Assembly (NCBI RefSeq): GCF_022132145.1
Contig: NZ_JAJISP010000002.1
Span: 434,001-498,000 of the forward strand
Origin: Pseudomonas sp. MMS21 TM103
GTDB taxonomy: Bacteria; Pseudomonadota; Gammaproteobacteria; Pseudomonadales; Pseudomonadaceae
DNA length: 64,000 bases
Reading direction: 5' to 3'
Position numbers and translations under genes: made by a program. Positions within the stretch are counted from its first letter, which is position 1. Each line of letters starts with the position of its first letter. The notes below the pieces were generated by a model. The model saw nothing but the letters and a program-made list of their open reading frames with translations, made no database searches and was not told the origin of the DNA. Below, in pieces: positions 1-64,000 of this stretch.

Positions 1-228
1 CCAGTTGGCGGCGAAGGCCTTGGCGTCTTCCTTGCTCTTGACCAACTTCACGCCGCCCGCTTTACCGCGGCCCCCGGCATGTACCTGAGCCTTGACGACC
101 CACTCGGTGCCGCCAATTTTGTCGCAGGCTTCTGCGGCTTCTTCCGGAGTGCTTACGGCGAAACCCTTGGATACGGGCAGGCCGTATTCAGCGAACAGCT
201 GCTTACCCTGATACTCGTGGAGATTCAT
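1..228 (-). CDS. sucC: Succinyl-CoA synthetase beta subunit, N-terminal part
   Basis: Only the first 76 codons are in the window; the gene runs off the left edge. The product begins [16 protein letters not shown], the typical start of SucC, followed by the beginning of the ATP-grasp domain ([19 protein letters not shown]). SucCD converts succinyl-CoA to succinate with formation of ATP or GTP in the TCA cycle. It lies downstream of lpd on the same strand after a gap of about 200 bp, as the last visible member of the sdh-suc block. sucD is expected just outside the window. Confidence 0.95.
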
Positions 229-295
229 GCTTGTCTACCGTCTTCGTTAGGTATTGCGCATTCGGTGCTGCACTTGTGATGCCGCACCACCTGTG

Positions 296-313
296 ACTGC
301 TGTTACGAGCAGT
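296..313 (-). other. Small hairpin in the lpd-sucC gap
   Basis: A perfect 6-bp stem (ACTGCT / AGCAGT) with a 6-nt loop lies in the roughly 200-bp gap between the lpd stop and the sucC start. There is no U-tract, so it is not an obvious terminator. It could be an RNA-processing or stability element, or chance. Confidence 0.3.
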
Positions 314-434
314 CCGGCGACATTCCGCGCTTGAGCCAGGCTCTGCGCGGGCAATCCGCCGTGGTTCTTCTTGCAACGTCGCCAGTACCGGTGAACTGCA
401 AACAGCAACCGGCGTGGCGACCTAAAACGACTGC

Positions 435-1934
<1,500 letters not shown>

Positions 1935-3158
1935 TTAGATATCCAGCAGCAGGCGAGCCGGGTCTTCCAGCAAGTTTTTGATGGTCACCAGGAAGGTCAC
2001 GGCTTCCTTACCATCAATCAGACGGTGGTCGTAGGACAACGCCAGGTACATCATCGGACGGATAACTACCTGACCGTTGATGGCCATCGGGCGCTGAAGG
2101 ATATTGTGCATACCCAGGATGGCGGCTTGCGGCGGGTTGACGATCGGCGTCGACATCATTGAACCGAAGGTACCACCGTTGGTGATGGTGAACGTGCCAC
2201 CGGTCATGTCATCGATCGACAGCTTGCCGTCTTTGGCCTTCTTGCCAAAGGTCGCGATGCCGCCTTCGATTTCAGCCAGGCTCATCAGCTCGGCATTGCG
2301 CAGTACCGGCACCACCAGGCCACGGTCGCTCGATACGGCAACACCGATATCGGAGTAGCCGTGGTAAACGATGTCGCTGCCGTCGATCGAGGCGTTAACC
2401 GCCGGGAAACGCTTCAGCGCTTCGGTGGTGGCCTTGACGAAGAACGACATGAAACCCAGGCGCACCCCGTTGTGGGACTTCTCGAACAGGTCTTTGTATT
2501 TCGAACGCAGCGCCATGACTTCAGTCATGTCGACTTCATTGAAGGTGGTCAGCATGGCCATGGAGGACTGAGCGTCAACCAGACGCTCGGCAACCTTGGC
2601 GCGCAAGCGAGTCATTGGCACGCGCTTCTCGACCCGGTCGCCAGCGGCGAGGACCGGTGCCGCAGCTGGGGCGGCAGGTTTGGCGGCAGGTGCTGCAGCC
2701 GGTGCGTTTTTCTTGGCTTCAACCGCAGCGACCACGTCTTCCTTGGTCACCCGACCACCTTTACCGGTGCCGGCAATGCTATTCGGGTCGATACCATTTT
2801 CTTCGGCCAGCTTGCGCGCGGCCGGCGAGAGGATTTGCTCATCGCCCGCAACACCCGGAGCGGCAGCGGCAGCGGCAGGCGCGGCAGCCTGTGCAGCGGC
2901 AGCCGGTGCAGGAGCAGCAGCACCTTCACTCAAGGTGCCCAGTAGTTCGTTGCTGAGGACGGTGTCGCCTTCGTTCTTGACGATTTCGGCGAGGACGCCG
3001 TCGGCCTCGGCCAGCACTTCGATCACTACTTTATCGGTTTCGATGTCGACGATCAGTTCGTCGCGTTTGACCGCATCGCCCGGCTTCTTGTGCCACGTGG
3101 CCACGGTGCCGTCGGCAACCGATTCCGGGAAAGTAGGGGCTTTGATCTCGATAGCCAT
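1935..3158 (-). CDS. sucB: 2-oxoglutarate dehydrogenase E2, dihydrolipoyl succinyltransferase
   Basis: A 407-residue E2 core protein of the 2-oxoglutarate dehydrogenase complex, transferring succinyl groups to CoA. Domains in order: one lipoyl domain (residues 1-80, lipoylated lysine in DIETDKV at K43), an Ala/Pro-rich linker, the peripheral subunit-binding domain (about 110-145, [15 protein letters not shown]), a second Ala/Pro linker, and the catalytic acyltransferase domain ending with the active-site YDHRLIDG (H378, D382). It lies between sucA and lpd in a conserved operon. The Ala/Pro linkers give repetitive, very GC-rich DNA and long spurious ORFs on the other strand. Confidence 0.97.
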
Positions 3159-3191
3159 TCTGTGTGGTTCCTTAAATTCGGTTTCTTCTAC

Positions 3192-3215
3192 GAGGCGGCC
3201 TCATCAGGCCGCCTC
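3192..3215 (-). other. Perfect hairpin between sucA and sucB
   Basis: A perfect 10-bp inverted repeat (GAGGCGGCCT / AGGCCGCCTC) with a 4-nt loop fills most of the 70-bp gap between the sucA stop and the sucB ribosome-binding region. There is no U-tract on either side, so a simple terminator is unlikely. An mRNA stabiliser or processing barrier setting E1:E2 stoichiometry is plausible. Confidence 0.5.
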
Positions 3216-3228
3216 TTGCGCAAAGGCG

Positions 3229-6060
3229 TTAAACGGTGAAGGCGTCTTGCAGCAGTTTGTCCTGCTGCTCGGCGTGCATCGAAGCGTAACCGCAGGCCGG
3301 GGCAGCTGAGCCTTCACGACCGGCGTACTCGAGGAACAGAGTCTTCTTGTACGCAGTGGCGACGCGACGCATGTGATGCTGGCTGCAATACCAGGCACCC
3401 TGGTTCATCGGCTCTTCCTGACACCAGACGATGTGCTTGAGGTGCTTGTACGCCGCGAGCACTTCGGCCAGGTCTTCTTCCGGGAACGGATAGAGCTGCT
3501 CGATGCGCACGATGGCAATATCTTCGCGAGCCTCGGCACGACGTTTCTCCAGCAGGTCGTAGTAGACCTTGCCGCTGCACAGGACAACGCGCTCTACCTT
3601 CTTCGGATCGATGGCATCGATCTCCGGAATCACGGTCTGGAACGAGCCTTCGGCCAGTTCTTCCAGGGTCGAGATGGCCAGCTTGTGGCGCAGCAACGAC
3701 TTCGGAGTCAGGGCGATCAGTGGCTTGCGCAGTGGGCGGATCACCTGGCGACGCAACATGTGGTAGACCTGCGCCGGCGTGGTCGGCACGCACACCTGGA
3801 TGTTGTGTTCGGCGCTCAATTGCAGGAAGCGCTCGAGACGCGCGGAAGAGTGCTCCGGGCCCTGGCCTTCATAGCCATGCGGCAACAGCATGGTCAGACC
3901 ACACAGTCGACCCCACTTATGCTCGCCACTGGTGATGAATTGATCGATTACCACCTGGGCACCGTTGGCGAAGTCGCCGAATTGGGCTTCCCAGATCACC
4001 AGAGCATCCGGCTTGGTGGTGGCGTAACCGTATTCGAACGCCAGCGCTGCTTCTTCCGACAGCAGCGAGTCGTACAGGTCGAAACGCGGCTGACCGCTGT
4101 ACAGGTGCTTGAGCGGTACGTGCGAACCGGGCTCCTTCTGGTTATGCAACACCGCGTGACGGTGCGAGAAGGTGCCGCGGCCAATGTCCTGGCCGGTCAT
4201 GCGGATCGGGTGACCTTCGAACAACAAGGTGGCGTAGGCCATGGTTTCGGCGTAGCCCCAGTTGATCGAGAGCGCACCGGCACCCATCTTCTGACGGTCT
4301 TCGAGAATCTTCGCGACCTGGCGCTGGACAACAAAGCCTTCTGGAATTTCCAGCAGTTTGGCGGACAGGTCTTGCAGGGTCTTGAGCTCGAAACGGGTGT
4401 CGTGACGCGCGGTCCAAGTATGGCCCAGGTACGGGCGCCAGTCGACGAACAACTCCTTGTTCGGCTCCTTGACCAGACTCTTGACCACATGCTGGCCATT
4501 GTCCAGCGCCGTGCGGTAGTCATCGATCTTGATCTGCACGTCATCCACTGAATGGCTTACGGCAGCGGTCAGCGCTTCGGCATACAGCTCACGGGTGGTG
4601 CGCTGCTTGCTGATCTGCTGGTACATCATCGGCTGGGTGCCGCTCGGCTCATCGGCCTCGTTGTGCCCGCGACGGCGGTAACAAACCAGGTCGATCACCA
4701 CATCGCGCTTGTACTGCATGCGATAGTCGACAGCCAGTTGGGTGACGAACAGTACCGCTTCCGGATCATCGCCATTCACGTGCAGGATCGGCGCCTGGAT
4801 CATCTTCGCCACGTCGGTGCAGTACTCGGTGGAACGAGAATCTTCCGGGTTACTGATGGTGAAGCCGACCTGGTTGTTGATCACGATGTGAATCGTGCCA
4901 CCCGTCTTGAAACCACGGGTCTGCGACATCTGGAAGGTTTCCATCACCACACCCTGACCGGCGAACGCCGCGTCACCGTGTAGTGAAACCGGAAGAACCT
5001 TGTCGCCATTGCTATCGTTGCGACGATCCTGTCGAGCGCGCACCGAACCCTCGACCACTGGTGAAACGATCTCCAGGTGGGAAGGGTTGAATGCCATGGC
5101 CAAGTGGACTTCGCCCCCGGCGGTCATGACGTTAGAGGAGAACCCCTGGTGATACTTGACGTCGCCGGAACCGAGGGCGGCCTGCTTCTTGCCCTCGAAC
5201 TCGTCGAACAGATCACGCGGGTTCTTGCCAAACGTATTGACCAGCACGTTGAGGCGGCCACGGTGGGCCATGCCGATGACGATTTCCTTGGTGCCGTAAG
5301 AGCCGGCGCGCTGGATCATTTCATCGAGCAGTGGAATCAGGCTCTCGCCGCCTTCCAGACCGAAACGTTTGGTACCCGGATATTTGGTGCCCAGGTATTT
5401 TTCCAGACCCTCGGCCGCAGTCAGGCGCTCAAGCAGATGGCTCTGCACCTCGGTCGAAACGCTCGGACGCCCACGCACACTTTCCAGGCGCTGGGCAAAC
5501 CAGTTGCGCTGCTCGGAATCGACGATATGGGTGAACTCGGCACCGATGGTGCGGCAATATGTCTGCTGCAAGACTTCGTGAATTTCACGCAGACTCGCCT
5601 CTTCCTTGCCAATGAACAGACCACCGGTACGGAAGGTAGTGTCCAGGTCGGAATCGGTCAGGCCGTAGTGATTGATCGACAGATCAGCCGGAGCATGCCG
5701 TTGCCACAGACCAAGCGGATCGAGCTGGGCAGCCTGATGGCCACGCATGCGAAATGCCTGAATCATGCGCAGGACTTCAACCTGCTTCTTCTCGTGCTCA
5801 CTGCTCACGCTACCGGCGGACACCGGCTGGGCGCGGCGCTGGTTTTTCGCCAGCAACACGAAGTGATCGCGAACCGTAGAATGCGATACATCAGTAGCAG
5901 CGTTGCCATCTGTCGGCAACTTCTGAAAGTAGGTGCGCCACTCTTCGGGCACAGCGTTGGGATCGTGCAGGTAAAGCTCATAGAGCTCTTCCACATAGGC
6001 AGCGTTACCACCGGATAGGTGGGCACTGTTCCACATGCGCTGCATCACGCTTTCTTGCAT
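3229..6060 (-). CDS. sucA: 2-oxoglutarate dehydrogenase E1 component
   Basis: A 943-residue thiamine-diphosphate-dependent E1, the usual length for OGDH E1. It decarboxylates 2-oxoglutarate and succinylates the E2 lipoyl group. The N-terminal region (HLSGGNAAYVEELYELYLHD) is the E2-interacting segment. The ThDP/Mg site is seen as GDAAFAGQG followed by the INNQVGF stretch, and conserved E1o blocks include GMAHRGRLNVLVN and the C-terminal WCQEEPMNQGAW. It is first in sucAB-lpd-sucCD, about 250 bp downstream of sdhB, so it may have its own promoter besides readthrough from sdh. Confidence 0.97.
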   Translation of the reverse strand: MQESVMQRMWNSAHLSGGNAAYVEELYELYLHDPNAVPEEWRTYFQKLPTDGNAATDVSHSTVRDHFVLLAKNQRRAQPVSAGSVSSEHEKKQVEVLRMIQAFRMRGHQAAQLDPLGLWQRHAPADLSINHYGLTDSDLDTTFRTGGLFIGKEEASLREIHEVLQQTYCRTIGAEFTHIVDSEQRNWFAQRLESVRGRPSVSTEVQSHLLERLTAAEGLEKYLGTKYPGTKRFGLEGGESLIPLLDEMIQRAGSYGTKEIVIGMAHRGRLNVLVNTFGKNPRDLFDEFEGKKQAALGSGDVKYHQGFSSNVMTAGGEVHLAMAFNPSHLEIVSPVVEGSVRARQDRRNDSNGDKVLPVSLHGDAAFAGQGVVMETFQMSQTRGFKTGGTIHIVINNQVGFTISNPEDSRSTEYCTDVAKMIQAPILHVNGDDPEAVLFVTQLAVDYRMQYKRDVVIDLVCYRRRGHNEADEPSGTQPMMYQQISKQRTTRELYAEALTAAVSHSVDDVQIKIDDYRTALDNGQHVVKSLVKEPNKELFVDWRPYLGHTWTARHDTRFELKTLQDLSAKLLEIPEGFVVQRQVAKILEDRQKMGAGALSINWGYAETMAYATLLFEGHPIRMTGQDIGRGTFSHRHAVLHNQKEPGSHVPLKHLYSGQPRFDLYDSLLSEEAALAFEYGYATTKPDALVIWEAQFGDFANGAQVVIDQFITSGEHKWGRLCGLTMLLPHGYEGQGPEHSSARLERFLQLSAEHNIQVCVPTTPAQVYHMLRRQVIRPLRKPLIALTPKSLLRHKLAISTLEELAEGSFQTVIPEIDAIDPKKVERVVLCSGKVYYDLLEKRRAEAREDIAIVRIEQLYPFPEEDLAEVLAAYKHLKHIVWCQEEPMNQGAWYCSQHHMRRVATAYKKTLFLEYAGREGSAAPACGYASMHAEQQDKLLQDAFTV

Positions 6061-6113
6061 GCTTGGTCACCCTCGGTAAGGGGACACCACCGGCGAAGAA
6101 ACCGTTCAGGCTT

Positions 6114-6139
6114 CCGAAGTCTTGAAGCAGCGACTTCGG
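6114..6139 (-). other. Hairpin in the sucA 5' leader
   Basis: A perfect 8-bp inverted repeat (CCGAAGTC / GACTTCGG) with a 10-nt loop lies about 55-80 nt upstream of the sucA ATG in the sdhB-sucA gap (6061-6308). No other gene or clear terminator is visible in this gap. It may be a leader RNA element or the end of an sdh transcript. Confidence 0.35.
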
Positions 6140-6308
6140 TAAAGCCACCACGGATCCCGCAGATAGTCCGGGCACCAGCCCGGATGCCCCTGCTGGTCGT
6201 CATATTTTTCAAAGTTAGAGCCACGGCTTTGTGAGCTGCGGCTCTGGCTAGACTGCGACGCTGGCTTAAAACCAGGCGCCGCAGGGTGTCACAGGTAGAT
6301 CATTTGAA

Positions 6309-7013
6309 TCAGATACCGCTCTGCAACAGCATGTTGCGTACGTGGCCGATTGCCTTGGTCGGATTAAGACCTTTAGGGCAAACATTCACGCAGTTCATGA
6401 TGCCGCGGCAGCGGAACACGCTGAACGGATCATCCAATGCAGCCAGGCGCTCTTCGGTCTTGGTGTCGCGGCTGTCGGCCAGGAAGCGATAAGCCTGCAG
6501 CAACGCAGCGGGACCAAGGAACTTGTCCGGATTCCACCAGAACGACGGACAGCTGGTCGAACAGCAAGCACAAAGGATGCACTCGTAGAGGCCATCCAGT
6601 TTCTCGCGTTCTTCCGGCGTTTGCAGGCGTTCGATGGCCGGAGCCGGTGTATCGTTCTGCAGATACGGCTGCACCTTCTCGTATTGCTTGTAGAAGATGC
6701 TCATATCGACGACCAAGTCACGAATGACTGGCAAACCCGGCAAAGGACGAACCACTAGCTTGCCACCTTTCACCACCGCCGATAGCGGGGTGATACAGGC
6801 CAAGCCGTTCTTGCCGTTGATATTCATGCCGTCGGAGCCACACACACCTTCACGGCAGGAGCGACGGTAGGAAAAGGTCACATCCTGTTCCTTGATCAGC
6901 GCCAGCACATCAAGAACCATAATGTCCTTGCCGTCGGTGTCGATCTGGAAATCCTGCATGAACGGCGCAGCATCCTGCTCCGGGTTGTAACGATAAACAC
7001 TGACTTGCAACAT
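6309..7013 (-). CDS. sdhB: Succinate dehydrogenase iron-sulfur subunit
   Basis: The iron-sulfur subunit of complex II, about 234 residues from the ATG at 7013. I prefer that start because AAGGG sits 8 nt upstream and the product then begins MLQVSVYRYNPE as in relatives; a GTG three codons earlier (7022) is the alternative. The three cluster motifs are intact: CREGVCGSDGMNINGKNGLAC for [2Fe-2S], CILCACCSTSCP for [4Fe-4S], and CRGIMNCVNVCPKG for [3Fe-4S]. It passes electrons from SdhA FADH2 to ubiquinone and is last in sdhCDAB, a few bases after sdhA. Confidence 0.97.
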   Translation of the reverse strand: MLQVSVYRYNPEQDAAPFMQDFQIDTDGKDIMVLDVLALIKEQDVTFSYRRSCREGVCGSDGMNINGKNGLACITPLSAVVKGGKLVVRPLPGLPVIRDLVVDMSIFYKQYEKVQPYLQNDTPAPAIERLQTPEEREKLDGLYECILCACCSTSCPSFWWNPDKFLGPAALLQAYRFLADSRDTKTEERLAALDDPFSVFRCRGIMNCVNVCPKGLNPTKAIGHVRNMLLQSGI

Positions 7014-7024
7014 ATCCGCCACCC

Positions 7025-8794
7025 TTAATAAGTCCGAATCATGGGTTCAAACGTCGGAACTGTCTTCGGCGAGAAGTTCACAGCGCGCTTGGCAACGCGC
7101 TTTTCACCCGGGAAGTACAGGGAATGGCAGAGCCAATTCTCGTCATCACGATCTTCGAAGTCTTCGCGGGCATGGGCACCACGGGATTCTTTACGAACCT
7201 CCGCAGCCACCGCAGTCGCCTCGGCCACTTCGAGAAGGTTTTGCAGCTCCAGCGCTTCGATACGCGCAGTGTTGAAGGCTTGGCTCTTGTCCGCGATCTT
7301 GACGTTCGCGATCCGCTCACGCAGACCGACCAGTTGCTCGATGCCTTTCTGCATGTATTCGCCGGTACGGAATACCCCGAAATAGTTCTGCATGCAGGTT
7401 TGCAGCTCTTTACGCAGCGGTGCTACGTCTTCGCCGGTGGTGCGCTCATTGACGCCGGACAGACGCTTGAGCGACACCTCGAGGTCAGTCTCGGAGGCGT
7501 TACGGTAGTCGACACCCTCTTTCAGGGTACGTTCCAGGTGAATGCCTGCGGCACGACCGAATACCACCAGATCGAGCAGCGAGTTGCCGCCCAGACGGTT
7601 GGCACCGTGCACCGACACGCAGGCCACTTCGCCCACGGCAAACAACCCTTCGATGATCTTGTCGTTACCGTTGGCATCCTGAGTGATGGCCTGACCATGA
7701 ATGTTGGTCGGCACGCCGCCCATCATGTAGTGGCAGGTCGGCACGACTGGAATAGGCGCAACCACCGGATCGACGTGGGCAAAGGTCTTGGACAGCTCAC
7801 AGATACCCGGCAGGCGGCTGTGCAGCACCTCTTCGCCGAGGTGATCGAGCTTGAGCATCACGTGATCGCCATCCGGACCACAGCCATTGCCGGCGATGAT
7901 TTCCTTGACCATGGAGCGCGCAACCACGTCGCGGCCCGCCAGGTCTTTGGCGTTCGGCGCGTAGCGCTCCATGAAACGCTCACCGTGCTTGTTGATCAGA
8001 TAGCCACCTTCACCACGACAACCTTCGGTCACCAGGGTACCGGCGCCGGCAATGCCGGTCGGGTGGAACTGCCACATTTCGATGTCCTGCACTGGCACGC
8101 CTGCACGCAGGGCCATGCCGACACCGTCACCGGTATTGATCAGGGCGTTGGTGGTAGAGGCATAAATACGGCCTGCACCACCGGTGGCCAATACTGTGGC
8201 CTTGGAGCGAATGTATACGGTCTCGCCAGTTTCGATGCAAATGGCAATCACACCGACGATCACGCCATCCTGGTTCTTCACCAGGTCGACCGCGTACCAC
8301 TCGTTGAGGAACGAGGTGCCGCTTTTCAGGTTGGCTTGATACAGGGTGTGCAGCAACGCATGGCCGGTACGGTCGGCGGCGGCGCAGGTACGAGCGGCCT
8401 GACCACCCTTACCGAAGTCCTTGGACTGACCACCGAACGGACGCTGATAGATGCGGCCCTGCTCGGTACGCGAGAACGGCAGCCCCATATGCTCCAATTC
8501 GAACACGGCTTCCGGGCCAACGGAACACATGTACTCGATAGCGTCCTGGTCGCCGATATAGTCGGAACCCTTGACGGTGTCGTACATATGCCAGCGCCAA
8601 TCGTCATTTGGATCAGCCGAAGCGATGGCGCAAGTGATGCCACCCTGAGCGGAAACGGTGTGCGAACGGGTCGGGAACACCTTAGTGACTACAGCGGTCT
8701 TGTGGCCGCCCTGAGCCAGCTGCAGTGCAGCGCGCATACCTGCGCCGCCCCCACCAATAATGATGGCGTCATAAGAAAGAGTACGAATAGTCAT
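7025..8794 (-). CDS. sdhA: Succinate dehydrogenase flavoprotein subunit
   Basis: A 589-residue catalytic subunit oxidising succinate to fumarate at the cytoplasmic face of the inner membrane. The FAD fold starts with [10 protein letters not shown], and the covalent-FAD histidine lies in [10 protein letters not shown] (H45). Substrate-site blocks ([29 protein letters not shown]) are all present. It is tightly packed: sdhD ends 3 bp before its start, and sdhB begins within about 12 bp of its stop, so the four subunits should be translated from one message. Confidence 0.98.
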
Positions 8795-8797
8795 GAA

Positions 8798-9166
8798 TCA
8801 GTTACCCCAAAAAATCTGCACGCCCCAGACGAAGAACGTGAACATGGCAATGCCACACGCCGCCTGGAACAGGAAACGCACACCAGTCGCCCACTTACCC
8901 AGCGCCATTGGCGTCAGGTAGTCGGTGGAAATTGTCCACATACCAACCCAGGCGTGTGCGCTGAGCGCGACCAGAGTCAGCAGACTGAAAATACGCATTG
9001 CGTTATTGGAGAACAGAGCATGCCACTCGGCATAACCCATACCGGGGTTAGCTACTATATAGCCGAGCAAGAACAGCACATAAGCCGCGAGAACGACAGC
9101 AGACACACGCTGCGCCATCCAGTCATATAGACCTGAACGCGAGAAGTTCGTGACGTTGGTTACCAT
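8798..9166 (-). CDS. sdhD: Succinate dehydrogenase membrane anchor subunit
   Basis: A 122-residue hydrophobic anchor with three predicted membrane helices (about residues 20-40, 58-80 and 98-120 from the ATG at 9166). It contributes to heme b and ubiquinone binding with SdhC; a candidate heme ligand is the His in LVALSAHAWVGMW. The ATG at 9166 has a GGGGGTG ribosome-binding site and overlaps the sdhC stop by 7 bp; a GTG at 9172 is a less likely alternative. The overlap suggests translational coupling. Confidence 0.94.
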   Translation of the reverse strand: MVTNVTNFSRSGLYDWMAQRVSAVVLAAYVLFLLGYIVANPGMGYAEWHALFSNNAMRIFSLLTLVALSAHAWVGMWTISTDYLTPMALGKWATGVRFLFQAACGIAMFTFFVWGVQIFWGN

Positions 9167-9549
9167 ATCCACACCCCCACCAATACGATCAAGACCGCCG
9201 AAACGACGAGAACGATCTTCGAGCCCAGCTTGCCGCCTTCCAGCGTCTCACCGATACCCATGTCCATGATCAAGTGGCGAACTCCGGCCACCAAGTGGTA
9301 AAGCAGAGCGGACAACAATCCCCAGATCACGAACTTGGCCAGCGGGCTGGTCAGACATTCTTTCACCTCGGCGAAGCCTTCCTCTGACATCAGCGACTTG
9401 TCGAGCCCGTAGAGCAGCACGGCAATACCGACGAAGAGAATGACACCGGAGATACGGTGAAGAATGGACGTGTAAGCGGTGACTGGGAGTTTGATAGTCC
9501 TAAGGTCGAGGTTTACAGGTCGTTGGCTATTCACGGCTTTTTTTATCAC
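9160..9549 (-). CDS. sdhC: Succinate dehydrogenase cytochrome b556 subunit
   Basis: A 129-residue membrane subunit with three helices and the SdhC signature (TAYTSILHRISGVILF and LLYHLVAGVRHLIMD, the latter with the heme-ligand histidine). I start it at the GTG at 9549, which has AGGG six bases upstream and gives a product beginning MIKKAVNSQRPVNLDL like relatives; the frame stays open upstream to 9645 but that extension has no family support. It is first in the sdhCDAB operon and divergent from gltA. Confidence 0.94.
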   Translation of the reverse strand: MIKKAVNSQRPVNLDLRTIKLPVTAYTSILHRISGVILFVGIAVLLYGLDKSLMSEEGFAEVKECLTSPLAKFVIWGLLSALLYHLVAGVRHLIMDMGIGETLEGGKLGSKIVLVVSAVLIVLVGVWIW

Positions 9550-9667
9550 ACTGAGAGCCCTAACCATCAGGGCAAAGTTGTCGGGAAGTGCACTGGTCAG
9601 GTACCCATCACCCAAGGAGTGACAACCACCAGAATGAGGGCCCAAAGCCCTTGGTGGTCGGGCGCAG

Positions 9668-9696
9668 AGTATAGACAGTTAGGTCGCTAATGACAA
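9668..9696 (-). promoter_or_regulatory. Predicted sigma70 promoter of sdhC
   Basis: On the minus strand TTGTCA (9696-9691) and TATACT (9673-9668) are separated by 17 bp, each one mismatch or fewer from consensus. Transcription would start near 9661, leaving a leader of about 110 nt before the sdhC GTG. The promoter overlaps one copy of the tandem repeat at 9680-9717. Confidence 0.6.
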
Positions 9697-9717
9697 CGAA
9701 ATAGGTCGCTATTGACA
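9680..9717 (+). repeat. Tandem operator-like direct repeat in the sdhC-gltA region
   Basis: Two 16-bp copies, TAGGTCGCTAATGACA (9680-9695) and TAGGTCGCTATTGACA (9702-9717), differ at one base and are spaced 22 bp start to start, about two helical turns. The first covers the sdhC promoter -35/spacer, and the second contains a consensus TTGACA. The arrangement fits binding of a regulator dimer or pair to one face of the DNA. The regulator is unknown. Confidence 0.5.
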
Positions 9718-9832
9718 GTGCAAAGGCCTGCGCCTAATGGCTCATTGCACACCCCATTCAATTGGCGTAAACAGCCCCATCTCCTGCAAAAAAACAGCCC
9801 GCAAACCCTTCTGCTGCTTGGGTTTTCCCAAA

Positions 9833-9860
9833 TTGACTTTCGAATTTATCTCACTATAGT
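9833..9860 (+). promoter_or_regulatory. Predicted sigma70 promoter of gltA
   Basis: TTGACT (9833-9838) and TATAGT (9855-9860) are 16 bp apart, each one mismatch from consensus. Transcription would start near 9867, about 50 nt before the gltA ATG. The rest of 9550-9919 holds the sdhC promoter, the tandem repeat, and no gene. Confidence 0.65.
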
Positions 9861-9919
9861 GATGCGGGCCCTGCGTGGGGGGCCGTCAGATGATTTCAAG
9901 CATAACTAGGAGGCCACAC

Positions 9920-11194
9920 ATGGCTGACAAAAAAGCGCAGTTGATCATCGAGGGCGCAGCCCCCGTCGAGCTGCCCATTTTAACCGGCACCGTTGGTCCC
10001 GATGTAATAGACGTGCGGGGCTTAACTGCCACGGGCCGTTTCACTTTTGATCCTGGCTTTATGTCCACCGCCTCTTGCGAGTCGAAGATCACCTATATTG
10101 ATGGTGATAAGGGCATTCTGCTGCACCGTGGCTACCCCATCGAGCAGCTGGCCGAGCAGTCCGACTACCTGGAAACCTGCTACCTGCTGCTCAACGGCGA
10201 ACTGCCTAATGCAGAAGAAAAGGCCAAGTTCGTCAGCACCATCAAGAACCACACCATGGTTCATGAGCAACTGAAGAACTTCCTCAACGGCTTCCGCCGC
10301 GACGCTCACCCAATGGCCATCATGTGCGGTGTGGTGGGCGCGCTTTCCGCCTTCTATCACGACTCCCTGGACATCAAGAATCCGCATCATCGCGAAGTAT
10401 CGGCCATGCGCCTTATCGCCAAGATGCCGACCCTCGCTGCCATGACCTACAAGTACTCCATGGGTCAGCCCATGATGTACCCGCGTAACGACCTCAACTA
10501 CGCGGAAAACTTCCTGCACATGATGTTCAACACCCCGTGCGAGATCAAACCGATCAGCCCGGTGCTGGCCAACGCGATGGACAAGATCTTCATCCTCCAC
10601 GCCGACCATGAGCAGAACGCTTCGACATCGACCGTACGCCTGGCTGGCTCATCGGGTGCAAACCCGTTCGCCTGCATCGCCGCCGGCATCGCCGCGCTCT
10701 GGGGCCCGGCCCACGGGGGCGCCAACGAAGCAGTCCTGGCAATGCTGGATGAAATCGGCGACGTATCGAACATCGACGCCTTCATTGCCAAAGCGAAGGA
10801 CAAGGACGACCCGTTCAAGCTGATGGGCTTTGGTCACCGCGTCTACAAGAACCGTGATCCGCGCGCTACCGTGATGAAGCAGACCTGCGATGAAGTCCTG
10901 AAAGAGCTGGGCATCACCAATGATCCGCAGCTGGAACTGGCCATGCGCCTGGAAGAGATCGCCCTGACCGATCCGTACTTCATCGAGCGTTCGCTGTACC
11001 CGAACGTCGACTTCTACTCGGGCATCATCCTCAAGGCGATTGGTATTCCAACCAGCATGTTCACCGTAATCTTCGCCCTGGCGCGGACCGTCGGCTGGAT
11101 CTCGCACTGGAAAGAAATGCTCTCCAGCCCGTACAAGATTGGCCGCCCGCGCCAGCTGTACACCGGCTACACGCAACGCGACATAAAGAAATAA
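9920..11194 (+). CDS. gltA: Type II citrate synthase
   Basis: A 424-residue hexameric-type citrate synthase condensing oxaloacetate and acetyl-CoA. The ATG at 9920 is chosen because AGGAGG lies 7 nt upstream and the product begins [12 protein letters not shown] as in relatives; the open frame upstream is not used. Active-site blocks are present: [25 protein letters not shown] and the aspartate in NVDFYSGI. The gene is divergent from sdhC across a shared regulatory region, the standard gamma-proteobacterial arrangement, and ends at a hairpin terminator shared with the convergent next gene. Confidence 0.98.
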
Positions 11195-11215
11195 GCTTCG
11201 GCGTTCTTCGAAGCA

Positions 11216-11872
11216 CTAAAAAGGCTGCCACTGGCAGCCTTTTTTACATCCCGAGTCATTCACAGGGCGAATAACTCGCCGCCTTAGCGCTTCGAGGGTG
11301 TTGTAGGGCGCATCCACCACAAAACTACCGGCCAGCCAGGCAGGCACGCTGCCTCCCGGCTCGCTATGCATCTGGTAAATCACCTCGACTTCACCTGCCG
11401 CTTTCGGGATGAATGCCCAATAGCCTTCGGCCTTGCTCACCCGCACCCAGCCCTTCTGCTCCGGCAGGTAATCGGCAACACCGCTGAGAATACGGGTGAC
11501 ACTGCCATCGACACCTTGCCGGGTGGTTACCCGCAACACTGCATCGCGCGGCCTGACCGGCCACGGCATATTGAAACGACTATAGATCCAGCTTTGCCCG
11601 TCCTCATGTTTGAGCAATCTTTGCTCTCGGCACGCATAGATCCAGGCGCAGGAACCACTGACATCTTCCTGCAACGCCAACAAGGTCGGGATATCCGTCT
11701 TGAGCCTGACGATGCCGCGGTACGCCTGGTACTTCGAGCCCGGCACCTTGCTCAGGAATACCTGGATACCCGCCTGATCCTTGACCAGGCGCCAAGGTTC
11801 GGCCTGCAAGGGACCTGCCACCGCCAGTAGCGCACCTGCGCCTAAAAGCATGGCCGCCAGCGCCCTCATCAT
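11216..11872 (-). CDS. START-domain exported protein
   Basis: A 218-residue protein with an N-terminal signal peptide (MMRALAAMLLGAGALLAVAGPLQA, cleavage after QA) followed by a START/SRPBCC-type lipid-binding fold: EPWRLVKDQAGIQVFLSKV, the MPWPVRPRDAVL block, and the C-terminal region with an EVIYQMHSEPGGSVPAWL segment. START domains bind hydrophobic ligands. The ligand here is unknown, and a periplasmic location is inferred from the signal peptide. The gene converges on gltA and its last codons form the shared terminator. A homologous gene sits beside gltA in other pseudomonads. Confidence 0.85.
   Translation of the reverse strand: MMRALAAMLLGAGALLAVAGPLQAEPWRLVKDQAGIQVFLSKVPGSKYQAYRGIVRLKTDIPTLLALQEDVSGSCAWIYACREQRLLKHEDGQSWIYSRFNMPWPVRPRDAVLRVTTRQGVDGSVTRILSGVADYLPEQKGWVRVSKAEGYWAFIPKAAGEVEVIYQMHSEPGGSVPAWLAGSFVVDAPYNTLEALRRRVIRPVNDSGCKKGCQWQPF
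11218..11247. terminator. Bidirectional terminator between gltA and the START-domain gene
   Basis: GGCTGCC and GGCAGCC flank a 3-nt loop with A-run and T-run on the two sides, so it can act for both converging genes. It starts 24 bp after the gltA stop and lies inside the last codons of the minus-strand gene, whose C-terminal residues are therefore encoded by the hairpin. Confidence 0.85.
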
Positions 11873-11899
11873 TGCCAGCCTCTCACCTTACTCAAACCC

Positions 11900-12160
11900 T
11901 CAGCTCGCCAGAGACGTCTGCTGCTCCAGCCAGCCAAGCAGCTGGATCGCCTCTTCATTGCTAGAACCACAGACATCCGGTTCTGGCAAAAAAGCCGAAC
12001 ACACCGCCGGCCGCTCCGACTGACCGAACAGACCGCAATAATTATCTGTGGAAAGTTGAATGCAACGCTCGCCTGCCGCCTTGCCATGCGGCATACCGGG
12101 GATAGGCGAACTGATCGAAGGAGCAATACAACAGGCACCACATCCAGCACGGCATTGCAT
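11900..12160 (-). CDS. YkgJ-family cysteine cluster protein
   Basis: An 86-residue protein with eight cysteines (positions 3, 7, 10, 11, 33, 42, 54, 64) beginning MQCRAGCGACC. This is the YkgJ/UPF0153 pattern thought to bind zinc or an iron-sulfur cluster; biochemical function is not established for the family. It lies just upstream of the START gene on the same strand with a 27-bp gap, so the two may be co-transcribed. Confidence 0.85.
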   Translation of the reverse strand: MQCRAGCGACCIAPSISSPIPGMPHGKAAGERCIQLSTDNYCGLFGQSERPAVCSAFLPEPDVCGSSNEEAIQLLGWLEQQTSLAS

Positions 12161-12249
12161 GACGGTACGACCTCGATACAGTTAAAACAGCGCGCCGATA
12201 TTACTCGCCCGACAGCGAATTGGGTAAGCCGCGCGACGCATCGCAGGAC

Positions 12250-14148
12250 TCAGGCCAAGTCCAGGTGCAAACGAAACTGACTGCCCTGCCCCGGCGAACT
12301 GAGCACTTGCAGTTCAGCACCAAGAATATCCACAGCCAACTGATGAGTGATGTGTAAGCCCAACCCAGTGCCACCCTGACCACGACGCGTGGTAAAAAAC
12401 GGGTCAAAAATCTTTGCCAGCACCTCGCCGCTCATGCCGCACCCATTATCCAGCACTTCGATCAGACAACGCCGTGTCAAAGAGTCGTGGTCGAGCCGGA
12501 CTCGCACGGTACCCTGCAAGCCCGGTTCAAAAGCATGGATCAGGGCATTGTCGATCAAGTTTTGCAGGATTTGCCCCAGCGGCCCCGGATAGCTGTCGAG
12601 CATGAGGCTATCGGGCAAGTCCAAGATGACCAGATGAGGCGACTGCTTCAATTTCAGCGCGAAAACCAGCATCACCTCGCGCACCAACTCGACCAGATCG
12701 AAGGTGCGCCGTTCGGTACTGGCCCGATCACTGGCCAGCTGCTTGAAGGCCCGGGTCAATTGCGCCATGCGTGTCACGTTGCCAAGAATGATCGTCAAGC
12801 CTTCATCATTACGCTGCAAAAATCGCTCGAGGGTTGAGCGCTGCAAACCCTCAGCGAAACTCTTCTGCAGCTCCTGACCACCTTTTTGCAGGGTCGAGGC
12901 AGCAACACTGACGGCGCCAATCGGCGTATTCAGCTCATGCGCGACACCAGCCACCATGGTTCCCAGCGAAGAAAGCTTGTCGGCCTGTAACAGGGCGCCA
13001 CGGGTACGTTGCAACTGTTCGACAGTCTCGCGCAGCTCACCATTGCTCTGCGCCAACTCCAGGCCGCTCGACTGCAGATCCTCCAGCGCCTGATCACGCT
13101 CAAGTTCTGCCCACGCCAGGCGCATTACCACCACCATGCCCAAGCTCAGCATGACGCAGGCAAACAGCAGCACTTGCCACAACACCCCGACACGCAGCAT
13201 TTGCACTTGCTCGTAGGGTAAGTGAGAAACCAGCAACCAGTGCTCACCGAGCGGATGCGCCTGCTCATTCTGCTCACGCGGGTCGAAATGACTGAAAGCC
13301 CAGAAGCCATCGCTGTCGTCAAATGCGCCACTGTTCTGCGCCTGCATCTGCTGCCAACTTCGCGGATGCTGCTTGACCATGCTCACCTCAGTCCGATCCC
13401 GCATAAAGCCCCAGGTATCCTCTGGATCGGCGGCGAGCATCCAATAACCCTCGGCATCGACCAGACTTAGGGTGCCGCCATAGGCTTCGGAAACCTGGCT
13501 CAAGCGGGACAATAAGCCTTGCCCGAGGTAGTTCAACAGCAGGACGCCGCGTCTCTTGCCGTGTCGGTCGAATACCGGCGTAGCCGCGCGCAGGGTGGGC
13601 TTGAACGGCCGTTCGAGTTCACCAAACTCCAGATTGAGATCAAAACGCGACAGGAAAAACTCTCCTGCCGGCAGTGTCATGGTTTCCGCGAAATAATAGC
13701 GGTCGGCCTTGTTCTGCAACTGGGCGGTATCGCGCAGCGTGGCCTGCCCTTCCCGCAGATCGACACGCACCCGCTCCATGCCATATTCGTCTAGCCAGCG
13801 AATCTGATCATAAACTCCGGTGCTTGCAGAAAATTCGAGAAACAACTGACCCAGGGCATGCAGATTATCCTGGCTCGACTCGTCCAGTACTCTGGCCAAC
13901 AGCGGCTGCAGGCTGAGGAACTTGAGATTGCCGCGCTGAATGGCCAGGTGCCGGTTGAGCACCCCGACACCCTCGCTCAAGCTGCTTTGTTGATCACGTA
14001 ACAGCGGGTCGAGCTTGGCGGCCAGCAATCGCTCATAGAGCAAGGCCGTCAGCAGTACAATCAATAACGCCCAGGGCAGAAACAGCAGCAGCAGGTTGCG
14101 TCGTACCGGCGTGGCCTGGCGCAAGGTGCGCCACCCTTGCCGCAACAT
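12250..14148 (-). CDS. Membrane sensor histidine kinase
   Basis: A 632-residue kinase from the ATG at 14148, which overlaps the stop of the upstream regulator gene as TGATG; a TTG at 14181 would add 11 residues. Order: TM1 (about 18-38), a large periplasmic sensor region resembling a double-Cache domain (about 45-310), TM2 (about 320-343), a coiled coil, the HisKA block VAGVAHELNTPIGA with phosphoacceptor H404, and the ATPase domain (LQNLIDNALIHAF, DNGCGM, GQGGTGLGLHIT). It likely senses a periplasmic small molecule and phosphorylates the adjacent regulator. The ligand cannot be read from sequence. Confidence 0.93.
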   Translation of the reverse strand: MLRQGWRTLRQATPVRRNLLLLFLPWALLIVLLTALLYERLLAAKLDPLLRDQQSSLSEGVGVLNRHLAIQRGNLKFLSLQPLLARVLDESSQDNLHALGQLFLEFSASTGVYDQIRWLDEYGMERVRVDLREGQATLRDTAQLQNKADRYYFAETMTLPAGEFFLSRFDLNLEFGELERPFKPTLRAATPVFDRHGKRRGVLLLNYLGQGLLSRLSQVSEAYGGTLSLVDAEGYWMLAADPEDTWGFMRDRTEVSMVKQHPRSWQQMQAQNSGAFDDSDGFWAFSHFDPREQNEQAHPLGEHWLLVSHLPYEQVQMLRVGVLWQVLLFACVMLSLGMVVVMRLAWAELERDQALEDLQSSGLELAQSNGELRETVEQLQRTRGALLQADKLSSLGTMVAGVAHELNTPIGAVSVAASTLQKGGQELQKSFAEGLQRSTLERFLQRNDEGLTIILGNVTRMAQLTRAFKQLASDRASTERRTFDLVELVREVMLVFALKLKQSPHLVILDLPDSLMLDSYPGPLGQILQNLIDNALIHAFEPGLQGTVRVRLDHDSLTRRCLIEVLDNGCGMSGEVLAKIFDPFFTTRRGQGGTGLGLHITHQLAVDILGAELQVLSSPGQGSQFRLHLDLA

Positions 14149-16367
14149 CAGGCCATGCGTCCCGACCAGGTTGCGAGCCAAACCAGCAAGTCCGCACAGG
14201 GCATCGGCCTGGCAAATAAATAGCCCTGCGCTTCCAGGCAGTCATGCTGCAAAACCCAGTCAGCCTGCTGCTGGGTTTCCACACCCTCGGCGATGACCTG
14301 CATGCCAACGCGCGCCGCAATCTGGATCACCGCTTCGGCAATCATGTGCTGATCGGCAACCTCGCCGATCTCCTCGACAAAACTGCGGTCGATCTTCAAG
14401 CGGTCGGCTGGCAGCAGACGCAAGTAGCTCAAGGAGGAAAAGCCGGTACCGAAGTCGTCGATGGCTACGGTGACGCCCATCTGCCGCAGCGCCATCAATT
14501 GCTTGCAGACCGTCTCGAAAGAGCGCATGGCCACCGACTCGGTGATTTCCACCTCGACCTGTTGCGGCTGCACGCCCGCCACCTGCAAATGATGGGTAAA
14601 CCGCTCAATAAAATCGTGTTGTAGCAGTTGCGGTGCCGAGACATTGACCGCCACGCGAATCTGCGGATAGCCCGCATCAACCAATTGCCGGGCAGCTTGA
14701 AGCGCCAAGCGCAGGAGCAAATCACCCAGCGGCATGATGTAGCCTGTTGCCTCGGCCAGGGGGATGAAGGTTAGCGGCGGCACCATCTTGCCATCGGCCT
14801 GGCGCCAACGAGCCAGTGCCTCGACCCCCGTGACGGCACGGCTGCGCAAATCAATCTGTGGTTGCAACTCGATACTGATGCGCCCGGCATCAACCGCATC
14901 GCGCAGTGACAACAGCATCCGATAGGACTCGGCATGGGCTCTCTGCAACCTTGGGTCATAGACTGCATGCTGGTTGTGGCCAAGCTGCTTGGCTTGTTTG
15001 AGCGTCAGGCGGGCATCCTGCAACGCCACACTGGCGCTGCCGGTAAAATCAGCCAGACGCATGGTGACGCTGCTCAGGCTGTGCACCTGGCCAAGCTCAT
15101 AGGCCCGGTTGTGACGGCGAAACAACGCAACAATTTCCGGCGCACGCACCTGCGATTCAGGCCCGAGGATGGCGAACAGGTCGTCCCTGACCCGAGCAAT
15201 CAAGACATTGCTGGAGAAGGCATCGCGCAGCTTTTTCGCCACCAGGCCAAGGATGAAGTCGCCATAACCGGTACCAAAAGCCGTATTGGCACCGGAAAAG
15301 TTATCGATATCGATCAGCACCATGGCCCACTCGGCCTTCGCCTCGCTCTGCAGCGTCATCTCAAGCAGGCGGATCAATGCGTTGCGATTGGGGATTTTCA
15401 GCAAATCATCCTGGTACGCCATCTCCTCCAGGCGACTGAACAAGGCAACGTTGTACAGGCCACGACTGATGCTGGCGCTGAACACCTTGAGCAACTCCAG
15501 CTCGGTATCATCGAGCGACCGCTCGGTGGCAACATAACAGGCGTAATCGGCCCCGGCCTGGTAGCGCGAGAAAAACAGTACCGTACAGTTATCCAGACGC
15601 AAGGTCTGTTGCTCATGCAGGCAGCGGCGCAAGGCAGCCACCACATCAGGATCATCCAGGCTGTCGATATCGCCATCAATGCCACCGAAGAAGCGGCCGT
15701 TGGCGCTGACGACGCGCACTGACGGCAGGGAACCCGGCTCACCCTCATCCGCCCGAACGCAGACGATGCCTTCGGCCTGCAGGTCGAGCAGCGAGGCGAT
15801 TTCCGAGAGAATTTTGGCCGACAGCTCGCGGGTGTTCTTCGAGCAGAACAGCGAATTGCTCGATTCCACAATCATCTGCAAACCGCGCCGCGCCCGAGCC
15901 ACCGTGCGCAACTGGGAGTAGCCGCGAACCCCTGCAGTCAGCACCGTGAGCAAGCGCTCGGCGGTCAGTTCGCTCTTGGTCCAGTAATCGTTGATATCGT
16001 AATCACGCATCACCTCCTGCACCGGCGCCATCCCCGGCTCGCCAGTCAGCAAGACCACACGTGTCTCGGCATTGCCGATCACCTCGCGCAGAGCCTTGAC
16101 CAGGCGCAAGCCGGCATCATCGGTCTCCATCACCACATCGAGCAGAATCAGCGCGATATCTTGCCCTTCGGCCAACATCATCGAGGCTTCGCGGTAACTG
16201 AAGGCTTGCTGCAATTGGATACGCCCACCGAGAACTTCGACTTCACTCAGGGCGAATGCAGTGGCGCGCTGAAAGTCTACGTCATCGTCAATTGCCAGTA
16301 CCCGCCAGACAGGTTTATCTGTGGTAGTGGCAACTTCATCATCGAAAAACATCAACTGATCATCCAT
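14148..16367 (-). CDS. REC-DUF3369-GGDEF-EAL response regulator, predicted c-di-GMP phosphodiesterase
   Basis: A 739-residue regulator. Residues 20-145 are a receiver domain (acidic pocket DDD near 27-29, phosphoacceptor D77 in LILLDVVM). DUF3369 spans about 155-310. A GGDEF domain follows (about 315-475) whose signature is RVRDDL at 392-397, so cyclase activity is unlikely. The C-terminal EAL domain keeps EAL (516-518), EITES, the DDFGTG loop, KIDRSF and AEGVET, so it should hydrolyse c-di-GMP. It is the first gene of a two-gene operon with the sensor kinase, start and stop overlapping. Biofilm or motility control is a family-level inference. Confidence 0.93.
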   Translation of the reverse strand: MDDQLMFFDDEVATTTDKPVWRVLAIDDDVDFQRATAFALSEVEVLGGRIQLQQAFSYREASMMLAEGQDIALILLDVVMETDDAGLRLVKALREVIGNAETRVVLLTGEPGMAPVQEVMRDYDINDYWTKSELTAERLLTVLTAGVRGYSQLRTVARARRGLQMIVESSNSLFCSKNTRELSAKILSEIASLLDLQAEGIVCVRADEGEPGSLPSVRVVSANGRFFGGIDGDIDSLDDPDVVAALRRCLHEQQTLRLDNCTVLFFSRYQAGADYACYVATERSLDDTELELLKVFSASISRGLYNVALFSRLEEMAYQDDLLKIPNRNALIRLLEMTLQSEAKAEWAMVLIDIDNFSGANTAFGTGYGDFILGLVAKKLRDAFSSNVLIARVRDDLFAILGPESQVRAPEIVALFRRHNRAYELGQVHSLSSVTMRLADFTGSASVALQDARLTLKQAKQLGHNQHAVYDPRLQRAHAESYRMLLSLRDAVDAGRISIELQPQIDLRSRAVTGVEALARWRQADGKMVPPLTFIPLAEATGYIMPLGDLLLRLALQAARQLVDAGYPQIRVAVNVSAPQLLQHDFIERFTHHLQVAGVQPQQVEVEITESVAMRSFETVCKQLMALRQMGVTVAIDDFGTGFSSLSYLRLLPADRLKIDRSFVEEIGEVADQHMIAEAVIQIAARVGMQVIAEGVETQQQADWVLQHDCLEAQGYLFARPMPCADLLVWLATWSGRMA

Positions 16368-16638
16368 GAAGAGCGCCTGCCTTGTTCATCTAACGATGGG
16401 AAAAACACAACCGTTCCAAGCTGGCTGCAGCAGGAGTATAGATAGCAGCAAGCCAACCGTAGCCGCTTATTCGTCAAGCGAATTGTGACCAGAAAAGACC
16501 GCCATTGGCGCACTGCAACTGCAGCCGAGCGAGCTCAGAACCCGAAGTCTTGTGCGGGTACAAATATCAAGCGCCACCGCGAGGCCACCTCCAGGCGTCA
16601 AGTAAATGCCTGGAGGCGCCGCGCAGCAGGCGAGAGTT

Positions 16639-17517
16639 TCAGGGCTTGTTCGGCACCTTCAGGCGGGCAATCAGGCTGGACGTATCCCAACGCGCGCCGC
16701 CCATGGCCTGGACATCGGCATAGAACTGGTCGACCAGCGCCGTAACCGGCAGTTGCGCGCCGTTGTGCCGCGCCTCTTCGAGCAGAATCGACAGATCCTT
16801 GCGCATCCAGTCGACGGCAAAACCGAAATCGAACTCACCGGCCAACATGGCCTTGTGACGGTTTTCCAGTTGCCAGGATTGCGCGGCGCCCTTGCTGATC
16901 ACCTCCATCGCCCCCTGCGCGTCGAGGCCTGCACACTGAGCAAAATGCAGCGCTTCGGACAATCCTTGAACCAGACCGGCAATGCAGATCTGGTTGACCA
17001 TCTTGGTCAGTTGCCCACTGCCGGCCGCGCCCATCAGGCGCACCATGCGCGCGTAAGCCTGAATCACCGGTTCGGCACGCGCATAGACAGCCGCTTCGCC
17101 GCCAACCATCACCGTCAGCGCAGCATTCTGCGCACCGGCCTGACCGCCAGACACCGGCGCATCGAGGAAACCCAACTGCAGCTCATCGGCCATGGCCGCC
17201 AGCTCACGGGCGACATCGGCCGAGGCAGTGGTGTGATCGACCAACACAGCACCCGGCGTCATGCCGGCAAAGGCACCGTCCGCGCCCAATACCACGCCGC
17301 GCAAGTCATTGTCATTGCCCACGCAGACCATCACCAGCTCGGCACCCTGGGCCGCCTCACGCGGGGTAGGCGCACTGCTGCCGGCAAACTCGGCCAACCA
17401 CTGCGCAGCCTTGGCCGGCGTCCGGTTATACACACACACTTGATGTCCGCTGCGTGCCAGGTGTCCCGCCATCGGATAACCCATTACGCCCAGCCCGATA
17501 AAGGCTACCTTCGCCAT
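16639..17517 (-). CDS. NAD(P)-dependent beta-hydroxyacid dehydrogenase
   Basis: About 292 residues of the 3-hydroxyisobutyrate / tartronate-semialdehyde reductase superfamily. The Rossmann motif is FIGLGVMGYPMAGHL near the N-terminus, the substrate motif DAPVSGGQAGAQNA, and the catalytic lysine lies in SGQLTKMVNQI. The ATG at 17517 is chosen because GGAGG lies 5 nt upstream; a GTG two codons earlier is possible. The true substrate cannot be decided from sequence. The gene is divergent from the exonuclease gene and stands alone. Confidence 0.9.
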   Translation of the reverse strand: MAKVAFIGLGVMGYPMAGHLARSGHQVCVYNRTPAKAAQWLAEFAGSSAPTPREAAQGAELVMVCVGNDNDLRGVVLGADGAFAGMTPGAVLVDHTTASADVARELAAMADELQLGFLDAPVSGGQAGAQNAALTVMVGGEAAVYARAEPVIQAYARMVRLMGAAGSGQLTKMVNQICIAGLVQGLSEALHFAQCAGLDAQGAMEVISKGAAQSWQLENRHKAMLAGEFDFGFAVDWMRKDLSILLEEARHNGAQLPVTALVDQFYADVQAMGGARWDTSSLIARLKVPNKP

Positions 17518-17648
17518 ACACACCTCCGAATTCAGGGATACTCAGCCTAACATGCGACTTGGCGGGCCAGAAAAGCTTCGCGCTCACGATCAAGAGACCT
17601 GTACGGTCAGTTGACTGATGAGACTAACCACTCAACAACGGAGGACAT

Positions 17649-18191
17649 ATGGGACATTGGTTGGTCATCGACCTGGAAGCCACCACCGACGAAGGGAGCT
17701 GGCCGCTGGAAGACATGGAAATCATCGAGATTGGCGCCAGCCTGGTCAGCGCCGCCGGTCATGAGGTGGATCACTTCCAGCGTTTCGTGCGTCCAGTCCG
17801 GCGGCCGCACTTGACCAGTTTCTGCCGCGAACTCACCCATATCAGCCAGGCCGATGTCGATGCTGCAGCGCCGCTGACCGACGTCTGGCCGCAGTTCGAG
17901 CACTGGCTGCTGAATCACCTGCCGCACCTGGTCGGCTGGGTCAGCTGGGGCGAGTACGACCGTCGTCAATTCGAGCAAGACTGGCAGCACTACCAGTTGG
18001 TCAGCTGCCTGAGCCAGATCCCCCACCTCAACCTCAAGCGGCGCTTTGCCGAAGCCCGTCAATTACCCCGTTCGGTCGGCCTTACTAGCGCCTTGCAACT
18101 GGCAGGCCTGCAATTCAGCGGCGAGCAACACCGAGCGCTGACCGATGCACGCAACACTGCCCGGCTGCTGCCCTTGGTGCTACCGCTCTAA
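17649..18191 (+). CDS. DEDDh-family 3'-5' exonuclease
   Basis: A 180-residue RNase T / DNA polymerase III epsilon-like exonuclease. The metal ligands are visible: VIDLEAT (D8, E10), an acidic residue in the central block VSWGEYDRRQF, and the C-terminal HRALTDARNTA (H161, D166). Substrate (DNA or RNA) is unknown. It starts 131 bp from the divergent dehydrogenase gene and is followed by ppnP on the same strand. Confidence 0.85.
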   Translation: MGHWLVIDLEATTDEGSWPLEDMEIIEIGASLVSAAGHEVDHFQRFVRPVRRPHLTSFCRELTHISQADVDAAAPLTDVWPQFEHWLLNHLPHLVGWVSWGEYDRRQFEQDWQHYQLVSCLSQIPHLNLKRRFAEARQLPRSVGLTSALQLAGLQFSGEQHRALTDARNTARLLPLVLPL

Positions 18192-18269
18192 GGTCCAGCA
18201 AAGCAGATGACGCACCGCCGCGGCTTGGGCATACTTGCCGGCCTTTTCAGCCCATGCGAGGAATTGCAG

Positions 18270-18551
18270 ATGTTCAAGGTCAATGAATACTTCGGCGGCA
18301 CCGTCAAATCCATCGCCTTCGGTATGGCTGAAGGCCCCGCCACCATTGGCGTGATGGCCGCCGGCGAATACGAGTTTGGTACCGACAAGCTGGAAATCAT
18401 GCATGTTGTCGCCGGTGCCCTGACCGTCAAACTGCCAGGCAGCGACAGCTGGGAGACCTTCACCAGCGGCAGCAACTTCACTGTGCCGGCCAACAGCAAG
18501 TTCCAGCTCAAGGTTGCAGTAGACACCGCCTACCTGTGCGAATACCGCTAA
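18270..18551 (+). CDS. ppnP: Pyrimidine/purine nucleoside phosphorylase
   Basis: A 93-residue cupin-like protein of the PpnP (formerly DUF1255) family, starting [17 protein letters not shown] and carrying [12 protein letters not shown] and the conserved [11 protein letters not shown] block. The family cleaves nucleosides with phosphate. The ATG at 18270 has GAGGA upstream; the in-frame extension to 18207 lacks family similarity. A strong terminator follows. Confidence 0.93.
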
Positions 18552-18570
18552 GGTATTAGGTGCACAGCGA

Positions 18571-18606
18571 CCGGCCAGTTCAGATCGAACTGGCCGGTTT
18601 TTTTTA
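18571..18606 (+). terminator. Rho-independent terminator after ppnP
   Basis: CCGGCCAGTT pairs with AACTGGCCGG around a short loop and is followed by a run of eight T. It starts 20 bp after the ppnP stop. Confidence 0.9.
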
Positions 18607-18698
18607 TTGGCGATATTCACCTGTAGGAGCCAGGCTGCTGGCCATGGTGCCTGCAGCTAGCCAACACAACGCCTCCCTGATCATTTGGAACAACCGAA

Positions 18699-19571
18699 AT
18701 GCCGCGCTCTTCGCACTTCGCCTTGGTGATTCTGCCGATCATGCTGTTGCTGATCGCCATGACCTCGATCCAGAGCGGCGCCTCCCTGGCCAAAGGCCTG
18801 TTCCCGCTGATCGGCGCCACCGGCACCACCGCGCTGCGTCTTGGCTTGGCCGCCTTGATCCTGTGCGTCCTGATGCGCCCCTGGCAAGCACGCCTGAGCC
18901 TGCGCTCTTGCCGCTCACTGGTGGCCTACGGTCTGGCTCTGGGCAGCATGAACCTGCTGTTCTATCTGTCGCTGCAGACCATCCCGCTGGGCATCGCCGT
19001 GGCCCTGGAATTCACCGGACCACTGGGCCTGGCGTTGCTGTCTTCGCGGCGGTTGCTGGATTTCGTCTGGATCGCCCTTGCGGTCTTCGGACTCTGGCTG
19101 CTGCTGCCCAGCGCGCAAGCCGAAGTCCAGCTCGACCCACTGGGCATGGCCCTGGCATTGGGTGCTGGCCTATGCTGGGCGCTGTACATCATCTTCGGCC
19201 AGAAAGCCGGGGCCGAGCACGGCCGGCAAACCGTCGCCCTTGGCACCATAGTCGCTGCCTTGCTGGTTTTCCCGATTGGTGTGTGGCACGCAGGCAGCAG
19301 CATGTTCTCGCTCGACCTGCTGCCCATCGCCCTGGGGGTGGCGGTGCTGTCTTCGGCACTGCCTTACAGCCTGGAAATGGTCGCCCTGACCCGCTTGCCG
19401 GCGCGCACCTTCAGCATCCTGATGAGCATGGAGCCCGCCATTGCCGCCCTCTCCGGCCTGCTGTTTCTCAGCGAGCGGCTGAGCCTGAGTCAGTGGCTGG
19501 CAATCGGCGCGATCATCCTGGCCTCGGCCGGCGCGGCAGCGACCATCAGACCCAAAGGTCGCCTTCTCTAA
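18699..19571 (+). CDS. rhtA: EamA/DMT-family exporter, RhtA-like
   Basis: A 290-residue inner-membrane protein with about ten predicted helices and two EamA repeats (IALEFTGPLGLA region and the second-half IMSMEPAIAALSGLLFLSE-type block). The sequence closely resembles RhtA threonine/homoserine exporters. The substrate is inferred from family only. It overlaps the end of the convergent ABC-transporter gene by 4 bp. Confidence 0.85.
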   Translation: MPRSSHFALVILPIMLLLIAMTSIQSGASLAKGLFPLIGATGTTALRLGLAALILCVLMRPWQARLSLRSCRSLVAYGLALGSMNLLFYLSLQTIPLGIAVALEFTGPLGLALLSSRRLLDFVWIALAVFGLWLLLPSAQAEVQLDPLGMALALGAGLCWALYIIFGQKAGAEHGRQTVALGTIVAALLVFPIGVWHAGSSMFSLDLLPIALGVAVLSSALPYSLEMVALTRLPARTFSILMSMEPAIAALSGLLFLSERLSLSQWLAIGAIILASAGAAATIRPKGRLL

Positions 19572-21349
19572 ACCGCTGACTCCACCTCGTCATTACTGAA
19601 CTGCAGCTCAGCCAGGCGCGCATACAGCGGACTGCGGGTGACCAGTTCGGCGTGCTTGCCGATGGCCACCAGCTTGCCCTGTTCGATTACCGCAATACGA
19701 TCGGCGCTTTTCACCGTGGCCAGGCGGTGGGCGATCACCAGGGTAGTGCGCCCTTGCATCAATCGCGGCAGCGCTTGCTGGATCAGGTGTTCGCTTTCCG
19801 CATCCAGCGCGCTGGTGGCTTCATCGAGCAGCAGGATAGGCGCATCCACCAGCAGCGCGCGGGCGATGGCCAGACGCTGGCGCTGCCCGCCAGACAAGCC
19901 GAGACCGGCATCGCCCAGGTGGGTCTGGTAGCCCTCGGGCAGCTGCATGATGAACTCATGGGCGTGGGCGACCTTGGCCGCGGCTTCGACCTCGGCATGG
20001 CTGGCGTCGGTCCTGCCGTAGCGAATGTTGTCCGCCACCGAGCCGAAGAACAGCGCCGGATTCTGCGACACCAGGGCGAAGCAGCGGCGCAGCTCATGGG
20101 GATCGAGGAGCTCGATCGGCTGGCCATCGATGAGGATGCTTCCGGCCTGCGGGTCGAAGAAGCGCAGCAGCAGATCGAACAGCGTGGATTTCCCTGCCCC
20201 CGACGGCCCGACCAGAGCCAGGGTTTCACCCGGCGCGACCTCGAGATCGATGCCATCCACGGCAAAACTGCCTGGGCGTGACGGATAGGCGAAACGCAGC
20301 CCCTGCAACTCGATACGCCCCTGCACCGGCTGCGCCAGCGTCAGGCCATCGGCAGTCGGCGGGGTAATTTCATTGCGTGCCTGCAGCAGTTCGGCGATGC
20401 GTTCGGCGGCACCGGCTGCGCGCTGCAACTCGCCGATCACCTCGCTGAGGGTGCCGAATGAGCCACCGACGATCAGGCTGTAGAAGACGAAAGCCGCCAG
20501 CTCACCACCGGAAATGCGTCCGGCGATCACGTCCATCCCGCCGACCCAGAGCATCACCCCCACCGCCCCAAGTACCAGCACGATGACCACGGTGATCAGC
20601 CAGGCACGCTGCTTGATACGCTTGCGTGCGGTGTCGAAAGCCGCCTCCGCCGACAGGCCGAAGCGCCGTTTGTCTTCACGCTGATGGTTGTAGGCCTGCA
20701 CCGTCTTGATCTGCCCGAGCACCTCGCCGACATAGCTGCCGACATCGGCCACGCGGTCCTGGCTCAGGCGCGACAGGGCGCGCACGCGGCGGCCGAAGAT
20801 CAGGATGGGCGCCACCACCAGCGGCAGCGCCAGCAGCACGATGCCGCTGAGCTTGGGGTTGGTGACCACCAAGAGCACGCTGCCGCCGACCAGCATGATC
20901 AGGTTGCGCAGGGCCATCGACAGCGAAGAGCCGATCACCGACTGCAGCAGGGTGGTGTCGGCGGTCAGGCGCGACTGAATCTCCGAACTGCGGTTGCTTT
21001 CATAGAAGCCCGGATGCAGATCGATCAGGTGGTTGAACACCCGTTTGCGGATATCGGCGACGAAGCGCTCACCGATCCACGACACCAGATAGAAGCGGGT
21101 ATAGGTACCGATGGCCAAGGCCAGCACCAGCACGAAGAACAGCCCGATCGACTGTTGCAGTGCCTGCGGCGACTGAGTCGCCAGGCCCTGATCAACCAGC
21201 AGTTTGATGCCTTGACCCATGGACAGGGTGATCGCCGCGGTAAACATCAGCGCCAGCAAGGCGCCCACCACGCGCCAGCGATAGGGTGCGACGAAACGCC
21301 AGGCCATGCGCAGGGCATTGCGCTGGCGGGAAGACAGGATCGAAACCAT
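19568..21349 (-). CDS. MsbA-like ABC exporter, fused membrane and ATPase domains
   Basis: A 593-residue half-transporter. Residues 1-330 form the six-helix exporter domain; residues 345-585 form the ATPase with Walker A GPSGAGKST, Q-loop SQNPALF, signature LSGGQRQRLAIARAL, Walker B ILLLDEAT and the switch IAHRLAT. It would work as a homodimer in the inner membrane. The sequence resembles the lipid/drug exporter group, but the true MsbA of pseudomonads usually lies by lpxK/waaA, which is not seen here, so I do not assign a symbol. Confidence 0.92.
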   Translation of the reverse strand: MVSILSSRQRNALRMAWRFVAPYRWRVVGALLALMFTAAITLSMGQGIKLLVDQGLATQSPQALQQSIGLFFVLVLALAIGTYTRFYLVSWIGERFVADIRKRVFNHLIDLHPGFYESNRSSEIQSRLTADTTLLQSVIGSSLSMALRNLIMLVGGSVLLVVTNPKLSGIVLLALPLVVAPILIFGRRVRALSRLSQDRVADVGSYVGEVLGQIKTVQAYNHQREDKRRFGLSAEAAFDTARKRIKQRAWLITVVIVLVLGAVGVMLWVGGMDVIAGRISGGELAAFVFYSLIVGGSFGTLSEVIGELQRAAGAAERIAELLQARNEITPPTADGLTLAQPVQGRIELQGLRFAYPSRPGSFAVDGIDLEVAPGETLALVGPSGAGKSTLFDLLLRFFDPQAGSILIDGQPIELLDPHELRRCFALVSQNPALFFGSVADNIRYGRTDASHAEVEAAAKVAHAHEFIMQLPEGYQTHLGDAGLGLSGGQRQRLAIARALLVDAPILLLDEATSALDAESEHLIQQALPRLMQGRTTLVIAHRLATVKSADRIAVIEQGKLVAIGKHAELVTRSPLYARLAELQFSNDEVESAV

Positions 21350-21483
21350 GGTTACTCGCTGCTGGGCGGGTCAGCCCTGAGATTAGAGAAGGCGCCGCCT
21401 ATGCCGCGCGCAAGACCGTACCTCTGCTAGATGGGGGCTAATCAGGCACAGATCAAGCGGATCGAGCTGAAAGCTCAGCCCTA

Positions 21484-21918
21484 TCAGTCCTGGAGAAATC
21501 GCCGCGGGTGGTCGGCGTTCGGCAGTAGGCAGTGTTCATGACGACCGAACAGCCGATAGCGATTGAGCGCAATACGGTCGTAACACCAGTCGCGCACTGG
21601 CCGGGGGATTAGCCGTAACAACGTTAAAAATCGCCAGGGACGGGGCAATTGCGCAAGGATGTGCAGCAGCGCGTCCGAACGCACCAGCAATTCTCCCCCC
21701 TCGATATAGGCCATGGTCTCGAACTGCTCAGTGGGCAAGCCGAACCAGGCCAGCAGCGCCTGGCCCTGGACCGACTGAACCGAGGCCAGGCGAAAGCGCT
21801 GCGCAGGGTCATGAGCGATCAAAAACTTGACCCAGCCGTTGCACAGTTTGCACACGCCATCGAACAGCACCACGCGCTCGCCCGGCTGAATAAAAGGAGG
21901 AAGTTTTGCATCCGTCAT
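21484..21918 (-). CDS. DCC-family thiol-disulfide oxidoreductase
   Basis: A 144-residue protein with the DCC motif VLFDGVCKLCNGWV (DxxCxxC near the N-terminus) and the conserved C-terminal CYDRIALNRYRLFGRHEHC block. The family (DUF393) is predicted to have thioredoxin-like redox activity; substrates are unknown. The ATG at 21918 is preferred because AGGAG lies about 7 nt upstream. The frame stays open to 22005 through a hydrophobic stretch, so a membrane-anchored longer form cannot be fully excluded. Confidence 0.87.
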   Translation of the reverse strand: MTDAKLPPFIQPGERVVLFDGVCKLCNGWVKFLIAHDPAQRFRLASVQSVQGQALLAWFGLPTEQFETMAYIEGGELLVRSDALLHILAQLPRPWRFLTLLRLIPRPVRDWCYDRIALNRYRLFGRHEHCLLPNADHPRRFLQD

Positions 21919-22067
21919 ATCCAGCTCCTGCGTCTGACCTATCCGGTGCGACGCCCAACACGCCATGGTAATCAGGGCCACCAACAGCGTAACCGCCCCC
22001 GCCATGCACAGCGTCAGGGCCGGTGACTAAAACCCAACAAGAGTAGTCGGCTAGGCAGCCCTGGCCA

Positions 22068-23183
22068 TCACCGGCCCACGGGGTACAACAACTCTTCCTT
22101 ATACCCTGCCCACACCCGCACCACGTCGGGAAAGGCATCGTCCAGCTGCACATCGCCGCTATCGACCAGCAGTGGCCGGCCCTCGAGCGTGCCCAGTTTG
22201 CGTTTGGTCGCCACCACGCGCAGATGATCCAGGCCTATGGCGCGCAGCACCCGCGGGCTGATCTGCTGGTTGCCGCGGCCGATGATATGGCCCTGGCCGC
22301 CGATGGCGGTGACCAGCAGGCGCGCCGGATGCTCGGCCACCAGTTCGAACAACTGCGCCTCGGTGACATCGCGGGCAATTACTTGGGCGTTCTCGATGAC
22401 ATCGACGCCAAGCAAGGTGGTCTCCAGCCCGAGGTTCTGCGCAAGCCCGTGCAGGGTCGAACCGGGACCGAAGACGTAGCGCACATCGCTCTCCCAGCTC
22501 TCCTGCAGCCAGTCGGCCAGGTCGCTGAGCACCAGCTCTTCGGATTCCACGCCACCCTGTTTGACCTGCTGCATATAACCGCCCTCTTGCGGCACTGTCA
22601 GCTCGCCATACCAGCGCGCCGTCACCCTGCCTTCGCGCAAGGCGTGTTCGTCGATATCGCGCACCTCGCCGCTGGCCAGACGCACCAGGCCGCCCTCGAT
22701 CAGCCGTGCGGCCAACTCGCCAGCGGCGCGCGGGCTGATGGCATAGACCCCGGACTGAATCTTCACCCCGGCCGGAATGCCCAGCACCGGCTGGCCGTCG
22801 CGCACGGCGGCGCAGATATCCCGCGCCGTGCCGTCGCCACCAGCAAACAGGATCAGCGCAACGCCGGCATCCTGCAGTTGTTCGACTGCCTTACGGGTAT
22901 CCGCCGCGCTGCTCACCCGCTCATCCAGCTCGCCGACCACCCGGAAACTGAAGCCCATCTCGGCCAGCAGATCGGCGCCCATCGGCCCGGGAAAGGTCAG
23001 GAATTCCAGGCGATCCTGCACCACACGCAGACACTCCAGCGCCGTGCGCGTACGCATTGCCGCCAGCGGCTGACTACCCAGGGCCAGGGCCTGTTCGGCC
23101 ACGCCATCACTGCCCTTGAGCCCCGCCGGACCGCCAAGACCTGCCAGGGGATTGATGATCAAGCCCAGGTGAAACCGCGACAT
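22068..23183 (-). CDS. ATP-NAD kinase-like protein
   Basis: A 371-residue protein of the NAD kinase / AcoX-like superfamily. The N-terminus LGLIINPLAGLGGPAGLKGS and the phosphate-binding FAGGDGTARDI block are characteristic, with the C-terminal GNQQISPRVLRAIG region. It is distinct from the housekeeping NadK, and the physiological substrate is unknown. The ATG at 23183 follows AGAGG; a GTG two codons earlier is possible. An equivalent gene is found beside the next small gene in P. aeruginosa as far as I recall. Confidence 0.85.
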   Translation of the reverse strand: MSRFHLGLIINPLAGLGGPAGLKGSDGVAEQALALGSQPLAAMRTRTALECLRVVQDRLEFLTFPGPMGADLLAEMGFSFRVVGELDERVSSAADTRKAVEQLQDAGVALILFAGGDGTARDICAAVRDGQPVLGIPAGVKIQSGVYAISPRAAGELAARLIEGGLVRLASGEVRDIDEHALREGRVTARWYGELTVPQEGGYMQQVKQGGVESEELVLSDLADWLQESWESDVRYVFGPGSTLHGLAQNLGLETTLLGVDVIENAQVIARDVTEAQLFELVAEHPARLLVTAIGGQGHIIGRGNQQISPRVLRAIGLDHLRVVATKRKLGTLEGRPLLVDSGDVQLDDAFPDVVRVWAGYKEELLYPVGR

Positions 23184-23198
23184 AAACACCTCTGTGAG

Positions 23199-23223
23199 CC
23201 CCCGAGTGTCCCGGGGGTCTTTT
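23199..23223 (+). terminator. GC hairpin upstream of the ATP-NAD kinase-like gene
   Basis: CCCCCG and CGGGGG flank a 7-nt loop, followed on the plus strand by TCTTTT. No plus-strand gene ends here. On the minus strand the same hairpin lies directly before the ribosome-binding site of the kinase-like gene and could affect its translation. Confidence 0.35.
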
Positions 23224-23364
23224 CAACCCATACGTTGTTTTGGCACAGTGACAACCTAGTCACTTGTGAACTATATCTTTGACAGAACTTCATCGTTCGA
23301 GACTGTCACAGCCCGTTCAGTCGACTCTTTAGACTGCGCACACCACCTGATGAGGAGACCGTTC

Positions 23365-23544
23365 ATGAGCCCACAGCAGCAGACGTCAGAACCCCATGTT
23401 GCTCCTGAACAGGCGCAACAGCCGGTAGGTGGCGCCATCATCGACGAACAAGGCCAGGAAATCCCAATCACCGAAAACATGATCCAGCGCGCGTGCCAGG
23501 AGCTGGAAAAAGACCTGACCAAGCCCCATACCGACAACGGCTGA
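23365..23544 (+). CDS. Small conserved hypothetical protein
   Basis: A 59-residue acidic protein starting MSPQQQTSEPHVAPEQAQ and ending KDLTKPHTDNG, with a short predicted helix (ENMIQRACQELEKDL). GAGGAG lies a few bases upstream of the ATG at 23365, and a terminator follows, so it looks like a genuine monocistronic gene. I do not recognise a domain. Its position beside the ATP-NAD kinase-like gene seems conserved in pseudomonads. Confidence 0.75.
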   Translation: MSPQQQTSEPHVAPEQAQQPVGGAIIDEQGQEIPITENMIQRACQELEKDLTKPHTDNG

Positions 23545-23563
23545 CCGGACCCTATGAGCCGAC

Positions 23564-23584
23564 CCAGGCAAGGCCTGGTTTTTT
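23564..23584 (+). terminator. Rho-independent terminator after the 59-residue gene
   Basis: CCAGGC pairs with GCCTGG across a 3-nt loop, followed by TTTTTTC. It starts 20 bp after the stop codon. Confidence 0.85.
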
Positions 23585-23676
23585 CTTGGGCAGCGCCCCA
23601 TTGGTGCGTTGAGGCGCTCGGCTGCAGCGCAACGCCGCTCGACCCGGGCTGACTCGGCTCATGAATAACCGCTCAC

Positions 23677-24819
23677 TCAACGCAACGTCGCCCCCAGCGC
23701 CTTGATCATCCGTACCAGTTGCGGCGCATCGCCTTGCAGCTTGACGCTCAGCCCATCGATCTCGCGGCGCATCGGGTAATGTTTGCGCAACGCATCGAAG
23801 GCCGCACGCTGGCTGGCCGTGTCGCCCCGCAGGCTGCGGCGAAAGTCCGCATCGTCACGCCGCGGGTCATAGACCGCACGACACACAGTCGTCAACGCCC
23901 AGGCCGGATCGACGCCGGCATCCAGGCTCAACTCAGATAGCCAGGGAGCTGGCATCAACTCGTCGAGGCTGACCGCTGGCGGCCAGCCGAAATGCGCACA
24001 CACCGCCGCATAGATCTGCGCCGTGCCGCGCAGCTTGCCGTCCAGGCTATAGCCGGCGATGTGCGGGGTGGCGATGCGGCACCGGCCGGCCAGTTCGACA
24101 TCCACCTGCGGCTCGCCCTCCCAGACATCCAGCACCACCTGCAGATCGTCGCGCTGCTTGAGCAACTCGCGCAGCGCGGGGTTATCCACCACCGCGCCGC
24201 GGCTGGCATTGATCAGCCAGGCGCCCGGCTTAAGCTGAGCCAGGCGCCGCGCATCGAACAGATGATGGGTCGGCTGCGCGCCGCCACGCTCGAGCGGGGT
24301 GTGCAGGCTGAGCACATCGCACTCGGCGATCACCTGCTCCAGGCTGACGAAATCGCCGCCCTCGGCGAGCTGGCGCGGTGGGTCGCAGACCAGCACGCGC
24401 CAGCCCAGACCGCGTAATACTTCGACCAGACGCCCCCCCACCTCGCCGGCGCCGACCACCCCGTAGGTACGTGTCGCCAGCTCGACGCCCTGCTGCTCAG
24501 CCAGCAGCAGCAGGCTGCCGAGCACATAATCGACCACGCCGCGCGCATTGCAGCCGGGCGCACTGGCCCAGCCGATGCCGGCCTGGGCGAAATAATCGAG
24601 ATCGAGATGGTCGGTGCCGATGGTGCAGGTGCCGACAAAGCGCACCGCACTGCCTTCGAGCAACGCTTGGTCGACCCGAGTGACCGAGCGCACCAGCAGC
24701 AGTTCGGCATCGGCTACGGCCGCCGCCGCGATACCGCGACCGGGCAAGCGACGAACCTCGCCGAATCCGGCAAAGAACTCATCGAGCAGGGGAATGTTCT
24801 CATCCGCGACTATTTGCAT
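23677..24819 (-). CDS. pdxB: Erythronate-4-phosphate dehydrogenase
   Basis: A 380-residue D-2-hydroxyacid dehydrogenase of the pyridoxal-phosphate (vitamin B6) pathway. It starts [20 protein letters not shown] at 24819. The NAD motif is [12 protein letters not shown]; catalytic blocks are [13 protein letters not shown] and the histidine region [16 protein letters not shown], and the C-terminal PdxB dimerisation domain is present (MKRLGDxxxR-like [20 protein letters not shown]). The usual length is about 380. It is divergent from the MATE gene. Confidence 0.95.
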
Positions 24820-24956
24820 GATCGGCTCCATACGTCAGGCCGTCATTCTAACCCGTCGGCGCCCTCGCCGGCAGCGCGCTGAAACAGCGGCATAAGCGGC
24901 TTTCCTGACCGAAGTGTCAGCGCGTAGACTACGCGGTTTTCCCGGAGAGCCAGCGG

Positions 24957-26345
24957 ATGACCTCTACGCCTGCCGTATCGCGCCAGCAGCGCGTGCGCAC
25001 CGAACTGCGCACCCTGCTGGTGCTGGCCACGCCGATCATCATTGCCCAGTTGGCGCATACCGCCATGGGCTTCGTCGACACGCTGATGGCCGGCCGGGTC
25101 AGCCCCCAAGACCTGGCTGCGGTGGCGCTCGGCAACTCGATCTGGGTGCCGGTATTCCTGCTGATGACCGGCATCCTGCTGGCGACCACGTCCAAGGTGG
25201 CGCAGCGTTTCGGCGCCGGCCAGCAGGCCGAGATCGGCCCGCTGGTGCGCCAGGCCATGTGGCTGGCGCTGGCGGTCGGCGGCGCAGCCGCGATCTTGCT
25301 GTGGAACGCCGAAATAGTCCTGCAGCTGATGAATATCGAGCCAAGCCTGATTGAACCGTCCATGGACTATCTGCGTGCGGTGGCCTGCGGTTTCCCGGCA
25401 GTGGCGCTGTATCACGTGTTGCGCTGCTTCAGCGACGGCCTCGGCCACACCCGCCCCAGCATGATGCTGGGGCTTTGCGGCCTGCTACTGAACATTCCAG
25501 CCAACTACATCTTCATCTACGGCAAGTTCGGCCTGCCGGCCATGGGCGGGGTCGGCTGTGGCTGGGCTACCGCACTGGTGATGATCTTCATGCTGCTGGG
25601 TATGCTCTGGTGGGTGAAATGGGCGCCCTTCTACCATCCGAGTCAGCTGTTCGGTCGCTTCGACTGGCCGCAATGGCCGGTGATCCAGCGCCTGCTGACG
25701 ATTGGCTTGCCGATTGGCATCGCGGTATTCGCCGAGTCGAGCATCTTCGCGGTAATCGCCCTGCTGATCGGCGGCCTCGGCGCCAGCGTGGTCGCCGGTC
25801 ACCAGATCGCCCTCAACTTCAGCTCGCTGGTGTTTATGATCCCCTACTCCCTGGGCATGGCCGCCACTGTGCGCGTCGGCCAGATGCTTGGGCGCGGCGA
25901 TCCCCGTCAGGCGCGTTTCGCCGCCGGGGTGAGCATGGCCACGGCGCTGGGCTATGCCTGTCTCTCCGCTAGTTTGATGCTGCTGTTGCGCGAGCAGATC
26001 GCGCAGATCTACACCGCCGATCCGACGGTGATTGCCCTGGCCTCCGGCTTGATCGTGTATGCCGCGCTGTTCCAGTTCTCCGATGCGATCCAGGTCACCG
26101 CTGCCGGCGCCCTGCGTGGCTACCAGGACACCCGCATCACCATGCTGCTGACCCTGTTCGCCTACTGGGGCATTGGCTTGCCGGTGGGTTACGCCCTCGG
26201 CCTGTCCAGCCTGTTTGGCGAGCCGAGCGGCCCGAGCGGGCTCTGGCAAGGCTTGATCGTCGGCCTGACCTGCGCCGCCATCATGCTGGCGATTCGGCTT
26301 GGCGGCAGCGCGCGCAAACGCATCCGAGCCGCTAAGATGGCGTGA
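24957..26345 (+). CDS. MATE-family multidrug exporter, NorM-like
   Basis: A 462-residue inner-membrane protein with twelve predicted helices and two MatE repeats. Conserved blocks include AHTAMGFVDTLMAGR near the N-terminus and the second-half ALRGYQDTRITM. It exports cations or drugs using Na+ or H+ gradients, a family inference. The next gene begins in the last base of its stop codon (TGATG), so DUF3080 is translationally coupled. Confidence 0.92.
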   Translation: MTSTPAVSRQQRVRTELRTLLVLATPIIIAQLAHTAMGFVDTLMAGRVSPQDLAAVALGNSIWVPVFLLMTGILLATTSKVAQRFGAGQQAEIGPLVRQAMWLALAVGGAAAILLWNAEIVLQLMNIEPSLIEPSMDYLRAVACGFPAVALYHVLRCFSDGLGHTRPSMMLGLCGLLLNIPANYIFIYGKFGLPAMGGVGCGWATALVMIFMLLGMLWWVKWAPFYHPSQLFGRFDWPQWPVIQRLLTIGLPIGIAVFAESSIFAVIALLIGGLGASVVAGHQIALNFSSLVFMIPYSLGMAATVRVGQMLGRGDPRQARFAAGVSMATALGYACLSASLMLLLREQIAQIYTADPTVIALASGLIVYAALFQFSDAIQVTAAGALRGYQDTRITMLLTLFAYWGIGLPVGYALGLSSLFGEPSGPSGLWQGLIVGLTCAAIMLAIRLGGSARKRIRAAKMA

Positions 26346-27427
26346 TGATCGCCAGAACCCTAGCCCTGCTCACCCTCCTCATCCTGTCGGCCTGCCAACC
26401 GACCGATGACGGCCTGGCCCTGCAGGCGGACTACCTGCAGCGCCTGAGCAATGTCGTCGAAGGCGAGGCCGTGGTGGTCTTCGATAAGGTCCAGTTGACC
26501 CGTTATCGCTTGCCGCCGCGCCGCGAGCGGGTGGTGGAGATCCCCGAGGTACGCATCGGCCTGCTCGATCTACTGATCGACGTGCGCCGCTGCCCCACAC
26601 TGCAGCAGCAGATCAGCTTGCGTAACAGCATCCTCGGCAAGCAGTTGGTACCCAGTAGCCGCCTGGGCTATGAAGGCGACCTGTTGCGCGCCATCGATGC
26701 GTGCTTGCTGCGTCTTGCCGACGAGCAGGATCCACAGTTGCACGGCACACTCAGCAGCCTGGCCCTGGAGAAACGCGCCCAGCTGCCCAGTGTGTTCTGG
26801 AATGCGCTGAACGCCAGCCAGGAAGTCGAACGCTACCTGCGCTTTGCCGATCAGGCGCTACCGATCGCACCCGGCGAGGACAATGCGGCCCTCGCGGCCC
26901 TGGCCCAACTGGCCACCATGGCCAATGCCCTGCCGCAAACCCTGCCACCACCAACAGCCGAGCTCGACCCGCTGTTCTTCGCCCTGCATGCCAGCCCCCA
27001 GGGCGGCCAGTTGATCAGCAGCCTGGTCAGCCTGACCCATACCCTCAATGAGGGCAGTCGCCTGCTCGAGGAGCGCCAGCGACAGCGGCCCATCTGCCCG
27101 CAGGGCCGAGCGACTCCGCGCGGGCGCATTCTGCAGAACATCTTCGTCAAGTATTACGCCGGTGGTATGCAGCCCTATCTGGCCCAGGTGTACCAGCGCG
27201 GTCAAACCTGGAGCAGCAGCCTGCGCCAGCTCAGCGCCACAGCCGAGGTGCCGGCGGCCACGCGCAACTACCTGCTGAACCTGGCTGGCCCTGGGCAATC
27301 CCTGTGGGTTGATTTTCAAGCCGCCACCTCCCGGCATGTACGCGCCTGGCAGGACAGCCTGAAAAGCTGTGGCCTGGCGCCCGGTCAATCCGGGTGGAAT
27401 GGCGAGGCCGCCAACGCCGACCAGTAG
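26345..27427 (+). CDS. DUF3080-family lipoprotein
   Basis: A 360-residue predicted lipoprotein: signal peptide MIARTLALLTLLILSAC with a lipobox LSAC. The mature part has the DUF3080 pattern (LQADYLQRLSNVV, RRERVVEIPEVRIGLLD, LGKQLVPSSRLGYEGDLLR and the FVKYYAGGMQPYL block). Function is unknown. It overlaps the MATE stop by one base and, convergently, the gamma-glutamylcyclotransferase-like gene by 43 bp at its 3' end. Confidence 0.88.
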   Translation: MIARTLALLTLLILSACQPTDDGLALQADYLQRLSNVVEGEAVVVFDKVQLTRYRLPPRRERVVEIPEVRIGLLDLLIDVRRCPTLQQQISLRNSILGKQLVPSSRLGYEGDLLRAIDACLLRLADEQDPQLHGTLSSLALEKRAQLPSVFWNALNASQEVERYLRFADQALPIAPGEDNAALAALAQLATMANALPQTLPPPTAELDPLFFALHASPQGGQLISSLVSLTHTLNEGSRLLEERQRQRPICPQGRATPRGRILQNIFVKYYAGGMQPYLAQVYQRGQTWSSSLRQLSATAEVPAATRNYLLNLAGPGQSLWVDFQAATSRHVRAWQDSLKSCGLAPGQSGWNGEAANADQ

Positions 27428-27840
27428 GCCGCGGAGAGGAACTCACGCCCCTGCAGCAGATGCGCCAGGTAGTCAGCGCTGGGCAACAGGCCATCCTGGC
27501 GAAACGCCGGATTGGCGATATACACCCAGGCAGGCTGCACGCCCCGGGCCGTGACAATCGCCAGGCGCTCGCGGCTGTAATAAATCGGCGTGCCCTCGAA
27601 GGGGTCGAGCTTGGCGATTTCATCCCGTTCGGCCAGTCGGTAGAGCACGCCTTCCACTACGCCATCTCGCTGGTAACGGATATTGGCGTAGGCACGACCC
27701 GGAGCACGGTCCACCGCGCGCTTGTTGAAACACAAGGCAAAGCCGATCAAGCGGCCCGGCATCACCTCACTCACCCGCAGACCGCGGGCCTGCATGCGCG
27801 CCGGGTTCATGTTCGAGCCGTAGGCGAAGTACCAGCCCAT
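27385..27840 (-). CDS. Gamma-glutamylcyclotransferase-like protein
   Basis: A 151-residue protein starting MGWYFAYGSNMNPARM, the AIG2/GGCT substrate-binding signature, with the catalytic glutamate in DPFEGTPIYYSRERL. The family cyclises gamma-glutamyl groups; the true substrate here is unknown. Its 3' end overlaps the DUF3080 gene on the other strand by 43 bp, and tusA ends 2 bp upstream of its start. Confidence 0.87.
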   Translation of the reverse strand: MGWYFAYGSNMNPARMQARGLRVSEVMPGRLIGFALCFNKRAVDRAPGRAYANIRYQRDGVVEGVLYRLAERDEIAKLDPFEGTPIYYSRERLAIVTARGVQPAWVYIANPAFRQDGLLPSADYLAHLLQGREFLSAAYWSALAASPFHPD

Positions 27841-27842
27841 GG

Positions 27843-28094
27843 TCAGTCGGCCTTTTTCCGGATCAGGTACAGATAGGTACCCGCCTCCTCGCTCTGCTCG
27901 AGCAGTTCATGGCCGAGAAACACGCAGAACTTGGGAATGTCGCGCCGGGTCGAGGGGTCGGTGGCGATCACCTTGAGCAGGCCGCCAGCCGGCAGGTCGC
28001 GCACCTTGTTGTGCAGCATCATCACCGGTTCGGGGCAGTTCAGCCCGCTGGCGTCGAGGGTGTCATCGAGAATGGCGTCGGATTGCAGGGGCAT
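27843..28094 (-). CDS. tusA: Sulfurtransferase TusA
   Basis: An 83-residue sulfur carrier with the CPxP motif [19 protein letters not shown] (active cysteine C20). It relays persulfide sulfur, classically to the 2-thiouridine pathway of tRNA. It is followed after 2 bp by the cyclotransferase-like gene on the same strand. Confidence 0.93.
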
Positions 28095-28226
28095 CTGGCT
28101 GGCTCCAAAAACAGGCGGCTATTGTCGCGCAAAGCGGCCCCTCAGACCACCCGCCGCGCACATGCGCCAAGGCGAACCCGAACTAGCCTTTAACAGGTAG
28201 CCCCGCAGGCGGCGCAGGTGGTGAAA

Positions 28227-28427
28227 ATGTCCGCACCCAACCAACCCCGGAACTGGTGCCTGGTGCGCCTGGACGACAATGGCAACGAGTTCGTCGTGCG
28301 CGCCGACCTGACCCGTGCCGGCGCCGAAGCTCTGGCGCGGCAATTCGAGGCGCACGGCCACAAACAGAGCTACTGGGTCAGGCAACAGCAGCCCTCTGGC
28401 CCGGACGAAAGCCGGGAAGATCGTTGA
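28227..28427 (+). CDS. Small conserved hypothetical protein
   Basis: A 66-residue protein starting MSAPNQPRNWCLVRLDDNGN from the ATG at 28227; a GTG three codons earlier is possible. The alternating pattern VRLDDNGNEFVVRADLTRAGAEALARQFEAHGHKQ resembles a compact beta-alpha-beta fold, a little like SPOR-type modules, but I make no assignment. It lies alone on the plus strand between tusA and rlmM, which both read leftward. Confidence 0.65.
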   Translation: MSAPNQPRNWCLVRLDDNGNEFVVRADLTRAGAEALARQFEAHGHKQSYWVRQQQPSGPDESREDR

Positions 28428-28485
28428 CGCCGCCCCCGAGGCTCATTCGGGCCTTAGACGCGCAATGGACGCGCAGTCCCCGCGC

Positions 28486-29535
28486 CTACAACCGGCGCAG
28501 GTGGCAGGTCACTTCCTCGCGGTCGTGATAGAGCTGCTTGCAGGCTATCGACACCTTGATCTTGCGTTCGGCAAAGCCATCTTCCAGGCGCTGCAGCAGG
28601 CGACGCACTTCGGCATAGCGCTGCTTCATCGGCAATTTGAGGTTGACCACTGCCTCGCGGCACAAGCCTTCGCCGATCCAGGTTTCCAGCAAGGCGGCGC
28701 TGCGCGCAGGCTTCTCGACGATGTCGCAGACCATCCAATCCACCGGCTGGCGTGGCTTGTAGATGAAGCCATCGACCATCAGGTGCTGCACCAGGCCGGT
28801 CTCCATCAGGCTTTCGGCCATGGGGCCGTTGTCGATGGCAGTCACCAGCATGCCGCGCTTGACCAGCTGGTAGGTCCAGCCGCCCGGCGCGGCGCCGAGG
28901 TCGACGCCGGTCATGTCGCCCGACAGGCGCTCGTCCCACTGCTCACGCGGAATAAAGGTGTGCCAGGCCTCTTCCAGCTTGAGGGTCGAACGGCTCGGCG
29001 CCTCGCGGGGGAACTTCAGGCGCGGAATGCCCATCGGCCACTGCGCAGAATTATTGGTCTCGGCCAGGCCGACGAACACCTCGCGGCCGCTCTTGAAGGT
29101 CAGCAACAGGCGCGGCTTGAGAGGGTCTTCCACCAGTTTGCCGGCCTTGCTCAGCGCATTGCGCAGCGGCGCCTCGAACTTCTTGCAGAAATTCGACAAT
29201 TCCTTGCCATCGTTGGTGTCGAGCACTTCCAGCCACAGGCTGCCGAACGTCGGCAGGTCCGCCAGATGGGTCAGCAACACGCTGATGCGATCCAGCTCCG
29301 GCAGGTCGATGAACATGCCTCGCGCCCATTGCCGCGGGAAAATCAGCTTACTGAAACGCACACCGCCCATCAGGCGCTCGGCGCCGTCCGGCTCGGTGCA
29401 GATAAATTCGGCGCAGGCCGTACTCGGCTTGGCCTTGGCGTAACCGACCACATCCAGACGCGCGGCATGCTCGGCGATCTCCGCACACACCTCGTTCTCG
29501 AACCCAGGGCGGCAATGCAGTAACAAAGTATTCAT
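28486..29535 (-). CDS. rlmM: 23S rRNA C2498 2'-O-ribose methyltransferase
   Basis: A 349-residue methyltransferase with an N-terminal THUMP-like part beginning MNTLLLHCRPGFENEVCAEI and a C-terminal Rossmann domain whose SAM motif is VDLGAAPGGWTYQL, followed by the DWMVCDIVEKPARS block. It modifies C2498 of 23S rRNA. The ATG at 29535 is preferred, with GGAGA upstream; the open frame extends to 29562 without similarity. Confidence 0.94.
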   Translation of the reverse strand: MNTLLLHCRPGFENEVCAEIAEHAARLDVVGYAKAKPSTACAEFICTEPDGAERLMGGVRFSKLIFPRQWARGMFIDLPELDRISVLLTHLADLPTFGSLWLEVLDTNDGKELSNFCKKFEAPLRNALSKAGKLVEDPLKPRLLLTFKSGREVFVGLAETNNSAQWPMGIPRLKFPREAPSRSTLKLEEAWHTFIPREQWDERLSGDMTGVDLGAAPGGWTYQLVKRGMLVTAIDNGPMAESLMETGLVQHLMVDGFIYKPRQPVDWMVCDIVEKPARSAALLETWIGEGLCREAVVNLKLPMKQRYAEVRRLLQRLEDGFAERKIKVSIACKQLYHDREEVTCHLRRL

Positions 29536-29976
29536 CGGTGATCTCCTCAAGGCGCGCATCATAACGGAGTCGGCAACCCGGGGCGCACCTGACCTGTCCA
29601 GTTAATGGCACGCTAGATTACGCCGGCTGCCGTTTTGTCGCCCTGCTCGGCGGACGCCATCGCTTCACGAGCATGGCCCCGGCCTTATGCCTACAGCTGC
29701 ATCCATGGGCTGCCTGCGGGCACACCCCACATCCTACTAGTAGGAGGCGCGCCCCGCGGCGATGCGTGCCACCGGCCCGCTGAACTCACAGGCATCGCCC
29801 CGGCTCGACCCTGCTGCAGGTTCAGGTGGTGTCTGGCGTCGGCAGCAATGACTGAGTGAGAAAAGGCCGCACCGCCATAAGACCTATGACATGGCAAGCC
29901 TCGCCAAGCAGAGCTAGCTTGAAGACTCTGCAGCAAACAATCCGGTTTGCACCGTGCAAGCCACAGGAGACGCGCA
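29536..29976. other. Intergenic region between rlmM and acnA
   Basis: 441 bp between divergent genes, without a supported ORF or RNA gene. It contains a perfect 12-bp palindrome CCTACTAGTAGG at 29733-29744 and the acnA ribosome-binding site (CAGGAGA before 29977). A promoter for acnA must lie here, but I see no strong -10/-35 pair. Confidence 0.6.
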
Positions 29977-32718
<2,742 letters not shown>

Positions 32719-32756
32719 TTGTGAGGCTCAGCCTGCCGACTCGCCGGCGAAACCGC

Positions 32757-32795
32757 CCTAGCGCCATCCGGGAAGTGATCCCGAATGACGCTAGG
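32757..32795 (-). other. Imperfect hairpin downstream of acnA
   Basis: Two 17-nt arms around a 5-nt loop lie 39 bp after the acnA stop in a 291-bp gap. The two mismatched positions are C opposite A on the plus strand but become G-U wobbles on the minus strand, so the structure pairs fully only in a minus-strand transcript. No U-tract is present. It may be a repetitive palindrome, an mRNA end stabiliser or part of an antisense RNA. Confidence 0.4.
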
Positions 32796-33009
32796 ACAAC
32801 CTCAGCAACCACAGATGCATAGCGCCGCTGCCACTGACAGTTATTGCATCCCAAGCCCCCATTGCAAGCACGAACGGTCCCGCTCTGTTTTGTCGCCCGC
32901 GCAAATGTGAAGCCGTTGAAGATCCAGTTACACTGCGCGGCATATTTACCTCTCAACTTCAGCCCTGCCTGGCCGATGACAAGGCATAACCCTTAGGGAC
33001 AAGCTCCTC

Positions 33010-34575
33010 ATGCGCAACAATCAGCCCATCACCCAACGCGAACGCACCTTCGCGCCCCAGCAGCGCCTGATCTCCACCACGGATGCCAAAGGCCAGATCA
33101 CCTATTGCAACGACGCGTTCGTCGAAATCAGTGGCTTCAGCCAGGACGAGTTGATGGGTGCGCCACACAATCTGGTGCGTCACCCGGATGTGCCGTCGGC
33201 AGTGTTCGCCCACATGTGGAACACCCTGAAGCAGGGTCGCCCCTGGATGGGCATCGTCAAAAACCGCAGCAAGAATGGCGATCACTACTGGGTCAATGCC
33301 TACGTCACGCCGATACTGGAAAAAAGCCAGGTGGTTGGCTACGAGTCGGTACGGATCAAACCGACCGCCGAGCAAGTGCGCCGCGCCGAAGCCCTGTACC
33401 AGCGCATCAACAGCGGCAAGTCCGCCGTCCCCAGCCGTGATCAGTGGTTACCGACCCTGCAAAACTGGCTGCCCTTTATCCTGGTCAGCCAGATCGGCTT
33501 CCTTATCGGTACCTGGCTCGACTCCAGCTGGGGCTTTGCCGTTGCCGCCCTGCTCTCGGTACCGCTCGGGCTGATTGGCCTCAACTGGCAACAGCGCGGG
33601 ATGAAACGCCTGCTGCAATTGGCCGAGCAAACCACCTCCGACCCGCTGATCGCCCAGATGTACACCGACAGCCGCGGTGCCCAGGGCCGCCTGGAAATGT
33701 CCCTCCTCGGCCAGGAAGCACGCTTGAAAACCTGCCTGACGCGCCTACAGGACAGCGCCGAAGGCCTGGCCAAACAGGCCAAACAGGCCGACACCCTGGC
33801 ACACAGCAGCTCGGCCGGCCTGGATCGCCAACGCCAGGAAACCGAGCAGGTTGCTACCGCAGTCAACGAAATGGCTGCCACCACCCTGGAAGTCGCCAGT
33901 AACGTCGCCCGCACCGCCATCGCCACCCAGGAAGCGAATCGCCTGACCAGCGAAGGCCGCTCCATCACTGCGGAAACCCGGGCTGCCATTCAGCGCCTCT
34001 CGCAGTCGGTCGGTGACACCGGCGAAACTGTCACCCGCCTGGCCCAGGACAGCAACGAAATCGGCGGCGTAGTTGACGTAATCAAAGGCATCGCCGACCA
34101 GACCAACCTGCTCGCCCTCAACGCCGCCATCGAGGCTGCCCGCGCCGGTGAAATGGGTCGCGGCTTTGCCGTGGTGGCCGACGAAGTCCGCTCGCTGGCA
34201 CAACGCACCGCCGAATCCACCGGGCAGATTCACCAACTGATAGCCAAGCTGCAGCGCACCGCCGAAGAAGCGGTAATGACCATGGAAATCGGCCGCAAAC
34301 AAGCCGATGAAGGCGTCGACCGCGTACAACAAGCCGACCTGGCCCTTGCTGGGATCAGTGACGCGGTGTCCAATATCGCCGACATGGCCGACCAGATTGC
34401 CGCCGCCGCCGAGGAACAAAGCTCGGTCGCCGACGAAATCAACCGCAACATCACCAACATCGCCCAACTGTCCGACCAGACCGCCAGCGAAGCGCAAAGC
34501 TCCGCCGTGCTCAGCGAAGCACTCACCGCCACCGCGCAAGGGCAGTACTCGCTGGTCGAACGCTTCAACCGCTAA
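33010..34575 (+). CDS. aer: Aer-type PAS chemoreceptor
   Basis: A 521-residue receptor without a periplasmic domain: N-terminal PAS (about 20-115, including [19 protein letters not shown] and [10 protein letters not shown], the Aer FAD-binding type), a hydrophobic hairpin of two membrane segments (about 150-195), then a HAMP-like linker and the methyl-accepting signalling domain with the conserved tip [19 protein letters not shown]. It mediates aerotaxis/energy taxis through CheA-CheW. It follows acnA as in other pseudomonads, with its own leader, and ends at a strong hairpin. Confidence 0.93.
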
Positions 34576-34583
34576 ACACAACC

Positions 34584-34612
34584 AGGGCGCCCGAGCAGAC
34601 TCGGCGCGCCCT
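34584..34612 (+). terminator. Rho-independent-like terminator after aer
   Basis: A long GC stem (AGGGCGCCCGAG paired with CTCGG-C-GCGCCCT, one bulge) followed by CAGTTTTG starts 9 bp after the aer stop. Confidence 0.7.
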
Positions 34613-35062
34613 CAGTTTTGGGCACAGCTGGTTCCTCGGCGGCTCTCCGACGGTTGTGCTGCGGATGGTATTCAACGTACGCCAGCAACAGCCCACCGCC
34701 AATCCTATCGCCGCGCCCATCTCAGCTCGACGCCAGAACTGAGCGCTTGTGAAAAACGCTCGCCTACGGCAGCCAGCTGCAAACGACCCGACCGCAGCGC
34801 GCCTTGCCGCACAAGCCTGGAGACGGTCTCGCAACATCACTCGATACTTTCACAACCGCTAAGGACTGACCGGCTCGCAGCTTGAGTTGCTGGCGGCTCG
34901 GCGCGCATTGCGCTCGATCGAACGCCGCCCCAGAGGCGGCGTTTTGCGTAAGAGCCTGCGGCTCTGCAGTCGGCCAACAAATTCCTCACACAGTCCGACA
35001 CGCCCTTCACATCGAGCTCCTTAGGCTTCAGCGATTCTCTCGACCTACGCATAGAGGTTGTT
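34613..35062. other. Gene-free stretch between aer and eptA
   Basis: 450 bp without a supported gene. It holds a second perfect hairpin at 34921-34943 (AACGCCGCC / GGCGGCGTT, 5-nt loop) followed by TTGCG, and a small AGAGCC-TGC-GGCTCT hairpin after it. The left part resembles decayed coding DNA but matches nothing I recognise. The eptA ribosome-binding site (AGAGG) is at its right end. Confidence 0.5.
34921..34946 (+). terminator. Orphan terminator-like hairpin
   Basis: A 9-bp perfect stem with 5-nt loop followed by a short T run lies 115 bp upstream of eptA, with no intact gene before it. It may be the remains of the 3' end of a lost gene. Confidence 0.5.
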
Positions 35063-36037
35063 GTGCGAAAAAACTCGCAGTCAACCGAAACCCCCGAAGG
35101 CGCTGCCAAGTGGACCTTCGCCATCAGCCGCAACGTTCTGATCATGGTCGTTGCTCTGTGGTTGATGCTGACCACGAACATCCCCTTCTGGCGTGATATA
35201 TGGCAAGGCGTGGGCGGCTGGAGCAATGACAACACCCTGTTCCTGATCACCTTGCCAGTGCTGGTTTGGCTGTGGCTTTACCTGTTGCTCAGCCTTCTGG
35301 CCTGGGGCCGGTTGACCAAGGCGATCCTGGGAGTGCTGCTGGTGTCGGCGCCGGCCAGTTTCTTCATGAGCAGCTACGGCATCGTCATCGACTACAACAT
35401 GCTGACTAACGTGCTGCCGACCGACAGTGCCGAGGCCCTGGATCTATTCAGCTGGGGCATGTTCGGCTGGCTGTTGATACTCGGCGTCTTACCCGCATTA
35501 GTCGTCAGCCGGGTACGCCTGATCGCTCGGCCTTGGGCGCATGAGCTGGGCTTCAAGTTGGCGAGCATGGTCCTGGGTCTGGTTTGCCTGGCCGGCATCA
35601 TGATGAGCAACTATCAGTCGTATGCCTCGCTGCTGCGCAATCACCATGAACTGCGCCTGCTGCTGACCCCGTCCAACGTGGTGGCGGCGGTCCATGGTTA
35701 TAGCAAGCGTCAGTTTGCGACTCCGACCAAGCTGCAGGTGGTTGGTGCCGATGCCTACCAGGTCAAGCCGGTAGGTGGAACCGCCAAGCCCAAGGTGACG
35801 ATCCTAGTCGTCGGTGAAACCGCTCGGGCGGCAGACTTTTCACTCAACGGTTACGCTCGCCCGACCAACCCGGAACTGGCCAAGCAGGATGTCATCAGCT
35901 TCAGCAATGCCAGCTCCTGCGGCACCGCCACGGCAGTATCGGTGTCCTGCATGTTCCTCGATGTCGGCCACGACCACTATCGATTGGCACCGCAGAATTT
36001 CAGCCGCAGCCCAAGTTCCACCGCGATGGCGGAGTAG
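35063..36037 (+). pseudogene. eptA: Truncated phosphoethanolamine-lipid A transferase
   Basis: The frame gives 324 residues; intact EptA proteins are about 545. The five-helix membrane domain (about 20-190) is complete, and the periplasmic sulfatase-fold domain begins normally, including the metal-ligand motif VGETARAADFSLNGY and the catalytic-threonine region SSCGTATAVSVSCMF. EptA similarity ends near 35975. The last 20 codons or so read through the reverse strand of a truncated VOC gene. The remaining zinc ligands and C-terminal half are lost, so the enzyme should be inactive. EptA modifies lipid A and gives polymyxin resistance. The start is GTG, preceded by AGAGG. Confidence 0.88.
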
Positions 36038-36090
36038 AAGCTGAACGCGCGGTCGAAGTCGGTGATCCCGACACATACATGAGAAATCAT
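35977..36090 (-). pseudogene. Truncated VOC/glyoxalase-family gene
   Basis: From the ATG at 36090 (AAGGA 7 nt upstream) the minus strand encodes MISHVCVGITDFDRAFSFYS, then LGLRLKFC, the clear start of a VOC-family (glyoxalase/dioxygenase-like) protein. It meets a stop at 35977 after only 37 codons; relatives are about 120-130 residues. Similarity stops where the truncated eptA begins, so both genes lost their 3' parts at the same junction. It was too short to be noticed as an ORF. Confidence 0.75.
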
Positions 36091-36158
36091 GATCCATCCT
36101 TAATCTGCAGCCTGATGGACAGCCACTAGAGTATCCAGCGAAGCGGGTTAACCAAGGC

Positions 36159-36506
36159 TCAGGTCCTGAACATGGACAAATCCAGCGGCAACTCTTCACC
36201 CAACCACGCCGCATGGGTGCTGTGGTCGGCCAGGTCGTCACCGGTCACAGCATGCACCAGGACGGACAAACCCTGGCGATTGCTCTCCAGCCAGGGCAGC
36301 AGCTGATCGAACTGCGCCTGGTCGAAAGACAGCTGGCAGCTCCAGCGCGGATGCGGACCAACCAGGCGCTGATGAATACGCCCGACCTTGACGGCGAATA
36401 GCTCTCCGGCCCGTTCGCAGAGCGAGGTAGTCAGCGCCAGAGACTGCCCATCGAAGTAGACATGCGCATGGTACTGGAGGTAGTCATTGCTGGGGCGCTT
36501 GGTCAT
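36159..36506 (-). CDS. DOPA 4,5-dioxygenase family protein
   Basis: A 115-residue protein with the family pattern YHAHVYFD near the N-terminus, the metal-region VGPHPRWSCQLSF and the C-terminal LVHAVTGDDLADHSTHAAWLG. Relatives are about 110-120 residues, so it looks intact. Fungal and bacterial members cleave catechol rings; the bacterial substrate is usually unknown. Its start overlaps the stop of an upstream ORF remnant as ATGA. Confidence 0.85.
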   Translation of the reverse strand: MTKRPSNDYLQYHAHVYFDGQSLALTTSLCERAGELFAVKVGRIHQRLVGPHPRWSCQLSFDQAQFDQLLPWLESNRQGLSVLVHAVTGDDLADHSTHAAWLGEELPLDLSMFRT

Positions 36507-36760
36507 GGGTGGGCCTCGGTGGGTCGCATAACGAGCAGCATGCCTGCCATGCCTGGCTGATTAGTCTGCTGCGCTCTAGGATAATCCCGCATCTGCACTC
36601 TCGATGGCCAGCACATGAACCGCTTTCGCACGATAGATCGCAAGACCACCAGAGAGAACACGAGCTGCGCCTGATCGGGCCACACACTCACATCGTCCAG
36701 CACGGTGACGGGCACTTTATCAATCCCGAACAAATAACCCTGCGCGGGCAGAGTGCACAA
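36503..36760 (-). pseudogene. ORF upstream of the DOPA-dioxygenase-like gene, probably a remnant
   Basis: An 85-codon frame from a TTG, open back to about 36820, ending ATGA-overlapped with the dioxygenase-like gene. The product contains LPAQGYLFGIDKVPVTVLDD and then loses protein-like character. A neighbouring minus frame (36688-36972) has a VDFGPGVGLIG motif reminiscent of methyltransferases. Together they look like a frameshifted, decayed gene that was coupled to the dioxygenase. I do not recognise the original. Confidence 0.3.
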
Positions 36761-37035
36761 CTCGAGTGCATCTTGGGTCTGTCGGCATCGAGGTCTTGCC
36801 TGGCCAGGCCGGGCCTGTGCTCACAAAGCGCACGCTGCGCCTGATCCGGCTCGCACGGACGTATCCACCCCGGACGCCATACGGCTTTATGACGACCTAT
36901 AAGGCCCACACCCGGGCCGAAATCCACGAATGATAGGCAAGGCAGGTCAACGGTAATGACATCCATGGCCACATGCCATTCAGGGCGCCACTCGAATAGT
37001 GCGAGCAGCGGCCTTGGCTATTTTAATGCATCACA

Positions 37036-37269
37036 TCAATTTTCAGCCTGGCCGCACCTGGCATCGCCTTTAACCGCGCAAGCAAAGGCGGCAGCCTGCT
37101 CACGTTTTAGCAGGTTGCCGCGTTTATGAAACATCCGAGCAAGCAGTCGGTCAGCGCTTAACCCAGGATTACGGTGAAAAAACGCAACCTGCTCATTTTG
37201 CCAACCGCTATTACAGGTAATGCCACCCGCGCCACAAAAACTGCACACTGAGCCGCCCACCCAGATCAA
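37036..37269 (-). CDS. Unrecognised small ORF with a cysteine pair
   Basis: A 77-codon frame whose C-terminal half (NPGLSADRLLARMFHKRGN then LLKREQAAAFACAVKGDA) looks like a real helical protein segment, with a CSFCGAG motif near the N-terminus. No clear ribosome-binding site or neighbour supports it. It may be the C-terminal remnant of a lost gene. Confidence 0.3.
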   Translation of the reverse strand: MIWVGGSVCSFCGAGGITCNSGWQNEQVAFFHRNPGLSADRLLARMFHKRGNLLKREQAAAFACAVKGDARCGQAEN

Positions 37270-37653
37270 AGGACCAGACCACCGACCGTCCGAAGTGCAG
37301 GCCTGAATTAACCCTGCGAAGCGCCTACTAGGGGCAACACCAAGCCTTTGCAGGTTTAATTCAAGGGCGTTTTCTTGATGAAGTCGTTATTTAATTAAGC
37401 ACTCGAGAATACAACTGAACTATAGCGGGCACTTAAGATCTCACCCAGGTTAATGACATTGTGTTGCATTCAGATTTTGTGGGCGCCAGGTTATTTGAAT
37501 GCCAAAATGGCCCCCATGCCAATAAACTGGCGTAGTGCAAATTCACACTCAAACCCCGCTCCCACTTAAGTATTTAATTGTTTAATTGCTCATTATATTT
37601 ATTAGGCCTAAGCTGCAATTTCAATTATGACATCTGAATTTATAGGCCCTAAC
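37270..37653. promoter_or_regulatory. AT-rich upstream region of the autotransporter gene
   Basis: About 380 bp without a gene, visibly AT-richer than the rest of the window, especially 37370-37650. It includes an imperfect 12-bp inverted repeat (CGCCAGGTTATT at 37484-37495, AATAAACTGGCG at 37521-37532, one mismatch). The promoter of the autotransporter should be here. AT-rich upstream DNA of this kind is often bound by H-NS-like MvaT/MvaU silencers in pseudomonads (inference). Confidence 0.4.
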
Positions 37654-39747
37654 ATGAAAGCCAGCTTAATCTCTCTAGCGGTGGCGACTGCCATTTTGGC
37701 TTGGGCACCAATCAGCTCGGCGCGCGAGGCCGTCGCGCTTCCAGGCGTGGTAGGTGCAGAAGGTGAGCTGAATGGCGTAGACACCACGGGCGGTGCCACA
37801 TTGACCATTACCGACGGCCAGAATATCAATACCAATAACGATCTCGGTGGTGCTTTTACCACTGACTCCAACAATACGGGCAACCTTCTGTTCCTTGGCG
37901 ACTCGATCGTGACCGGCTCTACCGGTGAGCCAGGGGTTCTGTTCCTCAATATCAGCGCCGGCGCCGCTGGTAAAGAGGTGACCTTCAACGGTGATGTCCA
38001 CGCAACTACAACAGAGATCAGCGGGACAGGGACCATAAACTTCAATGGTGACGTGATCTCAGCACCGGTATTTCTTGGTGATGGCTTTCTCAATCTCGGT
38101 GCCGGCAACTTATTGACAGGCGCCATTACGACCAATACCGCAAATACCGGTACGTTGACGCTGAATAGCGGTAGCAATGTAAACGGGGCTATTGGTGGCG
38201 CAAGTGGGCTGAAGCAAATCATTGTATCGGGTGGCGATGCGTCTATTACCGGTTCCGTGCAGGCTCAAGGATTCAGCCTCGGCGCGAACACACTGAACAT
38301 TACTGGGGCGTTGACCACTAACGCCAACGGCACGATTGCGACCACGCTCGCCGGTAATACCGTGTACGGTAATATTCAGCCGTCCGGCTCCTCGAATATT
38401 AGTGCTGCTGGCATTACGGTAATTCCAACCGTATCTGGCGTATTGACCGCCGGTACGACATTCAGGATTGTTGGCGGCCTTTCCGGCACCAACGGGGCAT
38501 TGGTGACGGTTCTCAACACCAACCCGCTTTACACCTTCTCCAGCGTGCCTACCACCACTGGCGACGTACTCATAACGGTTGAGTCGGTTTCCTTGGGCTC
38601 GCCTGTCGCCGACTTGGCAGCAGGGTCACTCCTTGGCGCAGCTGCTCCAGTGGGTTCCGATCTGCTGGCCATTCAGGGCGCAGTCCTTGCTCTTCCCAAT
38701 GCACCCGCCGTCAAGAATGCCTTGGTTCAGCTGGCCCCGAGCAGCACCAACCTGGCAGCCCCCTGGGTTGCAGGTCAGACGACGCGTCTTATGGAAGACA
38801 TGTTGCAGGCTCGCGTGGAAGAGATCCAGAACATGTGCTGTGACGCCAACTGCGGGCCAAATAAGCCCAAAGAAGTGCGTAACTGTGAAGGTGACGAGCA
38901 GCAGAGTAACTGGTGGGCCAAGAGCTTTGGCAGTGTAGGCAACCAAGACGATGTCAATGATAGTAACGGCTATGACACTGAAACCTATGGTCTGGTGCTG
39001 GCTTATGATCGACCAGTGAGCGTCGACACCCGCATTGGTGTAAGCGCGGGTTATGCAAATAGCACAATTGATGGAAATGGCTCCTCTGGCGAGACAAATA
39101 TCGATTCTTACCAGCTGACCGGTTATCTCAACTACACGCCCGGCCCTTGGTATGTTCAGGGCGCTTTGACCGCCGGGATAGACCATTATGACGGGAAACG
39201 CCAAATCACATTGCCAGGCGTGAATCGCGTCGCGAAATCTGACTATGATGGGCAGCAGTACACCGCTCTCGTCTCGGCAGGGAAACATTTTTACCTTGAC
39301 CAAGCGGTCACTGTTACACCGTTCGCATCACTGCAGACGTCGCTTATCAACGTCGACAGTTATACCGAGCGCGGCGCTGGTGCATTGAATCACCGCGTGG
39401 ATGATCAAGATTACACCCTGACACAATCAGGTTTGGGTGTGAAAATTGAACGCGTCATTCAATCCGGTGCCAACACATATTCCCCTGAGGCTCATGTTAA
39501 ATGGCTGCATGATTTCAGCGACACGACCACGGAACAGACCGCAGCCTTCGCGGGTAGCGGCTCAGCGTTTAACGTGAAAGGGATAGAGCAAGATCGGGAT
39601 ATGTACAACGTCGGAGCAGGCGTTACATTCCTCTCCTGCAATTGCGATAACAATTCTTGGACGGTCAAGGGCCAATACGACTACAAGTGGAATGATAGCG
39701 ACTACTCGTCAAATCAGTTGTCACTTATAGCGAGTCTTAAATACTAA
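37654..39747 (+). CDS. Autotransporter with C-terminal beta-barrel
   Basis: 697 residues from the ATG at 37654; the frame is open to 37627. Signal peptide residues 1-23 (MKASLISLAVATAILAWAPISSA). Residues 30-315 form a short Gly/Asn/Thr-rich passenger of beta-helix type (repeated TGTINFNGDV and GTLTLNSGSNVNGAI patterns), 318-392 a helical linker, and about 415-697 the autotransporter barrel ending in an aromatic residue (ASLKY). All six cysteines are clustered: 395, 396, 400 and 411 before the barrel, and 662 and 664 in a late strand. No protease or adhesin catalytic motif is seen. Base composition is AT-richer than the core genes, suggesting transfer. Confidence 0.9.
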   Translation: MKASLISLAVATAILAWAPISSAREAVALPGVVGAEGELNGVDTTGGATLTITDGQNINTNNDLGGAFTTDSNNTGNLLFLGDSIVTGSTGEPGVLFLNISAGAAGKEVTFNGDVHATTTEISGTGTINFNGDVISAPVFLGDGFLNLGAGNLLTGAITTNTANTGTLTLNSGSNVNGAIGGASGLKQIIVSGGDASITGSVQAQGFSLGANTLNITGALTTNANGTIATTLAGNTVYGNIQPSGSSNISAAGITVIPTVSGVLTAGTTFRIVGGLSGTNGALVTVLNTNPLYTFSSVPTTTGDVLITVESVSLGSPVADLAAGSLLGAAAPVGSDLLAIQGAVLALPNAPAVKNALVQLAPSSTNLAAPWVAGQTTRLMEDMLQARVEEIQNMCCDANCGPNKPKEVRNCEGDEQQSNWWAKSFGSVGNQDDVNDSNGYDTETYGLVLAYDRPVSVDTRIGVSAGYANSTIDGNGSSGETNIDSYQLTGYLNYTPGPWYVQGALTAGIDHYDGKRQITLPGVNRVAKSDYDGQQYTALVSAGKHFYLDQAVTVTPFASLQTSLINVDSYTERGAGALNHRVDDQDYTLTQSGLGVKIERVIQSGANTYSPEAHVKWLHDFSDTTTEQTAAFAGSGSAFNVKGIEQDRDMYNVGAGVTFLSCNCDNNSWTVKGQYDYKWNDSDYSSNQLSLIASLKY

Positions 39748-39764
39748 TACGATGTAGCTAGGAC

Positions 39765-39814
39765 GGGCCGCGATTCTTTCTGTGAGTGTTATTGCACAGA
39801 AAGAATCGCGGCCC
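39765..39814. terminator. Perfect 20-bp inverted repeat after the autotransporter
   Basis: Two 20-nt arms are perfectly complementary around the loop AGTGTTATTG. It starts 17 bp after the autotransporter stop and is followed by only TTAATTT on the plus strand. It should act as a strong 3' end structure, possibly for both directions. Confidence 0.75.
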
Positions 39815-39949
39815 TTAATTTCGAGGCATGCGCCAGTAATGGTCGCTGCCTACCCCTCCGCAATGCCAGCAACTTAAGAAACTTCCCAATAAATATCCTA
39901 CGGGTATCGCTCCAATCAGCACATGGGAGAATTTCTCTTCGCCTCCCAA
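39815..39949 (-). pseudogene. Possible small ORF or remnant
   Basis: A 44-codon minus-strand frame from a TTG, with a hydrophobic centre (FSHVLIGAIPVGYLLGSFLS) and a CWHCGG motif, ending directly at the 20-bp inverted repeat. No clear ribosome-binding site. It might be the end of a lost membrane-protein gene. Confidence 0.2.
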
Positions 39950-39959
39950 TCCACACCCC

Positions 39960-41083
39960 GTGATAACGACCGCCATACCCTGGCCTGAAAGTTGTAGTCG
40001 AGTAGACTATGGCGTTAGCACCGCGGCTCCCACAGATTCGGTGTTTAAGCCCGTAGCCCTATGCTCACCAATAGCGGCGACAGCGGGCCGCCTTACGGCG
40101 CTCCAGAGCAGTTTCTCTCGACCGCACCATCAAACACTGTCCCCGTATTCAGATAATTAAAAAATCCGTCGGATATCCGTCCGCGCCAATCCGCCTGCCT
40201 AAACGATCAATCAAAATATCGTGATCGATCCACTCGAAGAACTGGACCAGATCACCATCCACTCCTACTTTCCAAGCCGAGGACATGTAGCGCTAGGCAG
40301 CCAAAATGGCGTTCTGCCTACAACGCCCGGGCGAAAAGCGTAGCGGTGTTTACTGAAAGTCGGATCCAGTAATGACAGCAACACTTGCAGCAATGTTTGC
40401 TGGGCCAAACGGCCGGCAGGTTACCCTGCTCGCTTTCACCGCCGCCAGGATTGGGGATCGCCACTCATTGGACCGATAGACACCTGATAGAAGCTGTTCA
40501 CAGATCGCAGCTCACTGTGTGAGCAGGTCCGCGGTTGTCCGATTGATATCCAGACCATCGACCCCGCCACACCTTTGTTGGCCTTGACCCGGTTTTCTCT
40601 CGCCAAGGCCCGCTCCAGCAGTCACTGTCCGGCGCTGGCGGATTCATCCTGTGGGAGATTGACCTTGTCGCTGATGGGGCCGACCACGACTTCACCGCGC
40701 CCAATCTCAATCAGCCCCACGTTGGCGGACATCTGACCGACGGGCTACATGATCATGGCCTATCATGCTTTCTCTGATTCAACCCTTGGTCAAAAAAGAC
40801 TACTCCGGCCCCTGCTGACGTCTCGTTCCGAGCAACGCCGTCGCCCATTCAGGCACAAAGCGAGAGCTCCCCGGGTAGGCACGCAATCCTTCGCCGACAA
40901 CCGCCAGATTTACGCCGCAGCCCCTTACAGGAGCGTAGCGGTTATCTGCCCGCTCGCCCTGGTCGGCCTCGTCTCGCACTTGGTACTTGTTCATCGGCTC
41001 ACAGCTGCGATTCACTTCGCTCACTGTGGCCAGCTTACGGCAGGACTTTCACCCGCAAGATTGCGCCCATAATGGACGCGCAC
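39960..41083 (-). mobile_element. Decayed class C group II intron with broken maturase gene
   Basis: The 5' end is GTGCGCG, starting at 41083 immediately after the U-tract of the rpsA terminator. Intron RNA signatures follow on the minus strand: GCGGGTGAAAGTCCTGC (41056-41040), TACCCGGGGAGCTCTCGC (near 40879-40860) and GTCAGCAGGGGCC (40819-40807). From about 40620 downward there are frames of a group II reverse transcriptase: VAIPNPGGGE (40464-40435), LLDPTFSKHRYAFRPG (40372-40325), DHDILIDRLGRRIG (40226-40185) and GGPLSPLL (40092-40069), broken by frameshifts and stops. One stop replaces the Q of PQGG at 40095-40093. The 3' domains V/VI are not found, so the 3' boundary is uncertain. Confidence 0.85.
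40000..40620 (-). pseudogene. Group II intron reverse transcriptase/maturase remnant
   Basis: Fragments in all three minus-strand frames assemble, in correct order, into the N-terminal and RT1-RT4 part of a class C intron-encoded protein: ERALARENRVKANKG, GVDGLDINRTTADLLTQ, CEQLLSGVY, VAIPNPGGGE, DPTFSKHRYAFRPG, GVDGDLVQFFEWIDHDILI, GAP-stop-GGPLSPLL. At least two frameshifts and three in-frame stops are present. The catalytic YADD block and the maturase X domain are not recognisable. Intact relatives are about 420 residues. Confidence 0.8.
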
Positions 41084-41112
41084 AAAAAAGGGCGACCGAA
41101 GTCGCCCTTTTT
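41084..41112 (-). terminator. rpsA terminator
   Basis: GGGCGAC pairs with GTCGCCC across a TTCG tetraloop on the minus strand, followed by six T (41089-41084). It lies 16 bp downstream of the rpsA stop. The group II intron begins at the next base. Confidence 0.93.
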
Positions 41113-41127
41113 CTGGATTAGCTGAAC

Positions 41128-42813
41128 TTAGTTCTGCTTTTCCATTTGTGCACGGAGCAGATCACCAATGGTGGTCGGACCCGAAGCATCAACTTCCTGC
41201 TTGCGCATTTCCTTGATAGCTTCTTTCTCGTCTTCAACGTCTTTCGACTTGACCGACAAGCTGATTACACGGCTCTTGCGATCGACGCTGATGATCTTGG
41301 CTTCTACTTCTTCGCCTTCTTTCAGCACGTTGCGCGCATCTTCAACGCGATCACGGCTGATTTCGGAGGCTTTCAGTGTGGCTTCGATACCATCGGCCAG
41401 AGTGATGATGGCGCCTTTAGCGTCAACTTCTTTAACGATACCGCGCACGATGGTGCCTTTATCGTTAACAGCAACGTAGTCGGAGAACGGATCTTCTTCC
41501 AGCTGCTTGATGCCGAGGGAAATGCGCTCACGCTCCGGATCAACGGAGAGGATAACGGTTTCCAGCTCGTCGCCCTTCTTGAAGCGGCGTACAGCTTCTT
41601 CGCCTACTTCGTTCCAGGAGATATCGGACAGGTGAACGAGGCCGTCGATGCCGCCATCCAGACCAATGAAGATACCGAAATCGGTGATCGACTTGATGGT
41701 GCCGGAGATCTTGTCGCCCTTGTTGAACTGACCGGAGAAATCTTCCCACGGGTTAGTTTTGCACTGCTTGATACCCAGGGAGATACGACGACGCTCTTCG
41801 TCGATATCCAGAACCTGAACTTCCACTTCGTCGCCAACCTGTACGACTTTGGACGGGTGGATGTTCTTGTTGGTCCAATCCATTTCGGATACGTGCACCA
41901 AGCCTTCCACGCCTTCTTCCAGCTCTGCGAAGCAGCCGTAGTCGGTCAGGTTGGTTACGCGTGCATTGACGCGAGTGCCTTCCGGGTAACGAGCCTTGAT
42001 AGCAACCCATGGGTCTTCGCCCAGTTGCTTCAGACCCAGGGAAACGCGGTTACGCTCGCGATCGTACTTCAGTACCTTGACATCGATCTCGTCGCCAACA
42101 TTGACGATCTCGGACGGGTGCTTGATACGTTTCCAGGCCATGTCGGTGATGTGCAACAGTCCATCGACGCCGCCCAGATCGACGAATGCGCCGTAATCCG
42201 TGAGGTTCTTGACGATACCCTTGACTTGCTGACCTTCCTGCAAGGATTCCAGCAGAGCTTCGCGCTCGGCGCTGTTCTCGGCTTCCAGCACGCTGCGGCG
42301 GGAAACGACAACGTTGTTGCGCTTCTGGTCCAGCTTGATGACTTTGAATTCGAGCTCTTTGCCTTCCAGGTGAGTGGTATCACGCACCGGACGGACATCG
42401 ACCAAGGAACCTGGGAGGAACGCACGGATGCCGTTAACGTCGACAGTGAAGCCGCCTTTAACCTTACCGTTGATAACGCCCTTGACCACTTCCTCAGCGG
42501 CGAAAGCTGCTTCCAGAACAATCCAGCACTCTGCACGCTTGGCTTTTTCGCGGGACAGCTTGGTTTCACCAAAGCCATCTTCAACCGCGTCCAGCGCAAC
42601 GTGAACTTCGTCACCGACCTTGATGGTCAGTTCGCCAGCGTCGTTGTGGAACTGCTCCAGCGGGATGAGGCCTTCCGACTTCAAACCAGCGTGAACGGTT
42701 ACCCAACCAGCTTGGTAATCGATGTCGACGATGATAGCGGTGATGATTGAGCCAGCCTGAAGATTCAGGGTTTTTAGGCTTTCTTCAAACAGTTCAGCAA
42801 AGCTTTCGCTCAT
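41128..42813 (-). CDS. rpsA: 30S ribosomal protein S1
   Basis: 561 residues with six S1/OB-fold repeats, the normal length. S1 unfolds mRNA leaders for initiation on the 30S subunit. It starts [17 protein letters not shown] at the ATG at 42813; the frame remains open to 42882 without family support. Repeats 3-6 show the strong RNA-binding pattern (for example [17 protein letters not shown]-like and [20 protein letters not shown]). It follows cmk as in nearly all gamma-proteobacteria. In pseudomonads ihfB usually comes next, but here the terminator and an intron remnant do. Confidence 0.98.
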
Positions 42814-42964
42814 TTTAATTCCTGTAGATTCAGGGCGGGGGATCCGCCCAAACCACATTCCAGACAATGTGGGTACGTTCATATAAAAGAAGGCACACGG
42901 GACTAGGACTGGTCTCCCGCATGCTTCCTGGTGAGCTGATCAGCTTAAGCAGCTGAGGCTCTTG

Positions 42965-43654
42965 TCATCCGACAAGATCGCGGTTGGCGACCTCGTTCAG
43001 AATCAGTTCCAGCACTTGCTCGATCGAGAGGTCGGTGGAATCCAGCTGTATCGCATCGTCTGCCGCTTTGAGCGGAGCCACTGCACGCTGGGTATCGCGT
43101 TCATCACGCGCCCGAATCTCGTCGAGAAGACTCGCGAGATTAACATCATCGCCCTTAGCCTTCAACTGCAAGTAACGTCGCCGGGCACGCTCTTCGGCAC
43201 TGGCGGTTAGAAAAATCTTCAGCGGGGCGTCAGGAAATACCACGGTGCCCATATCGCGACCATCAGCGACCAATCCGGGCATTTCTTGAAATGCCCGCTG
43301 ACGCTGCAGCAAGGCCTCGCGTACGGCGGGCAATGCTGCCACTAGTGAAGCCCCGGCGCCAATTCCCTCATTGCGGATGGCATCGGTGACTTCCTCGCCT
43401 TCGAGAATGATCCGTTGACCCTGCCCCTGGGCGCCGGCGTGGAACTGCACATCCAGATGCGCGGCCAGCACCTTCATTGCCTCTTCGTTGGTCAGATCGA
43501 CACCATGATTGCGCGCGGCAAAAGCCAGCAAGCGATACAGGGCGCCGGAATCCAGCAGGTTCCAGCCCAATTTCTGCGCCAACAAGCCGGCAATCGTGCC
43601 CTTGCCAGAGCCGCTAGGTCCATCGATGGCGACTATCGGTGCCAGAGCAGTCAT
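42965..43654 (-). CDS. cmk: Cytidylate kinase
   Basis: 229 residues; phosphorylates CMP/dCMP. The P-loop is [16 protein letters not shown] near the N-terminus, followed by LDSGALYRL and the [16 protein letters not shown] block. The ATG at 43654 overlaps the tyrA-aroA stop as ATGA, so it is translationally coupled; the upstream open frame inside aroA is not used. Confidence 0.96.
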
Positions 43655-45921
43655 GACTTGGCCTCCTGAGTCACGCGGATACCGACCTGCGCCGCCAGGG
43701 CCAGGAAGTTCGGGAACGAGGTCGCAACGTTGGCGCAATCATGAATATGGATCGGTGCCGCAGCGCGTAGCGATGCCACGCTGAAGGCCATGGCGATACG
43801 GTGATCGCCATGACTCCAGACCTCGCCACCGCCCATGCTCCCGCTGTCGCTGGCAACCCCATCGATAATAATGCCATCCGGCGTCGGCTCGACCTTGACA
43901 CCCAGTGTCAGCAGACCATCGGCCATGACCTGGATACGGTCGGACTCCTTGACCCGCAGTTCCTCGGCACCGCGCAGCACGGTGCGCCCTTCGGCACACG
44001 CAGCCGCCACGAACAGCACGGGGAACTCGTCGATCGCCAGCGGCACCAGATGTTCTGGAATATCAATGCCATGCAACTTGGCGCTGCGTACGCGAATGTC
44101 CGCCACCGGCTCGCCACCGACTTCGCGCTGGTTCTCCAGGCTGATATCGCCACCCATCAATTTGAGGATGTCGATCACCCCGGTACGGGTCGGGTTGATA
44201 CCGACATGCTCGAGCAGCAGCTCTGAGTCTTCGGCAATACTTCCGGCGACAAGGAAGAAAGCGGCCGAGGAAATATCCGCCGGCACTTCGATATGGGTCG
44301 CCGTCAATTTATGGCCCGACTCGACGCTGGCCGTACTGCCGTCGACCGCCACCGGATAGCCGAAGCCGCGCAGCATGCGCTCGGTATGGTCGCGGGTCGG
44401 TGCCGGCTCGGTGACCGAAGTCTGCCCCGCCGCATACAGACCGGCCAACAACAGGCAGGATTTGACCTGGGCGCTGGCCACCGGCATTTCGTAGTGCATA
44501 CCGCTCAGGCGCTGGCCGCCGCGAATGGTCAAAGGCGGCCGCCCTTCGGGGCCAGTCTCGATCATCGCGCCCATCTCACGCAGTGGTCGGGCCACCCGGT
44601 TCATCGGCCGCTTGGACAACGAGGCATCGCCCGTCAGGGTACTGTCGAACGACTGCCCGGCCAGTAACCCGGAGAGCAGGCGCATGGAAGTGCCCGAATT
44701 GCCCAGATAGAGCGGCCCGGGTGGCGCTTGCAAACCATGCAGACCAACGCCATGAATGGTCACCCGACCATGGTGCGGACCTTCGATTACCACCCCCATA
44801 TCGCGAAAGGCCTGCAGGGTTGCCAGGGCGTCTTCACCCTCGAGGAAGCCTTCGACTTCGGTGGTGCCTTCGGCCAGCGAACCGAGCATGATCGAGCGGT
44901 GCGAAATGGACTTGTCGCCCGGAACGCGAATTCGTCCAGACAGTTTGCCACCGGGATTAGCCAGAAAAATCAGATCATTCGAGTGCATAGCGTCCACATA
45001 GGCCCGTCGGGCTAGAATTTTGCTGAAATGTTCGCGGGCCACACGAGCGCGGGTAAACACCCCCAGCAGCTGATGCCCATCCCCAGCGTCGACCGCATCG
45101 CGCAAGGCGTCGAGGTCGCCGCGAAATAGATCCAGGGTGTGTAGCACAGCCTCGCGATTGGCGAGAAAAATGTCGTGCCACATCACCGGGTCACTGCCGG
45201 CAATCCGCGTGAAATCGCGAAAGCCTCCAGCGGCATAACGGAATATCTCCAAGTTTTCGCTGCGCTTGGCCAGCGAATCGACCAGACCAAAGGCCAACAG
45301 ATGTGGCAAATGGCTGGTGGCGGCAAGCACCTGATCATGGTGCTCGACCTGCATATGCTCGACGTCGGCGCCCAACTCGCGCCACAGCCGATCGACCAAC
45401 TGCAGCGCCTGCGAATCGGTTTGCTCCAGTGGCGTCAAAATCACCTTATGCCGACGGAACAACTCGGCATTGGCGGCCTCCACCCCACTCTGCTCGGAAC
45501 CGGCAATCGGGTGACCCGGCACGAAGCGCGCAGGCATCTCGCCGAAGGCCAGACGCGCGGCGCGAACCACATTGCCTTTGGCGCTGCCAACATCGGTGAG
45601 CACAGTATTGCCCAGATCGAGCTTGGCCAGTTCCACCAGCAGCTTTTCCATGGCCAGGATCGGCACCGCCAACTGGATCACCTCGGCGCCCTGACAGGCC
45701 GCAGCCAGCTGCTCTTCACAGCGGTCGACCACCCCAAGCTCGACGGCCAGGCGGCACGACTGCGGATCGAGATCGACCCCCACCACTTCCCGGCACAGGC
45801 CGCTCTCACGCAAACCCTTGGCGAACGAGCCACCGATCAGCCCGAGACCGACCACCACCAGGCGGCCGATCATAGGTTGACTGGATTGCACCTTGGTTAC
45901 AGCGGTCTTCGATTCGCTCAC
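43651..45921 (-). CDS. tyrA-aroA: Fused prephenate dehydrogenase / EPSP synthase
   Basis: A 756-residue natural fusion. Residues 20-300 are prephenate/arogenate dehydrogenase ([30 protein letters not shown]; catalytic histidine region SHLPHLLAF). Residues 320-756 are 3-phosphoshikimate 1-carboxyvinyltransferase ([30 protein letters not shown], and the late RVKESDRI-like block). It thus makes 4-hydroxyphenylpyruvate for tyrosine and EPSP for chorismate. The GTG start overlaps the hisC stop as GTGA. The fusion is known from pseudomonads and is not an assembly artefact. Confidence 0.96.
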
Positions 45922-47024
45922 GCGCCCAGCACCTTGGCCAGCGCTTCGAGGAAACGACCATTCTCTTCGGGCAAACCGATGGAGACACGCAGGTAGGTTG
46001 GCATGCCGTAATTGGCCACCGGCCGCACAATTACGCCCTCACGCAACAACGCCTGATAAAGCGGCATGGACTCGCGACCGAGATCGACGGCCACGAAGTT
46101 GCCCTTGGACGGGATCCAGTCCAGCCCCAGCGCACGGAAACCCGCGACCAACTGCGCCATGCCGGCATCGTTGCACCGACGACTTTGCGCCAGGTACTCG
46201 GCATCATCAAGCGCCGCGCAGGCTGCGGCCAAGGCCAGACTGTTGACGTTGAAGGGCTGGCGCACACGGTTGAGCACATCGGCAATCTGTATCGAGCTGA
46301 TGGCGTAACCGACGCGCAACGCCGCCAGGCCATAGGCCTTGGAGAAGGTGCGCGAGACCAGCAGATTCTCGTACCTGGCCAGGTAGTCGAGGCCATCCGG
46401 CAACTCGTCGCCTTCGGCATACTCGATGTAGGCTTCGTCGAGCACCACCAGAACATGTTCCGGCACACGAGCGAGAAAATCGCTCAGTGCCTGCGGACCG
46501 AACCAGGTGCCGGTCGGATTGTTCGGGTTGGCGATGAACACCACCCGGGTATTGGCGTCGATGGCGGCCAACATGGCCTCCAGATCATGGCCATGGTTCT
46601 TGGCTGGCACGACCTTGCCTTGTGCACCGACCGCCTGAGTAGCAATCGGATAGACGGCAAAGGCATGCTCGCTGAACACTGAATTCAGACCGGGCGCCAG
46701 ATAGGCACGCGCCACCAGCTCGAGAATATCGTTGGAGCCGTTACCCAGGGTGACCTGGCTGGACTGAACCCCGCAGCGCTCGGCCAGCAGGCTTTTCAGG
46801 GCGAAGCCATTACCATCGGGATAACGGGTCAGCTCGGCCAGCTCGGCACGAATTGCCTGCAAGGCTTTCGGGCTGGGACCGAGCGGGTTTTCGTTGCTGG
46901 CCAGCTTGACGATGGTGGCTGGATCCAGATCCAGCTCGCGGGCCAACTCATCTACCGGTTTGCCCGGCACATAGGGCGACAGCTTCTGCACGCCTGGCTG
47001 AGCCAGGGCAAGGAAATCGGTCAT
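45918..47024 (-). CDS. hisC: Histidinol-phosphate / aromatic aminotransferase
   Basis: 368 residues of the class I/II PLP-aminotransferase fold. The N-terminal LSPYVPGKPVDELARELGL-like block, NPNNPTGTW, DEAYIEYAEG and the PLP lysine in SRTFSKAYG (K229) are present. Genes at this position are the second HisC of pseudomonads (hisC2), placed between pheA and tyrA-aroA. The context suggests aromatic transamination as well as, or rather than, histidine synthesis. Confidence 0.94.
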   Translation of the reverse strand: MTDFLALAQPGVQKLSPYVPGKPVDELARELDLDPATIVKLASNENPLGPSPKALQAIRAELAELTRYPDGNGFALKSLLAERCGVQSSQVTLGNGSNDILELVARAYLAPGLNSVFSEHAFAVYPIATQAVGAQGKVVPAKNHGHDLEAMLAAIDANTRVVFIANPNNPTGTWFGPQALSDFLARVPEHVLVVLDEAYIEYAEGDELPDGLDYLARYENLLVSRTFSKAYGLAALRVGYAISSIQIADVLNRVRQPFNVNSLALAAACAALDDAEYLAQSRRCNDAGMAQLVAGFRALGLDWIPSKGNFVAVDLGRESMPLYQALLREGVIVRPVANYGMPTYLRVSIGLPEENGRFLEALAKVLGA

Positions 47025-47030
47025 ACATAA

Positions 47031-47110
47031 GCCTCAAGCTTCAAGCGGCAAGCTGCAAGACAAAGCCGGGCGAATCCGCTGCTGGCTTGGGGCTTGAGCT
47101 TGCGGCTGCT
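47031..47110. repeat. REP-like repeat between hisC and pheA
   Basis: The 88-bp gap is almost filled by a palindromic element built from alternating CAAGCTT/AAGCTTGA units (left arm 47031-47059, right arm 47083-47107). A related copy lies at 56631-56659. This kind of short repeated palindrome is common between genes in pseudomonads. Confidence 0.6.
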
Positions 47111-47112
47111 AT

Positions 47113-48219
47113 TTAAAGTACCGCCTTCGGATACGACCCCAACACCTTCAGCGCCACGGCTTCCTGATTGATCTTCTCCAGCACATCCTTGATCAGTGGA
47201 TCACGGTGATGGCCGACGAAGTCGATGAAGAACACATAGGTCCACTTGCCGCTGCGCGAAGGGCGAGTCTCGATGCGGGTCAGGTCGATGCCGTTGTTAT
47301 GAAACGGCACCAGCAGCTCATGCAGGGCACCCGGCTTGTTGCGCATGGAGACGATGATCGAGGTCTTGTCATCGCCAGTCGGAGGCACCTCCTGGCTACC
47401 GATGATCAGGAAACGCGTGGAGTTGTCCGGACGGTCTTCGATCTTTTCGGCCAGCTTGGTCAAGCCATACAGACTGGCCGCCATATCGCCGGCGATCGCC
47501 GCACTGTTCCACTCGCCCTTGACCCGCTTGGCCGCGTCGGCGTTGCTCGACACCGCCACCCGCTCGACGTTCGGGTAGTGCGCATCCAGCCACTTGCGGC
47601 ACTGGGCCAGGGACTGGGCATGGGAGTAGATGCGGGTGATCTTGTCGACCTTGGTGGTTTCGCCGACCAGCAGATGATGATGGATGCGCAGCTCGACTTC
47701 GCCGCAGATCACCATGTCGTGTTCGAGGAAGCTGTCCAGGGTGTGGTTGATCGCGCCTTCGGTGGAGTTCTCCACCGGCACCACGCCGAAGTTCACCCCG
47801 CCCGCAGCCACTTCGCGGAACACCTCGTCGATCGCCGCCATGGGCACACTGATCACCGCGTGACCGAAATGCTTCATCGCCGCCGCCTGGGAGAAAGTCC
47901 CCTCAGGCCCCAGATAGGCGACTTTCAGCGGGTTCTCCAGCGCCAGACAGGAGGACATGATCTCGCGAAACAGCCGCGCCATTTCCTCATTGCCCAGCGG
48001 CCCCTGATTGCGCTCCATGATGCGTTTGAGTACCTGGGCCTCACGCTCCGGACGGTAGAACACCGGCTTCTCGCCTTCCGGCAACGCCAGCATCTTGACC
48101 CGCGCCACTTCTTCGGCGCAGCGCGCGCGATCGCTGATCAGCTCGAGAATTTTTTCGTCGAGGTTGTCGATGCGTAGGCGCAGGGCTTGCAATTCTTGCT
48201 CGGAGATCACATCCGTCAT
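47113..48219 (-). CDS. pheA: Chorismate mutase / prephenate dehydratase
   Basis: A 368-residue bifunctional P-protein. Residues 1-95 are the AroQ-type mutase (LRLRIDNLDEKILELISDRA), 100-280 the dehydratase (VAYLGPEGTFSQAAAMKHFG, VVPVENSTEGAI, the TRF motif NSTRFLIIG), and 285-368 an ACT domain (GALHELLVPFHNNGIDLTRI; ESRP-type ETRPS) for feedback by phenylalanine. It begins one base inside the serC stop. Confidence 0.97.
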   Translation of the reverse strand: MTDVISEQELQALRLRIDNLDEKILELISDRARCAEEVARVKMLALPEGEKPVFYRPEREAQVLKRIMERNQGPLGNEEMARLFREIMSSCLALENPLKVAYLGPEGTFSQAAAMKHFGHAVISVPMAAIDEVFREVAAGGVNFGVVPVENSTEGAINHTLDSFLEHDMVICGEVELRIHHHLLVGETTKVDKITRIYSHAQSLAQCRKWLDAHYPNVERVAVSSNADAAKRVKGEWNSAAIAGDMAASLYGLTKLAEKIEDRPDNSTRFLIIGSQEVPPTGDDKTSIIVSMRNKPGALHELLVPFHNNGIDLTRIETRPSRSGKWTYVFFIDFVGHHRDPLIKDVLEKINQEAVALKVLGSYPKAVL

Positions 48220-49304
48220 TAGCCGTGTTCCTTCTCGAATTCCGCCATATAAGCCACCAGCGCCTCAACGGCATCCAGGCCCACGGCGTTATAGATGGAA
48301 GCACGCATGCCACCGACCGAACGGTGCCCCTTCAAGTTGAGCAGGTTGCGGGCCTCGGCACCGGCGAGGAACGGCTTGTCCAGACGGTCATCTGCCAGGC
48401 GGAAAGGCACGTTCATCCAGGAGCGGGCATTGATTGCAATCGGGTTGCTGTACAGCTCGCTGCTGTCGATGGCACCGTAAAGCAGTTCTTTCTTGGCGCG
48501 GTTGCGCTGCGCCATGGCCTCTACCCCACCCTGCGCCTTCAGCCACTCAAAGACCAGACCGGAGAGGTACCAGGAGAAGGTCGCCGGGGTGTTGTACATC
48601 GAGCCGTTATCGGCGGCGATCTTGTAGTTGAGCATGGTCGGGCAGACGCTACGCGCGCGGCCGAGCAGGTCTTCACGGACGATGGTGACGACCAGGCCGC
48701 TGGGGCCGATATTCTTCTGCGCACCGGCATAGATCAGGCCGAATTTCGACACGTCGATGGGCCGCGAGAGGATGTCGGAAGACATGTCTGCCACCAACGG
48801 CACGTCGCCGACCTCGGGGATCCAGTCGAACTGCAGACCGCCGATGGTTTCGTTGCTGGCGTAGTGCAGGTAAGCGGCGTCTTTCGACAGCTGCCACTCG
48901 TTCTGCCCGGGAATCGCGAAGTAGTCGTAGGGCTTGGCGCTGGCCGCAACGTTGATATTGCCGTAGCGGCTGGCCTCCTCAATGCTCTTCTTCGACCAGA
49001 TGCCGGTATCGATATAGTCGGCAACACCGTCTTCCGGCAGCAGGTTGAGCGGAATCTCAGCGAACTGCTGACTGGCACCGCCCTGCAGAAACAGCACTTT
49101 ATAGTCGGAGGGGATGGCAAGCAGGTCGCGCAGGTCTTGCTCGGCCTTTGCCGCGATGGCCATGTATTCATCGCTGCGATGGCTCATCTCCATCACGGAC
49201 AGGCCTTTGCCCTGCCAATCGAGGAGTTCCGCCTGGGCGCGCTGCAGAACAGCTTCAGGAAGCGCGGCCGGGCCGGCGCAGAAATTATAGGCTCGCTTGC
49301 TCAC
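48219..49304 (-). CDS. serC: Phosphoserine aminotransferase
   Basis: 361 residues, PLP fold type I, for serine and pyridoxine synthesis. It begins MSKRAYNFCAGPAALPEAVL at the GTG at 49304, with GAGAG 5 nt upstream; another GTG two codons earlier (49310) is possible. Family blocks MSHRSDEYM, LQGGASQQFAEIP, the PLP lysine in YAGAQKNIGPSG and the TFSWYLSGLVFEWL region are present. It lies 95 bp after gyrA, in the order gyrA-serC-pheA-hisC. Confidence 0.97.
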   Translation of the reverse strand: MSKRAYNFCAGPAALPEAVLQRAQAELLDWQGKGLSVMEMSHRSDEYMAIAAKAEQDLRDLLAIPSDYKVLFLQGGASQQFAEIPLNLLPEDGVADYIDTGIWSKKSIEEASRYGNINVAASAKPYDYFAIPGQNEWQLSKDAAYLHYASNETIGGLQFDWIPEVGDVPLVADMSSDILSRPIDVSKFGLIYAGAQKNIGPSGLVVTIVREDLLGRARSVCPTMLNYKIAADNGSMYNTPATFSWYLSGLVFEWLKAQGGVEAMAQRNRAKKELLYGAIDSSELYSNPIAINARSWMNVPFRLADDRLDKPFLAGAEARNLLNLKGHRSVGGMRASIYNAVGLDAVEALVAYMAEFEKEHG

Positions 49305-49399
49305 ATCCACTCTCGCTCAAATGTTGGACGACTGACCACTGCCGGTCAGCCGCCGAATCCAACGCTGCAAGGTACGAGGTCAAGCCTCGCCCATGCAGA

Positions 49400-52105
49400 T
49401 CACTCCTCGCTGGCCGGACTCTCGTCAGCCGCAGCATCCGACGCATCGACCACATCGTCGTCCAGAGCCTCGTCACCTTCAAGCAGCTCATCCATCTCTT
49501 CTTCGGATGGTTCCTGCACCCGCTGCAGACCGACAAGCTTTTCATCCTTGGCCAGCTTGATCAGGGTCACGCCCTGGGTGTTACGGCCGAGACTGGAGAC
49601 TTCACCAACGCGGGTACGCACCAGGGTGCCCTGGTCGGAAATCAGCATGATTTCCTCGCCATCGAGCACCTGCACAGCGCCAACCAGCTTGCCGTTGCGC
49701 TCGCCGCTGACCATGGCGATCACGCCCTGACCACCGCGCTTGTACTCGGGGAACTCGTCAATCGCCGTGCGCTTGCCATAGCCACGTACAGAGGCAGTCA
49801 GAATCTGGCTGCCCTCTTCAGGAATCAGCATGGAAATCAGCTTCTGTCCTTCCGGCAGACGCATGCCACGCACACCGCGAGCGGTACGGCCCATGGCACG
49901 CACATCGGTTTCCTTGAAACGGGTAACCTTGCCGCCGTCGGAGAACAACATGACCTCACGGCTGCCATCGGTGATGGCGGCGGAAATCAGGGTATCGCCT
50001 TCGTCGAGACCCAGGGCGATCAGGCCGACGCTTCGTGGTCGGCTGAACTGGGTCAGCGGGGTCTTCTTCACGGTACCGTTAGCGGTGGCCATGAAGATGA
50101 ACGGACCTTTTGCTTCTACCGCACCCTCAACATCGTCCAGCACACCGTCGACATCCTCGACGTCGTCCTGCTTGCCCTTGGCCGCAATTTCCACCGGCAA
50201 CATGGTGGTGATGTACTCACCCTCACTCAATGGCAACAAATTGACCAGCGGGCGACCACGAGCAGCGCGCGAGGCTTCTGGAATCTCATAGGTCTTCAGC
50301 CAGTACACCTTGCCCTTGCTGGAGAACAGCAGCAACGTGGTATGACTGTTGGCGACCAGCAGGTGGGCAATGTAATCCTCCTCCTTGATGCCGGTGGCCG
50401 ACTTGCCTTTACCGCCGCGACGCTGAGCCTGATAAGCGGTCAACGGCTGGGATTTGGCGTAACCGGTGTGGGAGATGGTCACCACCCGGTCTTCTTCGGT
50501 GATCAGATCACCCAGGGTCAGATCCAGACGGGCATCGAGAATTTCGGTGCGCCGCGCATCGCCGAACTCGGCCTTGATGCTCTCCAGCTCTTCGCGAATC
50601 ACTTCCATCAGGCGTACGGCGCTGGTCAGGATGCGGATCAGCTCGCCGATCTGGGTGAGAATTTCCTGGTATTCGGCCAGCAGCTTCTCATGCTCCAGAC
50701 CGGTCAGGCGGTGCAGTCGCAGCTCGAGGATCGCCTGGGCCTGCTCCGGCGAGAGGTAGTACTTGCCGTCACGTAAACCGTACTGTGGCTCGAGGGTGTC
50801 CGGGCGGCAGGAATCGGCGCCAGCACGCTCGACCATGGCTTCCACCGCAGTGGATTCCCAGGCGGTGGCAATCAGCGCGGACTTGGCTTCGGCCGGAGTC
50901 GGCGAGGCCTTGATCAGGGCAATAACCGGGTCGATATTGGACAGGGCAACCGCCTGACCTTCGAGGATATGCCCACGCTCACGCGCCTTGCGCAGCTCGA
51001 ACACGGTGCGCCGGGTGACCACTTCACGACGGTGCAGGACAAAAGCTTCGAGCATGTCCTTGAGATTCAGGACTTTCGGCTGGCCGTCGATCAGTGCCAC
51101 TACGTTGATGCCGAATACGCCCTGCATCTGGGTCTGGGCGTAAAGGTTGTTGAGCACCACCTCCGGCACTTCGCCGCGGCGCAGCTCGATCACGATACGC
51201 ATGCCGTCCTTGTCGGACTCGTCACGCAGCTCGGTGATGCCTTCGAGCTTCTTCTCTTTAACCAACTCGGCGATCTTTTCGATCAGACGCGCCTTGTTCA
51301 GCTGGTATGGCAGTTCGCTGACGATAATCTGCTGGCGACCGCCGACCTTGTCGATGTCTTCGATGATCGCCCGCGCGCGCATATAAATGCGCCCACGACC
51401 GGTGCGATAGGCCTCGATAATGCCGGCACGGCCGTTGATGATCGCCGCGGTCGGGAAGTCCGGGCCCGGGATGTACTGCATCAGCTCATCGACCGTCAGC
51501 TCGGGGTTGTCGATCAGCGCCAGGCAGCCATTGATCACTTCCGTGAGGTTGTGTGGCGGGATATTGGTTGCCATGCCCACGGCAATACCGCTGGAACCAT
51601 TGACCAGCAGGTTGGGTACCCTGGTCGGCATGACCGCCGGGATCATTTCGGTGCCGTCGTAGTTCGGCACCCAGTCCACGGTTTCCTTGTGCAGGTCGGC
51701 CAGCAGCTCGTGGGCCAGCTTGGTCATGCGCACTTCGGTGTAACGCATGGCGGCAGCGTTGTCGCCGTCCACCGAACCGAAGTTGCCCTGACCGTCGACC
51801 AGCAGGTAACGCAGGGAGAATGGCTGAGCCATACGTACGATGGTGTCGTACACCGCAGTGTCGCCATGCGGGTGGTACTTACCGATCACGTCACCGACCA
51901 CGCGGGCGGACTTCTTGTATGCCTTGTTCCAGTCGTTACCCAACTCACTCATTGCAAAGAGCACACGACGGTGCACGGGCTTCAAGCCATCGCGCGCATC
52001 CGGCAGGGCACGTCCGACGATTACGCTCATCGCGTAGTCAAGGTAGGACTGCTTGAGTTCGTCTTCGATATTGACCGGGAGGATTTCTTTGGCCAGTTCG
52101 CCCAT
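49400..52105 (-). CDS. gyrA: DNA gyrase subunit A
   Basis: A 901-residue type II topoisomerase subunit. N-terminal breakage-reunion domain with the catalytic tyrosine in [11 protein letters not shown]-terminal six-bladed DNA-wrapping domain with the GyrA box [12 protein letters not shown]; an acidic tail after residue 865 is typical. At the quinolone-resistance region the residues are T83 and D87 ([16 protein letters not shown]), the wild type for pseudomonads. Operon order gyrA-serC-pheA is conserved. Confidence 0.98.
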
Positions 52106-52349
52106 GAGTAGCCTGGTTCCTTTTTCTGGTGATACCCCGCGCCATTCATCCCGAACGAGGCGAAGCGTGCCGCGCGGCCCTAGGCCAGCAGCGACTCACG
52201 ACAAATCAATGAGTTATGCCATGTATCTGCGCAGTTAAGGCGACCGTTGCCAGCGCCCCTGAAAACGGCCGGATATTACCACAATCGACGCCTCACACCT
52301 ATCCCCAACCAGCCGCCACAGCAACGCTCGCCAAGCAACGGCGACAAGC

Positions 52350-53426
52350 TCAATGCAGACGCTTGCGGCACATCAGCCTGGTCATTTTCGCCGCATCCGG
52401 TCGCTCGACCACGCCCTTCTCGGTAACGATGAAGTCGATCAGGTCGGCCGGTGTCACATCGAACACCGGATTGAGCGCATCCACTCCCGCCGCCACTCGC
52501 TGCCCATTGAGTTCCAACAACTCACTGGCATCACGCTCCTCGAGAGGAATATCGTCGCCACTCTCCAGCGCCATGTCGATGGTCGAGCTCGGCGCCACCA
52601 CCATGAAGCGCACGCCATGGTGCATGGCATTGACCGCCAGCTGGTAAGTGCCGATCTTGTTCGCCACATCGCCATTGGCGGCAATCCGGTCAGCACCGAC
52701 GATGACCCAGGTAATACCGCGGGTCTTCATCAGGTGCGCGGCGGCCGAATCGACATTCAGGCAGACCGGGATGCCTTCGCCGGCCAGCTCCCAGGCAGTC
52801 AGGCGCGAGCCTTGCAGCCAAGGACGGGTTTCGTCGACATAGACGCGCTCGACCAAACCCTCCAGATAAGCTGCGCGAATCACCCCCAGCGCCGTGCCAA
52901 AGCCGCCAGTCGCCAGGGCACCGGCATTACAGTGGGTCAACAGGTTCTGCTGATTGCCTTGATGCTTGCGAATCAGGTCGACACCGATCTGCGCCATGGT
53001 CAAGTTGGCTTCACGATCACTCTGGTGAATACCCAGCGCCTCGCTCTCCAGCAGCGCAACCGGATCGTCACCCTCTTTAATACGTGCCACGCGTTCGCGC
53101 ATTCGACTGAGCGCCCAGAACAGGTTGACGGCGGTCGGTCGCGAATCGGCCAATAGCTGAAAGTCTGCCTCCAGGGCCACACGCCAGTCGCCCCCCTCGG
53201 CCACCCGCGCGCGCGCGCCAAGCACCACCGCATAGGCCGCACTGATCCCGATGGCCGGCGCTCCGCGCACCACCATCAGGCGAATCGCCTCGGCTACGGC
53301 AGCTGACGAATGGCAGGCATACCAGCTTTGCTCGAACGGCAAAACGCGCTGATCGAGCAAATGCAGAGCGCCATCGCGCCATTCAATGGCCTGAACCTTC
53401 TCCGCCGCTAGCAATTGCTCGCGCAT
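52350..53426 (-). CDS. mtnA: Methylthioribose-1-phosphate isomerase
   Basis: 358 residues of the eIF2B-related isomerase family in the methionine salvage pathway. [14 protein letters not shown], the catalytic cysteine in [18 protein letters not shown] and the aspartate in [19 protein letters not shown] are intact. The ATG at 53426 is chosen from family alignment; the frame is open to 53495. It is divergent from the MTA deaminase gene across about 200 bp, a functional pair. Confidence 0.96.
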
Positions 53427-53624
53427 TAGACACACCTCGCCCCCAAAAAGCCGACCATTATACCCACAGACACACCCGCAGGCCGCAAGCTTCATACCCG
53501 GCGCGCGGCAAACTGTGCCCGCCTACTGGCTCTCTGAAACAGGCAACTCATGGCGGCACCGCTTCAAGCGTGAGGCGTTCCCCTATAAACTCATCCGCTC
53601 AGACACCCGCAGGAAACCCCTGGC

Positions 53625-54947
53625 ATGCCCGAAGCCCCTCTCGACCTCCTCCTTCTCCCCACCTGGCTGGTGCCGGTCGAGCCTGCCGGAGTGGTACTGC
53701 ACGAGCATGGCTTGGGCATCCGCGATGGTCGCATCGCCCTGATCGCGCCACGCGCCGAGGCGCTCAAGCACAAGGCCCTGGAAGTTCGTGAACTGCCCGG
53801 CCGACTGCTGACCCCAGGGCTGGTCAATGCCCACGGCCATGCTGCCATGAGCCTGTTCCGCGGCATGGCCGATGAACTGCCACTGAACAACTGGCTGGAA
53901 CAGCACATCTGGCCAGCCGAGGCCAAGTGGGTTGATGAGCAGTTCGTCCTGGACGGCACCGAACTGGCCATCGCCGAACAAATCAAGGGCGGCATCACCT
54001 GCTTCTCGGACATGTACTTCTTTCCCGAAGTGGCCAGCGAGATAGTGCACAAGAGCGGCATTCGCGCCCAGATAACCATTCCGGTACTGAACTTCCCCAT
54101 TCCCGGCGCCCGCGATGCCAACGAAGCGCTGCGCAAAGGACTGGCGCTGTTCGACGACCTCAAGCATCACCCGCGCCTGAGCGTTGCCTTCGGCCCTCAC
54201 GCCCCCTATACGGTGAGCGACGACAAGCTGGAGAACATTCGCACACTCGCCGAGGAACTGGATGCCGGCATCCATATGCATGTGCATGAAACCGCCTTCG
54301 AGGTGCAGCAGAGCCTGCAACAACATGGTGAGCGACCGCTGGCGCGACTGGCGCGACTCGGCCTGCTTGGCCCGCGCTTCCAGGCCGTGCACATGACCCA
54401 GATCGATGATGACGACCTGGCTCTGCTGGTGGCCAGCAACAGCAGCGTGATCCATTGCCCGGAGTCAAATCTCAAGCTGGCCTGCGGCTTCTGTCCGGTA
54501 GAAAAGCTCTGGCAGGCCGGGGTCAACGTGGCCATTGGCACCGATGGCGCCGCCAGCAACAACGACCTGGATCTGCTTGGCGAAACCCGCACCGCCGCCT
54601 TGCTGGCCAAAGCCGTTGCCGGTTCGGCCAGCGCCCTGGATGCACATCGAGCGTTGCGCATGGCAACCTTGAATGGCGCACGCGCCCTCGGCCTGGATGA
54701 CCAGATCGGTTCGCTGGAGCCAGGCAAAGCCGCCGACCTGGTGGCATTCAACCTGTCCGGCCTAGCCCAGCAGCCGATCTACGACCCGGTGTCGCAATTG
54801 ATCTATACCAGCAACCGCGACTGCGTCGAAGATGTCTGGGTCGGTGGCAAGCACCTGCTCGACAGCGGCCGACTGACGCGCTTGGACGAACAACGGATCA
54901 TCGCCAACGCCTGCGCCTGGGGAACCAAGATCGCCACCAAGCAATAG
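53625..54947 (+). CDS. mtaD: 5-methylthioadenosine / S-adenosylhomocysteine deaminase
   Basis: A 440-residue TRZ/ATZ-type amidohydrolase. Metal ligands appear as [14 protein letters not shown], the [11 protein letters not shown] histidine, IHCPESN, and the aspartate in [14 protein letters not shown]. In pseudomonads the orthologue deaminates methylthioadenosine to methylthioinosine, which feeds the salvage pathway with mtnA next door. ubiG begins about 200 bp downstream on the same strand. Confidence 0.92.
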
Positions 54948-55154
54948 AGTTCATAGATGACGGTCAGGAGCCAGCTTGCCGTGACTGGGCGCCCCGGCGA
55001 AAAACCGATGACTGCCAACAAGCTGGCACCTAGCGGCTGCGACAAACTGACATATATCGGGCGATCAATAGACGCCCACTCCAGACTGCGAAACTGGCAA
55101 CATGGATACATTCAGCCCAGGCTTGCCATTTTACAGCTTCACCCAGGGATATTT

Positions 55155-55853
55155 ATGAGCAACGTCGATCACGCCGAAATCGCCAAATTCGAAGCCCTCG
55201 CCCATCGCTGGTGGGATCGCGATAGCGAATTCAAACCCCTGCACGACATCAATCCACTGCGGGTCAACTGGATTGAAGAACGCGTCAGCCTAGCCGGCAA
55301 GAAGGTGCTCGACATCGGCTGCGGCGGCGGCATCCTCAGCGAAGCCATGGCCCAGCGCGGCGCCGAGGTCACCGGCATCGACATGGGCGAAGCCCCCCTG
55401 GCCGTGGCCCAGTTGCACCAACTGGAATCCGGCGTCTCGGTACAGTACCGGCAGATCACCGCCGAAGACCTGGCTGCCGAAATGCCCGAGCAGTTCGATG
55501 TGGTCACCTGCCTGGAAATGCTCGAACACGTCCCGGATCCAGCCTCGGTGATCCGCGCCTGCCACACCCTGGTCAAACCCGGCGGCCAAGTGTTCTTCTC
55601 CACCATTAACCGCAACCCCAAGGCTTATATGTTCGCGGTGATTGGCGCGGAATACCTGCTGCGCCTGCTGCCGCGCGGCACCCATGACTTCAAGAAGTTC
55701 ATCCGCCCCTCGGAACTGGGCGCCTGGAGCCGCGACACCGGCCTGCAAGTCAAAGACATCATTGGCCTGACCTACAACCCGCTGACCAAACACTACAAGC
55801 TGCAAGCAGATGTCGACGTCAACTACATGATCCAGACCCTCAAGGAGGCCTGA
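55155..55853 (+). CDS. ubiG: Ubiquinone 3-O-methyltransferase
   Basis: 232 residues; catalyses two O-methylations of ubiquinone synthesis. It starts [20 protein letters not shown] at 55155 with AGGGA upstream, with SAM motif [20 protein letters not shown]. The frame is open from 54957 but only the start at 55155 matches the family. Its last base overlaps the first of mupP (TGATG). Confidence 0.97.
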
Positions 55854-56524
55854 TGCGTTTGCGCGCAGTTCTTTTCGATATGGATGGCACCCTGCTCGAC
55901 AGCGCCCCCGACTTCATCGCCATCTGCCAGGCGATGCGCGCCGAGCGCGGCCTCGCGGCCGTGGATGACAAGCTGATCCGCGATCAGATTTCCGGCGGCG
56001 CCCGCGCCATGGTTGCGGCGAGCTTCGCCATGGACCCACTGGCCGAGCCGTTCGAGGCACTGCGCCTGGAGTTTCTCGAGCGCTATCAGCATCACTGCGC
56101 GGTGCTGACCCGCCCTTTTGACGGCATCCATGAGCTGCTCGCCGATATCGAGCAGGCCAAGCTGATCTGGGGTGTGGTGACCAACAAGCCGCTACGCTTC
56201 GCCGAACCGATCATGCAGCAACTCGGCCTGGCCGAACGCTCCGCCATCCTGATCTGCCCGGATCATGTGACCAACAGCAAGCCCGACCCAGAGCCGATGA
56301 CCCTTGCCTGCAGCCAGCTGGGCCTGGATCCGGCCAGCGTCCTGTTCGTTGGCGACGACCTGCGGGACATCGAGTCGGGCCGCGCCGCCGGGACCAGAAC
56401 TGCCGCGGTGACCTATGGCTATATTCACCCGGACGACAACCCCAGAAACTGGGGTGCGGACGTGGTAGTCGACCACCCACTGGAGCTGCGCACGGTACTC
56501 GAACGGGCGCTGTGCCGCTGCTGA
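55853..56524 (+). CDS. mupP: N-acetylmuramic acid 6-phosphate phosphatase
   Basis: A 223-residue HAD phosphatase with nucleophile motif [16 protein letters not shown] and motif III/IV region [12 protein letters not shown] and [16 protein letters not shown]. By position between ubiG and yciK it is the pseudomonad MupP of the cell-wall recycling pathway that bypasses de novo UDP-MurNAc synthesis and gives intrinsic fosfomycin tolerance. Resembles Gph phosphoglycolate phosphatases; the assignment rests mostly on context. Confidence 0.9.
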
Positions 56525-56630
56525 GCGGGTACAGGCCTTAGACTGGGCATTATCGAGCACCGCTTGCGAGCGTAAGGCTGGGCTTTGCCGAGCGAGGCTC
56601 ACCTACCCACATCAATATTCAACCGCGCAA

Positions 56631-56659
56631 CTTGCAGCTTGTGGCTTCAAGCTTGTCGC
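56631..56659. repeat. REP-like repeat before yciK
   Basis: A CTTGCAGCTTG/CTTCAAGCTTG unit closely similar to the reverse complement of the left arm of the 47031-47110 element. It lies between mupP and yciK, ending just before the yciK ribosome-binding site GGAGA. Confidence 0.5.
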
Positions 56660-56676
56660 TCTTTGGAGAAGCCCCC

Positions 56677-57417
56677 ATGTTCCAATATTCAGCCCGCCCC
56701 GACCTGCTCAAGGATCGGGTGATTCTGGTCACCGGCGCTGGCCGCGGGATTGGCGCTGCCGCCGCGCAGACCTTTGCCGCCCATGGGGCGACCGTACTGC
56801 TGCTGGGCAAGACCGAAGAAAACCTCAGCAGGGTCTACGACGCCATCGAGGCCGCCGGCCACCCGCAGCCCGCGGTGATCCCGTTCAATCTGGAAACCGC
56901 CCTGCCGCACCAGTACGACGAACTGGCGGCCATGATCGAGCGCGAATTCGGCAAACTTGACGGCCTGCTGCACAACGCCTCGATTGTCGGCCCGCGCACA
57001 CCACTGGAGCAGCTCTCCGGCGATAACTTCATGCGCGTGATGCAGGTCAACGTCAACGCCACCTTCATGCTCACCAGCACCCTGCTGCCGCTGCTGAAAC
57101 TCTCCAGCGATGCCTCGGTGGTATTTACCTCGAGCAGCGTCGGACGCAAAGGCCGCGCCTACTGGGGCGCTTATGCCGTCTCCAAATTCGCCACCGAGGG
57201 TTTGATGCAGGTACTGGCCGATGAAGTCGACGGCGTGGCGCCGATACGGGCCAACAGCATCAACCCGGGCGCCACCCGCACCGATATGCGTGCCCAGGTT
57301 TACCCGGGGGAGAACCCGGCCAACAACCCGCTGCCCGAGGCAATAATGCCGGCCTACCTGTACCTGATGGGCCCCGACAGTAGCGGCGTCAATGGCCAGG
57401 CATTCGATGCCCAATAA
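56677..57417 (+). CDS. yciK: YciK-family short-chain oxidoreductase
   Basis: A 246-residue SDR with cofactor motif LVTGAGRGIGAAAAQTFA, a NAS-type active site (HNASIVGPR, SSVGRKGRAYWGAYAVSKFA containing YAVSK). Substrate unknown. The ATG at 56677 follows TGGAGA. It closes the conserved ubiG-mupP-yciK run. Confidence 0.92.
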   Translation: MFQYSARPDLLKDRVILVTGAGRGIGAAAAQTFAAHGATVLLLGKTEENLSRVYDAIEAAGHPQPAVIPFNLETALPHQYDELAAMIEREFGKLDGLLHNASIVGPRTPLEQLSGDNFMRVMQVNVNATFMLTSTLLPLLKLSSDASVVFTSSSVGRKGRAYWGAYAVSKFATEGLMQVLADEVDGVAPIRANSINPGATRTDMRAQVYPGENPANNPLPEAIMPAYLYLMGPDSSGVNGQAFDAQ

Positions 57418-57643
57418 CACCAGTAACCAGCGACTTAAGCGGCAGAAAAATGGCTATGCCTCCACAAACCGGCAACCGCTTGCCGGCCAAGGCGGCAAGG
57501 GAGCTGCCAATACTGGCCATTTGCCGCAACGAACCGCTCTAAGTCGCTGACTTCAAATAATTTTCATAATTTCTGAACCCTCTGGCATGGAATTCGCTCT
57601 ATAGCCAGTGTTGCCGCATCAATGCGCCAGAGGCTCAGCATTT

Positions 57644-58570
57644 ATGGTTACTCCAAGCCAGACCAACACCATCGATTTCGATACGGCCAAGCTTCAGCGC
57701 CTGGGTTTTTCCGGCAATCGCGCGCAGTCCCTACACCCGGTCAGTCTGGCGCAACTGCGCCAGCAACTCGGCATGCAGCTGCAGACCAGCCTGGATGCCG
57801 AACGCATCCTCAAACTGTTCTTCACTGCCGTGCAAAGTCTGGTGCCGCTTAACGCCCTGACCTATCAACAGCCAACTGCCGACCTGCGCCTGGAATTGGG
57901 CGAACGCGCCAGCCACTCGGCCGGCTACCGGCTGAGTCATGAGGGCGAGTACCTCGGCGAGCTGATTTTCCGCCGCCAGCAACGCTTCAGCGACGAGGAG
58001 CTCGGCCAACTGGAGTCCCTGCTGGCCAGCCTGCTGTTCCCGCTACGCAATGCCCTGCTCTACCGCACGGCAGTCCAGAGCGCACTGCGTGATCCGCTGA
58101 CCAACACCGGCAACCGTATAGCCATGGACCAGATCCTGCAGCGCGAGATCGATCTGGCGCGCCGCAATTTGCAACCACTCTCACTGCTGATGCTCGACCT
58201 CGACCATTTCAAGCGGATCAACGACTGCCACGGCCACAGCACCGGCGACGAGGTATTGATCGACGTTGCTGCCACGCTGAAAAGCCAGCTGCGCAACATC
58301 GACATGGTGTTCCGTTACGGCGGTGAGGAGTTCCTAGTACTGCTCTCGGGAACCTGCCGCGAAGCCGCCGCCATGGTCGGCGAGCGCCTACGGCATGCCG
58401 TGCAAGAACTGCAATGCCTGGCCCAAGGAGTACCGATTGAAGTGTCGATCAGCCTCGGCTGCGCGAGCCTGCTGGCGGGCGAGTCGGCGGAAAGCCTGTT
58501 GCGACGCGCCGACAGGGCACTCTATGCAGCCAAACGCGAAGGGCGCAATCGCCTGAACATGGCCGGCTAA
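57644..58570 (+). CDS. Diguanylate cyclase with an N-terminal GAF-like domain
   Basis: 308 residues. The N-terminal ~145 residues resemble a GAF-type sensor (QTSLDAERILKLFFTAVQSL, then a SDEELGQLESLLASLL helix). The C-terminal GGDEF domain carries GGEEF (FRYGGEEFLVLLSG), DLDHFKRINDCHGHSTGDEV and the metal-site pattern, so c-di-GMP synthesis is likely. No membrane segment. The start at 57644 follows GAGG; a bidirectional terminator follows the stop. Confidence 0.9.
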   Translation: MVTPSQTNTIDFDTAKLQRLGFSGNRAQSLHPVSLAQLRQQLGMQLQTSLDAERILKLFFTAVQSLVPLNALTYQQPTADLRLELGERASHSAGYRLSHEGEYLGELIFRRQQRFSDEELGQLESLLASLLFPLRNALLYRTAVQSALRDPLTNTGNRIAMDQILQREIDLARRNLQPLSLLMLDLDHFKRINDCHGHSTGDEVLIDVAATLKSQLRNIDMVFRYGGEEFLVLLSGTCREAAAMVGERLRHAVQELQCLAQGVPIEVSISLGCASLLAGESAESLLRRADRALYAAKREGRNRLNMAG

Positions 58571-58581
58571 GAACAGCAGAC

Positions 58582-58613
58582 AAAAAAAAGGGACTCAATC
58601 GAGTCCCTTTTTT
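58582..58613. terminator. Bidirectional terminator between the GGDEF gene and rluB
   Basis: GGGACTC and GAGTCCC flank AATC, with eight A before and six T after, 11 bp after the GGDEF gene stop and 17 bp before the rluB stop on the other strand. Confidence 0.92.
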
Positions 58614-58629
58614 CAATCCCAAGGTCGAG

Positions 58630-59781
58630 CTACTGCGGCTTGCGACCACGACCAAAGCCCGGGCGCTGCCCATCGCCCGCAGGCTGGTCGCGGCGCTTGG
58701 TTGGAGCGGCCGGCTTGCGCCCTGGGCGCTCGCTCAACTCGACACCTGGACGCATAGGCTTGGGCTTGCTCGGGCTCTTCTTGTTGACATCCCGCGGCCG
58801 CTCGGCAACCGCTGTCCCCTTGTCCGGACCCGAACGACCTTGTTCCGTACGCCCCTTGTCTGCGCGCGGAGTACGCCCGGATCCAGCTGGGCTGCCATGG
58901 GATGGGCGCAGCGTCCGCTGCGGACGCTCGCCGCGGCCGACCGGCTTGGCCGACTTGCGCTGCAGGCGATCGAGCTTGTCGCGGGTCTTCTCTTTCATGT
59001 CCGGCAAGGCGACCGACTTGAGGCCAACTTCCTCGCTGAGAATATCCACTTCGCGCTGGCTCATTTCACGCCAGCGGCCCATGGTCAGGTCCGAGGTAAT
59101 AAATACCGGCCCGAAACGCACGCGCTTCAAGCGGCTGACGACCAGGCCCTGGGACTCCCACAGACGGCGCACTTCGCGATTACGCCCTTCCATCACCACG
59201 CAGTGATACCAGTGGTTGAAACCCACACCACCCGGTGCCACCTTGATATCGGTGAACTTGGCCGGCCCGTCTTCGAGCATCACCCCGGCTTTCAGCCGCT
59301 CGATCATTTCATCGTCGACTTCACCGCGCACGCGCACCGCGTACTCACGATCCATCTGGTAGGACGGGTGCATCAAGCGGTTAGCCAGCTCACCGTCGGT
59401 GGTGAACATCAGCAAACCGGTGGTATTGATGTCGAGACGACCGATATTGATCCAGCGACCTTCTTTCGGCCGTGGTAGCCGGTCGAACACGGTCGGACGC
59501 CCTTCAGGGTCGTCGCGAGTGCAGATCTCACCTTCGGGCTTGTTATAGATGATCACGCGACGCACGCTTTCGGCGGCTTCTTCGCGCTTGATCAGGCGGC
59601 CATCGATGGCGATGGCATCATGCAGGTCGACACGCTGGCCGAGGCCGGCAACCGCGCCATTGACCTTGACCCGGCCGGCACTGATCCAGCCTTCGATTTC
59701 GCGGCGCGAAGCCAGGCCCATGCGCGCCATGACTTTCTGCAGTTTCTCGCCGGCTGGACTGTATTCTTCGGATTCACTCAT
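58630..59781 (-). CDS. rluB: 23S rRNA pseudouridine 2605 synthase
   Basis: 383 residues from the ATG at 59781, with GGGAGG 7 nt upstream. An N-terminal S4 domain (LQKVMARMGLASRREIEGWI) precedes the RsuA/RluB catalytic domain with the nucleophile in INIGRLDINTTGLLMFT. After about residue 265 comes a basic, low-complexity tail rich in Arg, Pro, Gly and Lys, longer than in enteric RluB and probably RNA-binding. The frame upstream to 59901 is not supported. It follows scpB after a 400-bp gap. Confidence 0.93.
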   Translation of the reverse strand: MSESEEYSPAGEKLQKVMARMGLASRREIEGWISAGRVKVNGAVAGLGQRVDLHDAIAIDGRLIKREEAAESVRRVIIYNKPEGEICTRDDPEGRPTVFDRLPRPKEGRWINIGRLDINTTGLLMFTTDGELANRLMHPSYQMDREYAVRVRGEVDDEMIERLKAGVMLEDGPAKFTDIKVAPGGVGFNHWYHCVVMEGRNREVRRLWESQGLVVSRLKRVRFGPVFITSDLTMGRWREMSQREVDILSEEVGLKSVALPDMKEKTRDKLDRLQRKSAKPVGRGERPQRTLRPSHGSPAGSGRTPRADKGRTEQGRSGPDKGTAVAERPRDVNKKSPSKPKPMRPGVELSERPGRKPAAPTKRRDQPAGDGQRPGFGRGRKPQ

Positions 59782-60181
59782 CTGGGCACCTCCCGGTGTA
59801 TCTCTAGTGATGGACGACAGCAAGTCGTCGAAGGGGCGCGGATCATACGCGAAACGCGCAGCGCGCGCACGGGTCAGAGTAGTCGGCAGACGAGCAGCCA
59901 TCAGTCTTTACGACAGTCGGCATCTCGGCGATCCGCTGAACAGGTGCCGTTATCGTTAAATCGGATCCGGCGCCAATGACTCAGAGTCGGTGAAAATATC
60001 GAGTACAACGCCGCAGCGGACGTTATGCCGATTCGCAGGGAGCCCAGTGCGCCGCGGTGCAACCGAGCGACATACAGCTGGTGGGTTGTCGCTGCGCGCC
60101 GAAGCCAACCTTGGCTCCGAACGGATCGCCGAGCAAACCGCCCTGAAGCGCTGAAGCACTAGGCGAGGGTATTTTCACAGC
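59782..60181. other. Intergenic region between scpB and rluB
   Basis: 400 bp without a supported gene on either strand. GTGAAAATA (about 59990) and TATTTTCAC (about 60170) form a loose inverted repeat near its ends. The rluB promoter and ribosome-binding site must lie in the left part. Nothing else stands out. Confidence 0.55.
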
Positions 60182-60973
60182 TCAGAGCGTCTCTTTATCC
60201 GCAGCCTCGGTTAGCTCATCGCCTTGGTCTTCTTCCGGCGCTGGCGCCGAAAAATCATCGAAATCGGTCTTCAACCCCTGCTCCATGGAGTCCAGCTCGG
60301 CCAGCAGGCTGCTGAAGCTGGTTTCCTCGCCTGCCTCCACCTGCGGTTCATCGGCAAGCGCCAGGTCGGCGCGATCCTGCAGGCTTTGCGGCGCAGCGAG
60401 GTCGTCATCGAAGGCCAGCAACGGCTCGGGCTCCAGCTCACGCAGGGCCGCCAGCGGCGGCAGTTGATCGAGACTCTTCAGATTGAAGTGATCGAGAAAT
60501 GCCTTGGTGGTCGCCAGCATCGCCGGTTTGCCCGGTACGTCGCGGTAACCGACCACGCGTATCCACTCACGCTCCAGCAAGGTCTTGACGATATGGCTGT
60601 TAACCGCCACGCCACGAATATCCTCGATCTCGCCGCGGGTAATCGGCTGCCGGTAAGCAATCAGTGCCAGGGTCTCCAGCATGGCCCGCGAATAACGCTG
60701 CGGGCGCTCTTCCCACAGGCGCCCGACCCAGGGCGCGTAGATCTCGCGGACTTGCAGACGGTAGCCGGATGCCACCTCGACCAGTTCGAAGGCACGCCCT
60801 TCGCAGGACTGGCGCAGCCGCTCCAGGGCCTTTTTAAACACCGCCGGCTCGGGGCGCTCTGCCTCCTCGAACAGTTCGAACAGACGCTCCAACGACTGCG
60901 GCTTGCCGGAGGCAAACAAGAAGGCTTCCAGCAGGCTGGCCAGTTCACGGGGATTGGTCAGGTTCATGGTCAT
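60182..60973 (-). CDS. scpB: Chromosome segregation and condensation protein ScpB
   Basis: 263 residues with two winged-helix domains (residues 5-165; PRELASLLEAFLFASGKPQS, LALIAYRQPITRGEIEDIRG) that bind the ScpA kleisin, and an acidic C-terminal extension. Works in the SMC-ScpAB condensin. It overlaps the scpA stop as ATGA. Confidence 0.95.
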   Translation of the reverse strand: MTMNLTNPRELASLLEAFLFASGKPQSLERLFELFEEAERPEPAVFKKALERLRQSCEGRAFELVEVASGYRLQVREIYAPWVGRLWEERPQRYSRAMLETLALIAYRQPITRGEIEDIRGVAVNSHIVKTLLEREWIRVVGYRDVPGKPAMLATTKAFLDHFNLKSLDQLPPLAALRELEPEPLLAFDDDLAAPQSLQDRADLALADEPQVEAGEETSFSSLLAELDSMEQGLKTDFDDFSAPAPEEDQGDELTEAADKETL

Positions 60974-61797
60974 TCAGCTCGCGCACGCACGTGGATAGGC
61001 CCAAAGGCTTCATTCTGCACCAACTCGACCAGCGATTCTTTGATCAGCTCGAGCACCGCCATAAAAGTCACCACCACGCCCAGGCGCCCCTCTTCGGCCG
61101 TGAAGAGTTCGACAAAGGGCACGAAAGCGCCACCCTTGAGGCGCTCCAGCACTTCACTCATGCGCTCGCGAGTCGACAGCGTCTCCCGACTGACCTGGTG
61201 ACTCTCGAACATATCGGCGCGGCGCAAGACTTGCGCCATCGACAACAACAGTTCCTCCAGATTGACCTCCGGCAGCAGCTTGCGCGCCTGAGCCTGCGGC
61301 GCATCCAGGCGCGGTACAGTCAGGTCACGACCGACCCGCGGCAGCATATCGAGGCCTTCGGCAGCGGCCTTGTAGCGCTCGTATTCCTGCAGGCGACGAA
61401 TCAGCTCGGCGCGTGGGTCGTCTTCTTCCTCCGGGGCCTCGCTCGAACGCGGCAGCAGCATGCGCGACTTGATCTCGGCAAGCATCGCCGCCATCACCAG
61501 GTACTCGGCGGCCAACTCCAGGCGCACCGACTGCATCAACTCGACATAGCCCATGTACTGCCGGGTGATTTCCGCCACGGGAATGTCCAGCACATCGATA
61601 TTCTGTTTGCGGATCAGGTAGAGCAGCAGGTCCAGGGGGCCTTCGAAGGCCTCGAGAAACACTTCCAGCGCGTCCGGCGGGATATACAAATCCAGCGGCA
61701 TCTCGGTCACCGCCCGGCCGTATACCAAAGCGAACGGCAGCTCTTGCTGGGCGCCTGCTTGGCTGTCGGCGGGCTGTTCAGGGGACTGGCTGTGCAT
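60970..61797 (-). CDS. scpA: Segregation and condensation protein ScpA
   Basis: 275 residues of the kleisin family: VFLEAFEGPLDLLLYLIRKQN near residue 48, the AAEYLVMAAMLAEIKSRMLLP helix, and a C-terminal winged helix. The first 45 residues are a variable leader; the ATG at 61797 has no strong ribosome-binding site. It lies between trpS and scpB on one strand. Confidence 0.94.
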   Translation of the reverse strand: MHSQSPEQPADSQAGAQQELPFALVYGRAVTEMPLDLYIPPDALEVFLEAFEGPLDLLLYLIRKQNIDVLDIPVAEITRQYMGYVELMQSVRLELAAEYLVMAAMLAEIKSRMLLPRSSEAPEEEDDPRAELIRRLQEYERYKAAAEGLDMLPRVGRDLTVPRLDAPQAQARKLLPEVNLEELLLSMAQVLRRADMFESHQVSRETLSTRERMSEVLERLKGGAFVPFVELFTAEEGRLGVVVTFMAVLELIKESLVELVQNEAFGPIHVRARAE

Positions 61798-61818
61798 ATC
61801 GATTTAAGGCGTTCCTAC

Positions 61819-63033
61819 TCAGCGGTAATTCAGACCCAGGGCCAAACGCACCTCGGTCAAGGTTTCCCGTGCTTCATTGCGCGCGCGCTCGGCGCCTTCG
61901 GCCAGGATACTGCGCAGCAAATCGGGGTTGCCCTGGTAATCGGCGGCACGCGCCTGCAGGGGCTGCAGCTCTTTTTGCACGGCCTCGATCAATGGTCCCT
62001 TGCAGTCCAGACAGCCAATGCCGGCACTCTTGCAGCCTTGCTGCAACGCAGCACGCGCCTCTTCGCTGGTGTAAATCTCGTGCAGCGGCCAAACCGGGCA
62101 ATGGGCAGGATTACCTGGATCGTCCCGGCGTACCCGCGCTGGATCCGTGGGCATGCGCTTGATCTTCTCTTCGACTTCGGCATGGCTGTCACGCAGAAAA
62201 ATTGCATTGCCGCTGGATTTGGACATTTTCCCGCCATCCAGCCCCGGCAGCTTCGGCGCATCGCTGAGCAAGGGTCGCGGCTCGGGCAACAACACCTTGC
62301 CGCCACCTTCCAGGTAACCGAATAGCCGTTCCTTGTCGCCGATGGTGATGCTCTGTTGCTCTTTAAGCAGCGCCTTGGCGGTTTCCAGGGCCTCGACGTC
62401 ACCCTGTTGCTGGTAGGCCTTGCGCAAGTTGTTGTAGAGCGTGGCGGTTTTCTTGCCGAGTTTACGGATTGCCGCCTCGGCTTTCAGCTCGAAGCCCGGC
62501 TCACGGCCATAGAGATGATTGAAACGCCGGGCGACTTCGCGTGCGAACTCGATATGCGCCAATTGATCGGCGCCGACCGGCACCACCCCTGCCCGGTACA
62601 GCAGGATATCCGCCGCCTGCAGCAACGGATAACCCAGAAAACCATAGGTAGCGAGTTCCCGGCCCGGCAGCCGGTCTTGCCGCTCCTTGTAGGACGGCAC
62701 CCGCTCCAGCCAGCTGAGCGGGCTGATCATCGACAGCAATAGATGCAGTTCGGCGTGCTCTGGCACCTGCGACTGGATAAACAAAGTGGCTGAACTGGGG
62801 CTGACCCCAGCCGCCAGCCAATCGACCGCCATGTCCATGACATGCTGGGAGATCGTCCCGACATCCTGGTAGTTGGTCGTCAGTGCATGCCAGTCGACGA
62901 TGCAGAAAAAGCATTCGTATTCGTGCTGCAACTTGATCCAGTTCTTCAGCACGCCATGATAATGGCCTATATGCAAAGGGCCACTGGGACGCATACCAGA
63001 CAGCACGCGGCGTTCGGAATCAACAAGGCTCAA
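61819..63033 (-). CDS. trpS: Tryptophanyl-tRNA synthetase
   Basis: 404 residues, class I synthetase with HIGH-type motif HIGHYHG near the N-terminus and KMSKS intact in GGKMSKSSGNA. The family alignment requires a start at the TTG at 63033, giving MSLVDSERRVLSGMRPSG: an in-frame TAG lies only three codons upstream, and the next starts (GTG 10 codons, ATG 14 codons later) would remove conserved residues. The TTG start with a weak ribosome-binding site would keep synthesis low. Confidence 0.94.
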   Translation of the reverse strand: MSLVDSERRVLSGMRPSGPLHIGHYHGVLKNWIKLQHEYECFFCIVDWHALTTNYQDVGTISQHVMDMAVDWLAAGVSPSSATLFIQSQVPEHAELHLLLSMISPLSWLERVPSYKERQDRLPGRELATYGFLGYPLLQAADILLYRAGVVPVGADQLAHIEFAREVARRFNHLYGREPGFELKAEAAIRKLGKKTATLYNNLRKAYQQQGDVEALETAKALLKEQQSITIGDKERLFGYLEGGGKVLLPEPRPLLSDAPKLPGLDGGKMSKSSGNAIFLRDSHAEVEEKIKRMPTDPARVRRDDPGNPAHCPVWPLHEIYTSEEARAALQQGCKSAGIGCLDCKGPLIEAVQKELQPLQARAADYQGNPDLLRSILAEGAERARNEARETLTEVRLALGLNYR

Positions 63034-63233
63034 ACCAGGCTACCTAAGCGAATCAACAAGACGCGAAGTATAGCGAGGCGAGAAGCTGCCGCGGGAAAAA
63101 CGACCGTGGAACCGTTCAGGCTCACGGCCGGTCATAATCAATGATGCCGCCCGGCAAACTCGACGGCAGAATCGTGCGCCAACATCAGTGCAAGATTTGA
63201 CGCGAATCCTGACCACTCGCTGAGGGTCACAGC

Positions 63234-63587
63234 ATGAAAATTCCCGCCGCCACTTTCGCCGCCGCCCTGCTGGGAGCATCACTGCTCCTGCCGCCGCTAA
63301 CCGCTCAGGCCGGCTTGGTCGGCACCCACGAAGTCCTCGCCGAGCAAACACTGCAAGCCGATCGCGATAAAGTCAGTGAGTTCCTCAACCGCGCCGACGT
63401 CGAGGAACGGTTGCAAACCATGGATGTCCCTGCGGCTCTGGCCCGTAGCCGGGTGGATGCTCTGACGCCAGCGGAAACCGCCACCTTGGCCCGCCAGATA
63501 GACACTTTGCCGGCCGGCGGTGCACTCAGCGGTAGCGACTTCGTCGTCATCCTGCTGGTGGCGCTGCTGGTGGCACTGATTCTGTAG
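63234..63587 (+). CDS. PA2779-family membrane protein
   Basis: 117 residues: a signal peptide (MKIPAATFAAALLGASLLLP then LTAQA), a soluble helical segment (VLAEQTLQADRDKVSEFLNR), and a C-terminal membrane helix FVVILLVALLVALIL. The pattern matches the PA2779 (DUF6627) family. Relatives are often next to a PA2778-type cysteine peptidase, which is absent here. Function unknown. Confidence 0.85.
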   Translation: MKIPAATFAAALLGASLLLPPLTAQAGLVGTHEVLAEQTLQADRDKVSEFLNRADVEERLQTMDVPAALARSRVDALTPAETATLARQIDTLPAGGALSGSDFVVILLVALLVALIL

Positions 63588-63635
63588 CCGCTGACAGCCA
63601 GGCGTGCGGAATTCAGCGCTTATCGTGCGAGGCTT

Positions 63636-64000
63636 TCACACCTCGCCGAAAGGCGCGGGATCACCGCAGCCGACGCGAATGATTTGCGGCTCATCATCCG
63701 CCAGATTGATTACGGTCGAGGCCTCCAGCCCACCAAAACCGCCGTCGATGATCAGGTCGACCTGATGTTCGAGAAATTGGCGCATTTCATAGGGATCGCT
63801 CATCGGCAGCGTCTCACCCGGCAGAATCAGACTGACGCTCATCAGCGGCTCGCCGAGTTCGCTGAGCAGCGCTTGGGCAATGGGGTGATTGGGTACCCGC
63901 AGACCAATGGTGCGGCGCTTGGGGTGCAGCAACATGCGCGGCACTTCGCGAGTGGCATTGAGAATGAAGGTGTAAGGCCCTGGCGTATGGTTCTTCAGCA
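63636..64000 (-). CDS. YciO/Sua5-family protein, C-terminal part
   Basis: Cut by the right window edge; about 120 C-terminal residues are present, starting within a PGPYTFIL block and including KRRTIGLRVPNHPIAQALL and the STVINLADDEPQIIRVGCGD C-terminus. This is the Sua5-YciO-YrdC family. YciO members resemble tRNA threonylcarbamoyl-adenylate synthases, but their in vivo role is uncertain. Confidence 0.92.
   Translation of the reverse strand, partial: LKNHTPGPYTFILNATREVPRMLLHPKRRTIGLRVPNHPIAQALLSELGEPLMSVSLILPGETLPMSDPYEMRQFLEHQVDLIIDGGFGGLEASTVINLADDEPQIIRVGCGDPAPFGEV

Follow-up and report, generated by a model that had tools for sequence, protein, structure and literature searches.

A truncated and mutated class C group II intron behind the rpsA terminator of Pseudomonas sp. 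MMS21 TM103, one of four fossils of its subfamily in the genome

The window, a stretch of 64,000 nucleotides from Pseudomonas sp. MMS21 TM103, carries at 40055–41081 on its minus strand what we take, with a probability of about 95%, to be a class C (IIC) group II intron reduced to its truncated and mutated 5' part; on this reading it inserted in sense orientation behind the rpsA terminator at TTTTTTGT| and later suffered 3' loss and drift. This agrees with the first-pass annotation, which had proposed a decayed class C intron on this terminator: an Rfam group II RNA model matches here, the maturase fragments resemble the GsI-IIC reverse transcriptase (RT), and close relatives lack the intron. 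With recognizable homology, a lost open frame and one lost end, the stretch has the features of a degenerate intron fragment. The kind of object is already known, a decayed class C group II intron fragment obeying the known terminator rule, and is in that respect ordinary.

The RNA homology covers the 5' 60% of the intron. An nhmmer profile built from 16 distinct near-full-length Pseudomonas copies gave a single match in which 41079–40065 corresponds to profile positions 3–1113 (E 4.3e-219), and a looser blastn run extends the homology to 40055, placing the remnant at positions 1 to about 1113–1124 of 1837. Blastn identity to the copies L003 and L002 is 70–74%. A DNA search of 57 genomes, the present one included, found matches in 6; besides the genome itself, G004 and G010 matched over 1.1 kb at 70–72%, the G010 copy being a full-length intron of 1837 nt (L003:1499–3335), and the other three matched over short stretches only. 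The Rfam model RF02001 (group-II-D1D4-3) recognized the domain I–IV region at 41044–40881 (48.1 bits, above the gathering score of 32; E 4e-8), its output leaving the class behind the model unstated. A class C covariance-model hit starting at 41083 with no domain V had been anticipated; the group II match and the missing domain V were borne out, while the position was not, as the match begins at 41044 and the intron at 41081. The element had also been drawn down to 39960, which we cannot retain, given that homology to the intron stops at 40065–40055 and the lower part overlaps an unrelated transposase-element relic at 39995–39861.

The host gene upstream of the insertion is rpsA (30S ribosomal protein S1; 41128–42882, minus strand, a 584 aa ORF), whose 3' end shares 97% identity with those of the two genomes most like it and which was located in other Pseudomonas by tblastn with its product as query. 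Its intrinsic terminator, GAAAAA-GGGCGAC-TTCG-GTCGCCC-TTTTTT at 41084–41113 on the minus strand, folds as a 13-pair hairpin, and the rpsA ends of relatives carry a terminator of the same kind. After the T tract the minus strand reads GTGCGCGTCCATTATGGGCGC, and the letters GTGCGCG directly behind the six-T tract and in the same orientation as rpsA are indeed as first reported. Their reading as the intron 5' consensus beginning at 41083 holds for the presence of an intron and fails for its first base. The 30 loci whose rpsA ends are most similar comprise the window itself, one locus (G096) with another class C-like intron start, and 28 that have no intron; in 23 of these 28, GT forms the next two bases and is followed by native sequence such as GCCTGAAATTTG. 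Empty sites mostly read TTTTTTGT|.. and occupied ones TTTTTTGT|GTGCGCCC, and the intron copies in G172 and G295 share the window's tail, reading TTTTTTGT|GTGCGCCC. When the genome is aligned with those of G245, G103 and G201, the alignments break off at window positions 41080, 41082 and 41081, respectively. Because the empty and occupied rpsA sites and the alignment ends agree, the GT at 41083–41082 (minus strand), earlier taken as intron bases 1 and 2, is read as the native 5' exon tail, and by this sequence comparison the intron start is 41081, where GTGCG has decayed to GCGCG. Nearly all copies having a 5' end start with GTGCG directly behind the preceding sequence, mostly a terminator tail, the exceptions being the window, L004, L019 and L039. 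With the register starting at 41081, the first intron hairpin (GCGTCCA-TTA-TGGGCGC, 41063–41079, minus strand, aligned with GCGCCCA-GCA-TGGGCGC of intact copies) still pairs in the RNA fold.

The coding part is equally broken. When an intact 430 aa relative was used as the tblastn query, a maturase/RT pseudogene was found at 40060–40678 on the minus strand, spread over three frames that contain stops and covering residues about 4–222 of 430, in keeping with the frameshifts and stops noted at first sight. The frame homology ends before YADD, leaving the window without the YADD region and the maturase domain, and Pfam at E up to 1 found nothing in the broken frames (one short ORF and three read-through frames). 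The window thus holds only fragments of a class C type RT/maturase, assigned through homology to the 430 aa relative, which among solved chains is closest to the GsI-IIC RT.

Intact full-length copies have a conserved hairpin-rich 3' end in common. A home-made D5–D6 model derived from ten 3' ends detected nothing credible in 39500–41500, while the genome's three other fossils scored 61.6–78 bits with it, so the early remark that domains V and VI are not seen is upheld and the window copy is a fragment rather than a working class C member. Its top hit there (13.7 bits, E 0.0047) falls on the rpsA terminator itself; it counts against the fragment reading, and we take it as a hairpin artefact. 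Because the Rfam D5 model was not listed at E 0.05 even for the intact copies L002 and L003, the absence of domain V is judged only from the home-made model and the profile.

Beyond the break, a spacer at 39996–40054 separates the remnant from a plus-strand relic at 39861–39995, which matches stretches of G309 (80%), G223 (72%) and G103 (78%, first 92 nt only). In G309 the reading frame beside the matched stretch hits the transposase DDE domain PF01609 (E 3e-7), and the relic is probably part of a DDE-transposase insertion sequence, of which it may represent one end. When four copies were scored for the missing intron 3' part in 40056–39828, spacer included, it did no better than in dinucleotide shuffles (72–196 of 200 as good). 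A candidate D6 remnant at 39860–39828 was rejected, as 19% of random stretches score equally well. The minus-strand segment 39817–39827 (GCCTCGAAATT, against GCCTGAAATTTG at the empty site of G245) could be the start of the native 3' exon: in comparisons with seven relatives, the fraction of random stretches scoring as well was 0.0002–0.0006 for three, 0.0086 for one and 0.06–0.35 for three, at a place picked by eye among about 230 positions, which makes 39827 a weak candidate for that boundary. Next to it, a perfect inverted repeat (GGGCCGCGATTCTTTCTGTG...CACAGAAAGAATCGCGGCCC, 39765–39814) lies at the convergent end of ORF 37627–39747 and is possibly the terminator of that ORF. This large ORF, autotransporter-like by eye and with an 82% relative elsewhere in G245 (C9:191142–193272), belongs to the block 34611–41080 behind rpsA that breaks the alignment with G245.

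The window copy has company. A genome search with the L014 intron as query (L014 and L002 are one and the same copy) revealed four fossils of the subfamily: the window's, C4:5281–6215, C6:619531–620059 and C10:212109–212495 (five further matches of 20–34 bp had E values of 0.05 or worse, and scores were obtained for 40 of the 43 first-look candidates). All eight maturase matches in the genome are fragments, no intact copy of the subfamily was found there, and no GIIM domain appeared at E 0.001. At sites identical in 11 intact copies, changes amount to 121/739 (16.4%) in the window, 81/569 (14.2%) in C4, 52/281 (18.5%) in C6 and 35/222 (15.8%) in C10; a broken copy in the relative G103 shows 17/433 (3.9%). 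The four fossils group with L002 at 83%. The C4 and C6 (C6b) fossils share 18 changed sites against 8.0 expected, eight of them with the same base, while the window shows no clear excess with any of them (6 against 4.3 expected with C4, 4 against 1.5 with C6b and 2 against 4.4 with C10). As to a common source, we claim nothing beyond an L002-like origin. We also considered an age paradox, in which the fossil would be older than the split of the host from its empty-site relatives, on the basis of a terminal branch of 0.45 for the window fossil in a GTR tree. This idea is retained only as a point against the main reading: the branch is probably inflated because the rate variation of the model reflects constraint on active copies, and 121/739 lies nearer the host distance.

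Three other explanations were weighed against an intron decaying in place. The RT domain alone is common to retrons, diversity-generating retroelements and DRT systems, and the intact relative does match NCBIfam retron and Drt models at 35–66 bits, yet all of these scores are far under the cut-offs of 200–600. A remnant of such an element is hardly credible in view of the RNA: the Rfam D1–D4 match lies in the window, and the full-length copies share a 3' end rich in hairpins and have their 5' ends behind terminators. The protein argues likewise. The 430 aa group II RT/maturase is encoded by the G295 copy at the rpsA terminator; it contains both RT and GIIM domains (PF00078 and PF08388) and reaches 405 bits with the group II RT/maturase model TIGR04416, above the cut-off of 300. 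Its best solved match is the GsI-IIC RT at 410 bits, against 133 for LtrA and 115 for a Cas6-RT-Cas1 fusion, whereas retron, DRT and other RT chains give 57 bits or less; a best match of the maturase fragments to a retron or similar element, which would have overturned the first reading, is thus not what we see. The chains 5hhj and 5hhl (271–272 bits), named 'Retron-type reverse transcriptase' by their depositors, are RT domains of group II intron maturases.

A co-opted remnant, which might for example serve in the rpsA 3' end with its 5' hairpin backing up the terminator, could be suggested by the fact that terminator and first intron hairpin both still fold (the 68 nt that span the two give z −5.35) and by the first 80 intron positions being the best-kept part (86–87% against 72–74% elsewhere). 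However, the terminator is present in intron-free relatives and probably carries the z-score of the joint fold, and it is these same 80 positions that many other short fragments match, so a good match there need not mean function; since the remnant is moreover absent from the closest relatives, we regard co-option as very unlikely. The possibility that the fossil arrived already decayed with adjoining DNA by recombination behind rpsA deserves more attention, although we still consider it improbable. In its favour, the G245 alignment stops at 41080 and resumes at 34611, showing that this genome has a different block behind rpsA, and the decay exceeds the simple expectation from 4-fold sites: the 4-fold distance to G245, whose site is empty, is 0.20 in total or about 0.10 per lineage, and the 0.164 at invariant sites is somewhat more than expected for arrival after the split from G245, which counts against decay in place. 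This excess may be due to codon-usage selection at 4-fold sites, and import of the region from another lineage keeps a share of the probability. On the other side, the similarly decayed fossil at C6:619531–620059 seems to be missing from that place in the closest relatives searched, which would call for a second import, and the two other fossils have decayed to a similar degree. At the C6 place, the best match in the seven closest of nine relatives searched covers the flanking terminator and tRNA only; pieces resembling this fossil in some relatives sit on other contigs.

Class C introns are known to target terminators (PMC8919778 and PMC4424553), and the preference, on which the first interpretation had relied, was found again in our material. 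With the window excluded and counting distinct 5' ends of the subfamily for which the match begins at position 5 or earlier and at least 40 nt lie upstream, 48/54 stand behind a terminator-like hairpin with a T tract, compared with 79/3000 random places in the same loci; in the window, too, an intrinsic terminator lies directly upstream on the same strand. After the window was added, the 55 upstream stretches fell into 49 clusters, of which five had several members: rpsA (three, window included), a gene we take from its C-terminal sequence to be rpoS (two), and three further pairs. A one-genome-per-species scan for an rpsA-type terminator followed within 0–8 nt by GTGCGYC returned 68 stretches, 11 of them with rpsA upstream or a maturase downstream and rpsA in 10 of these 11; as the scan was aimed at rpsA-like terminators, a preference cannot follow from it alone.

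At the rpsA site, the present subfamily was found full-length in P. umsongensis, P. sp. GM21 (with a frame shortened to 340 aa) and P. fluorescens HK44, and in P. fluorescens H24 the contig ends at the intron start behind rpsA. The umsongensis and GM21 copies (L072 and L073) form a sister pair at 98%, and the HK44 copy shares 92.7% identity with L072, which in turn has a second copy in its genome that matches it exactly over 1833 nt; we do not claim that the three rpsA copies are mutually independent, and one old insertion would explain all of them. Stutzerimonas chloritidismutans AW-1 carries at rpsA a maturase that is 48% identical to that of the present subfamily and represents a second subfamily. 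UMAB-08 has part of that subfamily at rpsA, Irchel s3b2 and the MAG JAHIWP010000024 show its first ~119 and ~107 bases, respectively, before the contig ends, and P. juntendi shows its first eight letters only, at a contig end. P. putida NBRC 14671 has the pattern letters only and probably no intron. This second class C-like subfamily (start GTGCGCCAGGCATGGCGCG; L122, L163, L150 and L005 in Pseudomonas and Stutzerimonas) gives 138.8 bits with RF02001 in L005, and it starts at the rpsA terminator in L122, L163 and L150. We infer that at least three insertion events at rpsA seem to be needed: that of the window, that of the umsongensis/GM21/HK44 group and that of the second subfamily. Among the matches listed for open-licence papers, no title dealt with class C introns at rpsA. 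It is a tentative proposal, to which we give slightly less than even odds, that class C introns of Pseudomonas and its relatives favour the rpsA terminator as a landing site, which at least two subfamilies reached independently, and that this genome records one intron boom and bust with four dead insertions about equally old and none alive.

Shorter relics of the same intron were also encountered. L075, L076, L077 and L078 (G104:C100, G258:C1, G070:C1 and G058:C48) are very short derivatives, of which L075–L077 keep both ends (in L075, positions 1–127 joined to about 1736–1837) and score 53.7, 33.5 and 111.3 bits, respectively, with the D5–D6 model, while L078 has positions 1–78 beside 682–801 only. 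L079, L080 and L081 (G104:C5, G030:C3 and G245:C4) are 5' fragments of ~118–127 nt, 96–100% identical to the L003 intron and situated behind terminators; the L081 fragment runs into a contig end.

The proposed history would begin with a class C intron inserting just behind the rpsA intrinsic terminator in sense orientation, an insertion probably tolerated next to an essential gene since transcription ends at the terminator, ahead of the intron. Later the 3' 40% would have been lost, including the end of the RT domain, the maturase domain, D5 and D6, and a transposase-bearing element may have left its relic next to the break. The remainder would then have drifted until 16% of the sites invariant among the 11 intact copies were changed. 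As judged from sequence, the remnant should be unable to splice or move, with no intact subfamily copy found in the genome to help, and presumably serves no function at present. A known insertion rule is here cleanly preserved in fossil form: related species show the site empty, occupied and decayed, which lets the insertion point be read to the base. That introns have landed at the rpsA terminator more than once offers a way to ask why one terminator is a better target than another. We find the fossil group and the reused site mildly interesting, and the rest ordinary.

Compared with known systems, the remnant shares with bacterial class C (IIC) introns the D1–D4 RNA match, a class C-like maturase in intact homologues and same-orientation insertion immediately behind an intrinsic terminator; unlike them it has been cut short, with neither D5 nor D6, without the last part of the RT domain and without a maturase domain. 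Most bacterial copies are truncated or inactivated, according to PMC4424553. Like the fragmented group II introns described in a survey of Enterobacteriales (PMC3522654), it is a dead fragment related to known full-length introns. The survey reports that a fragment there was generally not accompanied by another copy of its intron within its genome; in the present case, by contrast, four similarly decayed fossils of one subfamily occur in one genome with no survivor found, which may be the trace of a past spread followed by extinction. The nearest parallel at the site itself is P. umsongensis DSM 16611 (NZ_NIWU01000002, L165), where the rpsA terminator is followed at the identical base by a class C intron. 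Unlike the window copy, this intron is full length (1833 nt) with a 430 aa open frame, and it is the sister of the GM21 copy (98%), whereas the window fossil groups with L002 and the other fossils of its own genome.
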